64,000 nt of DNA from Streptococcus gwangjuense (GTDB lineage Bacteria; Bacillota; Bacilli; Lactobacillales; Streptococcaceae): contig NZ_CP032621.1 in the NCBI RefSeq assembly GCF_003627155.1, positions 1,902,501-1,966,500 on the forward strand, in the 5' to 3' direction. The notes under the pieces were generated by a model that was not told where the DNA came from, ran no database searches, and saw nothing but the letters and a program-made list of their open reading frames with translations. This document shows positions 1-64,000 of this stretch, piece after piece. Every line of letters starts with the position of its first letter. The stretch's first letter is position 1. Made by a program: the position numbers and the translations under genes.

Positions 1-393
1 TCCAGTCCCATGTTGACGGAGATAAATAACAACTTCCAGCATATCCCTGATTTCTTCTATAGGTAGGTCGTGGCGGGTCTTGAGATAATTTTGGCATTTT
101 TGAAATAGTTTTTCGAGTTCACTAGTCCCTAGGATTGAGCTCATATTGAGATAGGTTTGCCTGATTTCTGTTCGTTGGCTAGGTTGATAGAGATGGCAGA
201 TATAGTCAAACTCTTCAAAACTCATATTGATTTGCCGGAGAAGAAACTCCATATTTTCATATTTGGGAGTTACCTTGCCGCTTTCAATCTTTGATAGGCT
301 GGTTCTTGAAATGACATTTCCACAGACCTCTTCTTGGGTCAATCCTTTTGACTCGCGTATTTGTTTATAGACCTTTCCGAAATCATAACGCAT
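1..393 (-). CDS. Rgg/GadR/MutR-family regulator (partial, N-terminal 131 residues)
   Basis: The frame opens at an ATG at 391-393 on the minus strand behind a GGAGAAAATT ribosome site and stays open to the window edge, so the C-terminus is missing. The first ~60 residues form an XRE-type helix-turn-helix (FGKVYKQIRESKGLTQEEV, then SRTSLSKIESGK). This is followed by the FEEFDYI segment and the start of the helical repeat domain typical of Rgg proteins, cytoplasmic regulators that bind imported short peptides. It is divergent from a pheromone-like mini-gene at 576 and a lactococcin-972-type bacteriocin, so it is probably the local activator. It may correspond to the pneumococcal RtgR-type Rgg known near this chromosomal position, but that is not proven here. 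Confidence 0.88.
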   Translation of the reverse strand, partial: MRYDFGKVYKQIRESKGLTQEEVCGNVISRTSLSKIESGKVTPKYENMEFLLRQINMSFEEFDYICHLYQPSQRTEIRQTYLNMSSILGTSELEKLFQKCQNYLKTRHDLPIEEIRDMLEVVIYLRQHGTG

Positions 394-408
394 AATTTTC
401 TCCTTTTC

Positions 409-422
409 GTGAAAAAGTTAAC
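409..422. promoter_or_regulatory. Candidate Rgg operator, copy 1
   Basis: GTGAAAAAGTTAAC lies just upstream of the rgg ribosome site (rgg reads leftward). It is repeated almost exactly at 495-509. Both copies carry the palindromic core GTTAAC. That Rgg binds here is inferred from the placement and the repetition. Confidence 0.4.
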
Positions 423-446
423 AAATAATAAAATCCTATTAAAAAT

Positions 447-475
447 ATTGTATCATAGTAACAGGGATAGTAAAA
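447..475 (-). promoter_or_regulatory. Putative rgg promoter
   Basis: On the minus strand there is a TACAAT -10 (447-452) with a TG two bases upstream and a TTTTAC -35-like hexamer at 470-475, 17 bp apart. The transcript would cross the operator copy at 409-422 before the rgg start. Confidence 0.45.
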
Positions 476-494
476 AAGAAAACTAAAATAATGT

Positions 495-542
495 GTGAAA
501 AAAGTTAACTAATTTTAAAATAGAGTAAAGAAGAAGTATACT
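495..542 (+). promoter_or_regulatory. Pheromone/bacteriocin promoter with Rgg operator copy 2
   Basis: GTGAAAAAAGTTAAC (495-509) sits directly upstream of a poor -35 (TTTAAA, 514-519) and a good -10 (TATACT, 537-542) with 17 bp spacing. A strong -10 with a degenerate -35 and an adjacent repeat is the usual look of an activator-dependent promoter. Confidence 0.5.
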
Positions 543-575
543 ATAGATACAAAATACAGATAGGAAGGAAAGAGT

Positions 576-662
576 ATGAATAAAAAAGTTTTTCGCTTTT
601 TAGTTGTTCTTGCGTTTTTATTCAGCATTGCTACGGTTTTCCCATGGAGATGGCCGATATAA
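576..662 (+). CDS. Short hydrophobic pheromone-like peptide with C-terminal W-x-W
   Basis: A 28-codon ORF starts at an ATG with an AGGAAGG ribosome site at 562-568. The peptide has a basic N-terminus (MNKK), a hydrophobic core of about 16 residues and the C-terminal tail FPWRWPI. This is the layout of SHP/ComS-type precursors that are exported, trimmed to the C-terminus and re-imported to activate an Rgg. Paired tryptophans are seen in XIP-type (WW) and W-x-W-type streptococcal pheromones. It is divergent from the Rgg at 1-393 and upstream of the bacteriocin, which fits a quorum-sensing pair. The mature form is not known. Confidence 0.7.
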   Translation: MNKKVFRFLVVLAFLFSIATVFPWRWPI

Positions 663-730
663 TGCGCTAGTTGTAAAAATGAAAGAAACGTGAGTCCAAT
701 GGACTACGATACTTGTTGATAAATTACTAT

Positions 731-751
731 AGCTGTTTTTACGGAACAGCT
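731..751 (+). other. Leader hairpin before bacteriocin gene
   Basis: AGCTGTT and AACAGCT form a 7-bp stem with a 7-nt loop, followed closely by the AGGAG ribosome site of the bacteriocin gene. A smaller stem (AGTCC/GGACT) is at 693-705. There is no U-tract, so it is more likely an mRNA processing or stability element than a terminator. Confidence 0.35.
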
Positions 752-774
752 CTCGATAATAGGAGAAATAAATC

Positions 775-1059
775 ATGAGAAAATTAGTTAAAATTGGTAT
801 TGCATCTTTAATGGTATGTGGTATACTTGCTACTACAAATGCTTTAGCAGTATGGGTTGATGGTGGTCAATGGAACTATGGAGTAGGTTGGACAGGAACT
901 TTTGGATATTCTGATTATTTACATTCTACTCGATCTCATACAGCAACTGTCAAGCATGGAGGTAGAATCTCTAAGGATCGTGAAGATCCCGAGGTTTGGG
1001 CTAAAGCTTCCCTTAATAAAATTCCGCCAACAGGATTAGAATATTTCTATGGATTTTAA
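775..1059 (+). CDS. Lactococcin 972-family bacteriocin precursor
   Basis: The 94-residue precursor has a Sec signal peptide (basic start, hydrophobic core, cleavage expected after ALA at about residue 25), leaving about 69 residues. The mature part carries the lactococcin 972 pattern: GGQWNYG near the start, SDYLHSTRSHTATV in the middle, a Gly-Arg/Lys-Asp stretch, VWAKAS, and an aromatic end (EYFYGF). Family members are secreted, unmodified bacteriocins; lactococcin 972 itself binds lipid II and blocks septum formation. The ribosome site AGGAG is at 761-765. The next two genes are the family's usual DUF1430/ABC partners, and a pheromone-like mini-gene precedes it. The call is strong; the target range is unknown. 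Confidence 0.9.
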   Translation: MRKLVKIGIASLMVCGILATTNALAVWVDGGQWNYGVGWTGTFGYSDYLHSTRSHTATVKHGGRISKDREDPEVWAKASLNKIPPTGLEYFYGF

Positions 1060-1069
1060 GTGAAATTTT

Positions 1070-1090
1070 CCCTCTCCTATTAGGAGAGGG
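1070..1090 (+). terminator. Attenuator-like hairpin between bacteriocin and immunity genes
   Basis: CCCTCTCCTA and TAGGAGAGGG form a GC-rich stem with a minimal loop, 10 bases after the bacteriocin stop. It is followed by AGAACTTTAG rather than a U-run, so it probably causes partial termination or protects the upstream mRNA. Either would give more bacteriocin than transporter message. Confidence 0.55.
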
Positions 1091-1113
1091 AGAACTTTAG
1101 TGGAGGTACTTTT

Positions 1114-3222
1114 ATGAAAAAAATCAGTCATCTTTGTATGTTTCTGCTGTTGCTGTGTACCACTTTTTTTGTTTTTAATGTAAACTACACACGTGAAGCG
1201 GTTCGGATTCGGGAAATGGGAAAGACTGTAGATTCTTTGGATTTGTATTTGAAAGATATTAACGAACCTGCAGCGTCTGTTCTTCGATTTTTTGAGGATG
1301 TATCAAAGGAGTACAAAGTCTCCATCATCAAAACAGATAGTGGTGATGAGGTAATCAAGTCTGGTGTTTTTGATAAAGATACCTTCCCCTACCAAGAGTT
1401 TGGGATTTCTTCTCTTGATTTTACCACAGATGGTGAAGGAGTCTACAGTAATAAAGAAATTTCTAATAAACTTGGTACGATTCCGACCTTTCTAAAAGCC
1501 AAGCCTATTCAGCTTATGACTTTTCAAACCTATATCAAGGATACATCTCGTAGTTTAAATGGTCGCTATACGATAACTTCTACACAAGAGATGGATAAGG
1601 ATAGGATTGTACAGAAATGGAGCGATTTTTTCAAGATAGACCAGGCTACCTTGCTAGAGCCTACCTATAAAAGTGCAGTGGAAGTCATAAACCGAGATTT
1701 GCTTTTAACTGCCATTGTTTTTGTCTTGGCTATTTTACTTCTTGTGTTAGTAACAGTTTATCAGCCGATGATGGAGATGAAACGAGTGGGGGTTCAAAAG
1801 TTACTTGGTTTTCAAAGCGGGGCGATTTTAGCTGGTTTTGTAAAGACTAATTTTTATCTTCTCTTGGGTGGAAGTCTTGTCATTGACTTGGGACTATTTT
1901 TAGTGCTAGACTACAGGCCAAAACTTCTGTTCCCAAGTTTACTCTTATCCCAATTTCTGCTTTTACAGTTGTATTTGTTCATCAGTTGGCTGACCTACCT
2001 GATGATTCAGAAAATGACAGTTAGTTCCATATTGAAAGGTTTTTCATCTGTCAAACTTGGTCTCATCTTCAATTATGTGATGAAAATAGGGACAACTATT
2101 TTACTGACGGCCTTACTGATTGGGGTAGGCAGAAGTCTAGAACAAGAAAACAAAGAACTTGCTTATCAGCAACAGTGGGTAAGCCAAGGGAATTACTTGA
2201 CCTTAGAAACCTTCCAACTCAATGATAACCTGTGGCAAGAAGAGCTAGCAGGGTCAGGGAAATCTACAGATTATTTCTACCAATTTTATCAAGATTTGCT
2301 AGCAAAAATACAAGTAAATTATGTGCGAAGTGCGAGTCTTCCTATCAAACCAGTCATCAAAGCAGAACAAGTGCAGCAGTACCAACTGCCTGATAAGGTA
2401 GATGTTTACTATGCTAATAGCAATTTTCTAAAGAGCAAGGGATTCAAGTTACCAGAAACCAGCACTAAAAAAGTTATTTTGATGCCAGCCAGTGCCAAAG
2501 GACAAGAAGGTAAGAATCAGTTCTTGGGAAAATCCATAGCCTATCTTTCTATGAGGTATGAAGATCAGCAAAAGCAAAGGATAGAAGATATGGATGTAGA
2601 AATTGCCTACTATGAAGGAGATTGGTCTTTCTTCCCTTATAATAATGAGCGAAAGGAAAATCTCCACAATCCAATCATTAGTCTGGTAAATGATCAAGAC
2701 ATGATGTGGGAAGAAAAGACTCGCTTGTCAACGACAGGTTTAAACAATCCGATGAAAGTTGAAAATACAGAACAAAATCAAAAAGTGATTACGGAGTTAG
2801 TTGAGAAATTATCAGATGGGAATTATTTAAAATTTTCATCGATTCAAGCCATTCAACAAGAGAAAGTAGATTCTTATCGAGATGCAGTTCGAAATCTTAA
2901 TATACTCTTTGCTTTATTTGGTTTCCTTAGCATGATGATTTCCTACTTCTTACTAGTAACAACTTTCTTATTGAAGCGAACAGATATCATTACCAAGAAG
3001 TTTATGGGGTGGAAGCTGGTTGATCGCTATCGTCCTCTCCTCGTTCTGCTCTTGCTGGGCTATAGTCTCCCTCTTCTAATCTTGATTTTCTTTGCCCATG
3101 CGCTTTTGCCACTTCTACTGTTTGCAGGCTTTACATGTTTGGATATACTATTTGTGCTAGCCTTGGCTTCTAGGATGGAGAAAAGAAGTCTAGTAGAGTT
3201 ATTGAAAGGGGGCATCTTATGA
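1114..3222 (+). CDS. DUF1430 bacteriocin-associated integral membrane protein (ABC permease-like)
   Basis: The 702-residue membrane protein has one N-terminal membrane segment (LCMFLLLLCTTFFVF), a ~160-residue extracellular part, a group of 3-4 hydrophobic segments around residues 195-345, a second large extracellular part, and about three segments at the C-terminus (from ~610). This FtsX/MacB-like layout and its position after a lactococcin-972 gene match the DUF1430 family, which works with a dedicated ATPase in immunity and/or export. Because the bacteriocin has its own Sec signal, self-protection is the likelier role. The stop overlaps the ATPase start by 4 bp, implying translational coupling. 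Confidence 0.85.
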   Translation: MKKISHLCMFLLLLCTTFFVFNVNYTREAVRIREMGKTVDSLDLYLKDINEPAASVLRFFEDVSKEYKVSIIKTDSGDEVIKSGVFDKDTFPYQEFGISSLDFTTDGEGVYSNKEISNKLGTIPTFLKAKPIQLMTFQTYIKDTSRSLNGRYTITSTQEMDKDRIVQKWSDFFKIDQATLLEPTYKSAVEVINRDLLLTAIVFVLAILLLVLVTVYQPMMEMKRVGVQKLLGFQSGAILAGFVKTNFYLLLGGSLVIDLGLFLVLDYRPKLLFPSLLLSQFLLLQLYLFISWLTYLMIQKMTVSSILKGFSSVKLGLIFNYVMKIGTTILLTALLIGVGRSLEQENKELAYQQQWVSQGNYLTLETFQLNDNLWQEELAGSGKSTDYFYQFYQDLLAKIQVNYVRSASLPIKPVIKAEQVQQYQLPDKVDVYYANSNFLKSKGFKLPETSTKKVILMPASAKGQEGKNQFLGKSIAYLSMRYEDQQKQRIEDMDVEIAYYEGDWSFFPYNNERKENLHNPIISLVNDQDMMWEEKTRLSTTGLNNPMKVENTEQNQKVITELVEKLSDGNYLKFSSIQAIQQEKVDSYRDAVRNLNILFALFGFLSMMISYFLLVTTFLLKRTDIITKKFMGWKLVDRYRPLLVLLLLGYSLPLLILIFFAHALLPLLLFAGFTCLDILFVLALASRMEKRSLVELLKGGIL

Positions 3223-3848
3223 TTGAGTTGGAAAATATTACCAAAACCATTGGGGGAAAAGTGATTTTGGATAACTTGTCTCTCAGGATTGATCAGGGGG
3301 ATTTGGTAGCCATTGTTGGTAAGAGTGGTAGTGGTAAGTCGACCTTGTTAAATTTATTAGGTTTGATAGATGGTGATTATAGCGGACGGTATGAGATTTT
3401 TGGTCAGACAAATCTAGCGGTCAATTCTGCCAAGTCACAAACAATAATCCGTGAACATATCTCTTATCTATTTCAAAATTTTGCTCTGATTGATGATGAA
3501 ACGGTCGAGTACAATCTTATGCTGGCGCTGAAATATGTGAAATTGTCTAAGAAAGACAAGCTCAAAAAGGTGGAAGAGATTTTAGAGAGAGTAGGTTTGT
3601 CAGCTACTTTGCATCAAAAGGTCTCCGAGTTGTCTGGTGGGGAGCAACAACGAATTGCAGTTGCTAGAGCCATCTTAAAACCCAGCCAGCTGATTTTAGC
3701 CGATGAACCAACAGGTTCTCTGGATCCTGAAAATAGAGATTTGGTCTTGAAGTTTCTCTTAGAGATGAATCGAGAAGGGAAAACAGTCATTATTGTGACC
3801 CACGATGCTTATGTAGCCCAACAATGTCATCGTGTCATTGAATTGTGA
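3219..3848 (+). CDS. ABC transporter ATP-binding protein of the lactococcin 972 immunity/transport system
   Basis: The 209-residue ATPase has Walker A GKSGSGKST (about residues 34-42), a Q-loop, the signature LSGGEQQR, Walker B LILADEPTG, a D-loop and an H-loop in VTHD. It resembles the LolD/MacB class of ATPases that drive FtsX-like permeases. It overlaps the upstream DUF1430 gene by 4 bp, so the two form one transporter and are co-translated. It is probably the last gene of the bacteriocin operon, since a long non-coding stretch and a new promoter follow. Confidence 0.88.
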   Translation: MIELENITKTIGGKVILDNLSLRIDQGDLVAIVGKSGSGKSTLLNLLGLIDGDYSGRYEIFGQTNLAVNSAKSQTIIREHISYLFQNFALIDDETVEYNLMLALKYVKLSKKDKLKKVEEILERVGLSATLHQKVSELSGGEQQRIAVARAILKPSQLILADEPTGSLDPENRDLVLKFLLEMNREGKTVIIVTHDAYVAQQCHRVIEL

Positions 3849-4299
3849 AAAATACAGAAATCTTATCAAAAATCTTTAAATTTAAGGATACCTTTAAAAT
3901 TTAATTTTAAAACACTCATTTATCAACATTTTTGATTGATAAAAATAGGAAATCGGTTGTTTTTGGGAGATTCCCTAAAATTACCTCCTAACCACACGTA
4001 CTAAAAAGATACTTCCTATGGAAATCGTATGACTCTGAAGCTTCGAATAGTTCAGTTTTCATGATTTTTATGCTATTCTAGCTTTAAAATCCTTCTGAAC
4101 GTAAAATTTTAAGCAGTAAAAGACTTAGAATATCCCTAAAACATTTATTTTATGGTAATTCTAAACGTAGAATTGCGTGGATATGTATGGATTTAATCTG
4201 TTCGATAGTTAGGACAGCTCTATTCTGGGAAATCTGAGCTATCAATGGTTAAGAACAGCATTTCAACAATGGATTTTGTTGAAGGATTGATTATTTTAT
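3849..4299. other. AT-rich intergenic region without a recognised gene
   Basis: No convincing ORF was found. Small inverted repeats are present: TTTATCAA/TTGATAAA at 3919-3943 and AATTCTA/TAGAATT with an AACG loop at 4157-4174. Further imperfect stems lie around 4205-4260. The base composition is more AT-rich than the flanking genes. It marks the edge of the bacteriocin island. Confidence 0.5.
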
Positions 4300-4330
4300 G
4301 AAAGAGGTTGGCAGATTATCAGCCTCTTTC
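4300..4330 (+). terminator. Probable terminator upstream of mnmA
   Basis: GAAAGAGGTTG and CAGCCTCTTTC form an 11-bp stem (one G-U) with a 9-nt loop, followed by a pyrimidine-rich TTGTCTTCTC. The same tract supplies the mnmA -35. Confidence 0.5.
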
Positions 4331-4359
4331 TTGTCTTCTCTAACCAAGCATGTTATAAT
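4331..4359 (+). promoter_or_regulatory. mnmA promoter
   Basis: TTGTCT (4331-4336), a 17-bp spacer and an extended -10 TGtTATAAT (core 4354-4359). The expected start is near 4366, giving a leader of about 75 nt that contains the direct repeat at 4374-4414. Confidence 0.75.
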
Positions 4360-4361
4360 GA

Positions 4362-5561
<1,200 letters not shown>

Positions 5562-5562
5562 A

Positions 5563-5590
5563 TTGACAAATTTTCTCAATTTGCTACAAT
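5563..5590 (+). promoter_or_regulatory. Promoter for nudix-mnmG
   Basis: TTGACA (5563-5568), a 16-bp spacer and TACAAT (5585-5590), starting 1 nt after the mnmA stop. The leader contains a small TGCAGG/CCTGCA stem at 5631-5651. Confidence 0.75.
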
Positions 5591-5701
5591 AATAAAAGCA
5601 ATAGAAATGATGGTCAAAGCTCATGGATGTTGCAGGCTTTTTTGTCCTGCACTTCTTTGGAGTTTTGACTGTTTTTGTGTCGTTTAAGGGAAAGGACAAG
5701 A

Positions 5702-6157
5702 ATGACTCAGCAAGACTTTCGGACAAAAGTAGGAAATACGGTTTTTGGAGTTCGGGCGACAGCCTTGATTCTCCAAAATCGCAAGCTTCTAGTTACCAAA
5801 GACAAGGGCAAGTATTACACTATCGGCGGTGCGATTCAAGTCAATGAAAGAACGGAAGACGCGGTAGTCCGTGAAGTGAGGGAAGAACTGGGTGTCAAAG
5901 CTCAAGCTGGGCAGCTAGCTTTTGTGGTTGAAAATCGTTTTGAACAGGACGGTGTATACTATCACAACATCGAATTTCATTATTTGGTAGACTTACTGGA
6001 AGATGCTCCGTTGACCATGCAGGAAGATGAGAAAAGGCAGCCCTGTGAATGGATTGACATAGACAAGCTTGAGGGTATCAATCTAGTTCCAGCCTTTTTA
6101 AAAACAGCCTTACCCGATTGGAACGACCAACTGCGACACATTCATCTTGAGGAATAG
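5702..6157 (+). CDS. Nudix (MutT-like) hydrolase
   Basis: The 151-residue protein has a full Nudix box, GGAIQVNERTEDAVV followed by REVREELGV (about residues 43-66), so it should cleave a nucleoside diphosphate linked to another group using Mg2+. The substrate cannot be read from the sequence, so a sanitising role like MutT is only one option. The start at MTQQDF is preferred because AAGGAC precedes it; nine upstream in-frame codons lack a ribosome site. It stands 9 bp ahead of mnmG and is probably co-transcribed from the promoter at 5563. Confidence 0.88.
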   Translation: MTQQDFRTKVGNTVFGVRATALILQNRKLLVTKDKGKYYTIGGAIQVNERTEDAVVREVREELGVKAQAGQLAFVVENRFEQDGVYYHNIEFHYLVDLLEDAPLTMQEDEKRQPCEWIDIDKLEGINLVPAFLKTALPDWNDQLRHIHLEE

Positions 6158-6166
6158 GAGAGAAGT

Positions 6167-8080
6167 ATGACATATCATTTTACTGAAGAATACGATATTA
6201 TTGTAATTGGTGCGGGACACGCTGGGGTAGAAGCATCCCTAGCAGCTAGCCGTATGGGGTGTAAGGTCTTGCTTGCGACCATCAACATTGAAATGCTGGC
6301 TTTCATGCCTTGTAACCCCTCTATCGGTGGTTCTGCCAAGGGAATCGTTGTGCGTGAAGTTGATGCCCTCGGTGGCGAGATGGCTAAGACCATTGACAAG
6401 ACTTACATCCAGATGAAGATGCTCAACACAGGTAAGGGTCCTGCCGTTCGTGCCCTTCGTGCGCAGGCTGACAAGGAGCTTTACTCTAAGGAGATGCGCA
6501 AGACAGTTGAAAATCAAGAAAATCTGACCCTTCGTCAGACTATGATTGATGAGATTTTGGTTGAAGATGGCAAGGTTGTCGGTGTACGTACAGCGACCCA
6601 TCAAGAATATGCTGCCAAGGCTGTTATCGTGACGACAGGAACAGCCCTCCGAGGGGAAATTATCATTGGAGACCTTAAGTATTCATCAGGTCCTAACCAC
6701 AGCCTAGCTTCTATTAACCTTGCTGACAATCTCAAGGAACTAGGCCTCGAAATCGGTCGTTTCAAGACAGGAACTCCTCCACGTGTCAAGGCTTCTTCTA
6801 TCAATTACGATGTGACAGAGATTCAGCCAGGGGACGAAGCACCGAATCACTTCTCATACACTTCACGTGATGAGGATTATGTCAAGGACCAAGTGCCATG
6901 CTGGTTGACCTACACCAATGGTACCAGTCATGAGATTATCCAAAACAACCTCCACCGTGCGCCTATGTTTACAGGTGTGGTCAAGGGAGTGGGACCTCGT
7001 TACTGCCCATCGATTGAGGATAAGATTGTGCGCTTTGCGGACAAGGAACGCCACCAACTCTTCCTTGAGCCAGAAGGGCGCAATACAGAGGAAGTCTATG
7101 TCCAAGGACTTTCAACCAGTCTGCCTGAGGATGTACAGCGTGAGTTGGTTCATTCTATCAAAGGGTTGGAGAATGCTGAGATGATGCGAACAGGTTATGC
7201 CATTGAGTATGACATGGTCTTGCCACACCAGTTGCGTGCGACTCTGGAAACCAAGAAAATCTCAGGACTTTTCACTGCTGGTCAGACAAATGGAACATCA
7301 GGTTATGAAGAAGCTGCTGGCCAAGGGATTATCGCTGGGATCAATGCGGCTCTGAAAATCCAAGGCAAGCCTGAGTTGATTTTGAAGCGCAGTGACGGTT
7401 ATATCGGTGTGATGATTGACGATTTGGTGACCAAGGGAACCATTGAACCCTACCGTCTCTTGACCAGTCGTGCTGAATACCGTCTCATTCTTCGCCATGA
7501 CAATGCTGATATGCGTTTGACAGAGATGGGACGCGAGATTGGCCTTGTGGATGATGAACGCTGGGCTCGTTTTGAAATCAAGAAAAATCAATTTGACAAT
7601 GAGATGAAGCGCCTAGACAGCATCAAACTCAAGCCAGTCAAGGAAACCAATGCTAAGGTTGAGGAGATGGGCTTCAAGCCGTTGACAGATGCAGTGACAG
7701 CCAAGGAATTCCTTCGCCGTCCAGAAGTTTCTTACCAAGATGTGGTGGCTTTCATCGGACCAGCTGCAGAGGACTTGGATGACAAGATTATCGAATTGAT
7801 TGAAACAGAAATCAAGTACGAAGGCTATATTTCCAAAGCTATGGACCAGGTTGCCAAGATGAAACGCATGGAAGAAAAACGCATTCCAGCCAATATTGAT
7901 TGGGACGACATTGATTCTATCGCAACCGAAGCCCGTCAGAAGTTCAAACTCATCAATCCAGAAACCATCGGCCAAGCCAGCCGTATTTCGGGAGTAAACC
8001 CAGCAGACATTTCTATTTTGATGGTGTATCTTGAAGGTAAAAATCGTAGTATTTCTAAAAATCAAGAAAAGAAAGCATAG
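6167..8080 (+). CDS. mnmG: tRNA uridine-5-carboxymethylaminomethyl modification enzyme MnmG (GidA)
   Basis: This FAD-dependent subunit of the MnmE-MnmG complex builds the cmnm5 group on wobble uridine 34. The 637 residues match the family length. The N-terminal dinucleotide-binding motif is [12 protein letters not shown] (about residues 14-25). GTALRGEI and GYEEAAGQG are the family signatures, and the helical C-terminal domain used for MnmE and tRNA contacts is present. An AGGAG ribosome site is 5 nt upstream. Together with mnmA it covers both the C2 and C5 modifications of the same base, which explains the linkage. Confidence 0.97.
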
Positions 8081-8084
8081 AGAA

Positions 8085-8112
8085 AAACAGCTCCGAAAAC
8101 GGGGCTGTTTTA
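8085..8112. terminator. Bidirectional terminator between mnmG and rnjA
   Basis: AAACAGCTCCG and CGGGGCTGTTT form a GC-rich stem around an AAAA loop. It has A's on the left and T's on the right, placed between convergent stops. Confidence 0.85.
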
Positions 8113-8116
8113 TGAT

Positions 8117-9796
8117 TTATTCTTCATCTGGTGTGAGGATCATTGGGATAATAATCGGTTCACGTTCTGTATTTTCATAGAGGAATGGTCGAATGGCGTT
8201 GACAATGGCACCATTGACAGATTGCACGCTGGCGTCCTTATTTTTCAGTGCGATACGAATCGCATTGAAGAGGATGCGCTGGCTTTGGCGAATCAAATCA
8301 CCAGACTCTCTCATGTAGACAAAGCCTCGGCTGAGGATATCTGGGCCAGACAGAATCATCTGAGACTTGAAGTCAACAGTTGCGACTGCTAGAACGACAC
8401 CGTCCTCAGATAAATCACGACGATCTTTGAGGACAGCTGCACCGATTTCACCGATACGATTTCCATCGACATAGATGTCTTGGGCGTTGAAATGACCTGC
8501 GATACGAGCTGAGTCAGCAGTAAGAGCAAGAACATCACCATTGCTCATGATAAAGATATTGTCCTTCTCGACACCAGTATCCACTGCTAGTCCAGCGTGG
8601 ACTTTTTGCATGCGGTATTCACCGTGGACAGGCATGAAGTATTTTGGCTTAATCAAGCGGAGCATAAGTTTTTGCTCTTGCTGACCACCGTGTCCAGATG
8701 TATGGATATTGTTCACTTTACCGTGGATAACTTCGACACCAGCTTCAGAAATGATGTTAATCAGCTTGTTGACGCTAGTAGTGTTTCCAGGGATTGGGCT
8801 AGAAGAGAAGATGACAGTATCTCCGGGTTGGAGTTGTACCTGACGGTGGGTTCCGTTGGCGATACGAGAGAGAGCTGCCATTGGCTCACCCTGACTACCT
8901 GTACAGAGGATCAGAACCTCGCCTGCAGGATAGTCTTTGATTTCATTTGGCTCGATAAAGGTTCCTTTAGGAGCTTTGATGTAACCAAGTTCGATTCCGT
9001 TGACAATGGCCTTTTCCATAGAGCGACCAAAGACCGCAATCTTACGTCCAGTCTTAACAGCAGCTTCTGTTGCTTGCTGGAGACGGAAGATATTTGAGGC
9101 AAAGGATGCAAAGATGATGCGTCCTTCGATGCCTTGGATAATCTTCATGATGGACTGGCCAACGACTTTTTCAGAGTTGGTAAAGGTTGGCACTTCTGCA
9201 TTTGTCGAGTCAGATAGGAGACAGAGTACGCCTTCTTCACCAAGGGCAGCCATACGGTGCAAGTCCGCAGGTTCTCCAACTGGAGTGAAGTCGAACTTGA
9301 AGTCACCTGTACAGACGATTTTTCCTTGAGGAGTATGAATGACAATCCCTAAAGGCTCTGGAATAGAGTGAGTGGTTCTAAAGAAAGTTGCCTTGAGATT
9401 TTTAAAGGTCAACTCAGTGTTGTGGTTGATTTCGTAAAGTTTGGCGTTGCGCAAGAGGCCGTGTTCTTCGAGTTTTCCACGGATTAAAGCCAAGGCAAGT
9501 GGTCCAGCGTAGATAGGGACATTTGCTTGCTTGAGTAGGAAAGGAATCCCACCGATGTGGTCCTCGTGTCCGTGTGTGATCAAAACAGCCTTGACGCGGT
9601 CGATATTGTCCACGATGTATGAGTAATCAGGAATGACGTAGTCGATACCCAGCAAATCATCTTCTGGGAATTTAATCCCAGCATCTACGATGATAATCTC
9701 GTCTTGGTATTCAATTCCGTATGTGTTTTTCCCGATTTCTCCCAGACCACCGATGGCAAAAACGCCAACTTCTTCAGGTTTAAGAGTATAGGCCAT
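8117..9796 (-). CDS. rnjA: Ribonuclease J1
   Basis: RNase J1 is a metallo-beta-lactamase/beta-CASP nuclease with 5'-3' exonuclease and endonuclease activity, central to mRNA decay in Firmicutes. It has 559 residues. Motifs seen are the zinc signature [12 protein letters not shown] (about residues 73-84), the later ligands CTGDFKFD and SDSTNAE, the beta-CASP segments and HTSGHGG near residue 370. J1 rather than J2 is chosen because rpoY sits immediately upstream, as in Bacillus ykzG-rnjA. One base separates the two genes, so they form a tight two-gene operon. Confidence 0.93.
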
Positions 9797-9797
9797 A

Positions 9798-10031
9798 TTA
9801 GAACTCCGTGATTTCGAAGGCGCCAGTTTCTTTTTCGTAATCTAGCAATTTGTCAGACAAGAGTTCGATATACTCGATATTGTACTCTGGGCGATTTTCT
9901 TCGACAAGTTGGCGAGCAGCGATACGGCCCTCAAGTTCTGAGTTGGCATCGATGTCTAGGTAAAGTGCGCGTGTAGTTTCACGACGTGGGCTACGTTCTT
10001 TTGTTTCTTGATAAAAAACTTTGTAAATCAT
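9798..10031 (-). CDS. rpoY: RNA polymerase epsilon subunit RpoY (DUF1447)
   Basis: The 77-residue acidic protein begins [18 protein letters not shown], the conserved start of the Firmicutes RNA polymerase epsilon subunit (formerly YkzG). It binds RNA polymerase near the secondary channel side and is not essential. The ribosome site AAGGAAC precedes the ATG. It is followed after 1 bp by rnjA, the family's standard context, linking transcription and RNA decay genes. Confidence 0.92.
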
Positions 10032-10141
10032 ATAGTTCCTTTCTATTTACAGGTCAGCTTATTCCAAACTTTTAGCATAGATTTGCTTGATTTCATTCCA
10101 ATTTGTGTCTAGATTGACCTTGATTCGTTACAATTATTTCA

Positions 10142-10170
10142 ATTATACCACAAAATGAAAAATTAGTAAA
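10142..10170 (-). promoter_or_regulatory. rpoY-rnjA promoter
   Basis: On the minus strand, TTTACT (10165-10170), a 17-bp spacer and an extended -10 TGgTATAAT (core 10142-10147). The leader to rpoY is about 105 nt, with nothing recognisable in it. Confidence 0.7.
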
Positions 10171-10213
10171 AGACGGAAACGAGAAAGTCATATAAGCACT
10201 CAAAGGTAAGCGT

Positions 10214-10242
10214 TTGTAAAAATAAAGAAAATATGTTATCTT
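10214..10242 (+). promoter_or_regulatory. Promoter of small membrane gene
   Basis: TTGTAA (10214-10219), 17 bp, then an extended -10 TGtTATCTT (core 10237-10242). Confidence 0.5.
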
Positions 10243-10309
10243 GATAATGGAAATGATTTTTATCGCTTGTCATAATTCCATATAGATTTTAAGTCAAGGA
10301 GGCTGCCCT

Positions 10310-10525
10310 ATGTATAACTTATTTTCTTTTGCTATCGGAGTTCGCTTGGTAGCTTTTATTGTTTTTGTTGCTTGCGTTTATGCGGGGAATCTTCTATTTG
10401 CCAAACTGGAACGACGACAAACCAAGTTCTTGTGGAAAATTACCTTTGTGACTCTCTACTCGCTTTTTCTCCTCCTCGTAACCTATGTCGTTTGGTTTGT
10501 ATTTTATTTTGGATTAAATGCTTAG
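10310..10525 (+). CDS. Small two-helix membrane protein, unknown function
   Basis: A 71-residue protein with two hydrophobic segments (about residues 5-30 and 44-69) separated by a basic stretch, KLERRQTKFLWK, so a membrane hairpin with a positively charged loop is expected. It has a good ribosome site (AAGGAGG), its own promoter and its own terminator, so it is likely a real monocistronic gene. Streptococci carry small uncharacterised families of this kind (it could be DUF3272), but no function can be assigned. Confidence 0.75.
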   Translation: MYNLFSFAIGVRLVAFIVFVACVYAGNLLFAKLERRQTKFLWKITFVTLYSLFLLLVTYVVWFVFYFGLNA

Positions 10526-10555
10526 ATGCCCTGCTTATGCTGGGGCATTTTTGTT
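10526..10555 (+). terminator. Terminator
   Basis: ATGCCC (10526-10531) pairs with GGGCAT (10543-10548), followed by TTTTTGTTT. Confidence 0.8.
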
Positions 10556-10570
10556 TGGGGATAAAGAAAA

Positions 10571-10599
10571 TTCCCATGTGCCAGTTTTTGTAGTATAAT
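10571..10599 (+). promoter_or_regulatory. tsaB-rimI-tsaD promoter
   Basis: TTCCCA (10571-10576), a 17-bp spacer and TATAAT (10594-10599). The start would lie about 25 nt before tsaB. Confidence 0.6.
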
Positions 10600-10629
10600 A
10601 GTAAGCAGACAAAAAGATAGGAATGTGTT

Positions 10630-11313
10630 ATGAAAGTATTAGCTTTTGATACGTCTAGCAAGGCTCTTTCTCTAGCTATTTTAGAGGACAAGCAGGTTCT
10701 TGCCGAGACGACGATTAATATCAAGAAAAATCACAGTATTACCCTCATGCCAGCCATTGATTTTTTGATGGCAAGTTTGGATTGGACGCCCAAGGATTTG
10801 GACCGAATCGTGGTGGCGGAAGGGCCAGGTAGCTACACAGGTTTGCGAATTGCGGTAGCAACTGCTAAGACACTTGCTCATACTCTGAACATTGAGTTGG
10901 TTGGTATGTCTAGCCTCTTGGCTTTGGTGCCCTACCAACAAGAAGGTTTGTTCGTTCCTTTGATGGATGCGCGTCGCAACAATGTTTATGCAGGATTTTA
11001 TGAAAATGCTAAGTCTGTCATGCCAGAAGCGCACTTACCCTTTGAGCGAGTGATTGAGTTAATCAAGGGGGCTAGTCAGGTTACCTTTGTCGGAGAAGTT
11101 GCCCCCTTTGTGGAGCAGATTCAAGAACACTTGCCAAGGACTAATTACAAAGAAACCCTGCCAAATGCAGCTAATCTTGCTCTTTTGGCTTGGGACAAGG
11201 AAGCAGACTCCTTGCATGATTTTGTGCCGAACTACCTCAAACGTGTTGAGGCTGAGGAAAACTGGCTCAAGAATCACACCGAGTCTGGCGAGTCTTACAT
11301 TAAACGCCTATGA
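10630..11313 (+). CDS. tsaB: tRNA t6A biosynthesis protein TsaB
   Basis: TsaB is the inactive ASKHA-fold partner of TsaD in making N6-threonylcarbamoyladenosine at position 37 of ANN-decoding tRNAs. The 227 residues start with MKVLAFDTSSKALS and contain the family motif EGPGSYTGLRIA (about residues 64-75). The first gene of a three-gene operon, it overlaps rimI by 4 bp. It is essential in many bacteria because it holds TsaD in an active dimer. Confidence 0.94.
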   Translation: MKVLAFDTSSKALSLAILEDKQVLAETTINIKKNHSITLMPAIDFLMASLDWTPKDLDRIVVAEGPGSYTGLRIAVATAKTLAHTLNIELVGMSSLLALVPYQQEGLFVPLMDARRNNVYAGFYENAKSVMPEAHLPFERVIELIKGASQVTFVGEVAPFVEQIQEHLPRTNYKETLPNAANLALLAWDKEADSLHDFVPNYLKRVEAEENWLKNHTESGESYIKRL

Positions 11314-11747
11314 TAGAAATCAAACGAATCCAACAACAGCCTGACTTGGCTCAAGCCATCTACGCTGTCATGGTAACTGTTTACCCAGTCAGTCCTTGGA
11401 CTCTGGAACAAATCCAAGCAGACCTGTCCCAAGACCAGACTTGGTATGCTCTGGCTTATGATGGGGCAGAAGTGATTGGCTTTCTAGCTGTGCAGGAAAA
11501 TATCTTTGAGGCAGAAGTCCTGCAAATCGCTGTTAAAGGAGCCTATCAGGGTCAGGGGATTGCCTCGACCTTGTTTGCTCAATTGCCGACAGACAAGGAG
11601 ATTTTTCTCGAAGTTAGAAAGTCAAATCAAAGAGCGCAAGCATTTTACAAGAAAGAAAAGATGGCAGTCATCGCTGAGCGAAAGGCCTACTACCATGACC
11701 CAGTCGAGGACGCCATCATCATGAAGAGAGAAATAGATGAAGGATAG
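11310..11747 (+). CDS. rimI: Ribosomal-protein-alanine N-acetyltransferase RimI
   Basis: This 145-residue GNAT acetyltransferase has the acetyl-CoA binding motif QGQGIAST (about residues 74-81) and the later segment [15 protein letters not shown]. RimI acetylates the N-terminus of ribosomal protein S18 in enterobacteria; the target here is inferred from synteny. It overlaps tsaB by 4 bp and tsaD by 11 bp, so the three are translationally coupled, an arrangement conserved across streptococci. Confidence 0.88.
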
Positions 11748-12747
11748 ATATATTTTAGCATTTGAGACATCCTGTGATGAGACCAGTGTTGCCGTCTTGA
11801 AAAACGACGATGAGCTCTTGTCCAATGTCATTGCCAGTCAAATTGAGAGTCACAAACGTTTTGGCGGCGTAGTGCCGGAAGTGGCTAGTCGTCACCATGT
11901 CGAGGTCATTACAGCCTGTATCGAGGAGGCATTGGCAGAAGCAGGGATTACCGAAGAGGATGTGACAGCTGTGGCGGTTACCTACGGACCAGGCTTGGTC
12001 GGAGCCTTGCTAGTTGGTTTGTCAGCTGCCAAGGCCTTTGCTTGGGCTCACGGACTTCCACTGATTCCTGTTAATCACATGGCTGGCCACCTCATGGCAG
12101 CTCAGAGTGTGGAGCCTTTGGAGTTTCCCTTGCTAGCCCTCTTGGTCAGCGGTGGACACACAGAGTTGGTTTATGTTTCGGAGGCTGGTGACTACAAGAT
12201 TGTTGGGGAAACGCGAGATGACGCGGTTGGTGAGGCTTATGATAAGGTTGGCCGTGTCATGGGCTTGACCTATCCTGCCGGTCGTGAGATTGATGAGCTA
12301 GCTCATCAGGGACAGGATATTTATGATTTTCCTCGTGCCATGATTAAGGAAGATAATCTGGAGTTTTCATTCTCAGGTTTGAAATCGGCTTTTATCAATC
12401 TTCACCACAATGCCGAGCAAAAGGGAGAAAGCTTGTCCACAGAGGCTTTGTGTGCTTCCTTCCAAGCAGCTGTCCTGGATATTCTCATGGCAAAAACCAA
12501 GAAGGCTTTGGAGAAATACCCTGTTAAAACTCTTGTCGTGGCAGGTGGTGTGGCAGCCAATAAAGGTCTCAGAGAACGCCTAGCGGCTGAAATCACAGAT
12601 GTCAATGTCATCATCCCACCTCTGCGACTCTGCGGAGACAATGCAGGAATGATTGCCTATGCCAGCGTCAGCGAGTGGAACAAAGAAAACTTTGCAAACT
12701 TGGACCTCAATGCCAAACCAAGTCTCGCTTTTGATACCATGGAATAA
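11737..12747 (+). CDS. tsaD: tRNA N6-adenosine threonylcarbamoyltransferase TsaD
   Basis: TsaD moves the threonylcarbamoyl group from threonylcarbamoyl-AMP to A37 of tRNA. Its 336 residues match the family. Motifs seen are [13 protein letters not shown] at the N-terminus, the iron/metal-binding pair VNHMAGH (about residue 110), LVSGGHTE for phosphate binding, and [12 protein letters not shown] near residue 268. It is the third gene of the tsaB-rimI-tsaD operon, ending at a strong terminator. Confidence 0.96.
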
Positions 12748-12750
12748 GGA

Positions 12751-12774
12751 GTCAGCTTAAGGCTGGCTTTTTTG
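12751..12774 (+). terminator. tsaD terminator
   Basis: GTCAGC pairs with GCTGGC around a TTAAG loop, followed by seven T's. Confidence 0.85.
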
Positions 12775-12796
12775 CTCTCTTAAATGTCAGAATATT

Positions 12797-12826
12797 TTGA
12801 CAAAACCATAAAAATAATGATATAAT
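12797..12826 (+). promoter_or_regulatory. Promoter of the second rgg gene
   Basis: TTGACA (12797-12802), an 18-bp spacer and TATAAT (12821-12826). An in-frame ATG at 12827 would be at the transcription start, which excludes it as the translation start. Confidence 0.8.
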
Positions 12827-12850
12827 ATGCAAAAGCTAGGAGGTAGTCAG

Positions 12851-13714
12851 ATGATTGAGAGAATGGAATTGGGGGAATTTTACAAGGAATTGCGCTTGGC
12901 GAGAAAACTCAAGCAGTCAGATGTGGCCTGTGAGGGACTAACAGCTTCTCAGTTGTCCAAGTTTGAACTAGGGCAGTCTATGCTATCTGCGGACAAGCTA
13001 ATCCTAGCTATCCAAGGGATCAATGTGACCTTTGATGAATTTGGGCACAAACTCAACAACTATCAAGAATCTCCACATATGCGATTTGGCAGAAAGGTTG
13101 TGGATCGCTTTGCCCACCAAGATATCGCTGGCTTAGAGCAACTGTTGGAGAAAATCAAGCAAGAACAGATGGCAGAGACCTATCGTCGTTTGAATGCCAT
13201 TGTGATTAAAGATGCTATCCATTCCTTAGATAAAAGCTATCCGCTAGCAGAGGAGGATAGCGAGTTTTTAACTACCTACCTCTACGCTATTGAGTCTTGG
13301 ACCTGGTTTGAACTCTATATATTCTGTAATACCATGCCTTTCTTGAGCAATCAAGATTTGATATTTTTATCAACCACTTTACTTGAGAAATCTAAGGAAT
13401 TTAAAGAGTTGGTACATAATAGACTGTATATGAAAAGTGGATTTCTGAATATTATATCAGAGCTCATGGAGCGCAAACTTTTCTCTTACATCCCAATCTT
13501 TGAAGCTGAGCTGGAGAGTATGCTTCGTCCATACGATGTTTTTGAAAAAGTATTGAGGCAATTTTTAAAGAAAATGAGTATTTTCCTTCAAACCAAAGGA
13601 AACAATCAAAAAGAGATTGAACACTTTATCCAATCTCTGCAAGTATTAGAAAATCCACAATTAACAGCCCTCTTCGCATTGCGTTTTCAGCAATACAAAG
13701 AACTTATCGATTAG
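12851..13714 (+). CDS. Rgg-family pheromone-responsive regulator (Rgg144-like)
   Basis: 287 residues from the ATG at 12851, which has AGGAGG 7 nt upstream. It has an N-terminal XRE helix-turn-helix (FYKELRLARKLKQSDV, TASQLSKFELGQS), then the all-helical peptide-binding repeat domain. Rgg proteins bind short re-imported peptides and activate nearby promoters. A matching SHP gene is encoded on the opposite strand and overlaps the last codons of this gene, so they are a cognate pair. Its position after tsaD and the SHP tail (PFLTN) suggest the pneumococcal Rgg144 type. Likely targets are the SHP gene and the CPBP/MFS genes that follow. Confidence 0.9.
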   Translation: MIERMELGEFYKELRLARKLKQSDVACEGLTASQLSKFELGQSMLSADKLILAIQGINVTFDEFGHKLNNYQESPHMRFGRKVVDRFAHQDIAGLEQLLEKIKQEQMAETYRRLNAIVIKDAIHSLDKSYPLAEEDSEFLTTYLYAIESWTWFELYIFCNTMPFLSNQDLIFLSTTLLEKSKEFKELVHNRLYMKSGFLNIISELMERKLFSYIPIFEAELESMLRPYDVFEKVLRQFLKKMSIFLQTKGNNQKEIEHFIQSLQVLENPQLTALFALRFQQYKELID

Positions 13715-13781
13715 TTAGAAACGGGAAAATGATAATAATCTCAGCAACGATTGTCAATAATGTTAAAATTTGTTTTTTCAT
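13704..13781 (-). CDS. shp: SHP pheromone precursor (SHP144-like), antisense-overlapping rgg
   Basis: A 25-codon ORF on the minus strand with a GGAG ribosome site. The precursor has the SHP form: MKKQ basic start, a hydrophobic stretch, then a C-terminal peptide beginning at a glutamate (EIIIIFPFLTNR). SHPs are exported, processed by Eep-type proteases and taken up by the Ami system. The -PFLTN end resembles SHP144 of pneumococcus, but the middle differs, so it may be a distinct pherotype. Its 3' end overlaps the rgg stop by 11 bp in convergent orientation. Confidence 0.8.
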   Translation of the reverse strand: MKKQILTLLTIVAEIIIIFPFLTNR

Positions 13782-13813
13782 AGTTGCTCCACTCCTTAAT
13801 TAGTGATAACTTT

Positions 13814-13842
13814 ATTATACCAGTGAAATAATCAAATATACC
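13814..13842 (-). promoter_or_regulatory. shp promoter (weak -35)
   Basis: On the minus strand, TATAAT (13814-13819) has only GGTATA 17 bp upstream as a -35, which suggests activator dependence. Confidence 0.5.
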
Positions 13843-13894
13843 AAAATCGCAAATCTGAAATTTTTATAAGCAAAAATGTCAAATATGCGATTTT
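13843..13894. promoter_or_regulatory. Candidate Rgg operator: spaced inverted repeat between divergent promoters
   Basis: AAAATCGCA (13843-13851) and TGCGATTTT (13886-13894) are a perfect 9-bp inverted repeat, 34 bp apart. One arm abuts the shp -35 region and the other the CPBP -35 region. Both promoters have weak -35 elements, so one bound Rgg could switch on both. Confidence 0.5.
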
Positions 13895-13923
13895 TTAAAA
13901 TAAGCCAATTTTCGTGTTATACT
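13895..13923 (+). promoter_or_regulatory. CPBP-MFS promoter
   Basis: Extended -10 TGtTATACT (core 13918-13923) with a poor -35 (TTAAAA at 13895-13900, adjoining the inverted repeat). Confidence 0.5.
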
Positions 13924-13954
13924 ATCTTTATTTCATAGTATAGGAGAAAATAGA

Positions 13955-14620
13955 ATGAAAAAGATAATCTCACGCTACTACTTGTTTATAGCTTTTCTAC
14001 TAGTTATTGCTGACCAGAAGTTCAGTGGTCTAGTTTTACGCAGCAACCTTGTTACTGGTCTATCTGACTTTGCCTACTATTTGTCGGATATGATGTTGAA
14101 TTTTCTTGTAGTTCTTCTTGCTTTTTTTGCTATGACTAAGTCAGGGAGATGGCAACAAATCAATAGTAGAAAGTTTAAAGGGTCCTATCTTTTCTATTCT
14201 TTTCTAGCTCTTCTTGCTTTTGTTATTTGGAATTTTGTTACATTTTTTATTTTTCCACCTACTCGAAATGAAATTTCTTATCAACATGCTGCTCCTACTT
14301 TTACAGGAGCTACGGCATTTTTGATGTATTTTTTTTATCCTGTGATTGCAGGCCCCATTTTTGAAGAGATGATTTATCGTGGATTAGTGATGACTGCTCT
14401 GGAAAAAGGGAAGAAATGGGGACTGGATGTACTCGGATCAGCTATATTATTTGGAATCTTGCACATTAGTAGTCATGGTTGGGTCTTGACAGACTTTGTC
14501 TACTATATGGGTGGCGGCCTTATATTTGCAGTCTTATTTAGAGTAACAAAGTCAATTTATTGGCCTATTGGATTGCATATAGTCTACAATGGCATTGGTC
14601 AGCTTTTGATGTTACTGTAA
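13955..14620 (+). CDS. CPBP-family intramembrane metalloprotease (Abi/CAAX-like)
   Basis: 221 residues with about six membrane segments. The catalytic motif EEMIYRG is present (about residues 140-146), followed by GILHISSH and the second histidine region IGLHIVYNG near the C-terminus, as in CPBP (PF02517) glutamic/metal intramembrane proteases. In Gram-positives these proteins are often linked to bacteriocin self-immunity or peptide maturation. Here the gene is the first downstream of the rgg/shp operator region, so a role in pheromone or bacteriocin immunity is a reasonable inference but unproven. Confidence 0.88.
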   Translation: MKKIISRYYLFIAFLLVIADQKFSGLVLRSNLVTGLSDFAYYLSDMMLNFLVVLLAFFAMTKSGRWQQINSRKFKGSYLFYSFLALLAFVIWNFVTFFIFPPTRNEISYQHAAPTFTGATAFLMYFFYPVIAGPIFEEMIYRGLVMTALEKGKKWGLDVLGSAILFGILHISSHGWVLTDFVYYMGGGLIFAVLFRVTKSIYWPIGLHIVYNGIGQLLMLL

Positions 14621-14691
14621 TTTTGGTTGTTAGTAGTATCGTGGTCTATCCTTGGGGAAAGATTCCCATTTGAATTCAAAAAGGAGTTGTG

Positions 14692-15918
14692 ATGAAAGTA
14701 TTTCTTCAAAATAGAGATTTTAGGCAATTAACCATCAACCAGTGGATTTCAACGGTTGGGGATACGATTTTTTATCTGGCCTTTTTGAATTATGTGGCAG
14801 ATGCATCTTTTGCCCCTTTGGCGATTTTACTGATCACGATTTCAGAAACCCTTCCTCAAGTTCTGCAAATCTTTCTGGGAGTTTTGGCGGATTTTCAACA
14901 TCATCGTGTCCTAAAATATACAATGATTAGTTTTGCAAAATTTTTGCTTTACTCTATCGTTTCTTTATCACTTTCAGGGCAGTCCTTTTCCTTGTTATTA
15001 GTAGCATTTATTTGTCTGATTAACCTCTTATCTGACACATTGAGTTATTTTTCAGGCGCCATGCTCACTCCGATTTTCATTAGAATTATTGGGCAAGACC
15101 ATCTGGCAGAAGCTATTGGATTTAAACAGTCAACTGTTAGTTTAGTGAAAACAATCAGTAATATTCTAGGAGGAGTCTTACTAGGTATTCTATCTATCCA
15201 GTCTATTTCCTTACTGAATGCTCTGACCTTTTTAATCGCATTTTTAGGTATTCTTTTCATAAAAACAGACCTCTTGAAAGTAGAAAAAACGATTAGCTAT
15301 CAAGAAGGACTCTCTGTAAAATCCTTTTGCCAGCATCTGCTCCAATCATCAAAATTGATATGGAATATGAATAAGGTGCTCTTGGTTTTGTTTATTATCT
15401 CTATTAGTCAAGCAGTGATAAATGTTACAGTTCCTGTTTCTACTCTGTTTTTGAGGAATCAGCCCTTTTTGAATTTACAAACAGGTCAATCTCTTGCCTT
15501 GTTATCCACCCTTGAATTGTCAGCCCTTATTGTCGGAAGCCTTGTGAGTGGCTATCTGAAGAATACAATCTCCATAAAACTAGCCCTATATGCCTCGCTT
15601 ATTATCCAATTACTCCTTTTAGTTGGCTTTGTGGCAGTTCGTTTTGACTGGATTCTTATCTTTAGTGCCTTGGATGCCTTTTTCGCAGGTATCCTCTCTC
15701 CTCGATTACAGGAACTCATTTTTAAACAAATACCTGAGGAGTCAATGGGAGCAGTTCAATCCTCTATCGGCGCCATTACAGTTGTTTTACCTAGCTTATT
15801 TACAATAGCTTTGGTAACCATTGCTACTAGCTTTGGAACTCTGGCAGTTAGCTTTGTTTTATTGCTATTTCTTCTAGCTGCCTTTATCATACTCTTGAAT
15901 ATCCGTGAAAACATTTAG
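14692..15918 (+). CDS. MFS transporter (12-TM, MFS_3/enterobactin-exporter-like)
   Basis: 408 residues with about 12 membrane segments. AAGGAG (14681-14686) fits the ATG at 14692; the GTG at 14689 is too close to it. The first loop contains FLGVLADFQHHR in place of the usual MFS motif A, typical of MFS_3 exporters. The substrate is unknown. It follows the CPBP protease by 71 bp and is probably in the same Rgg-controlled unit. A related MFS gene follows another Rgg at 24432, so Rgg+MFS is a recurring module here. Confidence 0.85.
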   Translation: MKVFLQNRDFRQLTINQWISTVGDTIFYLAFLNYVADASFAPLAILLITISETLPQVLQIFLGVLADFQHHRVLKYTMISFAKFLLYSIVSLSLSGQSFSLLLVAFICLINLLSDTLSYFSGAMLTPIFIRIIGQDHLAEAIGFKQSTVSLVKTISNILGGVLLGILSIQSISLLNALTFLIAFLGILFIKTDLLKVEKTISYQEGLSVKSFCQHLLQSSKLIWNMNKVLLVLFIISISQAVINVTVPVSTLFLRNQPFLNLQTGQSLALLSTLELSALIVGSLVSGYLKNTISIKLALYASLIIQLLLLVGFVAVRFDWILIFSALDAFFAGILSPRLQELIFKQIPEESMGAVQSSIGAITVVLPSLFTIALVTIATSFGTLAVSFVLLLFLLAAFIILLNIRENI

Positions 15919-15943
15919 CGAAGAATGTGTATATTATATGTTT

Positions 15944-15966
15944 GAGACTGGATTCCAGTCTGTTTA
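15944..15966 (+). terminator. Probable terminator after MFS gene
   Basis: AGACTGG and CCAGTCT pair around an ATT loop, followed by GTTTAT. The U-tract is weak. Confidence 0.5.
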
Positions 15967-16010
15967 TGATGGCTACAATCAGCAGACTGTTAAATTTTTG
16001 AGAAAGTTGC

Positions 16011-16039
16011 TTGACATTTTAGACCAATCGGTTTATAAT
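16011..16039 (+). promoter_or_regulatory. tetR-DUF308 promoter with TetR-type operator
   Basis: Consensus TTGACA (16011-16016), a 17-bp spacer and TATAAT (16034-16039). The spacer holds the imperfect palindrome AGACCAATCGGTTT (10 of 14 positions symmetric), like TetR-family operators. With the repressor truncated, the promoter may now be constitutive. Confidence 0.7.
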
Positions 16040-16061
16040 TAAAAAATGTAGAGGTAAATAC

Positions 16062-16333
16062 ATGAGAAAAGAAGAAAAAACAAGACTACGAAGAGAGAAA
16101 ATCATTACCGCTGCTTTGTTTGAATTTGCTACAAAAGGCTATCAAGGTTTTGTCATCAATGAACTTTGTAAAGTGGATGGTATTGCCAAAGGAGTTTTGT
16201 ATCATAATTTTTCAGGGAAATCAGACCTCTATCTAACTTGGTTTCAGGATATGAACATCAATTATCACAGGTTTTGGATATGATGATTTATGGAATACTA
16301 GAGGAAGATTCCTCTAAAAAAGGAGAAAAATAA
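16062..16333 (+). pseudogene. TetR-family repressor relic with internal deletion
   Basis: The intact part is 73 codons: a TetR helix-turn-helix (ITAALFEFATKGYQGFVINEL, AKGVLYHNFSGKSDLY), stopping at 16283 where the ligand domain should begin (family members are about 190 residues). In the +1 frame the DNA at 16268-16330 encodes a plausible TetR C-terminal tail, QVLDMMIYGILEEDSSKKGEK, whose stop TAA overlaps the next gene's ATG (TAATG). This is what remains if about 110 codons were lost out of frame. The DNA-binding half might still be made, but could not dimerise normally. Confidence 0.75.
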
Positions 16334-16845
16334 TGTCGAAAATTTGGAAATGGTTGTTACTAATTGCGGGTATTTTTGCAGTTTTTGCAGGTTTTAATAT
16401 GTTTGCACATCCTCTTATTAGCTTGGCTTCCATGACTTTCTTGTTTGCACTTGTATTTGCAGTTCAAGGGATTTCTGAGATTGTACAATACTTCAAATCA
16501 GAAGAAAAGCATGGCTGGAATTTATTTGGAGGAATTGTTACCCTCATCCTCGCTCTTACCTTATTCTCAGGTAGCTTTATTGAAATGGTAACATTTGTAC
16601 CATTTATCATTTCTTTATGGGCCTTGACAAATGGTATTACAAAAACTATCGTTGGTTTCAAGGTTCGTAAGACGGATAAATCGGTAGGTACCCCTCTAGT
16701 TTGGATGGGGATTTTAGGAATCGTAGCAGGTTTAATCCTGATGGGACACCCATTGATGACCGGTCTCTATATTAGTTACACCATTGCCTTTGTCTTTATT
16801 TATCAAGGTATTGTGGCAATTGTTCAATTCTTCAAGATTAAATAA
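16333..16845 (+). CDS. DUF308 (HdeD-like) membrane protein
   Basis: 170 residues, nearly all in six hydrophobic segments with short polar turns; two internal repeats of the MxFLFALVFAVQGISEIVQ type are typical of DUF308/HdeD. The function is unknown (HdeD is linked to acid resistance in E. coli). The start overlaps the stop of the ancestral tetR reading frame (TAATG), so the pair was once translationally coupled and the gene was presumably repressed by that TetR. The GGAGAAAAATA ribosome site is intact. Confidence 0.85.
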   Translation: MSKIWKWLLLIAGIFAVFAGFNMFAHPLISLASMTFLFALVFAVQGISEIVQYFKSEEKHGWNLFGGIVTLILALTLFSGSFIEMVTFVPFIISLWALTNGITKTIVGFKVRKTDKSVGTPLVWMGILGIVAGLILMGHPLMTGLYISYTIAFVFIYQGIVAIVQFFKIK

Positions 16846-16856
16846 GAATAAAATGG

Positions 16857-16889
16857 AGTCTGTCTGATTACAATCAGCAGACTTTTTTC
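16857..16889 (+). terminator. Terminator
   Basis: AGTCTG-CTGATT pairs with AATCAG-CAGACT (one mismatch), followed by six T's. Confidence 0.85.
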
Positions 16890-16900
16890 TCTTTCCTGAA

Positions 16901-16911
16901 TGTGTTATAAT
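16901..16911 (+). promoter_or_regulatory. azlCD promoter (extended -10)
   Basis: TGtTATAAT with core 16906-16911. The -35 region is only a T-rich tract shared with the upstream terminator. Confidence 0.6.
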
Positions 16912-16970
16912 AGTCCATGCTATGGCTGGAGCCTTTTCAGCCCACCTATTAAGACAATATGAGGAGAAAG

Positions 16971-17666
16971 ATGAAAGAAAAAGGATTTTGGGAGGGGGCG
17001 CAGGCAGCTATGCCAACGGCCCTTGGTTATGTCAGTATCGGCCTGGCCTGTGGGATTATCGGTGCGCCCTATGTGACACCTGTTGAGATGGGCTTGATGA
17101 GCCTCTTTGTTTATGCTGGGAGCGCCCAGTTTGCCATGTTGGCCTTGATTGCGGTTCAGGCGCCCGTGGCAGCTATTGCTATGACGGTCTTTTTGATTAA
17201 TTTGCGTCTCTTTTTGCTGAGCTTACACGCATCGACCTATTTCCGTCATACCAGTCTCTGGCAAAATATTGGTATGTCTAGTCTCTTGACAGATGAGACC
17301 TACGGCGTTTTGATGGGCGAATTGGCCCATACAGACAAGGTCAATCCGATGTGGATGCACGGAAACAATCTCAACAGCTATGTGGCTTGGTTTGTGGGAA
17401 CAGTGGTTGGAACGGCTCTAGGTGGTCTGCTACCAAATCCAGAAATCTTTGGGCTAGACTTTGCTTTGGTTGGGATGTTTATCGGAATTTTTGCTTCGCA
17501 ATTCCAGATTATGCAAAGACGGATTCCAGTCCGCAATCTGCTCATTATCCTAGCAGTTGTTGCGGTATCCTTCTTTTTACTCTTGACAGTGGTGTCTCAG
17601 TCTCTAGCTGTTCTGTTTGCGACGCTACTTGGTTGTAGCATGGGGGTGGTGTTAGATGGTCAGTAA
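16971..17666 (+). CDS. azlC: AzlC family branched-chain amino acid exporter, large subunit
   Basis: 231 residues with seven or eight hydrophobic segments. The family features QAAMPTALGYVSIGLACGI at the N-terminus and the conserved VYAGSAQFAMLAL segment are clear. AzlC works with the small AzlD to export branched-chain amino acids and analogues. The ATG at 16971 is preferred over 16959 because GGAG (16963-16966) lies between them. It overlaps azlD by 11 bp, as is normal for the pair. Confidence 0.9.
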   Translation: MKEKGFWEGAQAAMPTALGYVSIGLACGIIGAPYVTPVEMGLMSLFVYAGSAQFAMLALIAVQAPVAAIAMTVFLINLRLFLLSLHASTYFRHTSLWQNIGMSSLLTDETYGVLMGELAHTDKVNPMWMHGNNLNSYVAWFVGTVVGTALGGLLPNPEIFGLDFALVGMFIGIFASQFQIMQRRIPVRNLLIILAVVAVSFFLLLTVVSQSLAVLFATLLGCSMGVVLDGQ

Positions 17667-17979
17667 GTATCTTTTGTTAGCAGTTATTTTCTCTGGCTTG
17701 GTGACCTGGATTCCCCGTATCATTCCCTTCATCTTAGTCAAGTATAAGGGCTTGCCTGCTATCGTTGAGCGTTTTTTGAAATTCTTGCCCGTTTCTATTA
17801 TCTTTGCCTTGATTCTTTCAAGTGTAGTGACAGGTAAGGTTGGGAGCCTTCCTCAAATCAAATGGCTGGATTTCTTAGCAGTCTTTCCAACAGCTTGGGT
17901 AGCCTTTCGTTATCGCAATCTAGTCGGAACAGTTCTCTTTGGAGTGGTCTTAATTGCACTCTTGCGTTTGGTCTTTTAA
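17656..17979 (+). CDS. azlD: AzlD family branched-chain amino acid exporter, small subunit
   Basis: 107 residues with four membrane segments; the motif RIIPFILVKYKGLP near residue 16 and VAFRYRNLVGTVLFGV near the end fit AzlD. It starts inside azlC (11-bp overlap), so synthesis of the two subunits is coupled. Its stop codon coincides with the first bases of a BOX element, showing that the repeat landed exactly at the gene end. Confidence 0.9.
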   Translation: MVSKYLLLAVIFSGLVTWIPRIIPFILVKYKGLPAIVERFLKFLPVSIIFALILSSVVTGKVGSLPQIKWLDFLAVFPTAWVAFRYRNLVGTVLFGVVLIALLRLVF

Positions 17980-18083
17980 TACTCTTCGAAAATCTCTTCA
18001 AACCACGTCAGCGTCGCCTTACCGTACTCAAGTACAGCCTGCGGCTAGCTTTCTAGTTTGCTCTTTGATTTTCATTGAGTATA
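17977..18083 (-). repeat. BOX element (boxA-boxC, no boxB)
   Basis: About 107 bp matching the pneumococcal BOX repeat read on the minus strand. The right end is boxA (TATACTCAATGAAAATCAAA after complementing), and the left end is boxC (GGTTTGAAGAGATTTTCGAA after complementing, followed by GAGTAT). Internal complementary parts (TACGGTAAGGCGACGCTGAC against the boxC stem) allow a hairpin. There is no 45-bp boxB between them. BOX elements are non-autonomous mobile repeats of S. pneumoniae and close relatives. Confidence 0.9.
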
Positions 18084-18154
18084 AATCAGCCATAAAGAAA
18101 ACCTATCACAGATATAGATATCATATAATGGCGCAAATGGTCTTTTTCTGTTAA

Positions 18155-19018
<864 letters not shown>

Positions 19019-19024
19019 TTTTTT

Positions 19025-19067
19025 GAAATCATCCATTCTGAATAAGGTGGATGATTTCTCAGTTTTT
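19025..19067 (+). terminator. Terminator
   Basis: GAAATCATCCA and TGGATGATTTC form a perfect 11-bp stem, then TCAGTTTTT. Confidence 0.8.
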
Positions 19068-19071
19068 AAGG

Positions 19072-19090
19072 ATATAGTTTTAAACTATAT
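19072..19090. promoter_or_regulatory. MET-box operator
   Basis: ATATAGTTT-T-AAACTATAT is a perfect 9-1-9 palindrome containing TATAGTTTnAAACTATA, the streptococcal MET-box bound by the LysR-type regulator MtaR/MetR. It lies about 20 bp upstream of the metQ -35, the position expected for an activator. Confidence 0.85.
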
Positions 19091-19111
19091 ATCTGACTAT
19101 CTAATAACAAT

Positions 19112-19140
19112 TTGTGAAATCAAATAAATTGTGAGATACT
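19112..19140 (+). promoter_or_regulatory. metQ operon promoter
   Basis: TTGTGA (19112-19117), 17 bp, then GATACT (19135-19140). It is moderately weak, consistent with activation from the MET-box. Confidence 0.55.
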
Positions 19141-19171
19141 AGTACGGTATTATTTTTAAGGAGAAAGAATC

Positions 19172-20026
19172 ATGAAAATTAAAAAATGGCTTGGTGTAGC
19201 AGCCCTTGCTGCAGTCGCAGGTTTGGCTCTTGCAGCTTGCGGAAACTCAGAAAAGAAAGCAGACAATGCAACAACTATCAAAATCGCAACTGTTAACCGT
19301 AGCGGTTCTGAAGAAAAACGTTGGGACAAAATCCAAGAATTGGTTAAAAAAGACGGAATTACCTTGGAATTTACAGAGTTCACAGACTACTCACAACCAA
19401 ACAAGGCAACTGCTGATGGTGAAGTAGACTTGAACGCTTTCCAACACTATAACTTCTTGAACAACTGGAACAAAGAAAACGGAAAAGACCTTGTAGCGAT
19501 TGCAGATACTTACATCTCTCCAATTCGCCTTTACTCAGGTTTGAATGGAAGTGACAACAAGTACACTAAAGTAGAAGACATCCCAGCAAACGGAGAAATC
19601 GCTGTACCGAACGACGCTACAAACGAAAGCCGTGCGCTTTACTTGCTTCAATCAGCTGGCTTGATTAAATTGGACGTGTCAGGAACTGCTCTTGCAACAG
19701 TTGCTAACATCAAAGAAAATCCAAAGAACTTGAAAATCACTGAATTGGACGCTAGCCAAACAGCTCGTTCATTGTCATCAGTTGACGCTGCCGTTGTAAA
19801 CAATACCTTTGTTACAGAAGCAAAATTGGACTACAAGAAAGCACTTTTCAAAGAACAAGCTGATGAAAACTCAAAACAATGGTACAACATCATCGTTGCG
19901 AAAAAAGATTGGGAATCATCACCTAAGGCTGATGCTATCAAGAAAGTGATCGCAGCTTACCACACAGATGAAGTGAAAAAAGTGATCGAAGAAACATCAG
20001 ACGGTTTGGATCAACCAGTTTGGTAA
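19172..20026 (+). CDS. metQ: Methionine-binding lipoprotein MetQ
   Basis: 284 residues. The lipoprotein signal ends LAAC with Cys23. The mature protein has the NLPA/MetQ pattern: KWDKIQELVKKDGITLEFTEFTDYSQPNKA (Tyr and Asn ligand region), DLNAFQHYNFLN, and the later segment VAVPNDATNESRALYLL. It delivers methionine to MetN-MetI. It is first in metQ-M20 peptidase-metN-metI and controlled by the MET-box at 19072. The hairpin after it probably makes it the most abundant product of the operon. Confidence 0.93.
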   Translation: MKIKKWLGVAALAAVAGLALAACGNSEKKADNATTIKIATVNRSGSEEKRWDKIQELVKKDGITLEFTEFTDYSQPNKATADGEVDLNAFQHYNFLNNWNKENGKDLVAIADTYISPIRLYSGLNGSDNKYTKVEDIPANGEIAVPNDATNESRALYLLQSAGLIKLDVSGTALATVANIKENPKNLKITELDASQTARSLSSVDAAVVNNTFVTEAKLDYKKALFKEQADENSKQWYNIIVAKKDWESSPKADAIKKVIAAYHTDEVKKVIEETSDGLDQPVW

Positions 20027-20037
20027 TAAGAAACAGG

Positions 20038-20070
20038 GAGGTGGGAGAGAAAATTCCACCTCTTGCTTTT
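20038..20070 (+). terminator. Partial terminator inside the met operon
   Basis: GAGGTGG and CCACCTC pair around an 11-nt loop, followed by TTGCTTTT. It would lower transcript levels after metQ, a common design for binding-protein-rich ABC operons. Confidence 0.55.
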
Positions 20071-20125
20071 GTATAGAGCATGGATTGTAAAGAAGACTAT
20101 TCGTTCATAGAAAGGTAGAGAGAAT

Positions 20126-21499
20126 ATGGTTTTTCCTAGCGAACAAGAACAGATCGAAAAATTTGAAAAGGATCATGTAGCCCAGCATTATTTTGAGGTT
20201 TTACGTACCTTGATTTCTAAGAAATCAGTTTTTGCCCAGCAGGTTGGACTTAAGGAAGTCGCAACCTATCTGGGTGAGATTTTCAAGCGCGTTGGGGCTG
20301 AAGTGGAGATTGATGATACTTATACGGCGCCCTTTGTCATGGCACATTTCAAGAGTTCGCGTCCAGATGCCAAGACCTTGATTTTCTATAACCACTATGA
20401 CACTGTGCCAGCAGATGGGGATCAGGTGTGGACAGAGGATCCTTTTACTCTTTCAGTCCGCAATGGCTTCATGTATGGACGTGGGGTTGATGACGACAAG
20501 GGTCATATCACGGCTCGTTTGAGTGCTTTGAGAAAATATATGCAGCACCATGATGACCTGCCTGTCAACATTAGTTTTATCATGGAGGGAGCGGAGGAAT
20601 CGGCTTCAACAGACCTAGATAAGTATCTGGAAAAACATGCGGATAAACTCCGTGGGGCAGATTTGTTGGTCTGGGAACAAGGGACCAAAAATGCCTTGGA
20701 ACAGCTGGAAATTTCTGGTGGAAATAAGGGGATTGTGACCTTTGATGCCAAGGTAAAAAGCGCTGATGTCGATATCCACTCTAGTTATGGTGGGGTTGTG
20801 GAATCAGCCCCGTGGTACCTCCTTCAAGCCTTACAGTCTCTTCGTGCCGCAGATGGCCGTATCTTGGTTGAAGGTTTATACGAAAAAGTACATGAGCCAA
20901 ATGAACGGGAATTGGCATTGGTGGATACTTATGCCCAACGCAATCCTGGGGAAATCAGCCAGATTTATGGTTTAGAATTGCCTCTTTTACAAGAGGAACG
21001 CGCTGCCTTCCTAAAACGTTTCTTTTTCGAGCCAGCCCTTAATATCGAAGGGATTCAGTCAGGTTACCAAGGGCAAGGGGTTAAAACGATTTTGCCTGCA
21101 GAAGCTAGTGCTAAGTTAGAAGTTCGTTTGGTTCCTGGCCTAGAACCGCATGATGTTCTGGAAAAAATTCGGAAACAGCTAGACAAAAATGGCTTTGATA
21201 AGGTAGAATTATACTATACCTTGGGAGAGATGAGCTATCGAAGCGATATGAGCGCGCCGGCCATTCTCAATGTAATCGAGTTGGCCAAGAAATTCTATCC
21301 ACAGGGCGTTTCAGTCTTGCCGACTACAGCAGGCACTGGGCCTATGCATACGGTATTTGACGCCCTAGAGGTGCCAATGGTGGCCTTCGGTCTAGGAAAT
21401 GCTAATAGCCGGGACCACGGTGGAGATGAAAATGTGCGAATCGCCGATTATTACACCCATATTGAATTAGTAGAGGAGCTGATTAGAAGCTATGAGTAG
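20126..21499 (+). CDS. M20-family metallopeptidase in the methionine operon
   Basis: 457 residues of the M20 (ArgE/DapE/CNDP) type. Metal ligands are visible in [12 protein letters not shown] (His, then Asp), the bridging Asp in [10 protein letters not shown], the catalytic/ligand pair EGAEES, and a late His in SRDHGGDEN. The dimerisation lid domain lies between. Such enzymes cleave dipeptides or N-acyl amino acids. Sitting between metQ and metN and overlapping metN by 8 bp, it may release methionine from an imported N-acyl- or dipeptide form; that is inference from context. Confidence 0.88.
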
Positions 21500-22553
21500 A
21501 GATATTATCAAGTTAGATCAGATCGATGTGACTTTTCATCAGAAGAAGAGAACCATCACAGCGGTCAAGGATGTGACCATTCACATCCAAGAAGGGGATA
21601 TCTACGGAATCGTTGGATATTCTGGAGCAGGGAAATCAACCCTTGTACGGGTGATTAACCTTTTGCAAAAGCCATCTGCAGGGAAAATTACCATTGACGA
21701 CGATGTGATTTTTGATGGCAAGGTGACCTTGACGGCCGAGCAGTTGCGTCGTAAACGTCAGGATATCGGAATGATTTTCCAGCATTTTAACCTGATGAGC
21801 CAAAAGACAGCAGAGGAGAATGTAGCCTTTGCCCTTAAACATTCTGGACTCAGCAAGGAAGAAAAGAAGGCTAAAGTAGCTAAGTTGTTGGACTTGGTTG
21901 GCTTGGCAGACCGTGCTGAAAACTACCCTTCACAACTATCTGGAGGGCAAAAGCAGCGTGTGGCCATTGCGCGTGCTTTGGCAAATGATCCAAAAATCTT
22001 AATTTCAGACGAGTCAACTTCTGCCCTTGACCCTAAGACAACCAAGCAGATTTTGGCCTTGTTGCAAGATTTGAACCAAAAATTAGGCTTGACTGTTGTC
22101 TTGATTACGCATGAAATGCAGATTGTCAAAGATATTGCCAATCGTGTGGCAGTTATGCAGGATGGGCATTTAATTGAAGAGGGTAGTGTTCTTGAAATCT
22201 TCTCAGACCCTAAACAACCCTTGACTCAAGACTTTATCTCAACAGCTACAGGTATTGACGAAGCCATGGTCAAGATTGAGAAGCAAGAAATCGTGGAACA
22301 CTTGTCTGAAAACAGTCTTTTAGTGCAACTCAAGTATGCAGGTGCTTCGACAGACGAGCCACTTTTGAATGAATTGTACAAGCATTACCAAGTAACAGCT
22401 AATATCCTCTATGGGAATATCGAAATCCTTGACGGCACTCCTGTTGGAGAATTGGTTGTGGTCTTGTCAGGTGAAAAAGCAGCGCTAGCAGGTGCTCAAG
22501 AAGCCATTCGTCAAGCAGGCGTACAACTAAAAGTATTGAAGGGAGGACAGTAA
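21492..22553 (+). CDS. metN: Methionine ABC transporter ATP-binding protein MetN
   Basis: 353 residues with Walker [10 protein letters not shown] (about residues 41-49), signature LSGGQKQR, Walker B ILISDEST, and the H-loop ITHEM. After residue ~265 comes a NIL (ACT-like) C-terminal domain, which in E. coli MetN binds methionine and causes trans-inhibition. It energises MetI for uptake of L- and D-methionine. It overlaps the M20 gene by 8 bp and ends 1 bp before metI. Confidence 0.95.
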
Positions 22554-22554
22554 G

Positions 22555-23247
22555 ATGGAATCATTGATTCAAACCTATTTGCCAAATGTCTATAAAATGG
22601 GTTGGGCTGGTCAAGCAGGCTGGGGAACAGCCATCTACCTAACTCTTTATATGACAGTTCTTTCCTTCATCATCGGAGGTTTCTTGGGGCTTGTTGCAGG
22701 TCTCTTCCTTGTCTTGACAGCGCCAGGTGGTGTCTTGGAAAATAAAGTCGTTTTCTGGATTTTGGATAAAATCACCTCTATTTTCCGTGCGGTTCCTTTC
22801 ATCATCCTCTTGGCAGTCTTGTCACCCTTCTCTCATCTAATCGTAGGAACAAGCATTGGTCCAAATGCGGCTATCGTACCGCTATCTTTTGCAGTCTTTG
22901 CCTTCTTTGCCCGTCAAGTACAGGTGGTATTGGCTGAGCTAGATGGTGGTGTCATTGAGGCGGCTCAAGCTAGCGGAGCGACATTCTGGGATATCGTAGG
23001 TGTTTACCTATCAGAAGGTCTTCCAGATTTGATCCGTGTGACGACTGTGACCTTGATTTCTCTTGTTGGAGAAACAGCTATGGCCGGTGCGGTTGGAGCT
23101 GGTGGTATCGGTAACGTAGCCATCGCCTATGGATTTAACCGCTACAATCACGATGTAACTATCTTGGCAACCATCATTATCATTTTGATTATCTTTGCAA
23201 TCCAATTCTTGGGAGATTTCTTGACTAAGAAATTGAGTCATAAATAA
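22555..23247 (+). CDS. metI: Methionine ABC transporter permease MetI
   Basis: 230 residues with five membrane segments and the permease coupling loop EAAQASGATFWDIVGVYLSEGLP (about residues 142-164). It forms the channel with MetN. The gene ends in TTGAGTCATAAA followed by AAAAAAGAGC, a sequence that recurs at 25721-25743 where it leads into an intact terminator. The metI copy has lost the second half of that terminator, apparently through insertion of the Rgg-MFS cassette. Confidence 0.95.
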   Translation: MESLIQTYLPNVYKMGWAGQAGWGTAIYLTLYMTVLSFIIGGFLGLVAGLFLVLTAPGGVLENKVVFWILDKITSIFRAVPFIILLAVLSPFSHLIVGTSIGPNAAIVPLSFAVFAFFARQVQVVLAELDGGVIEAAQASGATFWDIVGVYLSEGLPDLIRVTTVTLISLVGETAMAGAVGAGGIGNVAIAYGFNRYNHDVTILATIIIILIIFAIQFLGDFLTKKLSHK

Positions 23248-23255
23248 AAAAGAGC
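23221..23255 (+). repeat. Left copy of the duplicated metI 3' end
   Basis: TTGACTAAG-AAA followed by 23 bp (23233-23255) identical to 25721-25743. It covers the last metI codons and the left arm of its original terminator, and is followed by unrelated sequence. Confidence 0.85.
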
Positions 23256-23377
23256 TAGGCAATCTGTACATCATTCATAGGAGTTGTCGTTATAGTCAAG
23301 ACTTAAAATTCTCTGTACTAGCTGCTATCAACCGTTACTTTTAAGAGTAAGAGAGTTAAGAATTGTGGGGAGTCAAT

Positions 23378-24247
23378 ATGCAAAATCTGGGAGAAGTTTT
23401 TAAAGAATTGAGAAAGAGTCGGAATGTATCTCTACAGGAGGCGACGGGAGGAGAGTTTACTTATTCCATGCTGAGCAAATTTGAGCGTGGAGAAGCAGAC
23501 TTATCATCTATGAAATTGATTACTGCCTTAGATAACATCCACTCTGATTTGAATGAATTTATGTACTTGGTACGTGGTTTTTCTCAGAAAAAGGTTTTGG
23601 CTTTTCAAGAAAATCTCTGGGATTTATATGACAGAGGAGGGATTGATTCTCTCCATTCCTTGTATGAAGAGACGACTCAAAAGTATAGATTAAGTGGTGA
23701 AAAGAGCTATCTTTTACAAATGATTCGTATCAAAAGCCTTCTTGTGTTTTTTGCTTCAGAAATAAGGGCAACGGATGAAGAACTGACTTTTCTCTATGAC
23801 TATTTTTTTACTATTGATATCTGGGGAAATTATGAATTAGAACTATTTTCAACGATTTCTACTTTGTTTCCTCTGCCCCTCTATTTTAAATATTCTAGGG
23901 AGATGTTACAAAAGACGGATTTATTAGGCTCTTTACCTAGTAACAAAGTCGCTATTGATACCATTTTAATTAATGGACTCTTTAAAGCGATAGAGGAAAA
24001 GGATAAATTAAAAGCAGACTATTTTACCTTTCAGATTGAAAACCGCGATTTACCAGAATCTGAAGCTTATCTTAAAATCATTTATATGATTGCTAAAGGG
24101 TATTATGATACTATTTTTAATGTAGAAAATAAGGGTCTTGAAAAAATCCAGAGAGGCATTACAATCTTACAAGATTTAGAGTATGTAGGTGGTGCAAGAT
24201 ACTATGAAAACTATTTTGCAAATCAGCTTTCAAATAAAGATTTGTAA
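23378..24247 (+). CDS. Rgg-family regulator (third in window)
   Basis: 289 residues from the ATG at 23378, with GGGGAG at 23367-23372; a TTG 15 bp upstream is in frame but lacks a site. An XRE helix-turn-helix (VFKELRKSRNVSLQEA, TYSMLSKFERGEADLS) is followed by the helical Rgg repeat domain. It lies in a cassette bounded by the metI duplication and is followed by an MFS gene, its likely target. No SHP-like mini-gene was found on either side, so it may be an orphan that senses a peptide made elsewhere, or a diverged relic of a pair. Confidence 0.85.
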   Translation: MQNLGEVFKELRKSRNVSLQEATGGEFTYSMLSKFERGEADLSSMKLITALDNIHSDLNEFMYLVRGFSQKKVLAFQENLWDLYDRGGIDSLHSLYEETTQKYRLSGEKSYLLQMIRIKSLLVFFASEIRATDEELTFLYDYFFTIDIWGNYELELFSTISTLFPLPLYFKYSREMLQKTDLLGSLPSNKVAIDTILINGLFKAIEEKDKLKADYFTFQIENRDLPESEAYLKIIYMIAKGYYDTIFNVENKGLEKIQRGITILQDLEYVGGARYYENYFANQLSNKDL

Positions 24248-24359
24248 TATATTCTCGTTACATCGACTGATGAAAAATAAATAGCCTTGTAGATGGATTG
24301 ATAATTAGTAGTTTCTAGGCGCTAGAGTTTCTATTTTCAGAAAAAATATATTACAAAAA

Positions 24360-24381
24360 AGTGGGGAGCCCCGCTTTTTTT
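24360..24381. terminator. Terminator after third rgg
   Basis: AGTGGGG and CCCCGCT form a GC-rich stem followed by seven T's. An A-run on the left could make it work in both directions. Confidence 0.85.
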
Positions 24382-24431
24382 GTTAGACTGGATTCAATAG
24401 AATACTCTTTGAAATGTGAGAAAGGCCTGTT

Positions 24432-25676
24432 ATGAAACTATTCTTAAGACATCATTTATTTAGAATACTGACCTTATCAAGGTTTTTGAGCTCAAGTGGA
24501 GCTTATATTTATAATCTGGTATTTATCGTTTACGCTGCGAGTCTACCCTTTAAAAATATAGCTGTATTTATGGCGAATATAATTACGATTTTACCTTTCC
24601 TATTTACTTTTTATGTTGGGATTAAGGCTGATCATACTCGAAATAAAGCAGGAACAATTATCTGGGTTGGTTGTGTGCAAAGTCTACTATTTCTTTTGAT
24701 TGCTAGTGTGATTCATGACCAGAACTTCGTAACGTTTGCTTTTATCTGTATGGTTAATATCTGTTCGGATATTTTATCAGATTATACAGCAGGCCTTCGT
24801 ATGCCGATTATCCAGCATAATATTTCGGAAAATAAGCTCTATGAAGCTTATTCCTTTACTCAGTTTGTTTCCTATTTATCAAATCTAGGAGGTCAAGCCT
24901 TAGGAGTGTGGTTACTCACAACCAGCCATCAAAATTTTTCTTTTGTTGCAATTGTGAATGCTGGTTTCTTTTTGCTATCTTCTCTTATTTTGTTCAAAAA
25001 TAGAAGAGAACTGACGCACTTGTCTGTAACGGTAGAGAATGAGTCGATTAGTTTACTTCAACAAGTTAAGGCAATCTATGCGGACATGGATGATATCTTT
25101 AGGCAGAGAGAAAGTAAATCATTGTTTAAAATGATCCTTGTCATTTTGGTAATGAATACTTTGGGAGGAGCTGTTGGAGGTATTTATCACTTTTACTTAT
25201 TAGACCATACTATCTACCATCTCAGCTATGCTCAAGCCCTATTTTTAATTGAATGTGTCAGCTTGGGAGGAGCTATTCTTGGTAGCCTAACTCCCCATGA
25301 TTATTTTGGAAAATTGTCGTTTTCAAGTTTGTTATCGCTCAATGCAATTCTGTTTGTCTTGCTTGCTACTGCTAATATTTTAGATTTTTCTCCTCTAGTA
25401 GGTGTTGCTTGCTTAGCTTTTGTCATGTATTTGATGTCGAAATCAATGCCTAAATTAGATACTCTGTTACTGTCTAATTTGAGCGCGGATGTATTAGCTC
25501 GAAGTAATAATCTCTTGAGTATGATTTTTTCCTTAACATTACCCTTGGGGATGTCTGTATTTTCCTTCTTAGCTTTACAAGATATCAGGATTTGTTGGTG
25601 GGTCTTTTTAGCAGGGAGTGTGATAGGGTTCATTTTATCGTTAGAAAAAAGAAGTTTTTCAGGTAAAAAATTTTAA
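24432..25676 (+). CDS. MFS transporter (paralogue of the 14692 gene)
   Basis: 414 residues with about 12 membrane segments. It begins MKLFLRHHLFRILTLSRFLSS, clearly related in layout to MKVFLQNRDFRQLTINQWIST at 14692, and shares the first-loop FxxGIKADHTRNKAG form of MFS_3-type exporters. The ribosome site is poor (AAAGG). Both paralogues stand behind an Rgg, suggesting peptide-controlled export of small molecules. The substrate is unknown. Confidence 0.85.
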   Translation: MKLFLRHHLFRILTLSRFLSSSGAYIYNLVFIVYAASLPFKNIAVFMANIITILPFLFTFYVGIKADHTRNKAGTIIWVGCVQSLLFLLIASVIHDQNFVTFAFICMVNICSDILSDYTAGLRMPIIQHNISENKLYEAYSFTQFVSYLSNLGGQALGVWLLTTSHQNFSFVAIVNAGFFLLSSLILFKNRRELTHLSVTVENESISLLQQVKAIYADMDDIFRQRESKSLFKMILVILVMNTLGGAVGGIYHFYLLDHTIYHLSYAQALFLIECVSLGGAILGSLTPHDYFGKLSFSSLLSLNAILFVLLATANILDFSPLVGVACLAFVMYLMSKSMPKLDTLLLSNLSADVLARSNNLLSMIFSLTLPLGMSVFSFLALQDIRICWWVFLAGSVIGFILSLEKRSFSGKKF

Positions 25677-25709
25677 CCTAGAAAGCTCAGGATTACTAGA
25701 AAAATCTTC

Positions 25710-25743
25710 TTGACTAAGTCTTGAGTCATAAATAAAAAAGAGC
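25710..25743 (+). repeat. Right copy of the duplicated metI 3' end
   Basis: TTGACTAAG, then TC, then 23 bp (25721-25743) identical to the end of metI, running straight into a complete terminator. The copy has a 1-bp deletion relative to metI and is not translated. Confidence 0.85.
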
Positions 25744-25759
25744 CGCCTGGCTCTTTTTA
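25735..25759. terminator. Bidirectional terminator (probably the original metI terminator)
   Basis: AAAAAGAGCC and GGCTCTTTTT around a GCCT loop, between the MFS gene (+) and the ECF gene (-). Confidence 0.9.
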
Positions 25760-25763
25760 TTTA

Positions 25764-26333
25764 TCAGATTTTCTGTGCAAATTTTTTACTCAAGGCTTGT
25801 CCAATCAAGGCACCAACTAGGGCTCCGATGATAATACTTACGATAAATAGAAGGACGGTTCCAGGGTTTGGTGCGACCATGATACGGTCGATATATTCTT
25901 GGGATTTTCCTCTTGCTAGAAGGGTTGCCATATAGGCTTTGGGAGCAATCCACATGAGTAAGATTGGGCCAGTTGAGCTAAAGGCGAAAATAATGAAAGA
26001 AAGCAAATTTTTTGTTTGGTCCTTGTATTTTCCTAAATGAGCTACTCCATCTGCTAGGAGACCACAGATAATTCCAGGAAGGAAGGCACCGGCACCGTGT
26101 TTGCTCCCCAAGAAAAAGAGGGCGATGACAAGGCCGATAGTGGTAATGGCTCCAAAGCGCGGAACTTTTGCGACTAGAATCATATAGACGCTACCGCCGA
26201 CAAGGGCAGTAAAGGCAGGTGCATAAAACATGTTTCCAGTTTGGTCAAGGAGATTGCCCAAAAGGACACCAATCCCCATGCAGAGGAAGTAAAGAACTGC
26301 AAAAAGAAGTGTAGTTAAGATAGATTTCTTCAT
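25764..26333 (-). CDS. MptD/Trep_Strep-family ECF transporter S component
   Basis: 189 residues with about six membrane segments: MKKSILTTLLFAVLYFLCMGIGVLLG, a GSKHGAGAFLPGIICGLLADGVAHLG stretch, and a GALVGALIGQ tail. The organisation fits the Trep_Strep/MptD group of putative ECF substrate-specificity proteins, which pair with a shared EcfAAT module elsewhere. The ligand is unknown. The ribosome site is AGGAGA; the promoter on the minus strand is TTTACA (26390-26395), 17 bp, TAAAAT (26367-26372). Confidence 0.8.
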   Translation of the reverse strand: MKKSILTTLLFAVLYFLCMGIGVLLGNLLDQTGNMFYAPAFTALVGGSVYMILVAKVPRFGAITTIGLVIALFFLGSKHGAGAFLPGIICGLLADGVAHLGKYKDQTKNLLSFIIFAFSSTGPILLMWIAPKAYMATLLARGKSQEYIDRIMVAPNPGTVLLFIVSIIIGALVGALIGQALSKKFAQKI

Positions 26334-26412
26334 GAATTGTCTCCTGATAATTTTTTCACAATTCTCATTTTACCATGGTTTGATGGGATTGTAAATGGAT
26401 ACTAGAAGTTTT

Positions 26413-26438
26413 TGAAAACGTTTGAAATATGATATAAT
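26413..26438 (+). promoter_or_regulatory. Promoter of the DUF624-kinase-regulator operon with a cre-like site
   Basis: The -10 is TATAAT (26433-26438). TGAAAACGTTTGAA (26413-26426) matches the CcpA cre consensus at all key positions except the final C, and it lies where the -35 and spacer should be. Binding of CcpA here would repress the operon when glucose is present. Confidence 0.5.
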
Positions 26439-26467
26439 AGTTTCATAGTTATTTTTAGGAGGATATC

Positions 26468-27082
26468 ATGGGGAGATTTTTAGACTTTGTCTTTAATCGT
26501 TTCTTTTTAGGAATGATTGCGACAGCCTTCTTTTGGCTATTAACATTGGCAGGAGGGATTATCCTTGGTCTAGCGCCAGCTGGTGCCACCTTGATGAGCT
26601 TGTATGCAGAACATGGTTATAGCTTTCGGGAATACAGTTTGAAGGAGGCTTGGTCTCTTTACAAGCAAAATTTTGTCTCAAGCAACCTGATTTTCTATAG
26701 CTTTTTAGGGGTGGATTTAGTTTTAATCTATGGCTTGTATCTCTTGGTGCAATTGCCTCATCAAACCATCATTCATTTGATTGCTACCTTTTTGAATGTC
26801 CTAGTAGTCGCCCTGCTCTTTTTGGCCTATACAGTGTCTTTGAAATTACAAGTTTATTTTGACTTATCCTATCGAAATAGCCTCAAACTATCCTTGATTG
26901 GCATCTTTATGAGCCTAGCAGCTGTGGCCAAGGTTCTCCTTGGGACAGTGTTACTTGTGGCAATTGGTTACTATATGCCTGCTCTGCTCTTCTTTGTAGG
27001 AATTGGGATGTGGCATTTCTTTATCAGTGATATGTTGGAACCGGTCTATGAAAGTATCCATGAAAAATTGGCGACAAGATAG
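26468..27082 (+). CDS. DUF624 (YesL-like) membrane protein
   Basis: 204 residues with about five membrane segments and the DUF624 start pattern (FNRFFLGMIATAFFWLLTLAGGIILGLAPAGATL). YesL-type proteins accompany YesMN two-component systems and carbohydrate ABC transporters. The next two genes are exactly such a kinase and regulator, so yesLMN-like order is kept. The function of the family is unknown, possibly a sensing or membrane partner of the kinase. Confidence 0.85.
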   Translation: MGRFLDFVFNRFFLGMIATAFFWLLTLAGGIILGLAPAGATLMSLYAEHGYSFREYSLKEAWSLYKQNFVSSNLIFYSFLGVDLVLIYGLYLLVQLPHQTIIHLIATFLNVLVVALLFLAYTVSLKLQVYFDLSYRNSLKLSLIGIFMSLAAVAKVLLGTVLLVAIGYYMPALLFFVGIGMWHFFISDMLEPVYESIHEKLATR

Positions 27083-28730
27083 AATGAAGCAGTTTTGGCT
27101 ACATACGCTTCTAAGAACCTACAGTTCAGTTATGATGATTATTATTGCGAGTTTTGCAATCTTACTCTCTTACGCTGACTGGGATTCACGGGAAAAGGAA
27201 GCCCAGAGAGTAGCCCAACGTGTAACCACTCGAACAGTCGATGAGGTAGAGTATTATTATCGCGAGTCAGCCCAGCTAGCGCAAGATTTGGTAGCCAATC
27301 AAGACCGGATACAAGGGGTTTATAAGTACTTTAGCTTGTCAACTTCTGAGTATTTTTATTGGCTGTTGGAGCATCAAGCAGCTTCGTCAACTTCTATTTC
27401 TCTGTATGAAAACATTGATGATCTTTATGTCCAAAATGACTCTATAACGGGTGTTGCAATCGTCTTGCAGGATTTTAAAGAAGTTTATGTTTCAACAAGG
27501 GATAAAAGAAGTGGTCATGTCTTGCCAGCTGAGGCCTTTAAACCAGAGGCCAATAGTTTTGGAATTCCAGTTCTGGATCCAGCAACGGATCAATCTATAG
27601 GAGTGATATACATCTCCTTGGATCCAGAAGTTTTATATCATGCCATTGACAATACCCGAGGTCATATTCCGATGGCTGTTACTGTGACATCACCATTTGA
27701 TACGGAGATTTTTCATATTGGTGAGAGGGTCAATAGGGAACATGAGAACTGGTTTGTTGGTATGACTTCTCATGGATATCAGGTTCAGGTGGCAGTTCCT
27801 AAAAACTTTGTTTTACAAGGAACAGTTGCCAGCTCTGCTTTGATTGTGGGTTTGAGCCTTCTCTTTATTGTCATTCTCTATCTGACTTTGAGGAAGACTT
27901 TTTCAAATTATCAAAAGCAGGTAGTGGATTTAGTGGATTCCATCCAAGCTATTGCCCAAGGAGAGGAAGGTCTTCGTATTGACACACTTGAAAAGGATCA
28001 GGAATTGCTCCTAATCGCGGAGACGACCAATGATATGTTGGATCGATTGGAAAAGAATATCCATGATATTTATCAGTTAGAGCTTAGTCAAAAAGATGCC
28101 AATATGCGGGCCTTGCAGGCGCAAATCAACCCTCACTTCATGTACAATACGCTGGAGTTCTTGCGCATGTACGCAGTCATGCAAAGTCAAGATGAGTTGG
28201 CAGATATCATTTATGAGTTCAGTAGCCTGTTGCGTAATAATATTTCGGACGAAAGAGAAACTCTTCTCAAGCAGGAATTAGAATTTTGTCGTAAATATAG
28301 TTATCTTTGCATGGTTCGTTATCCCAAGTCCATTGCCTATGGTTTCAAGATAGACCCAGAGTTAGAGAATATGAAGATTCCTAAGTTTACCTTACAACCG
28401 CTGGTAGAAAATTATTTCGCGCATGGTGTTGACCACAGACGGACAGATAATGTGATTAGCATCAAGGCGCTTAAACAGGCTGGTTTTGTAGAAATTTTGG
28501 TGGTAGATAATGGCCGTGGAATGTCGACTGAAAAGCTGGTCGATATCCGAGAAAAGTTAAGGCAGAGACATTTTGAACACCAAGCCAGTTATAGTGAACA
28601 AAAGCAGTCTATCGGGATTGTCAATGTCCATGAGCGTTTTGTGCTCTATTTTGGGGATCGCTATGCCATTACTATAGAGTCTGCGGAGCAAGCAGGTGTT
28701 CAGTATCGTATTACAATTCAAGATGAGTAG
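27060..28730 (+). CDS. Sensor histidine kinase, YesM/LytS type (TCS07-like)
   Basis: About 556 residues. Two membrane segments flank a ~240-residue extracellular sensor (TM near residues 20-40 and 270-295), then a HAMP segment, then the His_kinase domain with the phosphorylated His359 in LQAQINPHFMYN, the N-box region ENYFAHGVDH and the G-box VDNGRGMS. The start is uncertain: 27060 overlaps DUF624 by 23 bp, and 27084 is an alternative, neither with a strong ribosome site. It pairs with the AraC-type regulator 11 bp downstream. In pneumococcus the equivalent system has been tied to host glycan use. Confidence 0.9.
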   Translation: MKNWRQDRMKQFWLHTLLRTYSSVMMIIIASFAILLSYADWDSREKEAQRVAQRVTTRTVDEVEYYYRESAQLAQDLVANQDRIQGVYKYFSLSTSEYFYWLLEHQAASSTSISLYENIDDLYVQNDSITGVAIVLQDFKEVYVSTRDKRSGHVLPAEAFKPEANSFGIPVLDPATDQSIGVIYISLDPEVLYHAIDNTRGHIPMAVTVTSPFDTEIFHIGERVNREHENWFVGMTSHGYQVQVAVPKNFVLQGTVASSALIVGLSLLFIVILYLTLRKTFSNYQKQVVDLVDSIQAIAQGEEGLRIDTLEKDQELLLIAETTNDMLDRLEKNIHDIYQLELSQKDANMRALQAQINPHFMYNTLEFLRMYAVMQSQDELADIIYEFSSLLRNNISDERETLLKQELEFCRKYSYLCMVRYPKSIAYGFKIDPELENMKIPKFTLQPLVENYFAHGVDHRRTDNVISIKALKQAGFVEILVVDNGRGMSTEKLVDIREKLRQRHFEHQASYSEQKQSIGIVNVHERFVLYFGDRYAITIESAEQAGVQYRITIQDE

Positions 28731-28741
28731 AAAGGGAGAAA

Positions 28742-30028
28742 ATGTATAAAGTATTATTAGTAGATGATGAGTACATGGTGACAGAAGGTCTGAAACGTTT
28801 GATTCCTTTTGATAAGTGGGATATGGAGGTCGTCGCAACAGCCAGTCATGCCGATGAAGCCCTAGAATATGTTCAGAAAAATCCCGTCGATGTAGTCATT
28901 TCCGATGTCAATATGCCCGACAAAACAGGGCTTGATATGATTCGGGAGATGAAAGAAATCTTACCAGATGCTGCCTATATCCTGCTCTCAGGTTATCAGG
29001 AGTTTGATTATGTAAAAAGAGCAATGAACCTTAGTGTGGTGGACTATCTGGTCAAACCTGTTGATAAGGTAGAGTTGGGAAATCTGCTGGAGAAGATTGC
29101 AGGTCAGCTCGGCGAGAGAGGAAAGAAAAGTCAGATCCTCAGTCAAGATTTAGACGAGGCTGGATTTGTTAGTTATCTAGGAGGTAAGGAGAATTGGTGG
29201 ATAGGCCTATCCAAGGAAAAACAAGGCTCTTTCACCATTCCCTACTATGTCTTGGGTCAAGACTGGCAGATTTTCATTTCTGACCAACCCCTAGATGGTT
29301 TAGTCGTTACTCCCTTTGAAGCTCCCTATCAAGAACACTTTGAACGCTGGAAGCTGAATGCTGAGAAAGCCCTCTTTTACGGCTCTGTAAATCTACAACG
29401 GTCTGAGAGTCTCTTTGCCTACTACGAACCGATTTATAGGGTTATCATTCAGGGGAATCTCAATCAAATCGTAGAAGAGTTAAATCTCTTGGAGAAGGTG
29501 GTTCTTGAAAATACGCCGCGTGTTCCGATTACCAAACAGCTTTTTATCCAGTTTGTCATGGATGTCTTTCATTTGTTTGAACATCTAAAGGCTGATGATT
29601 TGACGGATATTGTCAAAACGATTCATGCTATTCAAACCTTCGATGAATTGGTTCCTTATATCAAGGAAACTCTGACTCGATTCTTTGGACAATATCGGAT
29701 GAATGAAAATGTGGTTAGTGTGCTAGAAGTCATTGGGAGTGATTATCAGAAAGAACTTTCTCTCAAGGATATCAGTAAGGATCTCTTTATCAATCCTGTT
29801 TATCTGGGACAGTTGATTAAGCGTGAAACCAATTCGACCTTCGCAGAGTTACTAAATAAACAACGCATTAAGGCTGCCCAGCAGCTCTTGCTTTCAACTA
29901 GTGACAGTATTGAAGATATTTGTTATGCTGTTGGTTACAGTAATGTTGGATATTTCTATAAAGTGTTCCGAAAATTGTGCGGAAAATCGCCAAAAGCCTA
30001 CCGAAAACAGGTGGAAACCACACTATAA
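28742..30028 (+). CDS. Response regulator with AraC-type DNA-binding domain (YesN type)
   Basis: 428 residues. The N-terminal receiver domain has the acidic pair VDDEY, phosphoacceptor Asp55 in VISDVNMPD and Lys105 in LVKPVDK. A ~200-residue linker domain follows. The C-terminus is an AraC helix-turn-helix pair (KDISKDLFINPVYLGQLIKRE and DICYAVGYSNVGYFYKVFRK). It is driven by the kinase just upstream. The AAAGGGAGAA ribosome site fixes the start. Confidence 0.94.
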   Translation: MYKVLLVDDEYMVTEGLKRLIPFDKWDMEVVATASHADEALEYVQKNPVDVVISDVNMPDKTGLDMIREMKEILPDAAYILLSGYQEFDYVKRAMNLSVVDYLVKPVDKVELGNLLEKIAGQLGERGKKSQILSQDLDEAGFVSYLGGKENWWIGLSKEKQGSFTIPYYVLGQDWQIFISDQPLDGLVVTPFEAPYQEHFERWKLNAEKALFYGSVNLQRSESLFAYYEPIYRVIIQGNLNQIVEELNLLEKVVLENTPRVPITKQLFIQFVMDVFHLFEHLKADDLTDIVKTIHAIQTFDELVPYIKETLTRFFGQYRMNENVVSVLEVIGSDYQKELSLKDISKDLFINPVYLGQLIKRETNSTFAELLNKQRIKAAQQLLLSTSDSIEDICYAVGYSNVGYFYKVFRKLCGKSPKAYRKQVETTL

Positions 30029-30031
30029 TAT

Positions 30032-30060
30032 TTGTATCCCTTTACAAAAAGTGCTATAAT
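30032..30060 (+). promoter_or_regulatory. Promoter of the 30089 gene
   Basis: TTGTAT (30032-30037), 17 bp, TATAAT (30055-30060) with an upstream TG. This makes the downstream gene separate from the two-component operon. Confidence 0.65.
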
Positions 30061-30088
30061 ATCGATAATAATATCAGGAGGTTCTATT

Positions 30089-30622
30089 ATGAAAAAGAAA
30101 CCAATCTATCTATGGGTATTACTGATTTTTTCAGCCTTACTCTCAGCAATGTCACTATTTGGAATCATATCTCCAGTACCCACTGCGGAGGGTATGAACA
30201 ATCTAGAAACATCAGCATCAGGTGTTAATGCTACTTATGCTAAGGAGCTCGTTGCTTACACCATTAAGGTATCGGAGCATGGTCATTCTATCTTCAACAT
30301 TCTCTTGGTTGTCTTATCTGTTATTCTGGTGGTTGTGTCTTTGGTTTTCCTTGTTCGTAAAAACATCCAATTGGCCAACTACACTTATCTTGCTTATGTC
30401 TTCGTTGCCATCGTTGGTTCTATCTACAACTTTATCGGCGTTCAGGATGCGGTTTTACTTTTTACAGATCCTAACATCCGTATGGGAGCGGAGCTTGGTG
30501 CCAAAGGTTCTGCTATTTTTGGGATCGTACTCAATGTTATCTTCCTAGCAATCGTCTTCTATAAAATGTGGCGTCAGCAAAAAGAATTGACAGAAACTCA
30601 AGAAGAGGAAGAACTTGCCTAA
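30089..30622 (+). CDS. Four-helix membrane protein, unknown function
   Basis: 177 residues from the ATG at 30089, which has AGGAGG 7 nt upstream; an in-frame start at 30032 would lie within the promoter. There are four membrane segments (about residues 7-27, 70-93, 100-122 and 140-162), an extracellular loop after the first, and an acidic Glu-rich tail ending ETQEEEELA. I do not recognise the family. It has its own promoter and a strong terminator. Confidence 0.8.
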   Translation: MKKKPIYLWVLLIFSALLSAMSLFGIISPVPTAEGMNNLETSASGVNATYAKELVAYTIKVSEHGHSIFNILLVVLSVILVVVSLVFLVRKNIQLANYTYLAYVFVAIVGSIYNFIGVQDAVLLFTDPNIRMGAELGAKGSAIFGIVLNVIFLAIVFYKMWRQQKELTETQEEEELA

Positions 30623-30625
30623 GAG

Positions 30626-30654
30626 TTGACAAAGCATAACTATCAAGATACAAT
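30626..30654 (+). promoter_or_regulatory. nrdI promoter nested in the upstream terminator
   Basis: TTGACA (30626-30631), a 17-bp spacer and TACAAT (30649-30654). The -10 spans the loop and inner arms of the hairpin at 30636-30666. Confidence 0.75.
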
Positions 30655-30673
30655 CTTGGTAGTTATTTTTTAT
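30636..30673 (+). terminator. Terminator of the 30089 gene
   Basis: ATAACTATCAAGAT pairs with ATCTTGGTAGTTAT (14 bp, one G-U) around ACA, followed by TTTTTTAT. Confidence 0.85.
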
Positions 30674-30695
30674 GATTTAAAAAAAGGAGGAGAAC

Positions 30696-31160
30696 ATGAA
30701 AAAAGTTTCCTTGGTCTACATCAGTTTGAGCGGAAATACGGAGAGTTTTGTGACGCGCTTGAAAGACTATCTCTTGTCCCGGTACGAGGGAATTGAGGTT
30801 CAAAAGATTCATATCAAGGATTTGGTCAAAGAAGGCCAAGATTTCTATGAAATGGAGCATCCCTATGTTGCTTTTTTGCCGACTTACCTAGAAGGTGGGA
30901 ATGGCGTGGATAACGGAGATGTCGAGATATTGACAACGCCAGTGGGAGATTTTATCGCCTATGGTGATAATGCTAGTAAGTGTTTTGGTGTGGTTGGTTC
31001 AGGAAATCGTAACTTTAATAACCAATACTGCCTGACAGCCAAGCAATACAGTCAACGTTTTGGTTTCCCTGTATTAGCTGACTTTGAAATGCGAGGTATG
31101 CTGGGAGATATCAAACGTGTCGCAGGGATTATTGCAGATTTGTATGAGTTGGAAAGTTGA
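30696..31160 (+). CDS. nrdI: NrdI flavodoxin-like ribonucleotide reductase activator
   Basis: 154 residues. SLVYISLSGNTESFV (residues 4-18) is the FMN phosphate-binding loop, and GDNASKCFGVVGSGNRNFNNQYC contains the NrdI signature. NrdI is a flavoprotein that supplies the oxidant needed to build the dimanganese-tyrosyl radical centre of the class Ib reductase small subunit NrdF. It is alone here, away from nrdHEF. The ribosome site is AAGGAGGAG. The gene marks the left side of a junction with argS that differs from pneumococcal order as I remember it. Confidence 0.88.
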   Translation: MKKVSLVYISLSGNTESFVTRLKDYLLSRYEGIEVQKIHIKDLVKEGQDFYEMEHPYVAFLPTYLEGGNGVDNGDVEILTTPVGDFIAYGDNASKCFGVVGSGNRNFNNQYCLTAKQYSQRFGFPVLADFEMRGMLGDIKRVAGIIADLYELES

Positions 31161-31295
31161 GCTGATAACGATCTTTCAATCATTAGAAGAAAGAACTTAT
31201 TATATCCCCCTCTATAGCAGAGATGAAAATTACCTATAAACTTTTTAATATAAATGTTATTTGCTATAGTTGGAAGATAAAAATTATGCCCTAAA

Positions 31296-31325
31296 AAAAC
31301 CGAGAAGCTTTCTTCTCGGTTTTTG
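31296..31325. terminator. Bidirectional terminator
   Basis: AAAAACCGAGAAG and CTTCTCGGTTTTT around a CTTT loop, between nrdI (+) and the small minus-strand gene. Confidence 0.9.
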
Positions 31326-31326
31326 A

Positions 31327-31572
31327 TTATTTCAATTGATCTGTAATGTCTTTTGATAGCAACATTCCTAGGTGATAAGTTTTATTGATGTAAGCAATGA
31401 CATCATTGATGTTTTCAGTTGTGTGAATTTTCTCTTTGATGTCAGTCCTAAATGTTTCATCCTTTAAAAGTTGTTCTTGGTAGAGTTTTTGCAGTCTCTC
31501 CTTCTCGTACTTATTGAGCAGAAAAAGGAAAACCAAACTAATCACAACGAGGATATAAGCATATTGGCTCAT
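31327..31572 (-). CDS. Small single-TM protein, unknown function
   Basis: 81 residues from the ATG at 31570-31572 behind GGGAGATATCCT; a longer in-frame version reads into the repeat region without a ribosome site. It has one N-terminal membrane segment (YILVVISLVFLFLLN) followed by a charged helical cytoplasmic domain (KYEKERLQKLYQEQLLKDE, then ENINDVIAYINKTYHLGM). I do not recognise the family. It faces nrdI across a terminator. Confidence 0.7.
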   Translation of the reverse strand: MSQYAYILVVISLVFLFLLNKYEKERLQKLYQEQLLKDETFRTDIKEKIHTTENINDVIAYINKTYHLGMLLSKDITDQLK

Positions 31573-31900
31573 AGGATATCTCCCTGTATGATAAAGAAGT
31601 AGTAGTGAGTAGATTGAATTAGTGAAGCGCCTAACCAAATCACCATAGTTTCGACGTCATGTTCTCTAAATCGATTATATCTAGGGGGCCATGACTAGTG
31701 AAGCAGTTAGCTAGTCCGCATATAAGCGGCTAGCGTCTAACAATTAGGAACTTTAGTTCCAATAACTTTAAGATTACGACGTTTTAGGACATAAATCAAT
31801 CATATTTATGTCCTAAAACTAGTGAAGCGCCTAGCCAAAGTCCGAATAGGATTTGGCGTTAGTTACTTAGATTGCTCTGCAATCAAGTAACTTTGGCGAT
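31573..31900. repeat. Structured repeat region downstream of argS
   Basis: The linker TAGTGAAGC occurs three times (31620, 31696, 31820), each followed by a different stem-loop or a related sequence. Stem-loops seen are GTCATG/CATGAC (31656-31695), GTTAG-CTAG-CCGC with its complement (31707-31741), a perfect 16-bp GTTTTAGGACATAAAT inverted repeat (31781-31819), CTAGCCAAA/TTTGGC-TAG (31830-31861), and AGTTACTT-GATTGC with its complement (31861-31892). GACG also recurs before two of them. No ORF is supported. The last hairpin probably ends argS. Confidence 0.65.
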
Positions 31901-33592
31901 TTACATCTTCTCAGGTGCTTCTACTCCAAGCAAGCGAAGGGCTTCTTTGAGAACGATTGCTGTTGCATAGCTGAGGGCTAGACGGCTGTCGCGTTCTGGA
32001 CTTTCATCCAAGATACGTGTATGTGCATAATATTTGTTAAAGGCTTGAGCCAGGCTAATTGCAAATTTAGCAATGATAGAAGGTTCAAAGTTATCCGCCG
32101 CACGGTTGATAATACGTGGGAAGTCTTGGATGAGTTTGATGATTTCCCAACTTTCAGCATCATTCAAGCTATAGTTGCCAGTTGTTTCTGGCTTGAAATC
32201 TGCTTTGCGCAAGATAGATTGGATACGAGCGTAGGCGTATTGAACGTAAGGTCCAGTTTCACCCTCGAAGGATACCATAGCCTCTAGGTCGAAGTCGTAT
32301 CCATTTGTACGGTCGGTCTTGAGGTCATAGAATTTAATGGCTCCAACTCCAACAGCATGCGCTACCTGGTCTTTATTTTCCAGTTCAGGATTTTTAGCTT
32401 CGATTTGGGCCTTGGCACGGCTAACAGCCTCTGCAACAGTAGGCTCTAGCAAGATGACATTCCCTTTACGAGTAGAGAGTTTCTTACCTTCTTTTGTAAC
32501 CAAACCAAAAGGAACGTGAGTAATGTCGTCACTCCAGTCGTAGCCCATTTCTTGCAAGACGGCTTTGAGTTGTTTAAAGTGGGCAGATTGCTCTTGACCA
32601 ACGACATAGATAGATTTAGCAAATTGGTATTCGTTTTTACGGTAAAGGGCTGCAGCCAAGTCACGTGTGATATAGAGAGTTGCTCCATCAGATTTCTTGA
32701 TGAGGGCAGGATGTTCAATTCCATATTTCTCAAGATTGACAACTTGGGCACCTTCTGACTCAACAAGAAGGCCTTTTTCAGAAAGAATTTCTACAACTGC
32801 ATCCATCTTATCGTTGTAGAAGGCTTCTCCATTGTAGCTGTCAAATTCAACCTTCAGTTCATTGTAAAGGCGGTTAAATTCCACTAAACTTTCATCGCGG
32901 AACCATTGCCAAAGAGCGAGAGCTTCCTCGTCTCCATTTTCAAGTTTACGGAACCATTCGCGTGCTTCTTCATCCAAGCTAGGGTCATTTTCAGCTTCAG
33001 CGTTGATGCGGACATAGAGTTTAAGGAGTTCATCGATTGGATGAGCTTTTACAGCTTCTTCGTCACCCCATTTTTTGTAGGCAACAATCAGCATTCCAAA
33101 CTGTTTACCCCAGTCTCCCAAATGGTTGACCTTGACTGTTTGATAACCGATTTTTTGGAAAATATGTGATAAGCTATCTCCGATAACAGTTGAGCGCAGG
33201 TGACCAATAGAGAATGGTTTAGCGATATTTGGACTAGACATATCGATAACAACATTTTCTTGTTTACCAATATGTTGGTCAGCATAGTGTTCTTTTTCAG
33301 TGATAACAGCTTGCAATACTTGAGCAGAAATGGCAGATTTATCAAGGAAAAAGTTAACGTAAGGTCCTGTTGCAACAACCTTTTCAAAGGCTTGGCTGTT
33401 AATCTTTTCAGCCAGTTCAGCCGCAATCATTTGAGGTGCTTTACGTTCGACTTTTGCAAGAGAAAAAGCAGGGAAAGCGATGTCTCCCATTTCTGAGTTT
33501 TTAGGGGTTTCCAGTAAATTTAAAATAGCCTCTTGGTCCAGGCTATCAATGACGCTAGCCAATTCGCTAGCAATCAATTCTTTTGTATTCAT
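31901..33592 (-). CDS. argS: Arginyl-tRNA synthetase
   Basis: Class I synthetase that charges tRNA-Arg with arginine; 563 residues, the normal length. An N-terminal Arg-tRNA-synthetase domain is followed by the HIGH-type motif [15 protein letters not shown] (about residues 119-133), a KLSTRKGN segment near residue 373, and a C-terminal helical anticodon domain (DALR type). The ribosome site AAGGAGCTC precedes the ATG. It is divergent from argR, as in many streptococci. Confidence 0.96.
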
Positions 33593-33678
33593 TAAGAGCT
33601 CCTTTTTGGACTTTTCTACTATTTTATCACAATTTTAAAGAAAGAAGAAAAAATTTTTGAAATCTCCTGTTTTTTTGG

Positions 33679-33718
33679 TATAATATAGTTATAAAATTAG
33701 TTATAAATATGCATATAA
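33679..33718 (+). promoter_or_regulatory. argR promoter with possible ARG box
   Basis: Extended -10 TGgTATAAT (core 33679-33684). TTATAAATATGCATATAA (33701-33718), between the expected start and the ribosome site, is a near-palindromic AT-rich 18-mer of the ARG-box kind, suggesting autoregulation. Confidence 0.5.
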
Positions 33719-33727
33719 GAGGATTTT

Positions 33728-34174
33728 ATGAGAAAAAGAGATCGTCATCAGTTAATAAAAAAAATGATTACTGAGGAGAAATTAAGTACACAAAAAGAAA
33801 TTCAAGATCGGTTGGAGGCGCACAATGTTTTTGTGACGCAGACAACCCTGTCTCGTGATTTGCGCGAAATCGGCTTGACCAAGGTCAAGAAAAATGATAT
33901 GGTGTATTATGTACTAGCAAATGAGACAGAAAAGATTGATTTGGTGGAATTTTTGTCTCATCATTTAGAAGGTGTTGCAAGAGCAGAGTTTACCTTGGTA
34001 CTTCATACCAAATTGGGCGAAGCCTCTGTTTTAGCAAATATTGTAGATGCAAACAAGGATGAATGGATTTTAGGAACAGTTGCTGGTGCCAATACCTTAT
34101 TGGTCATTTGTCGAGACCAGCACGTTGCCAAACTCATGGAAGATCGTTTGCTAGATTTGATGAAAGATAAGTAA
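33728..34174 (+). CDS. argR: Arginine repressor-type regulator ArgR/AhrC
   Basis: 148 residues. The N-terminal winged helix ([38 protein letters not shown]) and C-terminal hexamerisation/arginine-binding domain ([15 protein letters not shown]) define ArgR. It controls arginine synthesis, uptake and catabolism genes with arginine as co-regulator. Streptococci often have two or three ArgR paralogues. The copy next to argS and mutS is the conserved one. Its terminator lies immediately before the mutS ribosome site. Confidence 0.93.
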
Positions 34175-34206
34175 GGTCTTGGGAGTTGCTCTCAAGACTT
34201 ATTTTT
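34173..34206 (+). terminator. argR terminator abutting the mutS ribosome site
   Basis: GTCTTGGGAG pairs with CTCTCAAGAC (one G-U), then TTATTTTT. The mutS AAGGAG starts only 4 nt after the T-run, so mutS expression depends on read-through or on a promoter within argR. Confidence 0.8.
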
Positions 34207-34224
34207 GACAAGGAGAGACGGACA

Positions 34225-36759
34225 ATGACGACAGAAAAGCTATCACCCGGCATGCAACAGTATGTGGATATTAAAAAGCAATATCCAGATGCTTTTTTGC
34301 TCTTTCGGATGGGTGATTTTTATGAATTATTTTATGAGGATGCGGTCAATGCTGCGCAAATTCTGGAAATTTCCTTAACGAGTCGCAACAAGAATGCCGA
34401 CAATCCGATTCCTATGGCGGGTGTTCCTTATCATTCTGCCCAACAGTATATCGATGTCTTGATTGAGCAGGGCTATAAGGTAGCTATCGCAGAGCAGATG
34501 GAAGATCCTAAACAAGCTGTTGGAGTTGTGAAACGAGAGGTTGTTCAAGTCATTACGCCAGGGACAGTGGTCGACAGTAGTAAGCCGGACAGTCAGAATA
34601 ATTTTTTGGTTGCTATAGACCGCGAAGGCAATCAATTTGGTCTAGCTTATATGGACCTGGTGACCGGTGACTTTTATGTGACAGGTTTATTGGATTTCAC
34701 GCTGGTTTGTGGGGAAGTCCGTAACCTTAAGGCGCGAGAAGTGGTGTTGGGTTATGACTTGTCTGAGGAGGAAGAACAAATCCTCAGTCGCCAGATGAAT
34801 CTGGTGCTCTCTTATGAAAAAGAAGGCTTTGAGGACCTTCATTTGCTGGATTCACGATTGGCAGCGGTGGAGCAAGCGGCGTCTAGTAAACTGCTTCAGT
34901 ATGTTCATCGGACTCAGATGAGGGAATTGAACCACCTCAAGCCTGTTATCCGCTATGAAATCAAAGATTTCTTGCAGATGGATTATGCGACCAAGGCTAG
35001 TCTGGATTTGGTTGAGAATGCCCGTTCGGGCAAGAAGCAAGGCAGTCTTTTCTGGCTTTTAGATGAAACTAAGACGGCAATGGGTATGCGTCTGTTACGT
35101 TCTTGGATTCATCGTCCTTTGATTGACAAGGAGCGAATCATCCAACGCCAAGAAGTGGTGCAGGTCTTCCTCGACCATTTCTTTGAGCGCAGTGATTTGA
35201 CAGACAGTCTCAAGGGTGTTTATGATATTGAACGCTTGGCTAGTCGTGTTTCTTTTGGCAAAACCAATCCCAAGGATCTCTTGCAGTTGGCGACTACCTT
35301 GTCTAGCGTACCACGGATTCGTGCGATTTTAGAAGGGATGGAGCAACCTGCTCTAGCCTATCTCATTGAACAACTGGATGGAATCCCTGAGTTAGAGAGT
35401 TTGATTAGCGCAGCGATTGCTCCTGAAGCTCCCCATGTGATTACAGAAGGTGGTATTATCCGGACTGGATTTGATGAGACTTTAGACAAGTACCGTCGCG
35501 TTCTCAGAGAAGGGGCTAGCTGGATTGCTGAGATTGAGGCTAAGGAGCGAGAAAACTCTGGTATCAGCACGCTTAAGATTGACTACAATAAGAAGGATGG
35601 CTATTATTTCCATGTGACCAATTCGCAACTGGGAAATGTGCCTGCTCACTTTTTCCGCAAGGCAACGCTGAAAAACTCAGAACGCTTTGGAACCGAAGAA
35701 TTAGCCCGTATCGAGGGAGATATGTTGGAGGCGCGTGAGAAGTCAGCTAACCTAGAGTACGAAATTTTTATGCGTATTCGTGAAGAGGTTAGCAAGTACA
35801 TCCAGCGTTTACAAGCTCTAGCCCAAGGAATTGCGACGGTTGATGTCTTGCAAAGTCTGGCGGTTGTGGCTGAAACCCAGCATTTGATTCGACCAGAGTT
35901 CGGAGAGGATTCGCGGATTGATATCCAGAAAGGGCGCCATGCTGTCGTTGAAAAGGTTATGGGGGCTCAGACCTATATTCCTAATACGATTCAGATGGCA
36001 GAAGATACTAGTATTCAACTGATTACAGGGCCCAACATGAGTGGGAAGTCTACCTACATGCGTCAATTAGCCATGACGGCGGTTATGGCCCAGCTGGGTT
36101 CTTATGTGCCGGCTGAGAGCGCTCATTTGCCAATTTTCGATGCGATCTTTACCCGTATCGGAGCAGCAGATGACTTGGTCTCAGGGCAATCAACCTTCAT
36201 GGTGGAGATGATGGAGGCCAATAATGCTATTTCGCATGCGACAAAGAATTCCTTGATTCTTTTTGATGAGTTAGGTCGTGGAACGGCAACTTATGACGGA
36301 ATGGCTCTTGCTCAGTCCATCATCGAATACATCCATGAGCACATCGGAGCCAAGACCCTCTTTGCGACCCACTACCATGAGTTGACTAGTTTGGAGTCTA
36401 GTTTACAACACTTGGTCAATGTCCATGTGGCAACTTTGGAGAAGGATGGGCAGGTTACCTTCCTTCATAAGATTGAACCAGGTCCAGCTGACAAATCCTA
36501 CGGTATCCATGTTGCCAAGATTGCTGGTTTGCCAGCAGATCTTTTAGCTAGAGCGGATAATATTTTGACTCAACTAGAGAGTCAAGGTACAGAAAGTCCT
36601 GCTCCTATGAGACAAACAAATGCTGTCACAGAACAGATTTCACTATTTGATACGGAAGAAGAGCATCCTATCCTAGAAGAATTAGCTAAATTGGACATTT
36701 ACAACATGACACCCATGCAGGCCATGAATGTTTTGGTTGAGTTAAAACAAAAACTATAA
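34225..36759 (+). CDS. mutS: DNA mismatch repair protein MutS (HexA)
   Basis: 844 residues from the ATG at 34225 (AAGGAG 10 nt upstream). The mismatch-binding loop [10 protein letters not shown] (about residues 27-36) carries the Phe-x-Glu pair. The ATPase domain near the C-terminus has Walker [23 protein letters not shown] (Walker B) and the conserved ATHYHEL. It recognises mismatches and recruits MutL. In pneumococcus this is HexA, which also blocks recombination between diverged sequences during transformation. mutL lies 1.1 kb downstream with two genes between. Confidence 0.97.
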
Positions 36760-36761
36760 AA

Positions 36762-36796
36762 ATAATCCCACTCATGCATTTGTGAGTGGGATTATT
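36762..36796. terminator. Bidirectional terminator after mutS
   Basis: AATAATCCCACTCA and TGAGTGGGATTATT form a perfect 14-bp stem with an 8-nt loop between convergent genes. Confidence 0.85.
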
Positions 36797-36800
36797 GCTA

Positions 36801-37259
36801 TTACTTTCTATGCTCCAAGAGTTGGTTGATATGGTCTACTTTTTTTGATGCTCTTTTATAGGAAATAGTCCAAATGATGAGGTAGACAATCGCAAACTCG
36901 ATAATGAGTTGGAGATAGAAAATCCAGTGGAAGGGGAACCAACCAGCTAGGGTTGCTAGTGGGATAAAGCCTACTAGCATGAGGAAAAAATGAGTCAGAG
37001 TCGCACGGAGTAAGCTCCAGTCACGGCTGAATAAGCGGTTGCCAAAGTTAAAGAGAATACCGATGGCTGCCCAGATCAGTGTGCAGTAGAGCAAGACCAG
37101 GGCACCGTGAATCTGATGTTGGGTCATCACTTGGCCGATGAGAGAGTCGGAACTTAGTGGTGCGTAGGTATTTGGTGCATAAATGAGTGAAAAGATGATA
37201 GAGAGGATGAGGCCGATAAGAACACCGGCAGCTGCATCGTGGAAGATTTGTTTTTTCAT
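36801..37259 (-). CDS. DUF3021 membrane protein, partner of LytTR regulator
   Basis: 152 residues with four membrane segments and a short charged C-terminus, the DUF3021 pattern. Such proteins are almost always encoded directly after a LytTR DNA-binding protein and probably hold it in check at the membrane, as described for LytTR/membrane pairs in S. mutans. It overlaps the LytTR gene by 4 bp (ATGA), so the two are made together. The signal is unknown. Confidence 0.85.
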   Translation of the reverse strand: MKKQIFHDAAAGVLIGLILSIIFSLIYAPNTYAPLSSDSLIGQVMTQHQIHGALVLLYCTLIWAAIGILFNFGNRLFSRDWSLLRATLTHFFLMLVGFIPLATLAGWFPFHWIFYLQLIIEFAIVYLIIWTISYKRASKKVDHINQLLEHRK

Positions 37260-37696
37260 AGTTCTAATTTCTCCTTGATGGTTTTTAGGTAACGGCGTGA
37301 AGAGTAGGTGAAGCTTTCGTTTTTCAAGAAAATTTCTACTAGGCCGTTGGGCGTGAGCTTGAGATGAGAGATGGAGTTGATATTGATGATTTCTGATTGG
37401 GAAATTTGGATAAAAGTTGTTGGCAGAATTTCAAGGACTTGATAGAGCCGTAAATCAATATTGTAGGTCTGACTGGCTGTTTCTGCTAGCACCTTCCGAT
37501 TCTCGATATAGAATCGTTGTATCTTACCAATCTTAACTAGATAGACCTGATCATCAATCTTTCCTTTGATTTTTTCTGTTCGGTCCAGATTTTCTGCAAA
37601 CTCGATGACTTTTTGGACTTTTTCGGTTTCTTGAGGTGCTTGCACAATCAGCTTTTCCTCTTCGTAAGTCTCGCTAATCTGTAGTTCTACTTTCAT
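37256..37696 (-). CDS. LytTR-domain transcription regulator
   Basis: 146 residues. An N-terminal ~45-residue region is followed by a LytTR DNA-binding domain (VYLVKIGKIQRFYIENRKVLAET, then LPTTFIQISQSEIININSISHLK, then SRRYLKTIKEKL), without a receiver domain. These stand-alone LytTR proteins usually activate their own operon and, in streptococci, bacteriocin or competence genes. It is co-transcribed with the DUF3021 partner. The ribosome site is AAAAGGAGAG. The region upstream holds a GTGATCAC palindrome. Confidence 0.87.
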   Translation of the reverse strand: MKVELQISETYEEEKLIVQAPQETEKVQKVIEFAENLDRTEKIKGKIDDQVYLVKIGKIQRFYIENRKVLAETASQTYNIDLRLYQVLEILPTTFIQISQSEIININSISHLKLTPNGLVEIFLKNESFTYSSRRYLKTIKEKLEL

Positions 37697-37846
37697 AAAT
37701 TTCTCTCCTTTTCAGTTATACAAGATTGTGATCACTTCCTGTACACCTTTATTAAACACTATTTTAGGGGACCTGACAAGGGACTTTGTCTATGTGGATG
37801 GATTTGGCTCCTATGTGGTGCTTGCTTTTCTGTCCTATCTGAAATA

Positions 37847-37855
37847 TGGTATAAT
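37847..37855 (+). promoter_or_regulatory. mutL promoter (extended -10)
   Basis: TGgTATAAT with core 37850-37855; there is no clear -35. Confidence 0.6.
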
Positions 37856-37902
37856 AGCACTAATCAATTTCTAGGAAAATAGATACGGAAAGGGGCTGAA
37901 AG

Positions 37903-39852
37903 ATGTCTCATATTATTGAATTGCCAGAGGTGCTGGCAAACCAGATTGCGGCTGGGGAAGTCATTGAGCGTCCTGCTAGTGTGGTCAAAGAGTTGGTAGA
38001 AAATGCTATTGATGCGGGCTCTAGTCAGATTATCATTGAGATTGAGGAAGCAGGTCTCAAGAAAATCCAAATCACAGATAATGGTCATGGAATTGCCCAC
38101 GATGAGGTGGAGTTGGCCCTGCGTCGTCATGCGACCAGTAAAATAAAAAATCAAGCAGACCTCTTTCGGATTCGGACGCTTGGTTTTCGTGGTGAAGCCC
38201 TGCCTTCTATCGCATCCGTCAGCGTTTTAACTCTTTTGACAGCAGTTGAGGGAGCAAGTCATGGAACCAAGCTCGTCGCGCGTGGGGGAGAAGTTGAAGA
38301 AGTCGTTCCAGCGACTAGTCCTGTGGGGACCAAGGTTTGTGTGGAGGACCTCTTTTTCAACACACCTGCCCGCCTCAAGTATATGAAGAGCCAGCAAGCG
38401 GAGCTGTCTCATATCATTGATATTGTCAATCGTCTGGGTTTGGCCCATCCTGAGATTTCTTTTAGTTTAATCAGTGATGGCAAGGAAATGACGCGGACAG
38501 CAGGGACTGGTCAACTGCGCCAAGCAATCGCAGGGATTTACGGTTTGGCGAGTGCCAAGAAGATGATTGAAATTGAAAATTCTGACCTAGATTTCGAAAT
38601 TTCAGGTTTTGTGTCCTTACCTGAGTTAACTCGAGCCAACCGCAACTATATCAGTCTCTTCATCAATGGCCGTTATATAAAGAATTTCCTGCTCAATCGT
38701 GCAATTCTAGACGGCTATGGCAGTAAGCTTATGGTAGGCCGTTTTCCACTGGCTGTCATTCACATTCATATCGACCCTTATCTAGCGGATGTCAATGTGC
38801 ATCCGACCAAGCAAGAGGTGCGGATTTCCAAGGAAAAAGAACTGATGACGCTGGTTTCAGAAGCTATTGCAAATAGTCTCAAGGAGCAAACTTTGATACC
38901 TGATGCCTTGGAAAATCTTGCCAAATCGACCGTGCGCAATCGTCAAAAGGTGGAGCAGACCATTCTCCCCCTCAAAGAAAATACGCTCTACTATGAGCAA
39001 ACAGAGCTGACTAGACCTAGTCAAGCTGAGGTGGCTGATTATCAGGTGGAATTGACTGATGCAGGACAAGACTTAACTTTGTTTACCAAGGAAACCTTGA
39101 ATCAGTTGACCAAGCCAGCAAAATTGCATTTTGCAGAGCGAAAACCTGCTAACTATGATCAACTAGACCATCCAGAGCTAGATCTTGCGAGTCTTGATAA
39201 GGCCTATGACAAACTGGAGCGAGAAGAATCATCAAGCTTTCCAGAGTTGGAATTTTTCGGACAAATGCATGGAACCTATCTCTTTGCTCAAGGGCGAGAT
39301 GGGCTCTACATCATAGACCAACATGCGGCTCAGGAACGGGTTAAGTACGAGGAGTACCGTGAAAGCATTGGTAATGTTGACCAGAGCCAGCAGCAACTCC
39401 TAGTACCTTACATCTTTGAATTTCCTGCAGATGATGCCCTTCGTCTCAGGGAGAGAATGCCTCTCTTAGAGGAAGTGGGCGTCTTTCTAGCAGAGTACGG
39501 AGAAAATCAATTTATCCTGCGTGAACATCCTATTTGGCTGGCAGAGGAGGAGATTGAGTCAGGCATCTATGAGATGTGTGATATGCTACTCTTGACCAAG
39601 GAAGTTTCTATCAAGAAATACCGAGCAGAGTTGGCTATTATGATGTCCTGCAAGCGGTCTATCAAGGCCAATCATCGTATTGATGATCATTCAGCTAGAC
39701 AACTCCTATATCAGCTTTCTCAATGTGACAATCCCTATAACTGTCCCCACGGACGTCCTGTTTTAGTGCATTTTACCAAGTCGGATATGGAAAAGATGTT
39801 CCGACGCATTCAGGAAAATCACACCAGTCTCCGTGAGTTGGGGAAATATTAA
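37903..39852 (+). CDS. mutL: DNA mismatch repair protein MutL (HexB)
   Basis: 649 residues. The N-terminal GHKL ATPase motifs are [15 protein letters not shown] and TLGFRGEAL. The C-terminal domain contains [14 protein letters not shown], which fits the DQHA(x)2E(x)4E metal-binding endonuclease motif, and CPHGRP near the end, so it should nick the strand itself as other Firmicute MutL proteins do. It acts with MutS. It heads mutL-ruvA-tag, a DNA repair operon (gaps of 15 and 9 bp). Confidence 0.97.
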
Positions 39853-39867
39853 ACTAAAAGGAAAACT

Positions 39868-40461
39868 ATGTACGAATATTTAAAAGGAATCATTACCAAA
39901 ATTACTGCTAAATACATTGTTCTTGAAACTAACGGTATCGGTTATATCCTGCATGTGGCCAATCCTTATGCCTATTCAGGTCAGGTTAATCAGGAGGCTC
40001 AGATTTATGTGCATCAAGTCGTGCGTGAGGACGCTCATCTGCTTTATGGATTTCGCTCAGAAGATGAGAAAAAGCTCTTTCTTAGTCTGATTTCGGTTTC
40101 TGGGATTGGCCCTGTATCAGCTCTCGCTATTATCGCTGCTGATGACAATGCTGGCTTGGTTCAAGCCATCGAAACCAAGAACATCACCTACTTGACCAAG
40201 TTCCCTAAAATTGGCAAGAAAACAGCCCAGCAGATGGTGCTGGACTTGGAAGGAAAGGTAGTAGTTTCAGGAGACGACCTTCCTGCTAAGGTGGCAGTGC
40301 AAGCAAGTGCTGAAAACCAAGAATTGGAAGAAGCCATGGAAGCCATGTTGGCTCTGGGCTACAAGGCAACAGAGCTCAAGAAAATCAAGAAATTCTTTGA
40401 AGGAACGACAGATACAGCTGAGAACTATATCAAGTCGGCCCTTAAAATGTTGGTCAAATAG
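39868..40461 (+). CDS. ruvA: Holliday junction branch migration protein RuvA
   Basis: 197 residues. The N-terminal OB domain begins [12 protein letters not shown]. Two helix-hairpin-helix motifs follow ([16 protein letters not shown] and [19 protein letters not shown]), and the C-terminal domain III contacts RuvB. It binds four-way junctions and loads RuvB, whose gene is elsewhere. It is second in the mutL-ruvA-tag operon. Confidence 0.95.
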
Positions 40462-40470
40462 GAGCAGAAC

Positions 40471-41037
40471 ATGACAAAACGTTGTTCGTGGGTCAAGATG
40501 ACCAATCCGCTCTACATTGCCTATCATGATGAGGAGTGGGGCCAGCCCCTCCATGATGACCAAGCATTGTTTGAGTTGTTATGTATGGAAACCTATCAGG
40601 CAGGCCTGTCTTGGGAAACGGTTCTCAATAAACGCCAAGCTTTCCGAGAAGCCTTTCATGGCTATCAAATTCAAGCGGTCGCAGAGATGACCGACACCGA
40701 ATTGGAAGACTTGCTGGAGAATCCAGCCATTATCCGAAATCGAGCGAAAATTTTTGCTACACGCGTTAACGCCCAAGCCTTTCTACGGTTACAGGCAGAA
40801 TATTGCTCTTTTGATGCCTATCTTTGGTCTTTTGTTGAGGGGAAAACTGTCGTTAACGATGTTCCTGATTATCGCCAAGCCCCAGCTAAAACACCCTTGT
40901 CTGAGAAATTAGCCAAAGATCTCAAAAAAAGAGGTTTCAAGTTCACAGGCCCAGTCGCCGTCCTGTCTTTTCTACAAGCAGCAGGGCTGGTTGATGACCA
41001 TGAGAATGATTGTGAGTGGAAAAGCAGGAATCAGTGA
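40471..41037 (+). CDS. tag: DNA-3-methyladenine glycosylase I
   Basis: 188 residues. RCSWVKMTNPLYIAYHDEEWGQP is the Tag N-terminus with the catalytic Glu in DEEWG and the first zinc-binding Cys. The C-terminal LVDDHENDC supplies the His and Cys zinc ligands. It removes 3-methyladenine from alkylated DNA. It is last in the operon, with a TAGGAG ribosome site. Confidence 0.95.
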   Translation: MTKRCSWVKMTNPLYIAYHDEEWGQPLHDDQALFELLCMETYQAGLSWETVLNKRQAFREAFHGYQIQAVAEMTDTELEDLLENPAIIRNRAKIFATRVNAQAFLRLQAEYCSFDAYLWSFVEGKTVVNDVPDYRQAPAKTPLSEKLAKDLKKRGFKFTGPVAVLSFLQAAGLVDDHENDCEWKSRNQ

Positions 41038-41069
41038 GTATAGGTAATTAGAATATCTGAGAATATAGA

Positions 41070-41100
41070 AAAAAGCTGAGAAACTTTTCCCAGCTTTTTA
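41070..41100. terminator. Bidirectional terminator after tag
   Basis: AAAAAGCTG and CAGCTTTTT, with inner AAA/TTT pairing. Confidence 0.8.
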
Positions 41101-41118
41101 TATATACTATTAGATTTG

Positions 41119-41382
41119 TTAGAGTGAAGTCAAAAAAGTGATTCCACCTAAAATAACACCAGCTGAATTTGGAATGATTAGTATCCAATCCTTCTTAGGT
41201 TCCTTTGTCCATCCATAAATAACCCAGATTAAGCAAGATATAGCAGCTGATAAAGGTTGAAATGGTTGAGCTTTATTTCCCTGTAAATTAGCGATAATTT
41301 GAGGTATGTAGGCAATAAATACTATAATTCCAATAAAGGCACCAATAGAACCTACGATTCGATTAATTTTTTGTTTTGTCAT
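41119..41382 (-). CDS. SemiSWEET-type sugar transporter (PQ-loop)
   Basis: 87 residues from the ATG at 41380-41382, which has AAGGAGG 5 nt upstream; a longer in-frame version lacks support. Three membrane segments are visible, with the PQ motif in AYIPQIIANLQGNKAQPFQPLSAA. This length and motif are those of bacterial SemiSWEETs, which act as dimers to let sugars through down their gradient. The substrate is unknown. Confidence 0.85.
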   Translation of the reverse strand: MTKQKINRIVGSIGAFIGIIVFIAYIPQIIANLQGNKAQPFQPLSAAISCLIWVIYGWTKEPKKDWILIIPNSAGVILGGITFLTSL

Positions 41383-41487
41383 ATACACCTCCTTCAAAAG
41401 GATATCATAGAAATTAGCGAAATGCAATAAATTCAGATACAAATTGTAACGAAAACGAATACAAAAGCACAAAAATAGAGAAACTAT

Positions 41488-42522
41488 TTATTTTTTGTTA
41501 TAGTCAAAGCGAATGACTTGCTCCTGTGCATCTACATGGGCATGGACTCCAAAGGGTACAATTGCTCTTGGAGTTGCGTGGCCGACATTTAGATTATAGA
41601 TAATCGGGATATTGCTCTCAATAATATCCAATAGTGCCTCTTTATAGTCGTCATAGAAAGTTTCATCCATAGGTTTTCCGACCAGGAGTCCACTGATGGC
41701 CTCAAATATACCAGTGTTCTTTAAAGTCTGCAACATCTTTTTGAAGTCTTCCGGCTCAGGCTTTTCTTCGCTTATCTCTAGCAAGAGGATCTTTCCTTCC
41801 CAGTCTGACAAGTCAGGGAAAAGTTTGTATTTTTGGCAGAGCTCCGTGCTATCTGCGTATCGAGAGTTGTCAAAGATATCGTAGAGGGATTCGAGGCAAC
41901 CACCGAGGATTTTTCCCTCGAACTGGGCATTTCCTTGCAATAATTCAAAACCGGTATTTGCATGACTGACACGAGGTGTTCCCAAAGCCTTAGGACTAAA
42001 ATCAGTTCGTTCCTTATACCAAACGTCACTAGGGCGGATTTCCGAGATTCTTCCCGTCTCAATCAATTCTTTGAAATAGTGGAGGCTATATGGCAACATT
42101 TCTTTGTCTAACTCACAAATGTCTGCTAAGAAGGATTGACCATAAAAAGTCTTGATTCCTAGTTTATGCAACATGAGATGGTTCATGGTTGTATCCGAGA
42201 AACCAAGAAAAATCTTTTGTTTGATAAACTTTTGTAGTTGGTCATTTTCAAAAAGATAAGGTAGTAATCGATAGGTATCGTCTCCACCGATGGCGCATAG
42301 GATCATGTCGATGCTATCATCAGAAAAGGCATGAATCAAATCCTCTGCACGCGCTTCAGGATGGTTCTTGATAAAGTCTAATCCTTTTAGCGAATGGGGC
42401 AAAAAGATAGAATTGAGTCCCAGGTCCTTGAGACGTTGGACACCCAAGTCCACTTCGTGTTTGACAAAGTCTTCTCCGATAATGCCACTAGATAAACTAA
42501 CAATACCAATAGTAGAAATCAT
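41488..42522 (-). CDS. Peptidase S66 family (LD-carboxypeptidase/MccF-like)
   Basis: 344 residues. The Ser-Glu-His catalytic set of family S66 is visible: Ser in GFSDTTMNH (about residue 110), Glu in GGCLESL (about 210) and His in NVGHATPRA (about 310). The family includes murein LD-carboxypeptidases that trim cell-wall tetrapeptides and MccF proteins that detoxify peptide-nucleotide antibiotics such as microcin C. The sequence alone does not separate the two; the MccF branch looks closer. It is transcribed alone. Confidence 0.85.
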   Translation of the reverse strand: MISTIGIVSLSSGIIGEDFVKHEVDLGVQRLKDLGLNSIFLPHSLKGLDFIKNHPEARAEDLIHAFSDDSIDMILCAIGGDDTYRLLPYLFENDQLQKFIKQKIFLGFSDTTMNHLMLHKLGIKTFYGQSFLADICELDKEMLPYSLHYFKELIETGRISEIRPSDVWYKERTDFSPKALGTPRVSHANTGFELLQGNAQFEGKILGGCLESLYDIFDNSRYADSTELCQKYKLFPDLSDWEGKILLLEISEEKPEPEDFKKMLQTLKNTGIFEAISGLLVGKPMDETFYDDYKEALLDIIESNIPIIYNLNVGHATPRAIVPFGVHAHVDAQEQVIRFDYNKK

Positions 42523-42625
42523 ATTTTATCCTCCTAGAAATAGATTGAGCCTATTTTATCACAAAAGAGAAGAGAAAGCTATGTGGGATATCAGAAGAAT
42601 ACTTTAAAATCAAAAAAGTAAGTGA

Positions 42626-42653
42626 AAAAGCAACCGCAGCTGCAGTTGCTTTT
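42626..42653 (-). terminator. Terminator of corA-DUF1129
   Basis: AAAAGCAAC and GTTGCTTTT around a GC-rich centre, with T's on the minus strand. Confidence 0.75.
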
Positions 42654-42663
42654 ATGATTCTTC

Positions 42664-43341
42664 TTAATAGCGTGTTGGTCCTGCACTTGCGCTGCGGATG
42701 TTCAAGCGTTTCTTTAGATAGAAGCGAAGGGCTAGGAGGGCTGCTCCAATAATAGCTAGTGGCAATGGAGCCAGTACTGGGTTAAGGCTAGCTGGTAGGA
42801 AGCTTGTTGCAAAGAAGACAAGCAACCAAAGGAACATAGAAGCTAGGATAACCAGTACAGATTTCCAGAAAGGTGGGCGTTGACTGCGATCCATGTCTGG
42901 TCCATAATACTGGTAAACAAAGTAGTACATCAAGTAGAAGGCAAATCCCCCAACCAGTCCAACTAATAAGAGAGTGACAAATCCATAGCCGAAAGCTTGA
43001 TCTGCCGCAAAGAAAGTTGTGAGTGCGCTGACGAGGGCAAAGAGGCTAGTGATGAAAAGAGCTGAATCCATAATCATCAGTTTTGGATCATCATTTTCCT
43101 TTGGATGCTCTTTTTCATATTGTTCCTTGACAGTGAAACTATGAGCCCAATGGGTCGGTGCGCCATAGAGGGAACGAGCAGTCGTACCCTTGGCTTGCTC
43201 TTCAAGGATTTGGGGAATAACTTCCTCAAAAATAGTCTTGATTTCAGCGTCTGATTTCCCATCTTTGATGAATTGTTGGGTAGCGATGTGGACAAATTCT
43301 TGGTTTTTCTTAGTTAATTTTTGTAGATCAATCTGAGACAT
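42664..43341 (-). CDS. DUF1129 membrane protein
   Basis: 225 residues from the ATG at 43339-43341 behind GAGGAG. The first ~90 residues are cytoplasmic and helical (LTKKNQEFVHIATQQFIKDGKSDAEIKTI), then four membrane segments follow, ending in a basic tail. This is the DUF1129 layout. The role is unknown. It follows corA by 11 bp and is co-transcribed, which suggests a link to divalent-cation transport, as in other streptococci. Confidence 0.85.
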   Translation of the reverse strand: MSQIDLQKLTKKNQEFVHIATQQFIKDGKSDAEIKTIFEEVIPQILEEQAKGTTARSLYGAPTHWAHSFTVKEQYEKEHPKENDDPKLMIMDSALFITSLFALVSALTTFFAADQAFGYGFVTLLLVGLVGGFAFYLMYYFVYQYYGPDMDRSQRPPFWKSVLVILASMFLWLLVFFATSFLPASLNPVLAPLPLAIIGAALLALRFYLKKRLNIRSASAGPTRY

Positions 43342-43352
43342 AGGAACTCCTC

Positions 43353-44297
43353 TTAGAACCATTTTTTATGGATGAGATAGAGAGTGAGCGAGACACTCAT
43401 AGCAAAGGCGATAAAGACGATTAACCAAAAAGCATTTGGCTCGCCGTTTAGGGGGATTTCATTATCCTTAAAGTTCATCCCGTAGGCAGAAAAGACCATG
43501 GTTGGGATGGACATGACGATGGTCACAAGGGCCAAGGTTTTCATGATGTTGTTCTGGTTGTTGGAAATGATAGAGGCAAAGGTTTCTGTCATAGAGTGTA
43601 AGACATTTCCATAGATATCTGCCATCTCGATGGCCTGTTGGGTTTCAATCAGGGTATCTTCAAGCAGGTCTTCGTCCTCAAGGTATTTCTTGATATTGCT
43701 GGTTGAGCTGGTCAATTTCTTAATCACGCGCTCATTTGTTTTAAGTGAGGCTTTGAAATAGACGATGGTTTTTTCCAATTCCATGAGCTCAATCAATTCT
43801 TCATTACGAGTTGATTGATGCAGTTGACTTTCGATTTGTTCACTCTTACGGTCAATCGAACGAAGGGCTGTTAGGTAAAGCTCTGCATTGCGATAGAGAA
43901 TCTGAAAGATAAAACGCGAACGCATGAAAGTGTAGAAATTACGCAATCGACGGTTGATAAAGACATCGAGGACAGGTAGTGGTTCCAAACAAGTAGTGAT
44001 AATGGTTTCCTCGGTGATGATAATACCAAGCGGGATGGTTACGTAGTAGGTGCGGTTATTTCTTTCTTCTGTGACCGGCACGTCAACGATAATCAGGGTG
44101 TACTCGTCTTCAATCGTAATACGAGACATTTCTTCCGCATCGAGCGGTGCTCGAAGGTCGGCAATATCAATATCGAAGGCGTTAGCGATTTCGAGTGATT
44201 CATTTTGAGTCGGATTAACGAGATTGATCCAAGTACCCGGTTCAAGCGTATCGATCTCTTTAAATTCAGTTGTTGTAGAGAGAAAAACTTGTTTCAT
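43353..44297 (-). CDS. corA: CorA-family magnesium/divalent cation transporter
   Basis: 314 residues. A large cytoplasmic N-terminal domain leads through a long helix to two membrane segments at the C-terminus, with the pore signature YGMNF between them and the extracellular loop NGEPNAFW. CorA pentamers carry Mg2+, Co2+ or Ni2+ inward. The second Mg2+ system of the window, mgtA, lies 4 kb away. Ribosome site AAAGGATAAGGG; minus-strand -10 TATAAT at 44342-44347. Confidence 0.93.
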   Translation of the reverse strand: MKQVFLSTTTEFKEIDTLEPGTWINLVNPTQNESLEIANAFDIDIADLRAPLDAEEMSRITIEDEYTLIIVDVPVTEERNNRTYYVTIPLGIIITEETIITTCLEPLPVLDVFINRRLRNFYTFMRSRFIFQILYRNAELYLTALRSIDRKSEQIESQLHQSTRNEELIELMELEKTIVYFKASLKTNERVIKKLTSSTSNIKKYLEDEDLLEDTLIETQQAIEMADIYGNVLHSMTETFASIISNNQNNIMKTLALVTIVMSIPTMVFSAYGMNFKDNEIPLNGEPNAFWLIVFIAFAMSVSLTLYLIHKKWF

Positions 44298-44387
44298 ATC
44301 CCTTATCCTTTCTCATTTTTCAGATTTTTTCACACCGTACTATTATACTATAAATTCAGCCTTTTGGGTAATAGAATCTCACTTTTT

Positions 44388-44397
44388 TTGGTATAAT
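44388..44397 (+). promoter_or_regulatory. uvrA promoter (extended -10)
   Basis: TTGgTATAAT with core 44392-44397. The in-frame ATG at 44396 overlaps the -10, so it cannot be the start. Confidence 0.65.
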
Positions 44398-44428
44398 GGT
44401 AAGCAATAATGGACTAGAAAGAACAAAG

Positions 44429-47260
44429 ATGCAAGATAAAATTGTCATTCATGGGGCGCGTGCCCATAATTTAAAAAATATTGACGTGGAAATTCCACGA
44501 GACAAGCTGGTTGTAGTGACTGGTTTGTCAGGTTCAGGGAAATCCAGTCTGGCCTTTGACACCCTCTATGCGGAGGGACAACGTCGCTATGTGGAGAGTC
44601 TGTCAGCCTATGCTCGCCAGTTCTTGGGAAATATGGAGAAGCCTGATGTAGATGCTATTGATGGTCTCAGCCCAGCTATTTCCATCGACCAGAAAACGAC
44701 TAGTAAAAATCCTCGCTCGACGGTGGGAACAACGACTGAAATCAATGACTATCTGCGTCTCCTCTATGCGCGTGTGGGGACGCCTTACTGTATCAACGGG
44801 CATGGAGCTATCAAGGCTTCTTCTGTGGAGCAAATCGTGGATAAGGTTTTAGAATTGCCTGAACGCCAGCGCTTGCAGATTTTGGCCCCTGTCATCCGCA
44901 AGAAAAAAGGACAGCACAAGAGCGTTATTGAAAAGATTCAGAAAGATGGTTATGTCCGTGTCCGTGTGGATGGGGAAGTATATGATGTGACCGAAGTGCC
45001 AGAGTTGTCTAAGAGCAAGCAACATAATATAGATGTCGTGGTTGATCGTATCGTTATCAAGGAGGGCATTCGTAGTCGTCTCTTTGATTCCATTGAGGCT
45101 GCCCTTCGTATCTCAGAAGGTTATGTCATTATCGACACGATGGACGATTCGGAGTTACTGTTCTCTGAGCATTATGCTTGTCCAGTTTGTGGCTTTACTG
45201 TTCCAGAGCTAGAGCCACGTCTCTTCTCATTCAATGCTCCTTTTGGTTCTTGTAGTGAGTGTGACGGCTTGGGCATCAAGCTGGAGGTGGACACTGATTT
45301 GGTGGTGCCAGATGCCAGCAAAACCTTACGTGAGGGAGCCTTGGCTCCTTGGAATCCTATCTCATCCAACTACTATCCAAACATGCTAGAGCAGGCTATG
45401 ACAGCCTTTGGAGTGGATATGGATAAGCCTTTTGAGGACTTGTCAGAAGAAGATAAGAACTTGATTCTCTATGGGTCAGATGGCAAGGAATTCCATTTCC
45501 ACTATGAGAATGAATTTGGTGGTGTGCGCGATATTGACATTCCTTTTGAGGGAATTGTCAATAATATCAAGCGTCGCTATCACGAGACAAACAGCGATTA
45601 CACCCGCACCCAGATGCGCCTCTACATGAATGAGCTGACCTGCGGAACCTGTCACGGTTACCGTCTCAATGATCAGGCCTTGTCTGTCCGTGTGGGTGGC
45701 GAGCAAGGGCCACATATCGGAGAAATTTCAGACCTGTCTATCGCAGACCACTTAGACTTGGTGAGCCAGCTGACCTTGTCTGAAAATGAAGCCATCATCG
45801 CTCGTCCCATTCTCAAGGAAATCAAGGATCGTTTGACCTTCCTTAATAACGTGGGTCTTAACTATCTGACTCTGTCTCGCTCAGCAGGAACCCTTTCAGG
45901 TGGGGAAAGTCAGCGTATTCGTTTGGCAACCCAGATTGGTTCTAACCTATCAGGTGTCCTCTATATCCTAGATGAGCCGTCAATCGGTCTTCACCAGAGG
46001 GATAATGACCGTCTGATTGCCAGTCTCAAAAAGATGCGTGACTTGGGCAATACTCTTATCGTGGTGGAACATGACGAAGATACCATGCGTGAGGCGGATT
46101 ATCTGGTTGACGTTGGTCCCGGTGCCGGTGTTTTTGGTGGGGAGATTGTTGCTGCAGGTACGCCTAAACAGGTAGCTCGTAACAGTAAGTCTATCACAGG
46201 CCAGTACTTGTCAGGTAAACGTGCTATTCCAGTGCCAACAGAGCGCCGTACTGGTAATGGTCGTTTTATCGAAGTGACAGGAGCGCGTGAGAACAACTTG
46301 CAAAATGTCACAGCTCGCTTTCCACTAGGAAAATTCATCGCAGTGACAGGGGTATCAGGTTCAGGGAAATCGACCCTAATCAATAGTATCCTCAAAAAAG
46401 CGATTGCCCAAAAGCTCAACCGCAATTCAGACAAACCAGGTAAATTCAAAACCATTACAGGGATTGAGCATGTAGACCGCTTGATTGACATTGACCAGAG
46501 TCCAATCGGGCGAACGCCGAGGTCCAACCCAGCTACCTATACAGGAGTTTTTGACGATATACGTGACCTTTTTGCTCAAACAAACGAAGCCAAGATTCGT
46601 GGTTACAAGAAGGGACGTTTTAGTTTCAACGTTAAGGGAGGTCGTTGTGAAGCCTGCTCAGGCGACGGGATCATTAAGATTGAGATGCACTTCTTGCCAG
46701 ATGTTTATGTAGCTTGTGAGGTCTGCCACGGAACCCGCTACAACAGTGAAACCCTAGAAGTTCACTACAAGGAAAAAAATATCTCGCAGGTCTTGGACAT
46801 GACTGTCAACGATGCGGTAGAATTCTTCCAACATATTCCTAAAATTCAACGCAAACTTCAGACCATCAAGGATGTAGGGTTGGGCTATGTGACGCTAGGT
46901 CAACCAGCTACCACTCTTTCTGGGGGAGAAGCCCAGCGTATGAAGTTGGCTAGTGAACTCCACAAACGATCGACAGGAAAATCTTTCTACATTCTGGATG
47001 AGCCAACGACAGGACTCCATACAGAGGATATCGCTCGCTTGCTTAAGGTTTTAGCTCGCTTTGTTGACGATGGCAATACAGTCCTTGTTATCGAGCACAA
47101 TCTAGATGTTATTAAGACTGCAGACCATATCATTGACCTAGGTCCAGAAGGTGGTGTCGGTGGTGGAACCATCATCGCAACAGGAACTCCAGAAGAAGTA
47201 GCGGCCAACGAAGCCAGCTACACAGGACAGTATTTGAAAGGAAAGTTACATCATGAATAA
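44429..47260 (+). CDS. uvrA: Excinuclease ABC subunit A
   Basis: 943 residues from the ATG at 44429, the length of streptococcal UvrA. It has two ABC ATPase modules with Walker [10 protein letters not shown] (about residue 31) and GVSGSGKST (about 640), two LSGGE signatures, and two zinc fingers (CPVCG...CSECDG and CEACSGDG...CEVCHG). It detects bulky DNA damage and loads UvrB for nucleotide excision repair. The ribosome site is weak (AGAAAG). It overlaps pepQ by 8 bp. Confidence 0.97.
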
Positions 47261-48314
47261 ACGTGTACAAGCATTTATAGCTAAAATGCAAGAAAAAGAA
47301 CTAGATGGCATCATCATCAATAACCTTAAAAACGTCTATTACCTGACTGGTTTTTGGGGCTCAAACGGAACAGTCTTCATCAGCCGTGACCGTCAGGTCT
47401 TGGTGACAGACTCTCGCTATATCATTGCAGCTAAGCAAGAAACCAGTGGTTTTGAGATTGTGGCTGACCGTGATGAATTGGCTGTCATTGCCGGAATTGT
47501 CAAGGACATGGGCTTGTCTCGAATCGGTTTTGAGGACGAGATTTCAGTGTCTTATTATCACCGTATGCAGGCAACCTTTGAAGGAATTGACTTGCTTCCA
47601 CAGACTCAGTTTGTTGAAGGTCTTCGAATGATTAAGGATGAAGCGGAGATTGCAGCTATTCGCAAGGCTTGTTCTATATCAGACCAAGCTTTCCGCGATG
47701 CACTTGACTTTATCAAACCAGGAAAGACTGAGATTGAGATTGCCAACTTCCTTGACTTCCGCATGCGTGAGTTGGGAGCATCTGGCTTGTCTTTTGACAC
47801 CATTCTAGCTAGCGGTATCAATTCTTCTAAACCCCATGCCCATCCAATGCACAAACCAGTGGAATTGGGAGAAGCCATTACTATGGACTTCGGTTGCCTT
47901 TATGACCACTATGTCAGTGATATGACACGGACTATCTATCTGGGGCATGTCAGCGATGAGCAGGCAGAGATTTACAATACGGTTCTCAAAGCCAACCAAG
48001 CCTTGATTGACCAGGCTAAGGCAGGATTAAGTTTCCGAGACTTTGACAAAATTCCTCGTGATATTATCATTGAGGCAGGTTATGGCGACTACTTTACTCA
48101 CGGTATCGGACACGGTATTGGACTGGATATTCATGAGGAACCATACTTTAGCCAGACTTCTACAGAAACTATTAAGGCAGGTATGGCCTTGACAGATGAG
48201 CCAGGTATCTATATCGAAGGCAAATATGGCGTTCGTATCGAGGATGATATCCTGATTACAGAGTCAGGTTGTGAATTATTGACCCTTGCTCCAAAAGAGT
48301 TGATAGTCATTTAA
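47253..48314 (+). CDS. pepQ: Xaa-Pro dipeptidase/aminopeptidase, M24 family
   Basis: 353 residues. The creatinase-like N-terminal domain begins [33 protein letters not shown]. The C-terminal pita-bread domain has all five metal ligands: Asp in [18 protein letters not shown] (two), His in HGIGHGIG, and Glu in DEPGIYIEG and RIEDDI. It removes residues before proline. The length fits PepQ or a short aminopeptidase P; the distinction is not certain. The 8-bp overlap with uvrA implies co-expression, conserved in streptococci. Confidence 0.88.
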
Positions 48315-48334
48315 TGGTCAAGCAGCTCAAATGA

Positions 48335-48363
48335 TTGACTTTTAAATTTTAAAGGTTTATACT
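48335..48363 (+). promoter_or_regulatory. mgtA promoter
   Basis: TTGACT (48335-48340), 17 bp, TATACT (48358-48363), giving a start near 48370 at the first base of the riboswitch. Confidence 0.75.
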
Positions 48364-48369
48364 GAAAGA

Positions 48370-48512
48370 CGAAAACGGTAGGTGAGGCTACCATAGGGAT
48401 ACGGATGACTACCGCAAAGCAGTGGAGACACTACTCGTTGGTCAACAGTCCTGGTCGCGAAGGCCAAGACTAAGCTCATTACATTGCCCTATGGAGTTAA
48501 AGCTTGAACGAA
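48370..48512 (+). ncRNA. M-box (ykoK leader) magnesium riboswitch
   Basis: The conserved M-box blocks occur in order: GGTAGGTGAGGCTACC, ATAGGGATACGGATGACTACCGC, GGAGACACTACTCGTTGGTCAA, AGGCCAAGACTAAGCTCATTA and the closing CCCTATGGAGTTAAAGCT. The 5' CCATAGGG pairs with the 3' CCCTATGG. This RNA folds around several Mg2+ ions and shuts off transport genes when Mg2+ is plentiful. It precedes a P-type Mg2+ ATPase, the classic target. Confidence 0.93.
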
Positions 48513-48532
48513 AAACAGATAGTTAGTTTTTT

Positions 48533-48559
48533 AATCCTGCCATTTTATGGTGGGATTTT
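48533..48559 (+). terminator. M-box expression-platform terminator
   Basis: AATCCTGCCA pairs with TGGTGGGATT (G-U pairs included), followed by TTTTC. A TAGTTAGTTTTTT tract just upstream may form part of the antiterminator. This is the probable Mg2+-controlled stop. Confidence 0.65.
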
Positions 48560-48591
48560 CTACTGTTTAAATCAAAGAAAGGAGATAGACG

Positions 48592-48663
48592 ATGCAAATT
48601 GATGATCATCCGGAACCGCACATACACAGCCAATCGCTGATTTGTGTCGTTCTGCCCTTATAA
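48592..48663 (+). CDS. Leader peptide ORF upstream of mgtA
   Basis: A 23-codon ORF with a strong AAAGGAG site 7 nt upstream. Its N-terminus is acidic and contains prolines (DDHPEPH, both Pro read by rare CCG codons), then a hydrophobic end. This recalls the MgtL leader of enterobacteria, whose acidic/proline codons destabilise ribosomes when Mg2+ is low. The ORF covers the left arm of a hairpin at 48622-48683 and ends in its loop, 53 nt before mgtA. The similarity is in design, not in detectable homology, and expression is untested. Confidence 0.6.
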   Translation: MQIDDHPEPHIHSQSLICVVLPL

Positions 48664-48701
48664 AGTGATTGGTCTCTGTGTATGAAACACATCATTCATA
48701 C
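48622..48701 (+). promoter_or_regulatory. Mutually exclusive hairpins between leader ORF and mgtA
   Basis: Hairpin 1: ATACACAG-CCAATC (48622-48635) with GATTGG...CTGTGTAT (48667-48683). Hairpin 2: GTATGAA (48680-48686) with TTCATAC (48695-48701), ending 5 nt before the mgtA AGGAG. They share bases 48680-48683, so only one can form. A ribosome reading the leader ORF to its stop would block hairpin 1. Confidence 0.55.
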
Positions 48702-48716
48702 AGATAGGAGAAACCA

Positions 48717-51377
48717 ATGAAAACTACAAAAGAAAGATTAGCAACAGCTATTCATACATCTTTAAACGAAACTCTATCTTTTTATAAGACAAGTCTAACA
48801 GGATTGACTGAGGAGCAGGTGGAGAAAAATCGTGACCTCTATGGCGAAAATACCATCACAAAGGGTCAAGAAGACAGTATCCTCAAAAAGATTTACGAAT
48901 CCATTATCAATCCTTTTACGATCATCTTGCTGGTCATCGCCGTGATTTCCTTGGTGACCAATGTCTGGTTGGCAAAACCAGGTCAAGAGGATCCGACGAC
49001 TTCTATTATCATCGTTGTCCTAGTCCTCATTTCTGGTGGCATACGCTTTGTCCAAGAACTCCGTAGTGATAAGGCTGCGACCAATCTATCAAAAATGATT
49101 GTCAACACAGCGACTGTCATTCGTCAAGGAGAAATCCAAGAAGTACCTATCGATGATTTGGTAGTGGGTGACGTGGTTAAATTAAGCGCTGGAGACATGA
49201 TTCCAGCAGATCTTCTTTTATTTGAGTCGCGTGATTTCTTTGTACAACAGTCGGGCTTGACAGGTGAAAGTGAATCGGTTGAAAAATTGGCCTTGACCAA
49301 GGCAACAGTTCAACAATCTGATAGTCTGGTAGAAGCAGAAGCGCTCGCCTTTATGGGAACCAATGTCTTGTCTGGTAGTGCTAAGGCCGTGGTTTTGGCG
49401 GTTGGTGATGATACCATGATGGGGGCCATTGAGCAGACTTTGAACACCTATGACGAGCCTACTTCATTTGAGCGAGAGATGAATAGTATTTCGTGGCTCT
49501 TGATTCGTTTGATGCTGGTCATGGTGCCCATCGTTTTCTTGTCTAATGGTTTGACAGATGGAGATTGGTTAGAAGCTGGCGTATTTGCACTGAGTGTCGG
49601 TGTTGGACTGACACCTGAGATGCTACCTATGATTATTACCGCTAGCCTAGCAAAGGGTTCTATTATCATGGCCAAGGAAAAAGTGGTTATCAAAAAACTC
49701 AATGCCATACAGGACTTAGGGGCGATTGATATTTTGTGTACAGATAAGACAGGAACTCTAACCCAAGACGAAATCGTTCTAGAATATCCCTTGGACATCC
49801 ACGGACGCTTGGATTTGACTGTCTTGAGACGAGCTTATCTCAATTCTTATTTTCAAACGGGCTTGAAAAATTTGATGGACAGAGCCATCATCAAACGGAC
49901 TGAAAAGGAAGCCAAAGAACACGCCCTCTTGCAAAATCTAGCTCAAACCTTTCAAAAAATAGATGAGCTCCCCTTTGATTTTGAACGTAGACGGATGAGT
50001 GTTATCGTTAAGGATGAACACGAAGTTGTTAGTTTAGTAACCAAGGGTGCTCTAGAGGAAATGTTGACGATTTCCAGTTATGCGGAATACCAAGGAGTGA
50101 TTACTCCTTTGACAGATGTTATTAGAGAAGAAATTTTATCAGAAGTCAGACAACTAAATCAACAAGGTTTGCGTGTCTTGGGAGTGGCCTATAAGTCAGG
50201 TTTGAGGGAAGGTCATGCCTATACAGTTGATGACGAAGGGGATATGATTCTAACTGGTTACTTGGCCTTCCTAGATCCTCCTAAACCATCTGCAGCACCA
50301 GCAATTAAGGCTCTGTTAGAACATGGGGTTCAAACAAAGATTTTGACGGGAGACAACGAAAAAGTTACCCAAGCAGTCTGTGAAAAGGTTGGTTTGGATA
50401 TCAATCAGATGCTGTTAGGATCTGAAATTGATCAGATGAGCGATCAAGAATTGGCCCAAGCCGTAGAGGAGGTAACAGTCTTTGCCAAACTTTCACCTGA
50501 CCAAAAAGCGAGGATTATTTTGCAATTTAAGGCTAATGGTCATGCTGTCGGCTATATGGGAGATGGGATCAATGATGCCCCTTCCATGAAAGTCTCAGAT
50601 GTGGGGATTTCTGTTGATACAGCAGTAGATATTGCCAAAGAAACAGCTGATGTTATCCTACTTGATAAGGATCTCATGGTGCTTGAAAAAGGACTTGTTG
50701 AAGGTCGTAAGGTCTATGCCAATATGACCAAATATATCAAAATGACAGTGAGTTCTAATTTTGGGAATATCTTATCCCTTTTGGTTTCTGGAATCTTTTT
50801 ACCATTTTTACCGATGGCTCCAGTCCATTTAATTATCCTAAATCTAGTCTATGATTTGTCTTGTATTGCCTTGCCTTTTGACAAGGTGGATAAAGATTTT
50901 TTGAGAAATCCGCATACCTGGGAAGCTAAGTCCATCACACGTTTCATGATTTGGATGGGACCTATCTCTTCCGCCTTTGATATTTTGACCTTTATTTTGC
51001 TCTATTTTATCATTGTACCCATGACAACAGGTCAAGCTTATGTCCATGGAGCGGAGTCTGCCGTAGGATTTATTGTCTTGTTTCAGACAGGTTGGTTTAT
51101 CGAGTCCATGTGGTCGCAGACTATGGTTATCCATATGTTGCGTTCAGCCAAAATTCCTTTTTTACAAAGTCGTCCAGCTTGGCTAGTCCTTGTGACAACC
51201 TTATTGGCTGCAGCCTTTGTGACCTTCCTTCCCTACAGTCCACTAGCTAGCCTTCTTCATCTAACTCCTTTGAAGCCGATCTATTTCATCTTTTTGCTTT
51301 TCATCATCATTTTGTACATGATTAGCGTGACAATTGTGAAAAAAATCTATATCAATAAATATAAAGAATGGCTGTAA
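48717..51377 (+). CDS. mgtA: P-type magnesium-importing ATPase MgtA
   Basis: 886 residues of the P3B Mg2+ ATPase group. The actuator loop LTGESESVEK, the phosphorylated Asp343 in LCTDKTGTLT, KGALEEM in the nucleotide domain, and GDGINDAPSMK in the hinge are all present, with about ten membrane segments (M4 motif GLTPEMLPMI). It brings Mg2+ into the cell when external Mg2+ is scarce. The M-box riboswitch upstream directly supports Mg2+ as substrate rather than Ca2+ or Mn2+. An N-terminal amphipathic segment precedes the first membrane helix. Confidence 0.94.
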   Translation: MKTTKERLATAIHTSLNETLSFYKTSLTGLTEEQVEKNRDLYGENTITKGQEDSILKKIYESIINPFTIILLVIAVISLVTNVWLAKPGQEDPTTSIIIVVLVLISGGIRFVQELRSDKAATNLSKMIVNTATVIRQGEIQEVPIDDLVVGDVVKLSAGDMIPADLLLFESRDFFVQQSGLTGESESVEKLALTKATVQQSDSLVEAEALAFMGTNVLSGSAKAVVLAVGDDTMMGAIEQTLNTYDEPTSFEREMNSISWLLIRLMLVMVPIVFLSNGLTDGDWLEAGVFALSVGVGLTPEMLPMIITASLAKGSIIMAKEKVVIKKLNAIQDLGAIDILCTDKTGTLTQDEIVLEYPLDIHGRLDLTVLRRAYLNSYFQTGLKNLMDRAIIKRTEKEAKEHALLQNLAQTFQKIDELPFDFERRRMSVIVKDEHEVVSLVTKGALEEMLTISSYAEYQGVITPLTDVIREEILSEVRQLNQQGLRVLGVAYKSGLREGHAYTVDDEGDMILTGYLAFLDPPKPSAAPAIKALLEHGVQTKILTGDNEKVTQAVCEKVGLDINQMLLGSEIDQMSDQELAQAVEEVTVFAKLSPDQKARIILQFKANGHAVGYMGDGINDAPSMKVSDVGISVDTAVDIAKETADVILLDKDLMVLEKGLVEGRKVYANMTKYIKMTVSSNFGNILSLLVSGIFLPFLPMAPVHLIILNLVYDLSCIALPFDKVDKDFLRNPHTWEAKSITRFMIWMGPISSAFDILTFILLYFIIVPMTTGQAYVHGAESAVGFIVLFQTGWFIESMWSQTMVIHMLRSAKIPFLQSRPAWLVLVTTLLAAAFVTFLPYSPLASLLHLTPLKPIYFIFLLFIIILYMISVTIVKKIYINKYKEWL

Positions 51378-51459
51378 ATTTCATTTTGTCAAGAAAAAAG
51401 TACGAAAATGACGAAAAAAGTCAAAAAAATTTAAAAATAGGTCGCAAGTCGGATGTTTT

Positions 51460-51471
51460 TTATGGTATAAT
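51460..51471 (+). promoter_or_regulatory. spxA promoter (extended -10)
   Basis: TGgTATAAT with core 51466-51471 and no clear -35. The AT-rich stretch before it repeats ACGAAAA and AAAGTCAAAA motifs. Confidence 0.55.
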
Positions 51472-51512
51472 AGACTAAACTGATAGTAACATGTAGCGAA
51501 AGGGGTAGGTAC

Positions 51513-51911
51513 ATGATTAAAATTTATACAGTCTCAAGTTGTACTAGCTGTAAAAAAGCAAAAACCTGGCTCAATGCCCACCAGTTAAGTTATAAAGAAC
51601 AAAACCTTGGTAAAGAAGGAATTACGAGAGAAGAATTACTGGATATTCTGACAAAAACAGATAACGGAATAGCCAGCATCGTTTCGTCTAAAAATCGCTA
51701 TGCCAAAGCCCTTGGAGTGGATATTGAAGATTTGAGTGTCAACGAAGTCCTCAATCTGATTATGGAAACACCGAGAATTTTAAAGAGCCCAATCCTTGTA
51801 GATGAAAAACGCCTGCAAGTTGGCTATAAGGAAGATGATATTCGTGCCTTCCTACCACGCTCTGTCCGTAATGTAGAAAATGCAGAAGCACGTTTGCGTG
51901 CAGCTCTATAA
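51513..51911 (+). CDS. spxA: Spx-family transcription regulator
   Basis: 132 residues with the redox CxxC switch at Cys10 and Cys13 (SCTSCKKA) and the ArsC-like fold. Spx binds the alpha C-terminal domain of RNA polymerase and redirects transcription in oxidative or disulfide stress; levels are held down by ClpXP. Streptococci carry two (SpxA1, SpxA2); which one this is cannot be told by eye. Its terminator follows at 51916-51950. Confidence 0.92.
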   Translation: MIKIYTVSSCTSCKKAKTWLNAHQLSYKEQNLGKEGITREELLDILTKTDNGIASIVSSKNRYAKALGVDIEDLSVNEVLNLIMETPRILKSPILVDEKRLQVGYKEDDIRAFLPRSVRNVENAEARLRAAL

Positions 51912-51915
51912 ACAT

Positions 51916-51956
51916 CAAGGCTGGGAGTGCTTCCTAGCCTTGTTTGCTCTTTTAAT
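51916..51956 (+). terminator. spxA terminator
   Basis: CAAGGCTGGGAG pairs with CTTCCTAGCCTTG (imperfect centre), then TTTGCTCTTTT. Confidence 0.75.
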
Positions 51957-51977
51957 TCAAAAATGATGTGAGGAATT

Positions 51978-52547
51978 ATGAAAAAAATACTGATTACAAG
52001 TTTTGCACTACTTTTCTTGCTTGCTGGATGTGGACAAAAAAAAGCGACAACTGCGTCCTCTAGCAGTAAATCTGAAACGTTACAGTCAACTTTACCTGTC
52101 CTAGAGAATGCTGAGAAGAATACAGTAGTTACAAAAACATTTATGCTACCGAAGTCAACAGACGGCAGTCAGCAGATTCAAACAGTCACATATAAAGGAA
52201 AACAATTTTTAAGTTTGACTATTATTCAAAAAAGACCAGTTACCGATGAATTGAAGACTTTTGTAACTGAGCATGGTGTAGAGGCAACCCAAAAAGCACT
52301 CATTGAAGCTGAAGGTAAAGATACCTCAATTCAGGAAGCGCGCAAGTTGCCAGGTTTTACACTTGAGACGAAGCTACTAAGTGAAACAGAAATTCAAACA
52401 ACAACTACTTATGATTTTCAGGTTTTAGATATCAAAAAAGCTTCACAGGTTGAATATTTAAAGAATATTGGCTTGGAAAATCTTTTGAAAAATGAACCGA
52501 GTCAATATGTAGCAGACAGATTGGCAAATGGTGCGACAGAACAGTAG
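51978..52547 (+). CDS. Surface lipoprotein, DUF1307-like
   Basis: 189 residues. The signal peptide ends LLAGC with Cys18 as the lipid site, followed by a Ser/Thr-rich linker and a single domain with YKGKQFLSLTIIQKR and a KALIEAEGKDTSIQEARKLPGF segment, which resembles DUF1307 (YehR-type) lipoproteins. The role is unknown. It has a GTGAGG ribosome site. With the spxA terminator just upstream, expression probably comes from read-through or a minor promoter. Confidence 0.78.
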   Translation: MKKILITSFALLFLLAGCGQKKATTASSSSKSETLQSTLPVLENAEKNTVVTKTFMLPKSTDGSQQIQTVTYKGKQFLSLTIIQKRPVTDELKTFVTEHGVEATQKALIEAEGKDTSIQEARKLPGFTLETKLLSETEIQTTTTYDFQVLDIKKASQVEYLKNIGLENLLKNEPSQYVADRLANGATEQ

Positions 52548-52574
52548 AAAATCCAAATAAATAGACTGCCTGAA

Positions 52575-52603
52575 TTGTAGAACGTAAGGAATTATGCTAT
52601 AAT
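52575..52603 (+). promoter_or_regulatory. ireB-ruvX promoter
   Basis: TTGTAG (52575-52580), 17 bp, extended -10 TGcTATAAT (core 52598-52603). Confidence 0.75.
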
Positions 52604-52633
52604 GGTACTATTCTAAGGAAAGAGGGTGTTAGA

Positions 52634-52900
52634 ATGGGATTTACTGAAGAAACAGTACGTTTTAAATTGGACGATTCCAATAAAAAAGAAATTAGCGAAA
52701 CTCTGACTGATGTTTATGCTTCGTTGAACGATAAGGGCTACAACCCAATTAACCAAATCGTAGGTTACGTATTGAGTGGAGACCCTGCCTACGTTCCTCG
52801 TTATAATAATGCACGAAATCAAATCCGTAAGTATGAGCGTGATGAAATCGTTGAGGAATTAGTCCGCTACTACCTTAAAGGACAAGGAGTCGATCTATAA
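52634..52900 (+). CDS. ireB: IreB family regulatory phosphoprotein (UPF0297, YrzL)
   Basis: 88 residues beginning [14 protein letters not shown], the conserved start of the family. In Enterococcus, IreB is a small dimer phosphorylated by the PASTA kinase IreK on Thr4 and/or Thr7 and lowers cephalosporin resistance; both threonines are present here. The cognate kinase in streptococci is StkP, encoded elsewhere. First gene of the conserved yrzL-ruvX-yrzB trio. Confidence 0.9.
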
Positions 52901-52903
52901 CCT

Positions 52904-53323
52904 ATGAGAATTATGGGATTGGACGTCGGTTCAAAAACGGTAGGGGTGGCGATTAGCGATCCGCTTGGTTTTACAGCTCAAGGACTTGAAATCATCCAAA
53001 TCAATGAGGAGCAAGGTCAATTTGGTTTTGACCGCGTTAAGGAGTTGGTTGATACTTACAAGGTGGAACGATTTGTAGTGGGCTTGCCTAAAAACATGAA
53101 CAATACAAGCGGACCGCGCGTGGAAGCTAGTCAAGCCTACGGAGCAAAGCTGGAAGAGCTTTTTGGTTTACCAGTAGACTATCAAGATGAACGCTTGACA
53201 ACAGTTGCCGCAGAGCGTATGTTGATTGAACAAGCAGATATTAGCCGTAACAAGCGCAAGAAAGTCATTGATAAATTAGCAGCTCAGCTGATTTTACAAA
53301 ATTATTTAGATAGAAAATTTTAA
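52904..53323 (+). CDS. ruvX: Holliday junction resolvase-like protein RuvX (YqgF)
   Basis: 139 residues with the RNase H-fold motif [19 protein letters not shown] (first catalytic Asp at residue 6), [14 protein letters not shown] and [10 protein letters not shown] (second acidic site). YqgF proteins are linked to 16S rRNA 5' end processing, and family members have been described as resolvase-like. It starts 3 bp after ireB and shares its promoter. Confidence 0.93.
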
Positions 53324-53338
53324 TACAAAGGAGAGGCT

Positions 53339-53644
53339 ATGTCACACGATCATAACCACGACCACGAAGAACGTGAACTAATCACACTAGTAGATGAGCA
53401 AGGAAATGAAACCTTGTTTGAAATCCTTTTGACCATTGACGGAAAAGAAGAATTTGGTAAAAACTATGTTCTTCTAGTACCAGTTAATGCAGAAGAAGAC
53501 GAAGACGGACAAGTTGAAATCCAAGCTTACTCGTTCATCGAAAACGAAGATGGAACAGAAGGCGAATTGCAACCAATTCCAGAAGACTCAGAAGACGAAT
53601 GGAACATGATTGAAGAAGTCTTCAACAACTTTATGGAGGAGTGA
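53339..53644 (+). CDS. DUF1292 protein (YrzB-like)
   Basis: 101 residues, strongly acidic, with a histidine-rich start ([11 protein letters not shown]) that could bind metal, then the DUF1292 core ([36 protein letters not shown]). The function is unknown. It is always third in yrzL-ruvX-yrzB and is preceded by AAAGGAGAGG. Its stop codon is the first three bases of the repeat-array hairpin at 53642. Confidence 0.88.
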
Positions 53645-53920
53645 TACAGTCTGGGAGACTGTATCACCCCAACTCCTAGAAATTAGAAGAGTTGGAACAT
53701 CCAGTGGACGTTTTTAGCCCAGTTCCTTAAAATAAGAGAGAACTGGTGTGTTCAGTGAACATTTTTACCCTTACGCTAAAAATAAAGACCGTAAGTAAGT
53801 CTGGGAGACTGTATCAGCCCAACTCCCAGAAATTGGGAAGAGTTGGAACGTCCGGGGGACGTTTTTAGCCCTGCGCTAGAAATTAGAAACGCAGGCACAT
53901 TCAGTGGACGTGTTTACCCC
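53642..53920 (+). repeat. Tandem array of five stem-loop modules, ~50-bp period
   Basis: It starts with a perfect 11-bp hairpin TGATACAGTCT/AGACTGTATCA at the DUF1292 stop. Five modules follow, with left arms starting at 53669, 53719, 53770, 53819 and 53870. Stem A changes but stays paired: CCAACTC/GAGTTGG, CCAGTTC/GAACTGG, CTTACG/CGTAAG, CCAACTC/GAGTTGG, CCTGCG/CGCAGG. The AT-rich loop is conserved (CTAGAAATTAGAA-like). Each is followed by a small second hairpin, mostly with a TTTTTA tail. It resembles the pneumococcal SPRITE (terminator-like) repeats in kind, but I cannot confirm identity. Confidence 0.75.
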
Positions 53921-53961
53921 ACGTTAACTTCATAGTAGCTAGTTATTAGCTAACCAGGTAA

Positions 53962-53993
53962 GAGGTCGGGACGAAAATCCTGGCCTCGTTTTT
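53962..53993 (+). terminator. Terminator after the repeat array
   Basis: GAGGTCGGGA pairs with TCCTGGCCTC (two G-U) around CGAAAA, then GTTTTTG. Confidence 0.85.
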
Positions 53994-54050
53994 GTTAGTT
54001 ATGAGACTTTATTGAGGCAGTTGATTGAACCTGTAATTAAGGAGATGTAT

Positions 54051-55301
54051 ATGTTTGAAGTAGAAGAATGGCTCCATAGTCGAATTGGTTTGAATTTTCG
54101 ATCAGGTTTGGGCCGAATGCAACAAGCGGTGGATTTGTTGGGGAATCCCGAGAAGTCTTATCCTATTATTCATGTAACCGGGACTAATGGAAAAGGATCT
54201 ACCATTGCTTTTATGAGGGAGTTATTTATGGGGCATGGCAAAAAAGTTGCGACCTTTACCTCCCCTCATATCGTCTCTATCAATGATCGAATCTGCATTA
54301 ACGGGCAACCAATAGCTGATGCAGACTTCATCCGTTTGGCTAATCAGGTCAAGGAGATGGAGAAAACGCTTCTGCAAACCCATGATCAGTTGTCCTTTTT
54401 TGAATTGCTGACCTTGATTGCTTTTCTTTATTTTAGGGAGCAAGAGGTGGATTTGGTTTTATTAGAAGTGGGAATTGGTGGCTTACTTGATACGACTAAT
54501 GTGGTAACTGGAAAGATTGCTGTTATCACATCCATCGGGCTAGACCATCAGGAAACCTTGGGTGATAGTCTAGAAGCAATCGCAGAGCAGAAAGCTGGTA
54601 TTTTCAAGGCTGGTAAAAAGGCAGTGATTGCTAAGTTGCCTTCAGAAGCTAGGCTTGTTTGTCAGAAAAAAGCAGACTCTTTAGCTGTTGACCTTTATCA
54701 GGCAGGTCAGGATTTTTCAATGCTGAATGGGGATTTTTCAAGCTCTTTGGCTAACCTTTCACAGTTGAAAATAGGTTTAGAAGGAGCTTATCAGCAGGAA
54801 AATGCGGCCTTAGCGTTGCAAACTTTTCTTCTCTTTATGAGGGAAGGAAAGGAAGTTGTTGATGAACAGGCTGTAAGACAAGCTTTGAATCAGACCCATT
54901 GGGCTGGGCGTTTGGAGCGTATTCGTCCTCAGATTTACTTGGACGGTGCTCATAACCTCCCTGCCTTGACTCGCTTGGTTGAATTTATTAAAGAAAAAGA
55001 GCAGGAAAGATATCGTCCTCAAATCCTATTTGGAGCCTTGAAACGGAAGGATTATCAAGGGATGTTGGCTTATCTGACTGAAAAATTGCCTCAGGTGGAA
55101 CTCAAGGTGACCGGCTTTGACTATCAAGGTTCTTTGGATGAAACAGATGTAACAGGTTACGATATAGTTCCTTCTTACCGAGAATTTATTAGCAATTTTG
55201 AAGCAAGAGCAGATGCCCAGGCCTTGTTGTTCGTTACAGGATCTCTCTATTTTATCTCAGAAGTACGGGGCTATCTACTGGGGCATGAGCAGATAAATTG
55301 A
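54051..55301 (+). CDS. folC: Folylpolyglutamate synthase/dihydrofolate synthase
   Basis: 416 residues from the ATG at 54051 (AAGGAG 6 nt upstream). The Mur-ligase-type ATP-binding loop HVTGTNGKGST is at about residues 42-52, LLEVGIGGLLDTTN and ITSIGLDHQETLG follow, and DGAHN marks the C-terminal domain. It adds glutamate to dihydropteroate and/or lengthens folate polyglutamate tails. No other folate genes are adjacent. The promoter is not obvious, and expression may arise within the repeat region. Confidence 0.94.
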   Translation: MFEVEEWLHSRIGLNFRSGLGRMQQAVDLLGNPEKSYPIIHVTGTNGKGSTIAFMRELFMGHGKKVATFTSPHIVSINDRICINGQPIADADFIRLANQVKEMEKTLLQTHDQLSFFELLTLIAFLYFREQEVDLVLLEVGIGGLLDTTNVVTGKIAVITSIGLDHQETLGDSLEAIAEQKAGIFKAGKKAVIAKLPSEARLVCQKKADSLAVDLYQAGQDFSMLNGDFSSSLANLSQLKIGLEGAYQQENAALALQTFLLFMREGKEVVDEQAVRQALNQTHWAGRLERIRPQIYLDGAHNLPALTRLVEFIKEKEQERYRPQILFGALKRKDYQGMLAYLTEKLPQVELKVTGFDYQGSLDETDVTGYDIVPSYREFISNFEARADAQALLFVTGSLYFISEVRGYLLGHEQIN

Positions 55302-55326
55302 CCTCCTTTTTTGAACTTGTTATACT
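55298..55326 (+). promoter_or_regulatory. Promoter of the lipoprotein gene
   Basis: TTGACC (55298-55303) overlapping the folC stop, 17 bp, TATACT (55321-55326). Confidence 0.7.
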
Positions 55327-55384
55327 AGGAAAACTGCCAGTTAGGAAAAACTTCTGTAAATTGGTAGCAGAAAGGAAATTCATC

Positions 55385-55849
55385 ATGAAATTAAAAAGAT
55401 TCACACTTTCTCTTGCTTCTCTAGCAAGTCTTAGTCTCTTAGTAGCTTGTTCACAAAGAGCTCAACAAGTTCAACAACCAGCAACTCAATTGCAAACACA
55501 ACAAACTCAGCAATCACAAGCTGCTGTTTCATCTTCTACAGAAAATAGCAACCAGGCAGCAACAAGTTCTTCACAAAATGCGCCTGAGGCTCAACCAACT
55601 AATATTGATGGAACTTATACTGGTCAGGACGAAGGAGACCGTATCACTTTAGTGGTAACTGGAACAACTGGTACATGGACACAGGTGGAAACTGATGGTG
55701 AACAAGAAATCAAGCAGGTTAGCTTTGATGCCGCTAATCAACGCATGATTATTGGGGATGACGTCAAGATTTATGCAATCAATGGAAATCAGATGATTAT
55801 CGACGATATGGATAGAGAAGCGTCTGATCGCATCGTTTTATCAAAATAG
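55385..55849 (+). CDS. Surface lipoprotein with Gln/Ser-rich linker
   Basis: 154 residues from the ATG at 55385 (AAAGGAAA upstream). The signal peptide ends LLVAC with Cys22. A long Gln/Thr/Ser/Ala-rich unstructured linker follows to about residue 75, then a small beta domain (NIDGTYTGQDEGDRITLVVTGTTGTWTQVETDGEQEIKQV) that looks like a lipocalin-like or SH3-like ligand domain. The function is unknown; the homologue position next to cls is conserved. It has its own promoter and terminator. Confidence 0.8.
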   Translation: MKLKRFTLSLASLASLSLLVACSQRAQQVQQPATQLQTQQTQQSQAAVSSSTENSNQAATSSSQNAPEAQPTNIDGTYTGQDEGDRITLVVTGTTGTWTQVETDGEQEIKQVSFDAANQRMIIGDDVKIYAINGNQMIIDDMDREASDRIVLSK

Positions 55850-55857
55850 ACTAGAAG

Positions 55858-55888
55858 GAGACTGGTTTTGTCAGTCTCTTTTGCTTTT
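55858..55888 (+). terminator. Terminator
   Basis: GAGACTG and CAGTCTC around GTTTTGT, followed by TTTTGCTTTT. Confidence 0.8.
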
Positions 55889-55912
55889 ACTCAGAAAAAT
55901 GATTATAAATAC

Positions 55913-55942
55913 TTGCCTTCTACCGAATACCTGAGTTATACT
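55913..55942 (+). promoter_or_regulatory. cls promoter
   Basis: TTGCCT (55913-55918), 18 bp, TATACT (55937-55942). Confidence 0.6.
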
Positions 55943-55988
55943 AGTATCAATTACCTGTTTTTAGCATTCAAACTATCAAGGAGGGGAT

Positions 55989-57521
55989 ATGAAATATAGA
56001 AAACTTCAATTATTGATGTCCAAGTATGGCTTTAGTCTTTCGATTATGCTACTTGAACTGTGTCTTGTTTTTGGTCTCTTTCTCTATTTAGGGCGCATGG
56101 CCCCTATTCTATGGGTAATTGTCTTGATTTTTATGAGTATGGCGACTATTGTCGCAATTGTCAATCGTTCAATGGCGCCTGAAAGTAAAGTAATGTGGTT
56201 AGTGGTAACTTTTGTTCCTGTTATTGGTCCTTTGCTATATCTGATGTTTGGTGAAAGACGATTATCCAAAAAAGAAATCAAGCAGTTGAACAGACTTGGT
56301 TCCATGCATTTTCGGGAGGATAACAGTAAAGCTCTCCGCCAGAAATTGAAGGAAGATGATAAGGCGGCTTACGGAGTTATCAAATCTTTGCTAAGTATGG
56401 ATAGCAATGCCGATGTCTATGATCGAACAGATTCACAATTCTTTTCTTCGGGTGAAAGCATGTGGCAACATATGTTGGAAGACCTCAAGAAAGCTGAGAA
56501 ATTTATCTTTCTAGAGTACTATATTGTCGAAGAAGGTCTGATGTGGAATAGTATACTAGATATACTAGAGCAAAAGGCAGCTCAGGGTGTAGAGGTCAAG
56601 ATGCTCTATGATGATATCGGTTGTATGGCGACTTTACCTGGAGACTATACTGTTCAGCTTCGTAGTCGAGGAATTGAAGCCCATAAGTTTAACAAGGTGA
56701 TTCCTCGTTTGACGGTAGCTTATAATAATCGAGACCATCGTAAAATCCTTGTTATAGATGGTCAGGTAGCTTATACAGGAGGCATTAACTTAGCCGATGA
56801 GTATATCAACCATGTAGAACGCTTTGGTTATTGGAAGGATAGTGGGATTCGCATAGATGGCCCTGGTGTCAAGGCTCTAACCCGTCTCTTTTTGATGACT
56901 TGGTACATCAATCGTGGGGAAATCAGTGATTTTGACCAGTATCACTTGGAAAACCAGCCTTGTTCTGGCCAAGGGCTCTGCATTCCTTACGGTAGTGGAC
57001 CCAAGCCCATCTTCCGTACCCAGGTAGGGAAAAAAGTTTATCAAAGTTTGATTAATCAGGCTACTGATTCAGTCTATATCACAACACCCTATTTGATTAT
57101 TGACTATGATTTAACTGAGAGTATTAAAAATGCAGCCATGAGGGGTGTTGATGTCCGCATCGTGACTCCTTTCATTCCGGATAAAAAATTAATCCAGCTC
57201 ATAACAAGAGGGGCTTATCCGGATCTTTTGTCAGCAGGAGTCAGGATTTTTGAGTATAGTCCAGGCTTTATCCACAGTAAACAAATCCTAGTGGATAAGG
57301 ATTTTGCTGTAGTTGGAACGATTAATTTAGATTATAGAAGTTTACTTCATCACTATGAAGATGCAGTTTTGCTATATAAAACGGCATCAATCACAGAGAT
57401 TCAAAAAGACTTTCAGGAGATTTTTTCAGTATCTCAAGAAATTTTCCCTCATACGATAAAAAATAGCTGGTATCAGAAATTGATTAAGGAAATTGCCCAG
57501 TTATTCGCCCCTATCTTATAA
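55989..57521 (+). CDS. cls: Cardiolipin synthase
   Basis: 510 residues. Two N-terminal membrane segments (about residues 10-65) anchor a cytoplasmic region with two phospholipase D motifs, HRKILVIDG (about residue 250) and HSKQILVDK (about 430), both HxKxxxxD. It joins two phosphatidylglycerol molecules into cardiolipin. AGGAGGGG ribosome site. Monocistronic; the next gene has a competence promoter. Confidence 0.94.
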   Translation: MKYRKLQLLMSKYGFSLSIMLLELCLVFGLFLYLGRMAPILWVIVLIFMSMATIVAIVNRSMAPESKVMWLVVTFVPVIGPLLYLMFGERRLSKKEIKQLNRLGSMHFREDNSKALRQKLKEDDKAAYGVIKSLLSMDSNADVYDRTDSQFFSSGESMWQHMLEDLKKAEKFIFLEYYIVEEGLMWNSILDILEQKAAQGVEVKMLYDDIGCMATLPGDYTVQLRSRGIEAHKFNKVIPRLTVAYNNRDHRKILVIDGQVAYTGGINLADEYINHVERFGYWKDSGIRIDGPGVKALTRLFLMTWYINRGEISDFDQYHLENQPCSGQGLCIPYGSGPKPIFRTQVGKKVYQSLINQATDSVYITTPYLIIDYDLTESIKNAAMRGVDVRIVTPFIPDKKLIQLITRGAYPDLLSAGVRIFEYSPGFIHSKQILVDKDFAVVGTINLDYRSLLHHYEDAVLLYKTASITEIQKDFQEIFSVSQEIFPHTIKNSWYQKLIKEIAQLFAPIL

Positions 57522-57568
57522 GAAATCTAGGACTTAGGATACAACCCAGTCCTATTTTTCTTGCCTTT

Positions 57569-57576
57569 TACGAATA
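57569..57576 (+). promoter_or_regulatory. ComX (competence sigma) box
   Basis: TACGAATA, the exact core of the streptococcal cin-box/combox recognised by sigma-X, 27 bp before the ATG of the next small gene and following a T-rich tract. Late competence genes near this locus (ccs4) are known in pneumococcus. Confidence 0.8.
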
Positions 57577-57595
57577 AGAAGATATAGGAGGAACG

Positions 57596-57739
57596 ATGCT
57601 GACTCAGAAAGAATTGGATTATATCATGTCATTTAAACAGACGCATTTACACCGATTTCGGGAAATTGAAACCTTTGTGAAACTATGCAAAAAATCACTC
57701 AAACACCCATCGCAAGCTGACAATTTTAGGTCTTTTTGA
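57596..57739 (+). CDS. Small competence-induced protein (ccs4-like)
   Basis: 47 codons with a very good ribosome site (TAGGAGG) behind the ComX box at 57569. The peptide is basic and probably helical (KELDYIMSFKQTHLHRFREIETFVKLCKKSLK), with no signal or membrane segment. In pneumococcus the late competence gene ccs4 lies at this position, between cls and the genes before nrdD; identity with it is inferred from place and promoter. It may be a full small protein or the start of a shortened one, since the vegetative promoter of the next gene overlaps its end. Confidence 0.65.
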   Translation: MLTQKELDYIMSFKQTHLHRFREIETFVKLCKKSLKHPSQADNFRSF

Positions 57740-57745
57740 TATACT
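57717..57745 (+). promoter_or_regulatory. Vegetative promoter of the 57776 gene
   Basis: CTGACA (57717-57722), 17 bp, TATACT (57740-57745), so the membrane protein can be expressed with or without competence. Confidence 0.6.
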
Positions 57746-57775
57746 AAGACAGATAAATTGAATAGGAGAAACGAC

Positions 57776-59329
57776 ATGGCTGTATATGGCAGAATCGAAG
57801 AAGTATCCGAAACGATACAGAGTAATGAAATTGAAAATAGATTGGATAGGAACCTTGAATTTCATGTAGAAAAAGAAGAACAGGTAGCTTTCCCGTTTTT
57901 CAGACTCATTATTGGAAGTACGATTGCAACGTTTTTTTCTGTGGTGATACCTTTACTTTTAGATATGGTAAGTCCTTCTCAGGCTCAGGATTTGTATATA
58001 GGGTGGGCTTTACATCAGGGAGGACAGCTCTACAGTAGCTATTATGCTAGTCACGGTCTTCTTTATTACTTGCTACTTTATATTACCCAAGGAGGCGTTC
58101 TTTTTGCCTTGGTAGAATGGCTAGCCCTCTTAGGAGGAGGTTACTTCCTCTTTTCTTCAACTGACTATCTAACAGGACAAAGGGAACAAGCCAAGCAACT
58201 CCTAACCATATTTTATATTTTGGTATCTGGTCTCGGTTTTGGGGGAGGATATGCTACGATTTTAGCTTTGCCATTTCTGTTTGCAGGATTTTCGTTCATA
58301 GGAGCTTATCTATCAAATCCTAACCATGACAAGGGATTTCTACGTCTGGGGATTTTCTTGGCCCTATCATTTTTCATAGAGCCTCTTACAAGTCTTCTCT
58401 TTATTGCAGTAGTAACGATCGGTTTATTTGTCTTTAATGTTGGGCATGGTCGCCTTGCTCATGGAGTTTATCAGTTTTTTGCAGCGGCACTTGGTTTTTC
58501 TCTCATCTTTTACCCAGTAGGCTACTATGTGCTTACTTCAGGTGGTTTTGGAGAAGCTATAGGAAGTCTTTTGTATCCGATTGATTCCCTTCAGGTCTTT
58601 ACCAATCCTCAACTAATGGATAATGTTGTATTCTATGGTTTGTTGACCTTTGGTTTAGGAGCTCTCTTCCTTGTTTTTCTAGGATTGTTCCAATCAAAGG
58701 CATCAAGATTGTATGTTATTTCAGTACCAGCTAGTTTTACTTTCTTATTTGTACTAGCCTTGTTGCTTTTTTCTCAAGAACCTCTTCACGGTTCGCGTTT
58801 GATTCTAATCCTTCCATTTTTACTCCTTCTTTTGATGACCAGTATTCGTGGGAAACATTCAGCTAGAGTAGCTCGACGTAGTAGAAGAGAAGAAGTTCCT
58901 ACTTTATGGAAAAAATTCATGAAGGGAAATCTCTCCCTACCGATCCTAGTGGTGGTTTATCTGATTGCTATTCCTTTTGTAGCCCGTTTTGTCTTGCATC
59001 CAGCTTCTTATAGAGAACAACATCAAGTGGTAGATAGAGTCAAACAAGAGACGAGTGATGGTGACCAAATCTATATTTGGGATTCACATGTTCAGATGTA
59101 TAAAGAAAGCCAGCGTTTGGCTGGATCCATGTTCCCATCACCTCTTCTTTACACGAGTACAGAAGAGAATAAAACTAGTTTAATCAATGACTTGAAAGAA
59201 AACCAACCTAAGGTGATTGTGGTAAACGACAAGGTGGCTCTCTGGTCTGAGGCGGAGACACTCTTAAAAGAAAATTACCAACAAGTAAAGACTGATTACT
59301 CAGAGTTTAAAGTCTATAAAATCAAATAA
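57776..59329 (+). CDS. Polytopic membrane protein (~11 TM), possible glycosyltransferase-like
   Basis: 517 residues from the ATG at 57776 (AGGAG 8 nt upstream). A ~45-residue cytoplasmic start is followed by about 11 membrane segments with SPSQAQDLYIGWALHQGGQLYSSYYASHG in the first outer loop. A basic loop (RRSRREEVPTLWKK) precedes the last membrane segment, and a ~110-residue extracellular C-terminal domain (QETSDGDQIYIWDSHVQMY...) ends the protein. The layout recalls GT-C-type mannosyltransferase/dolichyl-phosphate enzymes, but no catalytic motif is certain. It lies downstream of the competence box and may be co-induced with the small gene. Confidence 0.75.
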   Translation: MAVYGRIEEVSETIQSNEIENRLDRNLEFHVEKEEQVAFPFFRLIIGSTIATFFSVVIPLLLDMVSPSQAQDLYIGWALHQGGQLYSSYYASHGLLYYLLLYITQGGVLFALVEWLALLGGGYFLFSSTDYLTGQREQAKQLLTIFYILVSGLGFGGGYATILALPFLFAGFSFIGAYLSNPNHDKGFLRLGIFLALSFFIEPLTSLLFIAVVTIGLFVFNVGHGRLAHGVYQFFAAALGFSLIFYPVGYYVLTSGGFGEAIGSLLYPIDSLQVFTNPQLMDNVVFYGLLTFGLGALFLVFLGLFQSKASRLYVISVPASFTFLFVLALLLFSQEPLHGSRLILILPFLLLLLMTSIRGKHSARVARRSRREEVPTLWKKFMKGNLSLPILVVVYLIAIPFVARFVLHPASYREQHQVVDRVKQETSDGDQIYIWDSHVQMYKESQRLAGSMFPSPLLYTSTEENKTSLINDLKENQPKVIVVNDKVALWSEAETLLKENYQQVKTDYSEFKVYKIK

Positions 59330-59332
59330 CAG

Positions 59333-59389
59333 AATCAATATCTTGTGTATTTTTAAAAATTTTAGGATTTTTACCACAAGATATTGATT
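59333..59389. promoter_or_regulatory. Two NrdR boxes, also a perfect inverted repeat
   Basis: AATCAATATCTTGTGT (59333-59348) matches the NrdR consensus ACACWATATATWGTGT at 13 of 16 positions, and CCACAAGATATTGATT (59374-59389) at 12 of 16. They start 41 bp apart (about four helical turns). The second covers the nrdD -35. The arms are also exact 15-bp complements followed by a T-rich tract, so the same DNA could terminate the upstream gene. Confidence 0.7.
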
Positions 59390-59411
59390 TTTCTTTTTAG
59401 AGTGGTATAAT
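59384..59411 (+). promoter_or_regulatory. nrdD promoter
   Basis: TTGATT (59384-59389), 16 bp, extended -10 TGgTATAAT (core 59406-59411). The -35 lies inside the second NrdR box, fitting repression by NrdR. Confidence 0.7.
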
Positions 59412-59442
59412 ACTTTTTAGAAAGAACATTTTAGAAACGAGC

Positions 59443-61656
59443 ATGTATATGATTGCACTAGAAGAAAAAATTACAATTTTGCCAACCCTCTTCGTTGAAA
59501 AACGAGATGGGAGACGTGTTGTATTTGATGTGGACAAGATTGACAAGGCTCTCCACAAGGCTGCTGACAAGGTTATGGACGTGACACCCTTAGTTGAAAA
59601 GCGCCTAAATGCTCTGACCGAGCGAATTGTCACAGAAATTCATAGTCGTTTTCCACAGGGGGTTAAGATTTATGAAATCCAAAATATCGTAGAACATGAA
59701 CTCCTTGAAGCCAAAGAATATGCGCTAGCTGAGGAGTATATTACTTATCGGACACAGAGGGATTTTGAGCGCTCAAAAGCGACGGATATCAACTTTAGTA
59801 TCCACAAACTTCTCAACAAAGACCAAGCAGTTGTCAATGAAAATGCTAATAAAGACAGCGATGTCTTTAACACCCAGCGTGATTTGACAGCGGGCATCGT
59901 TGGAAAATCAATCGGACTGCAAATGCTGCCTAAGCACGTAGCCAATGCCCACCAAAAAGGGGATATCCACTATCACGATTTGGACTACAGTCCTTATACA
60001 CCTATGACCAACTGCTGTTTGATTGATTTCAAGGGGATGCTGGAAAATGGTTTTAAGATTGGAAATGCAGAGGTAGAAAGTCCTAAGTCTATCCAGACTG
60101 CTACAGCTCAGATTTCCCAAATCATCGCCAACGTGGCTTCTAGCCAGTACGGTGGTTGTTCAGCTGACCGTATCGATGAAGTCTTGGCTCCTTATGCAGA
60201 GAAGAATTATCAAAAACACCTTAAGGATGCGGAAGAGTGGGTTTTGCCTGAAAAGCGGGAAGATTATGCCTGGAAGAAAACGCAAAAGGACATCTATGAT
60301 GCCATGCAATCTCTCGAGTATGAAATCAATACTCTCTTCACTTCAAATGGCCAAACGCCCTTTACTTCACTAGGTTTTGGTCTAGGAACTAGTCGTTTTG
60401 AGCGTGAAATTCAAAAGGCAATTTTAAACATTCGTATCAATGGGCTTGGTTCAGAACACCGCACAGCTATTTTCCCTAAACTTATCTTCACACTTAAAAG
60501 AGGACTCAACTTAGAGGAAGGGACTCCCAACTACGACATTAAGCAGTTGGCTCTTGAGTGTGCAACCAAGCGGATGTACCCAGACGTCTTGTCTTACGAT
60601 AAGATTGTTGACTTGACAGGTTCTTTTAAGGTGCCTATGGGTTGCCGTTCGTTTCTTCAAGGGTGGAAGGATGAAAATGGTGTAGAAGTCAATTCAGGCC
60701 GTATGAATCTGGGTGTTGTGACGGTTAACCTGCCTCGTATTGCTCTTGAGTCTGAGGGCGACATGAATAAGTTCTGGGAAATCTTCAACGAGCGGATGAA
60801 TATCGCTGAAGATGCTCTTGTTTATCGTGTCGAACGCACTAAAGAGGCGACACCAGCCAATGCTCCTATCCTTTATCAATACGGTGCTTTTGGTCATCGT
60901 CTAGGTAAAGAAGAAAGTGTTGACCAGCTCTTTAAGAATCGTCGTGCGACAGTTTCGCTGGGTTACATCGGTTTGTACGAAGTAGCGACAGTTTTCTTTG
61001 GAAATAGCTGGGAACACAATCTAGAAGCTAAGGAATTTACGCTGGATATCATTCGCGATATGAAACGCCGTGTAGAAGAGTGGTCTGACCAATATGGCTA
61101 CCATTTCTCTATCTACTCAACACCATCTGAAAGTTTGACAGACCGTTTCTGCCGACTAGATACAGAGAAGTTTGGTTCTATTCCTGATATTACAGACAAG
61201 GAATACTACACTAACTCTTTCCACTACGATGTTCGTAAAAATCCAACACCATTTGAAAAATTAGACTTTGAGAAAGTCTATCCAGAAGCAGGTGCGTCAG
61301 GTGGTTTCATCCATTATTGTGAGTATCCAGTCCTTCAGCAAAATCCTAAGGCTCTGGAAGCTGTTTGGGATTATGCCTATGACCGTGTGGGCTATCTTGG
61401 GACCAATACTCCAATAGACCGTTGCTACAAGTGTGACTTTGAAGGGGATTTTGAACCAACTGAGAGGGGCTTTGCTTGTCCTAACTGTGGCAATAGCGAC
61501 CCTAAAACAGTAGACGTTGTTAAACGGACTTGTGGCTATCTTGGCAATCCTCAAGCCAGACCGATGGTCAACGGCCGTCACAAGGAAATCGCTGCGCGTG
61601 TCAAACATATGAATGGCTCAACGATTAAAGTAGCTGGCCATCAAGTAACAAATTAG
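59443..61656 (+). CDS. nrdD: Anaerobic (class III) ribonucleoside-triphosphate reductase
   Basis: 737 residues (735 if the ATG at 59449 is used; neither has a strong ribosome site). An N-terminal ATP-cone (VEKRDGRRVVFDVDKIDKALHKAA) for allosteric control is followed by the barrel domain, a C-terminal four-cysteine zinc site (CYKCDFEGDF and CPNCG), and the glycyl-radical segment RTCGYLGNP. It makes dNTPs without oxygen after activation by NrdG, encoded four genes downstream. It is controlled by NrdR boxes and forms the operon nrdD-46aa-GNAT-GNAT-nrdG. Confidence 0.97.
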   Translation: MYMIALEEKITILPTLFVEKRDGRRVVFDVDKIDKALHKAADKVMDVTPLVEKRLNALTERIVTEIHSRFPQGVKIYEIQNIVEHELLEAKEYALAEEYITYRTQRDFERSKATDINFSIHKLLNKDQAVVNENANKDSDVFNTQRDLTAGIVGKSIGLQMLPKHVANAHQKGDIHYHDLDYSPYTPMTNCCLIDFKGMLENGFKIGNAEVESPKSIQTATAQISQIIANVASSQYGGCSADRIDEVLAPYAEKNYQKHLKDAEEWVLPEKREDYAWKKTQKDIYDAMQSLEYEINTLFTSNGQTPFTSLGFGLGTSRFEREIQKAILNIRINGLGSEHRTAIFPKLIFTLKRGLNLEEGTPNYDIKQLALECATKRMYPDVLSYDKIVDLTGSFKVPMGCRSFLQGWKDENGVEVNSGRMNLGVVTVNLPRIALESEGDMNKFWEIFNERMNIAEDALVYRVERTKEATPANAPILYQYGAFGHRLGKEESVDQLFKNRRATVSLGYIGLYEVATVFFGNSWEHNLEAKEFTLDIIRDMKRRVEEWSDQYGYHFSIYSTPSESLTDRFCRLDTEKFGSIPDITDKEYYTNSFHYDVRKNPTPFEKLDFEKVYPEAGASGGFIHYCEYPVLQQNPKALEAVWDYAYDRVGYLGTNTPIDRCYKCDFEGDFEPTERGFACPNCGNSDPKTVDVVKRTCGYLGNPQARPMVNGRHKEIAARVKHMNGSTIKVAGHQVTN

Positions 61657-61667
61657 AAAGAAATGAA

Positions 61668-61808
61668 ATGGGAAAATATCAATTAGACGATAAGGGGCGC
61701 GCACAAGTGACTCGTTATCACGAGAAACACTCTAAAGGTGGAGCTGGTAAGAAAGAACGTTTGCTTAGCCTCAGAGAACAATTTTTAAACAAGAATAAGA
61801 AAAAATAA
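61668..61808 (+). CDS. Small basic protein of the nrdDG operon
   Basis: 46 residues, highly basic and hydrophilic (GKYQLDDKGRAQVTRYHEKHSKGGAGKKERLLSL, then a Lys/Asn-rich tail). It starts 11 nt after nrdD with a modest AAAG site and ends inside the following hairpin. I recall a similar small ORF at the same place in pneumococcal genomes, which argues for a real gene. The function is unknown; the charge suggests nucleic acid or ribosome contact. Confidence 0.7.
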   Translation: MGKYQLDDKGRAQVTRYHEKHSKGGAGKKERLLSLREQFLNKNKKK

Positions 61809-61834
61809 AAGTGAGAGTTAGCTCTCGCTTTTCT
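61807..61834 (+). terminator. Hairpin terminator within the nrd operon
   Basis: AAAAGTGAGAG pairs with CTCTCGCTTTT around TTAG, then TTCTC. Probably partial, because nrdG downstream is needed with nrdD and no clear new promoter is seen. Confidence 0.6.
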
Positions 61835-61851
61835 CATAGTGGGAGGTAAGG

Positions 61852-62352
61852 ATGGAACTACGCAGACCAAGATTAGCAGATAAAGAAACAGTTTTAGAGA
61901 TGATGGCAGAGTTTGAACAGACTCAATCAGCCCACGATGGCGGATTTTGGAACGCCAACAATTTTGTTTATGAAGAGTGGCTAGAAGAAAATCTTCAAGC
62001 GGAAGCGGGACTCAATATTCCTGAAAACTGGGTTCCTGCTATCCAGCTGGTTAGTTTTGACGTAGCAGGCCAGGCTCTTGGCTTTCTCAACCTTCGTCTC
62101 CGATTAAATGACTACTTACTAGAAAATGGGGGCCATATTGGCTACTCCATCCGCCCTTCTGAAAGAGGTAAAGGTTATGCCAAAGAAGCCCTCAGACAAG
62201 GCCTGCAAGTTGCTAAGGAAAAGAATATCAAACGAGCTCTGGTAACTTGTAGCACAGAAAATCCTGCCAGCCGAGCTGTTATCTTAGCTAATGGTGGTGT
62301 CTATGAGGATGTTCGAAACGGAACGGAGCGCTACTGGATTGATGTCGATTAA
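61852..62352 (+). CDS. GNAT acetyltransferase, tandem copy 1
   Basis: 166 residues. The acetyl-CoA motif GGHIGYSIRPSERGKGYAKEALRQGL (about residues 101-126) and a C-terminal ERYWIDVD tail are seen. It is a close paralogue of the next gene (shared MELRRP start, ENWVPAI/VGWVPAI, GHIGYSIRPS and RYWID). The substrate is unknown. It lies between nrdD and nrdG, so it is co-transcribed with anaerobic reductase genes. Confidence 0.87.
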   Translation: MELRRPRLADKETVLEMMAEFEQTQSAHDGGFWNANNFVYEEWLEENLQAEAGLNIPENWVPAIQLVSFDVAGQALGFLNLRLRLNDYLLENGGHIGYSIRPSERGKGYAKEALRQGLQVAKEKNIKRALVTCSTENPASRAVILANGGVYEDVRNGTERYWIDVD

Positions 62353-62361
62353 GGAGGAAGC

Positions 62362-62868
62362 ATGGAGCTAAGACGACCAACTTTGGAAGATAAAGAAGCT
62401 ATATTAGAGATGATTGCGGAGTTCGATGCAGCAAAATCCTATATGCACGGTGGCATGGGCTCCGCTTGGAAGCGAGCAAAGGATTATGAGGATTGTTTAA
62501 AGATTTTAGAGCAGCAAGAGGATGCTGCCAACCTGCCAGTAGGCTGGGTTCCTGCAATCAAATTTTTATCCTTTGATGAGACTGGCTTGCCTTTGGGATT
62601 TTTAGCCCTGCGCTTGTCCTTGAATGACAAATTATTTGTGGAAGGCGGTCATATTGGCTATTCTATCCGTCCCAGTCAACGAGGCAAAGGATATGGGAAG
62701 GAGCAGTTGAGATTAGGACTAGCAGAGGCTCGAAAGCAAGGATTGGAACGAGTGCTGATTACCTGCGATGAAGACAACGAAGCCAGCCGCCGCACGATTC
62801 TCTCCGCTGGCGGTGTTTACGAAAATACAATCGATAGAAGTCAGCGCTATTGGATAGACTTGGAGTAG
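62362..62868 (+). CDS. GNAT acetyltransferase, tandem copy 2
   Basis: 168 residues with the same fold and motifs as the preceding gene: MELRRPTLEDKEAILEM at the start, GGHIGYSIRPSQRGKGYGKEQLRLGL near residue 100, RYWIDLE at the end. AAGGAGG is 6 nt before the ATG and only 9 bp separate the copies, so this is a tandem duplication that has diverged. The region after GGM/GGF near residue 30 differs most, which could change substrate choice. Confidence 0.87.
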   Translation: MELRRPTLEDKEAILEMIAEFDAAKSYMHGGMGSAWKRAKDYEDCLKILEQQEDAANLPVGWVPAIKFLSFDETGLPLGFLALRLSLNDKLFVEGGHIGYSIRPSQRGKGYGKEQLRLGLAEARKQGLERVLITCDEDNEASRRTILSAGGVYENTIDRSQRYWIDLE

Positions 62869-62872
62869 AAGG

Positions 62873-63469
62873 ATGACATGGAATACACCAAAACCAGGTG
62901 AATGGAAAAGTGAGGAGCTTAGTAAAGGGCGAATCATTGACTACAAGGCCTTTAACTTTGTAGATGGAGAAGGTGTGCGGAATTCCCTCTATGTATCAGG
63001 CTGCATGTTTCACTGCGAGGGGTGCTATAATGTAGCTACCTGGTCCTTCAATGCTGGCATTCCCTATACAGCAGAATTAGAAGAACAGATCATGGCAGAC
63101 CTTGCCCAGCCCTATGTTCAAGGATTGACCTTGCTGGGAGGGGAACCTTTTCTCAATACTGGCATTCTTTTGCCACTCGTGAAGCGTATTCGGAAAGAAT
63201 TGCCAGACAAGGACATCTGGTCTTGGACGGGCTATACATGGGAAGAAATGATGTTGGAAACTCCAGATAAACTGGAACTCTTATCATTGATTGACATTCT
63301 TGTTGATGGACGATACGATCGAACTAAGAGGAATCTCATGCTCCAGTTTCGAGGTTCTTCCAATCAACGAATTATCGATGTGCAAAAATCGTTCGAAAGT
63401 GGGCAAGTAGTGATTTGGGACAAGCTCAATGATGGAAAAGAAAGCTATGAACAGGTGAAGAGAGAGTAA
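62873..63469 (+). CDS. nrdG: Anaerobic ribonucleotide reductase activating protein
   Basis: 198 residues, a radical SAM protein with the iron-sulfur motif CMFHCEGCYN (CxxxCxxC, about residues 44-53), GGEP for SAM binding, and the VDGEGVRNSLYVSG lead-in typical of NrdG/PflA. It generates the glycyl radical on NrdD. The start is close behind GAAGG with almost no spacer; ATG at 62873 gives the normal length. Last gene of the operon. Confidence 0.95.
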   Translation: MTWNTPKPGEWKSEELSKGRIIDYKAFNFVDGEGVRNSLYVSGCMFHCEGCYNVATWSFNAGIPYTAELEEQIMADLAQPYVQGLTLLGGEPFLNTGILLPLVKRIRKELPDKDIWSWTGYTWEEMMLETPDKLELLSLIDILVDGRYDRTKRNLMLQFRGSSNQRIIDVQKSFESGQVVIWDKLNDGKESYEQVKRE

Positions 63470-63554
63470 CTTTCTTCTATAAAATACTTAAATAAATGAC
63501 CTGTCGAAAAAGAAAACATTTTCATGTTAAAAATTTTAAAAAACAGTAACAAAT

Positions 63555-63578
63555 CCCTTGCAATCGCAGGGGCTTTGT
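63555..63578 (+). terminator. Terminator-like hairpin after nrdG
   Basis: CCCTTGC pairs with GCAGGGG (one G-U) around AATC, then CTTTGTGTT. It overlaps the rpsJ -35. Confidence 0.5.
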
Positions 63579-63586
63579 GTTATTCT
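63558..63586 (+). promoter_or_regulatory. S10 ribosomal protein operon promoter
   Basis: TTGCAA (63558-63563), 17 bp, extended -10 TGtTATTCT (core 63581-63586). Confidence 0.6.
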
Positions 63587-63592
63587 ATTATG

Positions 63593-63710
63593 GTGCTGTA
63601 AATTACAGCCTTAGCTTTGATGCAAGAGGTTGCGACACGCTCGGTTGCATTGCCACGCAACGCCGCGTCGGTTTTCTTGTGGAGCTAGCCTATTATCTTA
63701 AATAGACGAA
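63593..63710 (+). ncRNA. Structured 5' leader of the S10 operon
   Basis: About 130 nt of GC-richer leader precede rpsJ: a GCTGTA/TACAGC hairpin (63594-63608), then pairable blocks GGTTGC/GCAACGCC and CACGC/GCGTC around 63630-63680. Ribosomal protein operons often have leaders bound by one of their products (L4 for the S10 operon in enterobacteria, and a separate leader type in Firmicutes). Autoregulation here is inferred. Confidence 0.5.
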
Positions 63711-63722
63711 AAGGAGAAAAAG

Positions 63723-64000
63723 ATGGCAAACAAAAAAATCCGTATCCGTTTGAAAGCTTACGAACACCGTACGCTTGACACAGCGGCTGCAAAAATCGTA
63801 GAATCAGCTACTCGTACAGGTGCACAAGTTGCGGGTCCAATCCCACTTCCAACTGAACGTAGCCTCTACACAATCATTCGTGCGACTCACAAATATAAAG
63901 ACTCTCGCGAACAATTTGAAATGCGTACACACAAACGTTTGATCGATATCGTTAACCCAACTCAAAAAACAGTTGATGCATTGATGAAATTGGATCTTCC
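63723..64000 (+). CDS. rpsJ: 30S ribosomal protein S10 (partial, cut by window end)
   Basis: 92 codons are present before the window ends; the full protein is about 102 residues. The start [27 protein letters not shown] and the segment [39 protein letters not shown] are unmistakable S10. The same protein acts as NusE in transcription antitermination. It is the first gene of the large S10-spc ribosomal operon, with an AAAAGGAG ribosome site and the leader at 63593. Confidence 0.98.

Follow-up and report, generated by a model that had tools for sequence, protein, structure and literature searches.

An RtgR-like regulator and a WxW peptide gene beside a lactococcin-972-type bacteriocin operon in Streptococcus gwangjuense

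Is the lactococcin-972-type bacteriocin operon of Streptococcus gwangjuense controlled by a peptide pheromone? The question arises from a compact locus at the left end of the window, the 64,000-nt stretch of this genome that we analysed, where a divergent regulator gene, a 28-codon open reading frame (ORF), an intact gene for a lactococcin-972-family precursor and two partner genes lie together. We found each of these features where the original prediction had placed it.

The bacteriocin operon and its genomic setting

The bacteriocin gene (775 to 1059, plus strand) encodes a 94-residue precursor that scores 76.7 bits against PF09683 (cut-off 22) and 88.5 bits against TIGR01653 (cut-off 32.1), and that also gives a match, at E 1.6e-6, to 2LGN, the solved lactococcin 972. 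Read by inspection, the precursor probably carries a Sec-type signal peptide cleaved after ALA25. An inverted repeat, CCCTCTCCTATTAGGAGAGGG (1070 to 1090, plus strand), separates this gene from the first partner gene (1114 to 3222, plus strand), which encodes a 702-residue bacteriocin-associated membrane protein with a putative immunity role. The protein had been labelled DUF1430; it proves to be a strong TIGR01654 (bact_immun_7tm) match at 643 bits (cut-off 189), but reaches only 18.9 bits against DUF1430, under the cut-off of 28.2. The second partner gene (3219 to 3848, plus strand) encodes a 209-residue ATPase that scores 295 bits against TIGR03608 (L_ocin_972_ABC; cut-off 255). The operon thus has the hallmarks of the lactococcin-972 class, namely a PF09683/TIGR01653 precursor, a secretion signal (by inspection) and TIGR01654 and TIGR03608 partners, and it shares the three-gene plan of the pneumococcal streptococcins A-E (PMC6120550).

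The gene order around the site is sdaAB, LysM, the locus and mnmA, with SBP, argG and argH between the locus and mnmA in relatives, and comparison of relatives shows great variability in the interval from LysM/sdaAB to mnmA. This place matches the position of SP_0109, and the pneumococcus-like genome G157 encodes a 79% homologue of the bacteriocin gene product. SP_0109 is probably streptococcin C, and judged from gene order and this homologue the operon may correspond to it.

The regulator and the WxW peptide

The window opens inside the regulator gene: positions 1 to 393 (minus strand) encode the N-terminal 131 of 287 residues of an RtgR-like protein (HTH_3, 40.8 bits), and the gene runs on to the left. 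The truncation is that of the window edge, and in the genome the gene is intact (287 residues, G000:C1:1902033-1902893). In a profile comparison with solved structures, the regulator matches 7zcv, 9lth and 4ryk, and its N-terminal domain matches ComR. Against TIGR01716 (RGG_Cterm) it scores 15.8 bits, below the cut-off of 36.9, so that the name Rgg, under which it was predicted, is valid in the wide sense (RtgR/ComR-like) only. The regulator is 87% identical to that of L075, at the rtg position, and in a quick tree the two share a clade of 56 rows (SH-aLRT 96), the grouping with RtgR being judged through L075 and its position.

The 28-codon ORF (576 to 662, plus strand) follows a good Shine-Dalgarno sequence, GGAAGG, and is read as a WxW pheromone precursor from the ORF list, its recurrence in relatives and its codon changes. 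Its product ends FPWRWPI, with a Trp-X-Trp motif near the C-terminus and no Asp or Glu; by analogy with RtgS, the active C-terminus is predicted to be ATVFPWRWPI. In relatives the ORF starts 181-185 bp from the regulator start, the exception being L096 (+103, with a GTG start). Among 12 alleles of the MNKKVFRF type, changes are synonymous or fall only at residues 11, 25, 27 and 28, and both Trp residues of FPWxW are invariant. In 17 of the 64 full-length regulator copies, a 37-residue ORF of the MFKN/MRKN type occupies the peptide's place and may be an alternative pheromone.

Judged by sequence, this regulator/peptide pair is a member of the published RtgR/RtgS (Rgg/WxW) group and not a canonical Rgg/SHP pair. 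It shares with RtgR/RtgS of S. pneumoniae (PMC7018657) the divergent regulator, the FPW-x-W end, the lack of Asp and Glu and an inverted repeat in the promoter. L075, which we take for an rtg locus, has a 28-residue peptide beside its 87% identical regulator, and the peptides of L075 and L095 end in ...AIIFPWGWPI and ...AIIFPWGWSI, exactly the C-termini of RtgS types A and B given in PMC13361665. The systems differ in output, which for rtg is an ABC transporter with a peptidase part together with double-glycine peptides and in the window is a Sec-type lactococcin-972 operon, and in residue x of WxW, which is Gly in rtg and Arg here. Comparing 16 regulator/peptide pairs, we found no single regulator position that follows residue x, and we therefore dropped the idea that x (K, N, Q, R or G) marks pherotypes.

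Canonical SHPs, with which the peptide had been grouped, have a conserved Asp/Glu, unlike the 28 residues encoded here, and the regulator's score under the RGG_Cterm cut-off also sets it apart. In ComRS, comS lies downstream of comR on the same strand with a GACA..TGTC box; the window locus is divergent, and neither GACA nor TGTC occurs in 394-575. A more distant Rgg/WxW pair is SSA_2251 of S. sanguinis SK36, named in PMC7018657, with a peptide ending ...SVFPWWWLWW. At a similar locus, L113, where the regulator is 46% identical and the peptide ends ...SVFPWWWSWW, the gene that follows this pair is lactococcin-972-like and is accompanied by an ABC pair. The L113 precursor lacks an NCBIfam match (its L104 relative lacks a Pfam match), the membrane partner lacks a TIGR01654 match, and the ATPase falls below the TIGR03608 cut-off.

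Pairing of signal module and bacteriocin gene among relatives

We compared 20 genes closely homologous to the bacteriocin gene (79-100% identity). A WxW gene lies directly upstream in 10 and about 1.15 kb upstream in three, a PhrA-like module replaces it in five, and two show such a module in decayed form only. The gap between the WxW and bacteriocin genes is 113-118 nt in nine homologues; in the tenth, G128, the start is uncertain. The PhrA-like peptide (...QGIDTGAYYSP[G/S]), accompanied in four of its five loci by an HTH-type regulator gene (cluster c29), recalls the RRNPP-type module TprA/PhrA (PMC5436883), which is absent from the window. Over the 84 nt that precede the bacteriocin gene, WxW loci like the window's agree with four of the five loci of the Phr type at 83-84 of 84 positions, and because this leader is near-identical behind both, the two modules look interchangeable. 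In pneumococcus, Rgg and PlcR-type regulators are reported on the flanks of bacteriocin clusters, and clusters are described as switching beside conserved TprA and Rgg (PMC6120550); there the regulator is kept and the cargo changes, whereas among relatives of the window locus one bacteriocin gene stands with different regulators.

Viewed from the regulator, a lactococcin-972 gene is the first divergent gene in 10 of 22 full-length copies with an intact WxW ORF and in none of 42 copies without one (64 copies in all; Fisher p 4e-6, over rows that are not independent). Viewed from the bacteriocin family, an RtgR-like gene lies divergent within 2.5 kb of 25 of 105 PF09683 genes. Three of these 25 loci have another peptide type, ending PATHLVG; a WxW is not clearly recognisable at G264, G262:C2, G157 and G032, and is loose at G256.

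An alternative is that the regulator serves the island in general, and that the bacteriocin operon, under some other control, is only a neighbour of the pair at a recombination hotspot. Such a reading fits the variability between LysM/sdaAB and mnmA, the other cargo that comes first in 12 of the 22 WxW copies, and the identical regulators of L066 and L126, one with and one without WxW. Against it stand the constant gap in nine homologues, with no terminator-like site on the plus strand of the window at 662-775; the six regulator copies that lack both peptide and bacteriocin gene yet retain the partner genes; and the recurrence of the WxW/lactococcin-972 linkage beside diverged regulators. We consider this alternative unlikely. 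The 12 copies with other cargo and the PhrA-like modules show that the pairing is not obligate; those 12 copies and the 42 lacking an intact WxW ORF also mean that a pair conserved independently of the bacteriocin, named at the outset as evidence against a circuit, is seen in part. The predicted link between a Trp-type pheromone and the bacteriocin is otherwise borne out by the conserved pairing, its recurrence and the joint absence, with the peptide reassigned from SHP to a relative of RtgS. Overall, the comparison suggests a signal module that accompanies the bacteriocin gene, can vanish with it and can be exchanged for another module.

Promoter region and proposed circuit

Upstream of the peptide gene lies a dyad, GTGAAAAAAGTTAAC (495 to 509, plus strand), the sole exact copy in the genome and a putative operator. 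Directly 3' of it, consensus matching predicts a weak -35 (TTTAAA, 514-519) and a -10 (TATACT, 537-542) with a 17-nt spacer (514 to 542, plus strand). A regulator-proximal copy, GTGAAAAAGTTAAC, one A shorter, matches at 409 to 422 (plus strand), and promoter-like hexamers for the regulator gene are predicted, again from consensus, at 447 to 474 (minus strand). L075 and L095 have a near-identical dyad, a putative inverted repeat in the peptide promoter; the inverted repeat of rtgS promoters is required (PMC7018657). Related dyads across 14 representatives give a summed score of 118 versus a shuffle maximum of 107, for a pattern picked from the same sequences and shuffles drawn from a first-order Markov model. 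In 10 of the 14 the distance from the dyad to the ATG of the peptide gene is 70-91 nt; single-sequence scores reach p<0.05 in only five (worst 0.70), and at L293 the best match lies at 34 nt. Allowing up to two mismatches, the operator is not enriched genome-wide (13 sites versus 20 for the reversed pattern), and we dropped a genome-wide regulon called from it.

The leader between the peptide and bacteriocin genes (663 to 774, plus strand) shows a dyad at 693-705 and a hairpin at 731-751 in an alignment of 20 homologues and its fold. An RNA family was discarded here, as an Rfam search of 380-1130 gave no match up to E 0.5 and the fold barely beats shuffles (z -1.7).

Taken together, these data make it likely that the locus is an autoinducing pheromone circuit of the RtgR/RtgS type with the lactococcin-972-type operon as its output. 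RtgR/S is an activator system dependent on PptAB and Ami (PMC7018657), and EcsB, SBP_bac_5 and M50 family genes occur in the genome (Pfam, family-level matches). In the circuit that we infer, the 28-residue precursor would be exported and cut so as to leave some 8-12 C-terminal residues around ATVFPWRWPI, a peptide which an oligopeptide permease would take back in and the divergent regulator would bind. The loaded regulator would then bind the dyad at 495-509 beside the weak -35 and activate the synthesis of a single transcript. This would span the pheromone gene, giving positive feedback, as well as the bacteriocin gene and the membrane-protein/ATPase pair, with Sec exporting the putatively active bacteriocin as a precursor. 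The upstream module would be exchangeable, the PhrA-like module taking its place before the same operon in some relatives.

Some other RRNPP regulators act as repressors that the peptide relieves, and the second putative operator copy, near the regulator's own start, would suit a repressor. We nonetheless favour activation and consider a repressor improbable, as activation requires RtgR in the published system (PMC7018657) and the putative operator at 495-509 sits upstream of the weak -35, an activator layout. Less probable still is that the 775-1059 product is not mainly a bacteriocin and has host cells as its target, a role that PMC4004548 proposes for Sil of S. iniae, with an S. iniae homologue also mentioned in PMC11796350: the product closely matches lactococcin 972 and has its partner genes, and the latter source reports the same-class streptococcin B as active against pneumococci. 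Short ORFs are frequent (75 of at least 20 residues overlap the first 6 kb), but across relatives the position, the ribosome site and the FPWxW end stay constant, and change outside four codons is mostly synonymous, which leaves next to no room for the 28-codon ORF being a chance frame.

A pheromone circuit for a lactococcin-972 operon would not be the first of its kind: PMC11796350 describes ScbR/SIP at the streptococcin B locus (2024), an earlier peptide-responsive circuit for this class. There, too, a ComR/Rgg-type regulator and a Trp-containing peptide precede a lactococcin-972-like operon, but the layout is that of ComRS and includes a ComR box, and the peptide is of the WW type (...GDWWHG, S. 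pseudopneumoniae), in contrast to the divergent arrangement, WxW motif and different dyad of the window. The same text has the S. pneumoniae streptococcin B locus driven by competence through ComE. Having found neither a ComR box nor a DWW peptide at L217, L218, L221 and L223, we do not call these streptococcin B. In the literature searched, which takes in few subscription journals, we found no functional test of the RtgR/WxW and lactococcin-972 pairing, and no such circuit controlling lactococcin 972 in the papers listed or in the accessible part of PMC13361665.

More tentatively, and less likely than not to hold in all its parts, comes a wider reading: Rgg/WxW circuits may be a general control module for Sec-exported Streptococcus bacteriocins, with WxW and Phr cassettes swapping at the conserved leader of a streptococcin C-like operon, and with strains that have lost pheromone and bacteriocin retaining the sensor as well as the immunity/transport genes, still under this operator; at L138 the promoter is complete. 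If so, those strains could listen to their neighbours and arm themselves. The locus joins two open points, how streptococcins A, C and D are controlled, a matter called unclear in PMC11796350, and the Rgg/WxW group, left to future study (PMC7018657). It supplies an exact peptide, a putative operator and a target for testing. Its relatives provide a naturally occurring example of one bacteriocin placed behind different signal modules, and among them may be eavesdropper loci.

The locus and its RtgR/RtgS-like pair

The locus at window positions 1-3848 contains every part of the original prediction in the predicted order: a divergent regulator gene, broken off at window base 1 and whole in the genome (287 aa); the span from regulator start to bacteriocin gene (393-775), with the promoter region, a 28-codon ORF (576-662) and a 112-nt leader; the lactococcin-972 gene (775-1059); and two partner genes (1114-3222 and 3219-3848). 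The last three genes score above the curated thresholds for TIGR01653, TIGR01654 and TIGR03608, and the bacteriocin precursor matches the solved lactococcin 972 structure 2LGN. The partners had been read as a DUF1430/ABC pair; Pfam DUF1430 stays below its cut-off. A perfect inverted repeat (1070-1090), lacking a T run, separates the bacteriocin gene from its partner gene and may fix the ratio of their products. The site is flanked by sdaAB/LysM on one side and mnmA on the other. The site also has a mobile neighbour, a 298-aa protein whose N-terminal stretch is hydrophobic (L002:10723-11616, minus strand); in five fetched loci (L078, L086, L093, L136, L141) it is found instead on the side of mnmA.

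Curated models identify the regulator as an HTH protein with a sub-threshold RGG_Cterm match (15.8 of 36.9 bits). The best solved-structure matches of a 15-relative profile are 7zcv and 9lth (both labelled only “Transcriptional regulator”) and 4ryk (Lmo0325), and the profile matches ComR in its N-terminal domain. In locus L075, after argH and ahead of a 705-aa ABC protein, the regulator is 87% identical to the window’s and the peptide is MNKKIFCILVCIISLISLAIIFPWGWPI; L095 (genome G157) encodes the same peptide ending FPWGWSI, with the regulator present as remnants only. Both ends have been published, AIIFPWGWPI as RtgS type A and AIIFPWGWSI as type B (PMC13361665), and they differ by the P27S change described in PMC7018657. 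From the rtg layout, we infer that G157 is S. pneumoniae. Because of the 87% regulator and the published RtgS ends, we identify the window’s pair, by sequence, as a relative of RtgR/RtgS. The prediction of an Rgg with an SHP-like peptide thus stands as to a divergent regulator paired with a Trp-type peptide, but not as to family. Rgg/WxW (Trp-X-Trp) pairs, with Rgg1518 and SSA_2251 named, have been proposed as a separate group (PMC7018657); loci L287-L289 (regulators 44% identical) encode a peptide that closely resembles the one published for Rgg1518 and carries a short insertion.

Regulator copies and their cargo

Used as query on 284 Streptococcus genomes, one per species, the regulator gave matches at E 1e-20 or better in 143. 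Full-length copies (ORFs ≥250 aa, identity from about 66% upward) were counted in 63 of 81 fetched loci; these 64 comprise 22 with an intact WxW ORF, one with a cut WxW, 17 with another 37-aa ORF and 24 with neither. Lactococcin 972 is the first clustered gene on the far side of 10 of 22 WxW copies versus none of the 42 others (Fisher p 4e-6), and lies within 1.5 kb of 13 of 22 versus 0 of 42 (p 4e-8), p values that are descriptive because the copies are related. The predicted tie between pair and bacteriocin is therefore partial: the other 12 WxW copies carry other first cargo, namely protein clusters c61/c62 (4), c101 (2), c149 (2) and c13 (2), a PCAT-like ABC protein (L075; the first-clustered-gene table passes over single-copy ORFs and shows a later gene here) and, in L123, nothing but an unclustered 180-aa ORF close to the end of a contig. 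By record name, relatives in which the pair adjoins the bacteriocin gene include S. mitis BCC45 (L145, contig of G096) and a record labelled S. pneumoniae 19F (L143, contig of G159), which presumably counts as its own species within the collection.

The 37-aa ORF (e.g. MFKNKELFRVVMIFVIGTILILMTPVLFKVVMELFSK) occupies the WxW gene’s place, some 129-175 bp from the start of the regulator gene, in 17 full-length and two truncated copies (L063, L065, L066, L069, L074, L078, L086-L089, L091-L093, L131-L134, L136, L137), followed by a 195-aa unknown protein in 11/17 and a 78-aa protein in 6/17. Small proteins with signal-peptide-like N-termini are candidate new bacteriocins (c61/c62 in L066, L076, L094, L140; c101 in L073, L135; c149 in L129, L130; c95 in L064, L135; c150 in L133, L139; c219 in L106), and several of them adjoin Rgg/WxW pairs; searches of c62, c101, c149, c95 and c150 gave no Pfam match.

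Six copies (L062, L067, L068, L097, L099, L138) lack both peptide and bacteriocin gene, and the regulator directly faces the TIGR01654 gene at 161-184 bp, resembling scbBC loci without bacteriocin (PMC11796350). L138 keeps the putative operator and a good -10, TATAAT, so that the pheromone promoter would control immunity/transport; the other five also lack the stretch bearing the -10. We found no report of such joint absence in the parts of the literature searched.

Across the family, PF09683 matched 105 genes in 80 of the 284 genomes. An RtgR-like regulator (phmmer E<1e-4) lies divergently within 2.5 kb of 25, one a remnant (G157), and none was seen at the other 80, 11 of which had <2.6 kb upstream available. 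By inspection, a strict W-x-W or WW peptide is present at 17 of the 25 (1.15 kb away in three), a peptide ending PATHLVG at three, and none or a loose one at five. The linked regulators spread over several separated branches of a quick tree with long branches and 35 of 88 forks drawn open. In L225, L246 and L250, a regulator 37% identical adjoins a lactococcin-972 gene, and the peptide is one of 41-43 aa ending ETQPATHLVG rather than WxW, perhaps a third signal type. In sanguinis-type loci L104, L105 and L113, of which only L113 has a clear WxW ORF, a c87 gene adjoins the peptide region, lactococcin-972-like only through a profile match spanning just 23 columns (hhalign 90.6%); L110 and L108 contain lactococcin-972 family members.

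One bacteriocin gene behind different signal modules

A bacteriocin gene search returned 20 close homologues (79-100% identity). The predicted adjacency of WxW ORF and lactococcin 972 is present in ten (G000, G139, G159, G096, G197, G120, G169, G128, G126, G076); in three (G222, G129, G127) the WxW ORF is about 1.15 kb upstream with two genes between, and a stop interrupts the bacteriocin frame in G222 and G127. Five (G219, G101, G272, G200, G125) have instead a 47-aa peptide ending QGIDTGAYYSP[G/S], and two (G157, G245) a decayed copy of its gene. By our own comparison this peptide resembles PhrA, whose published heptapeptide is LDVGKAD (PhrA2, VDLGLAD; PMC5436883). A c29 regulator gene accompanies it in four of five loci, and the short stretch covered for G125 shows only sequence resembling the end of the c29 gene; HTH_3 matches a c29 member found at a different locus.

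Identity to the window over the 84 nt leading up to the start codon (691-774) is 83-84/84 in all four other WxW loci with regulators at least 86% identical and in four of five Phr (PhrA-like) loci (72/84 in G125), 83 and 78 of 84 in the decayed pair, 54-59/84 in the five loci whose regulators belong to the 67% clade, and no more than 25/84 before eight other lactococcin-972 genes. Since this leader is near-identical in WxW and Phr loci, its sequence places the module exchange point just upstream. Bacteriocin clusters are reported to switch beside retained TprA and Rgg regulators (PMC6120550); here the case is reversed, with one bacteriocin gene and different regulators, an arrangement of WxW and Phr modules that we did not find in the parts of the literature searched. 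The leader also holds a tiny ORF (699-719; MDYDTC, or MDFNVYK or MDFDVYK in the 67% clade), possibly a leader peptide or chance; GGAAGG precedes it in most relatives and is absent before the window copy.

Promoter and proposed circuit

A putative operator, GTGAAAAAAGTTAAC (495-509; the sole exact copy in the genome), lies ahead of a weak -35 and of a -10 at 537-542. A related dyad, TGTGA-N7-TTACA, has its best match 70-91 nt ahead of the peptide ATG in ten of 14 representatives; in L002, L076 and L098 the best match is the regulator-proximal copy, 165-168 nt ahead, and in L293 it lies 34 nt ahead. The summed score is 118 versus a mean of 98.5 and maximum of 107 in 300 first-order shuffles, which is not an independent test because the pattern was chosen from the same 14 sequences. 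Both rtgS promoters have an inverted repeat needed for induction (PMC7018657).

The circuit was predicted to bring quorum sensing to an otherwise poorly understood bacteriocin class. One form of peptide circuit for this class is already known, because ScbR with an S. pseudopneumoniae WW peptide can activate streptococcin B promoters; the same source calls regulation of streptococcins A, C and D unclear (PMC11796350). The RtgR/WxW version for a lactococcin-972 bacteriocin was not found in the parts of the literature searched. An S. parasanguinis lactococcin-972-type gene is reported to vary with growth phase (PMC3329508), which fits density control without proving it.

RtgR/S autoinduction requires PptAB, Ami and RtgR, with C8-C12 peptides active (PMC7018657), and the source genome has Pfam families of a processing protease, oligopeptide-binding proteins and an EcsB-type exporter. 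By analogy, the window circuit should be a positive loop: the peptide would be exported, trimmed and re-imported to load the regulator, and the loaded regulator would occupy the operator, switching on both the pheromone gene and the bacteriocin operon.
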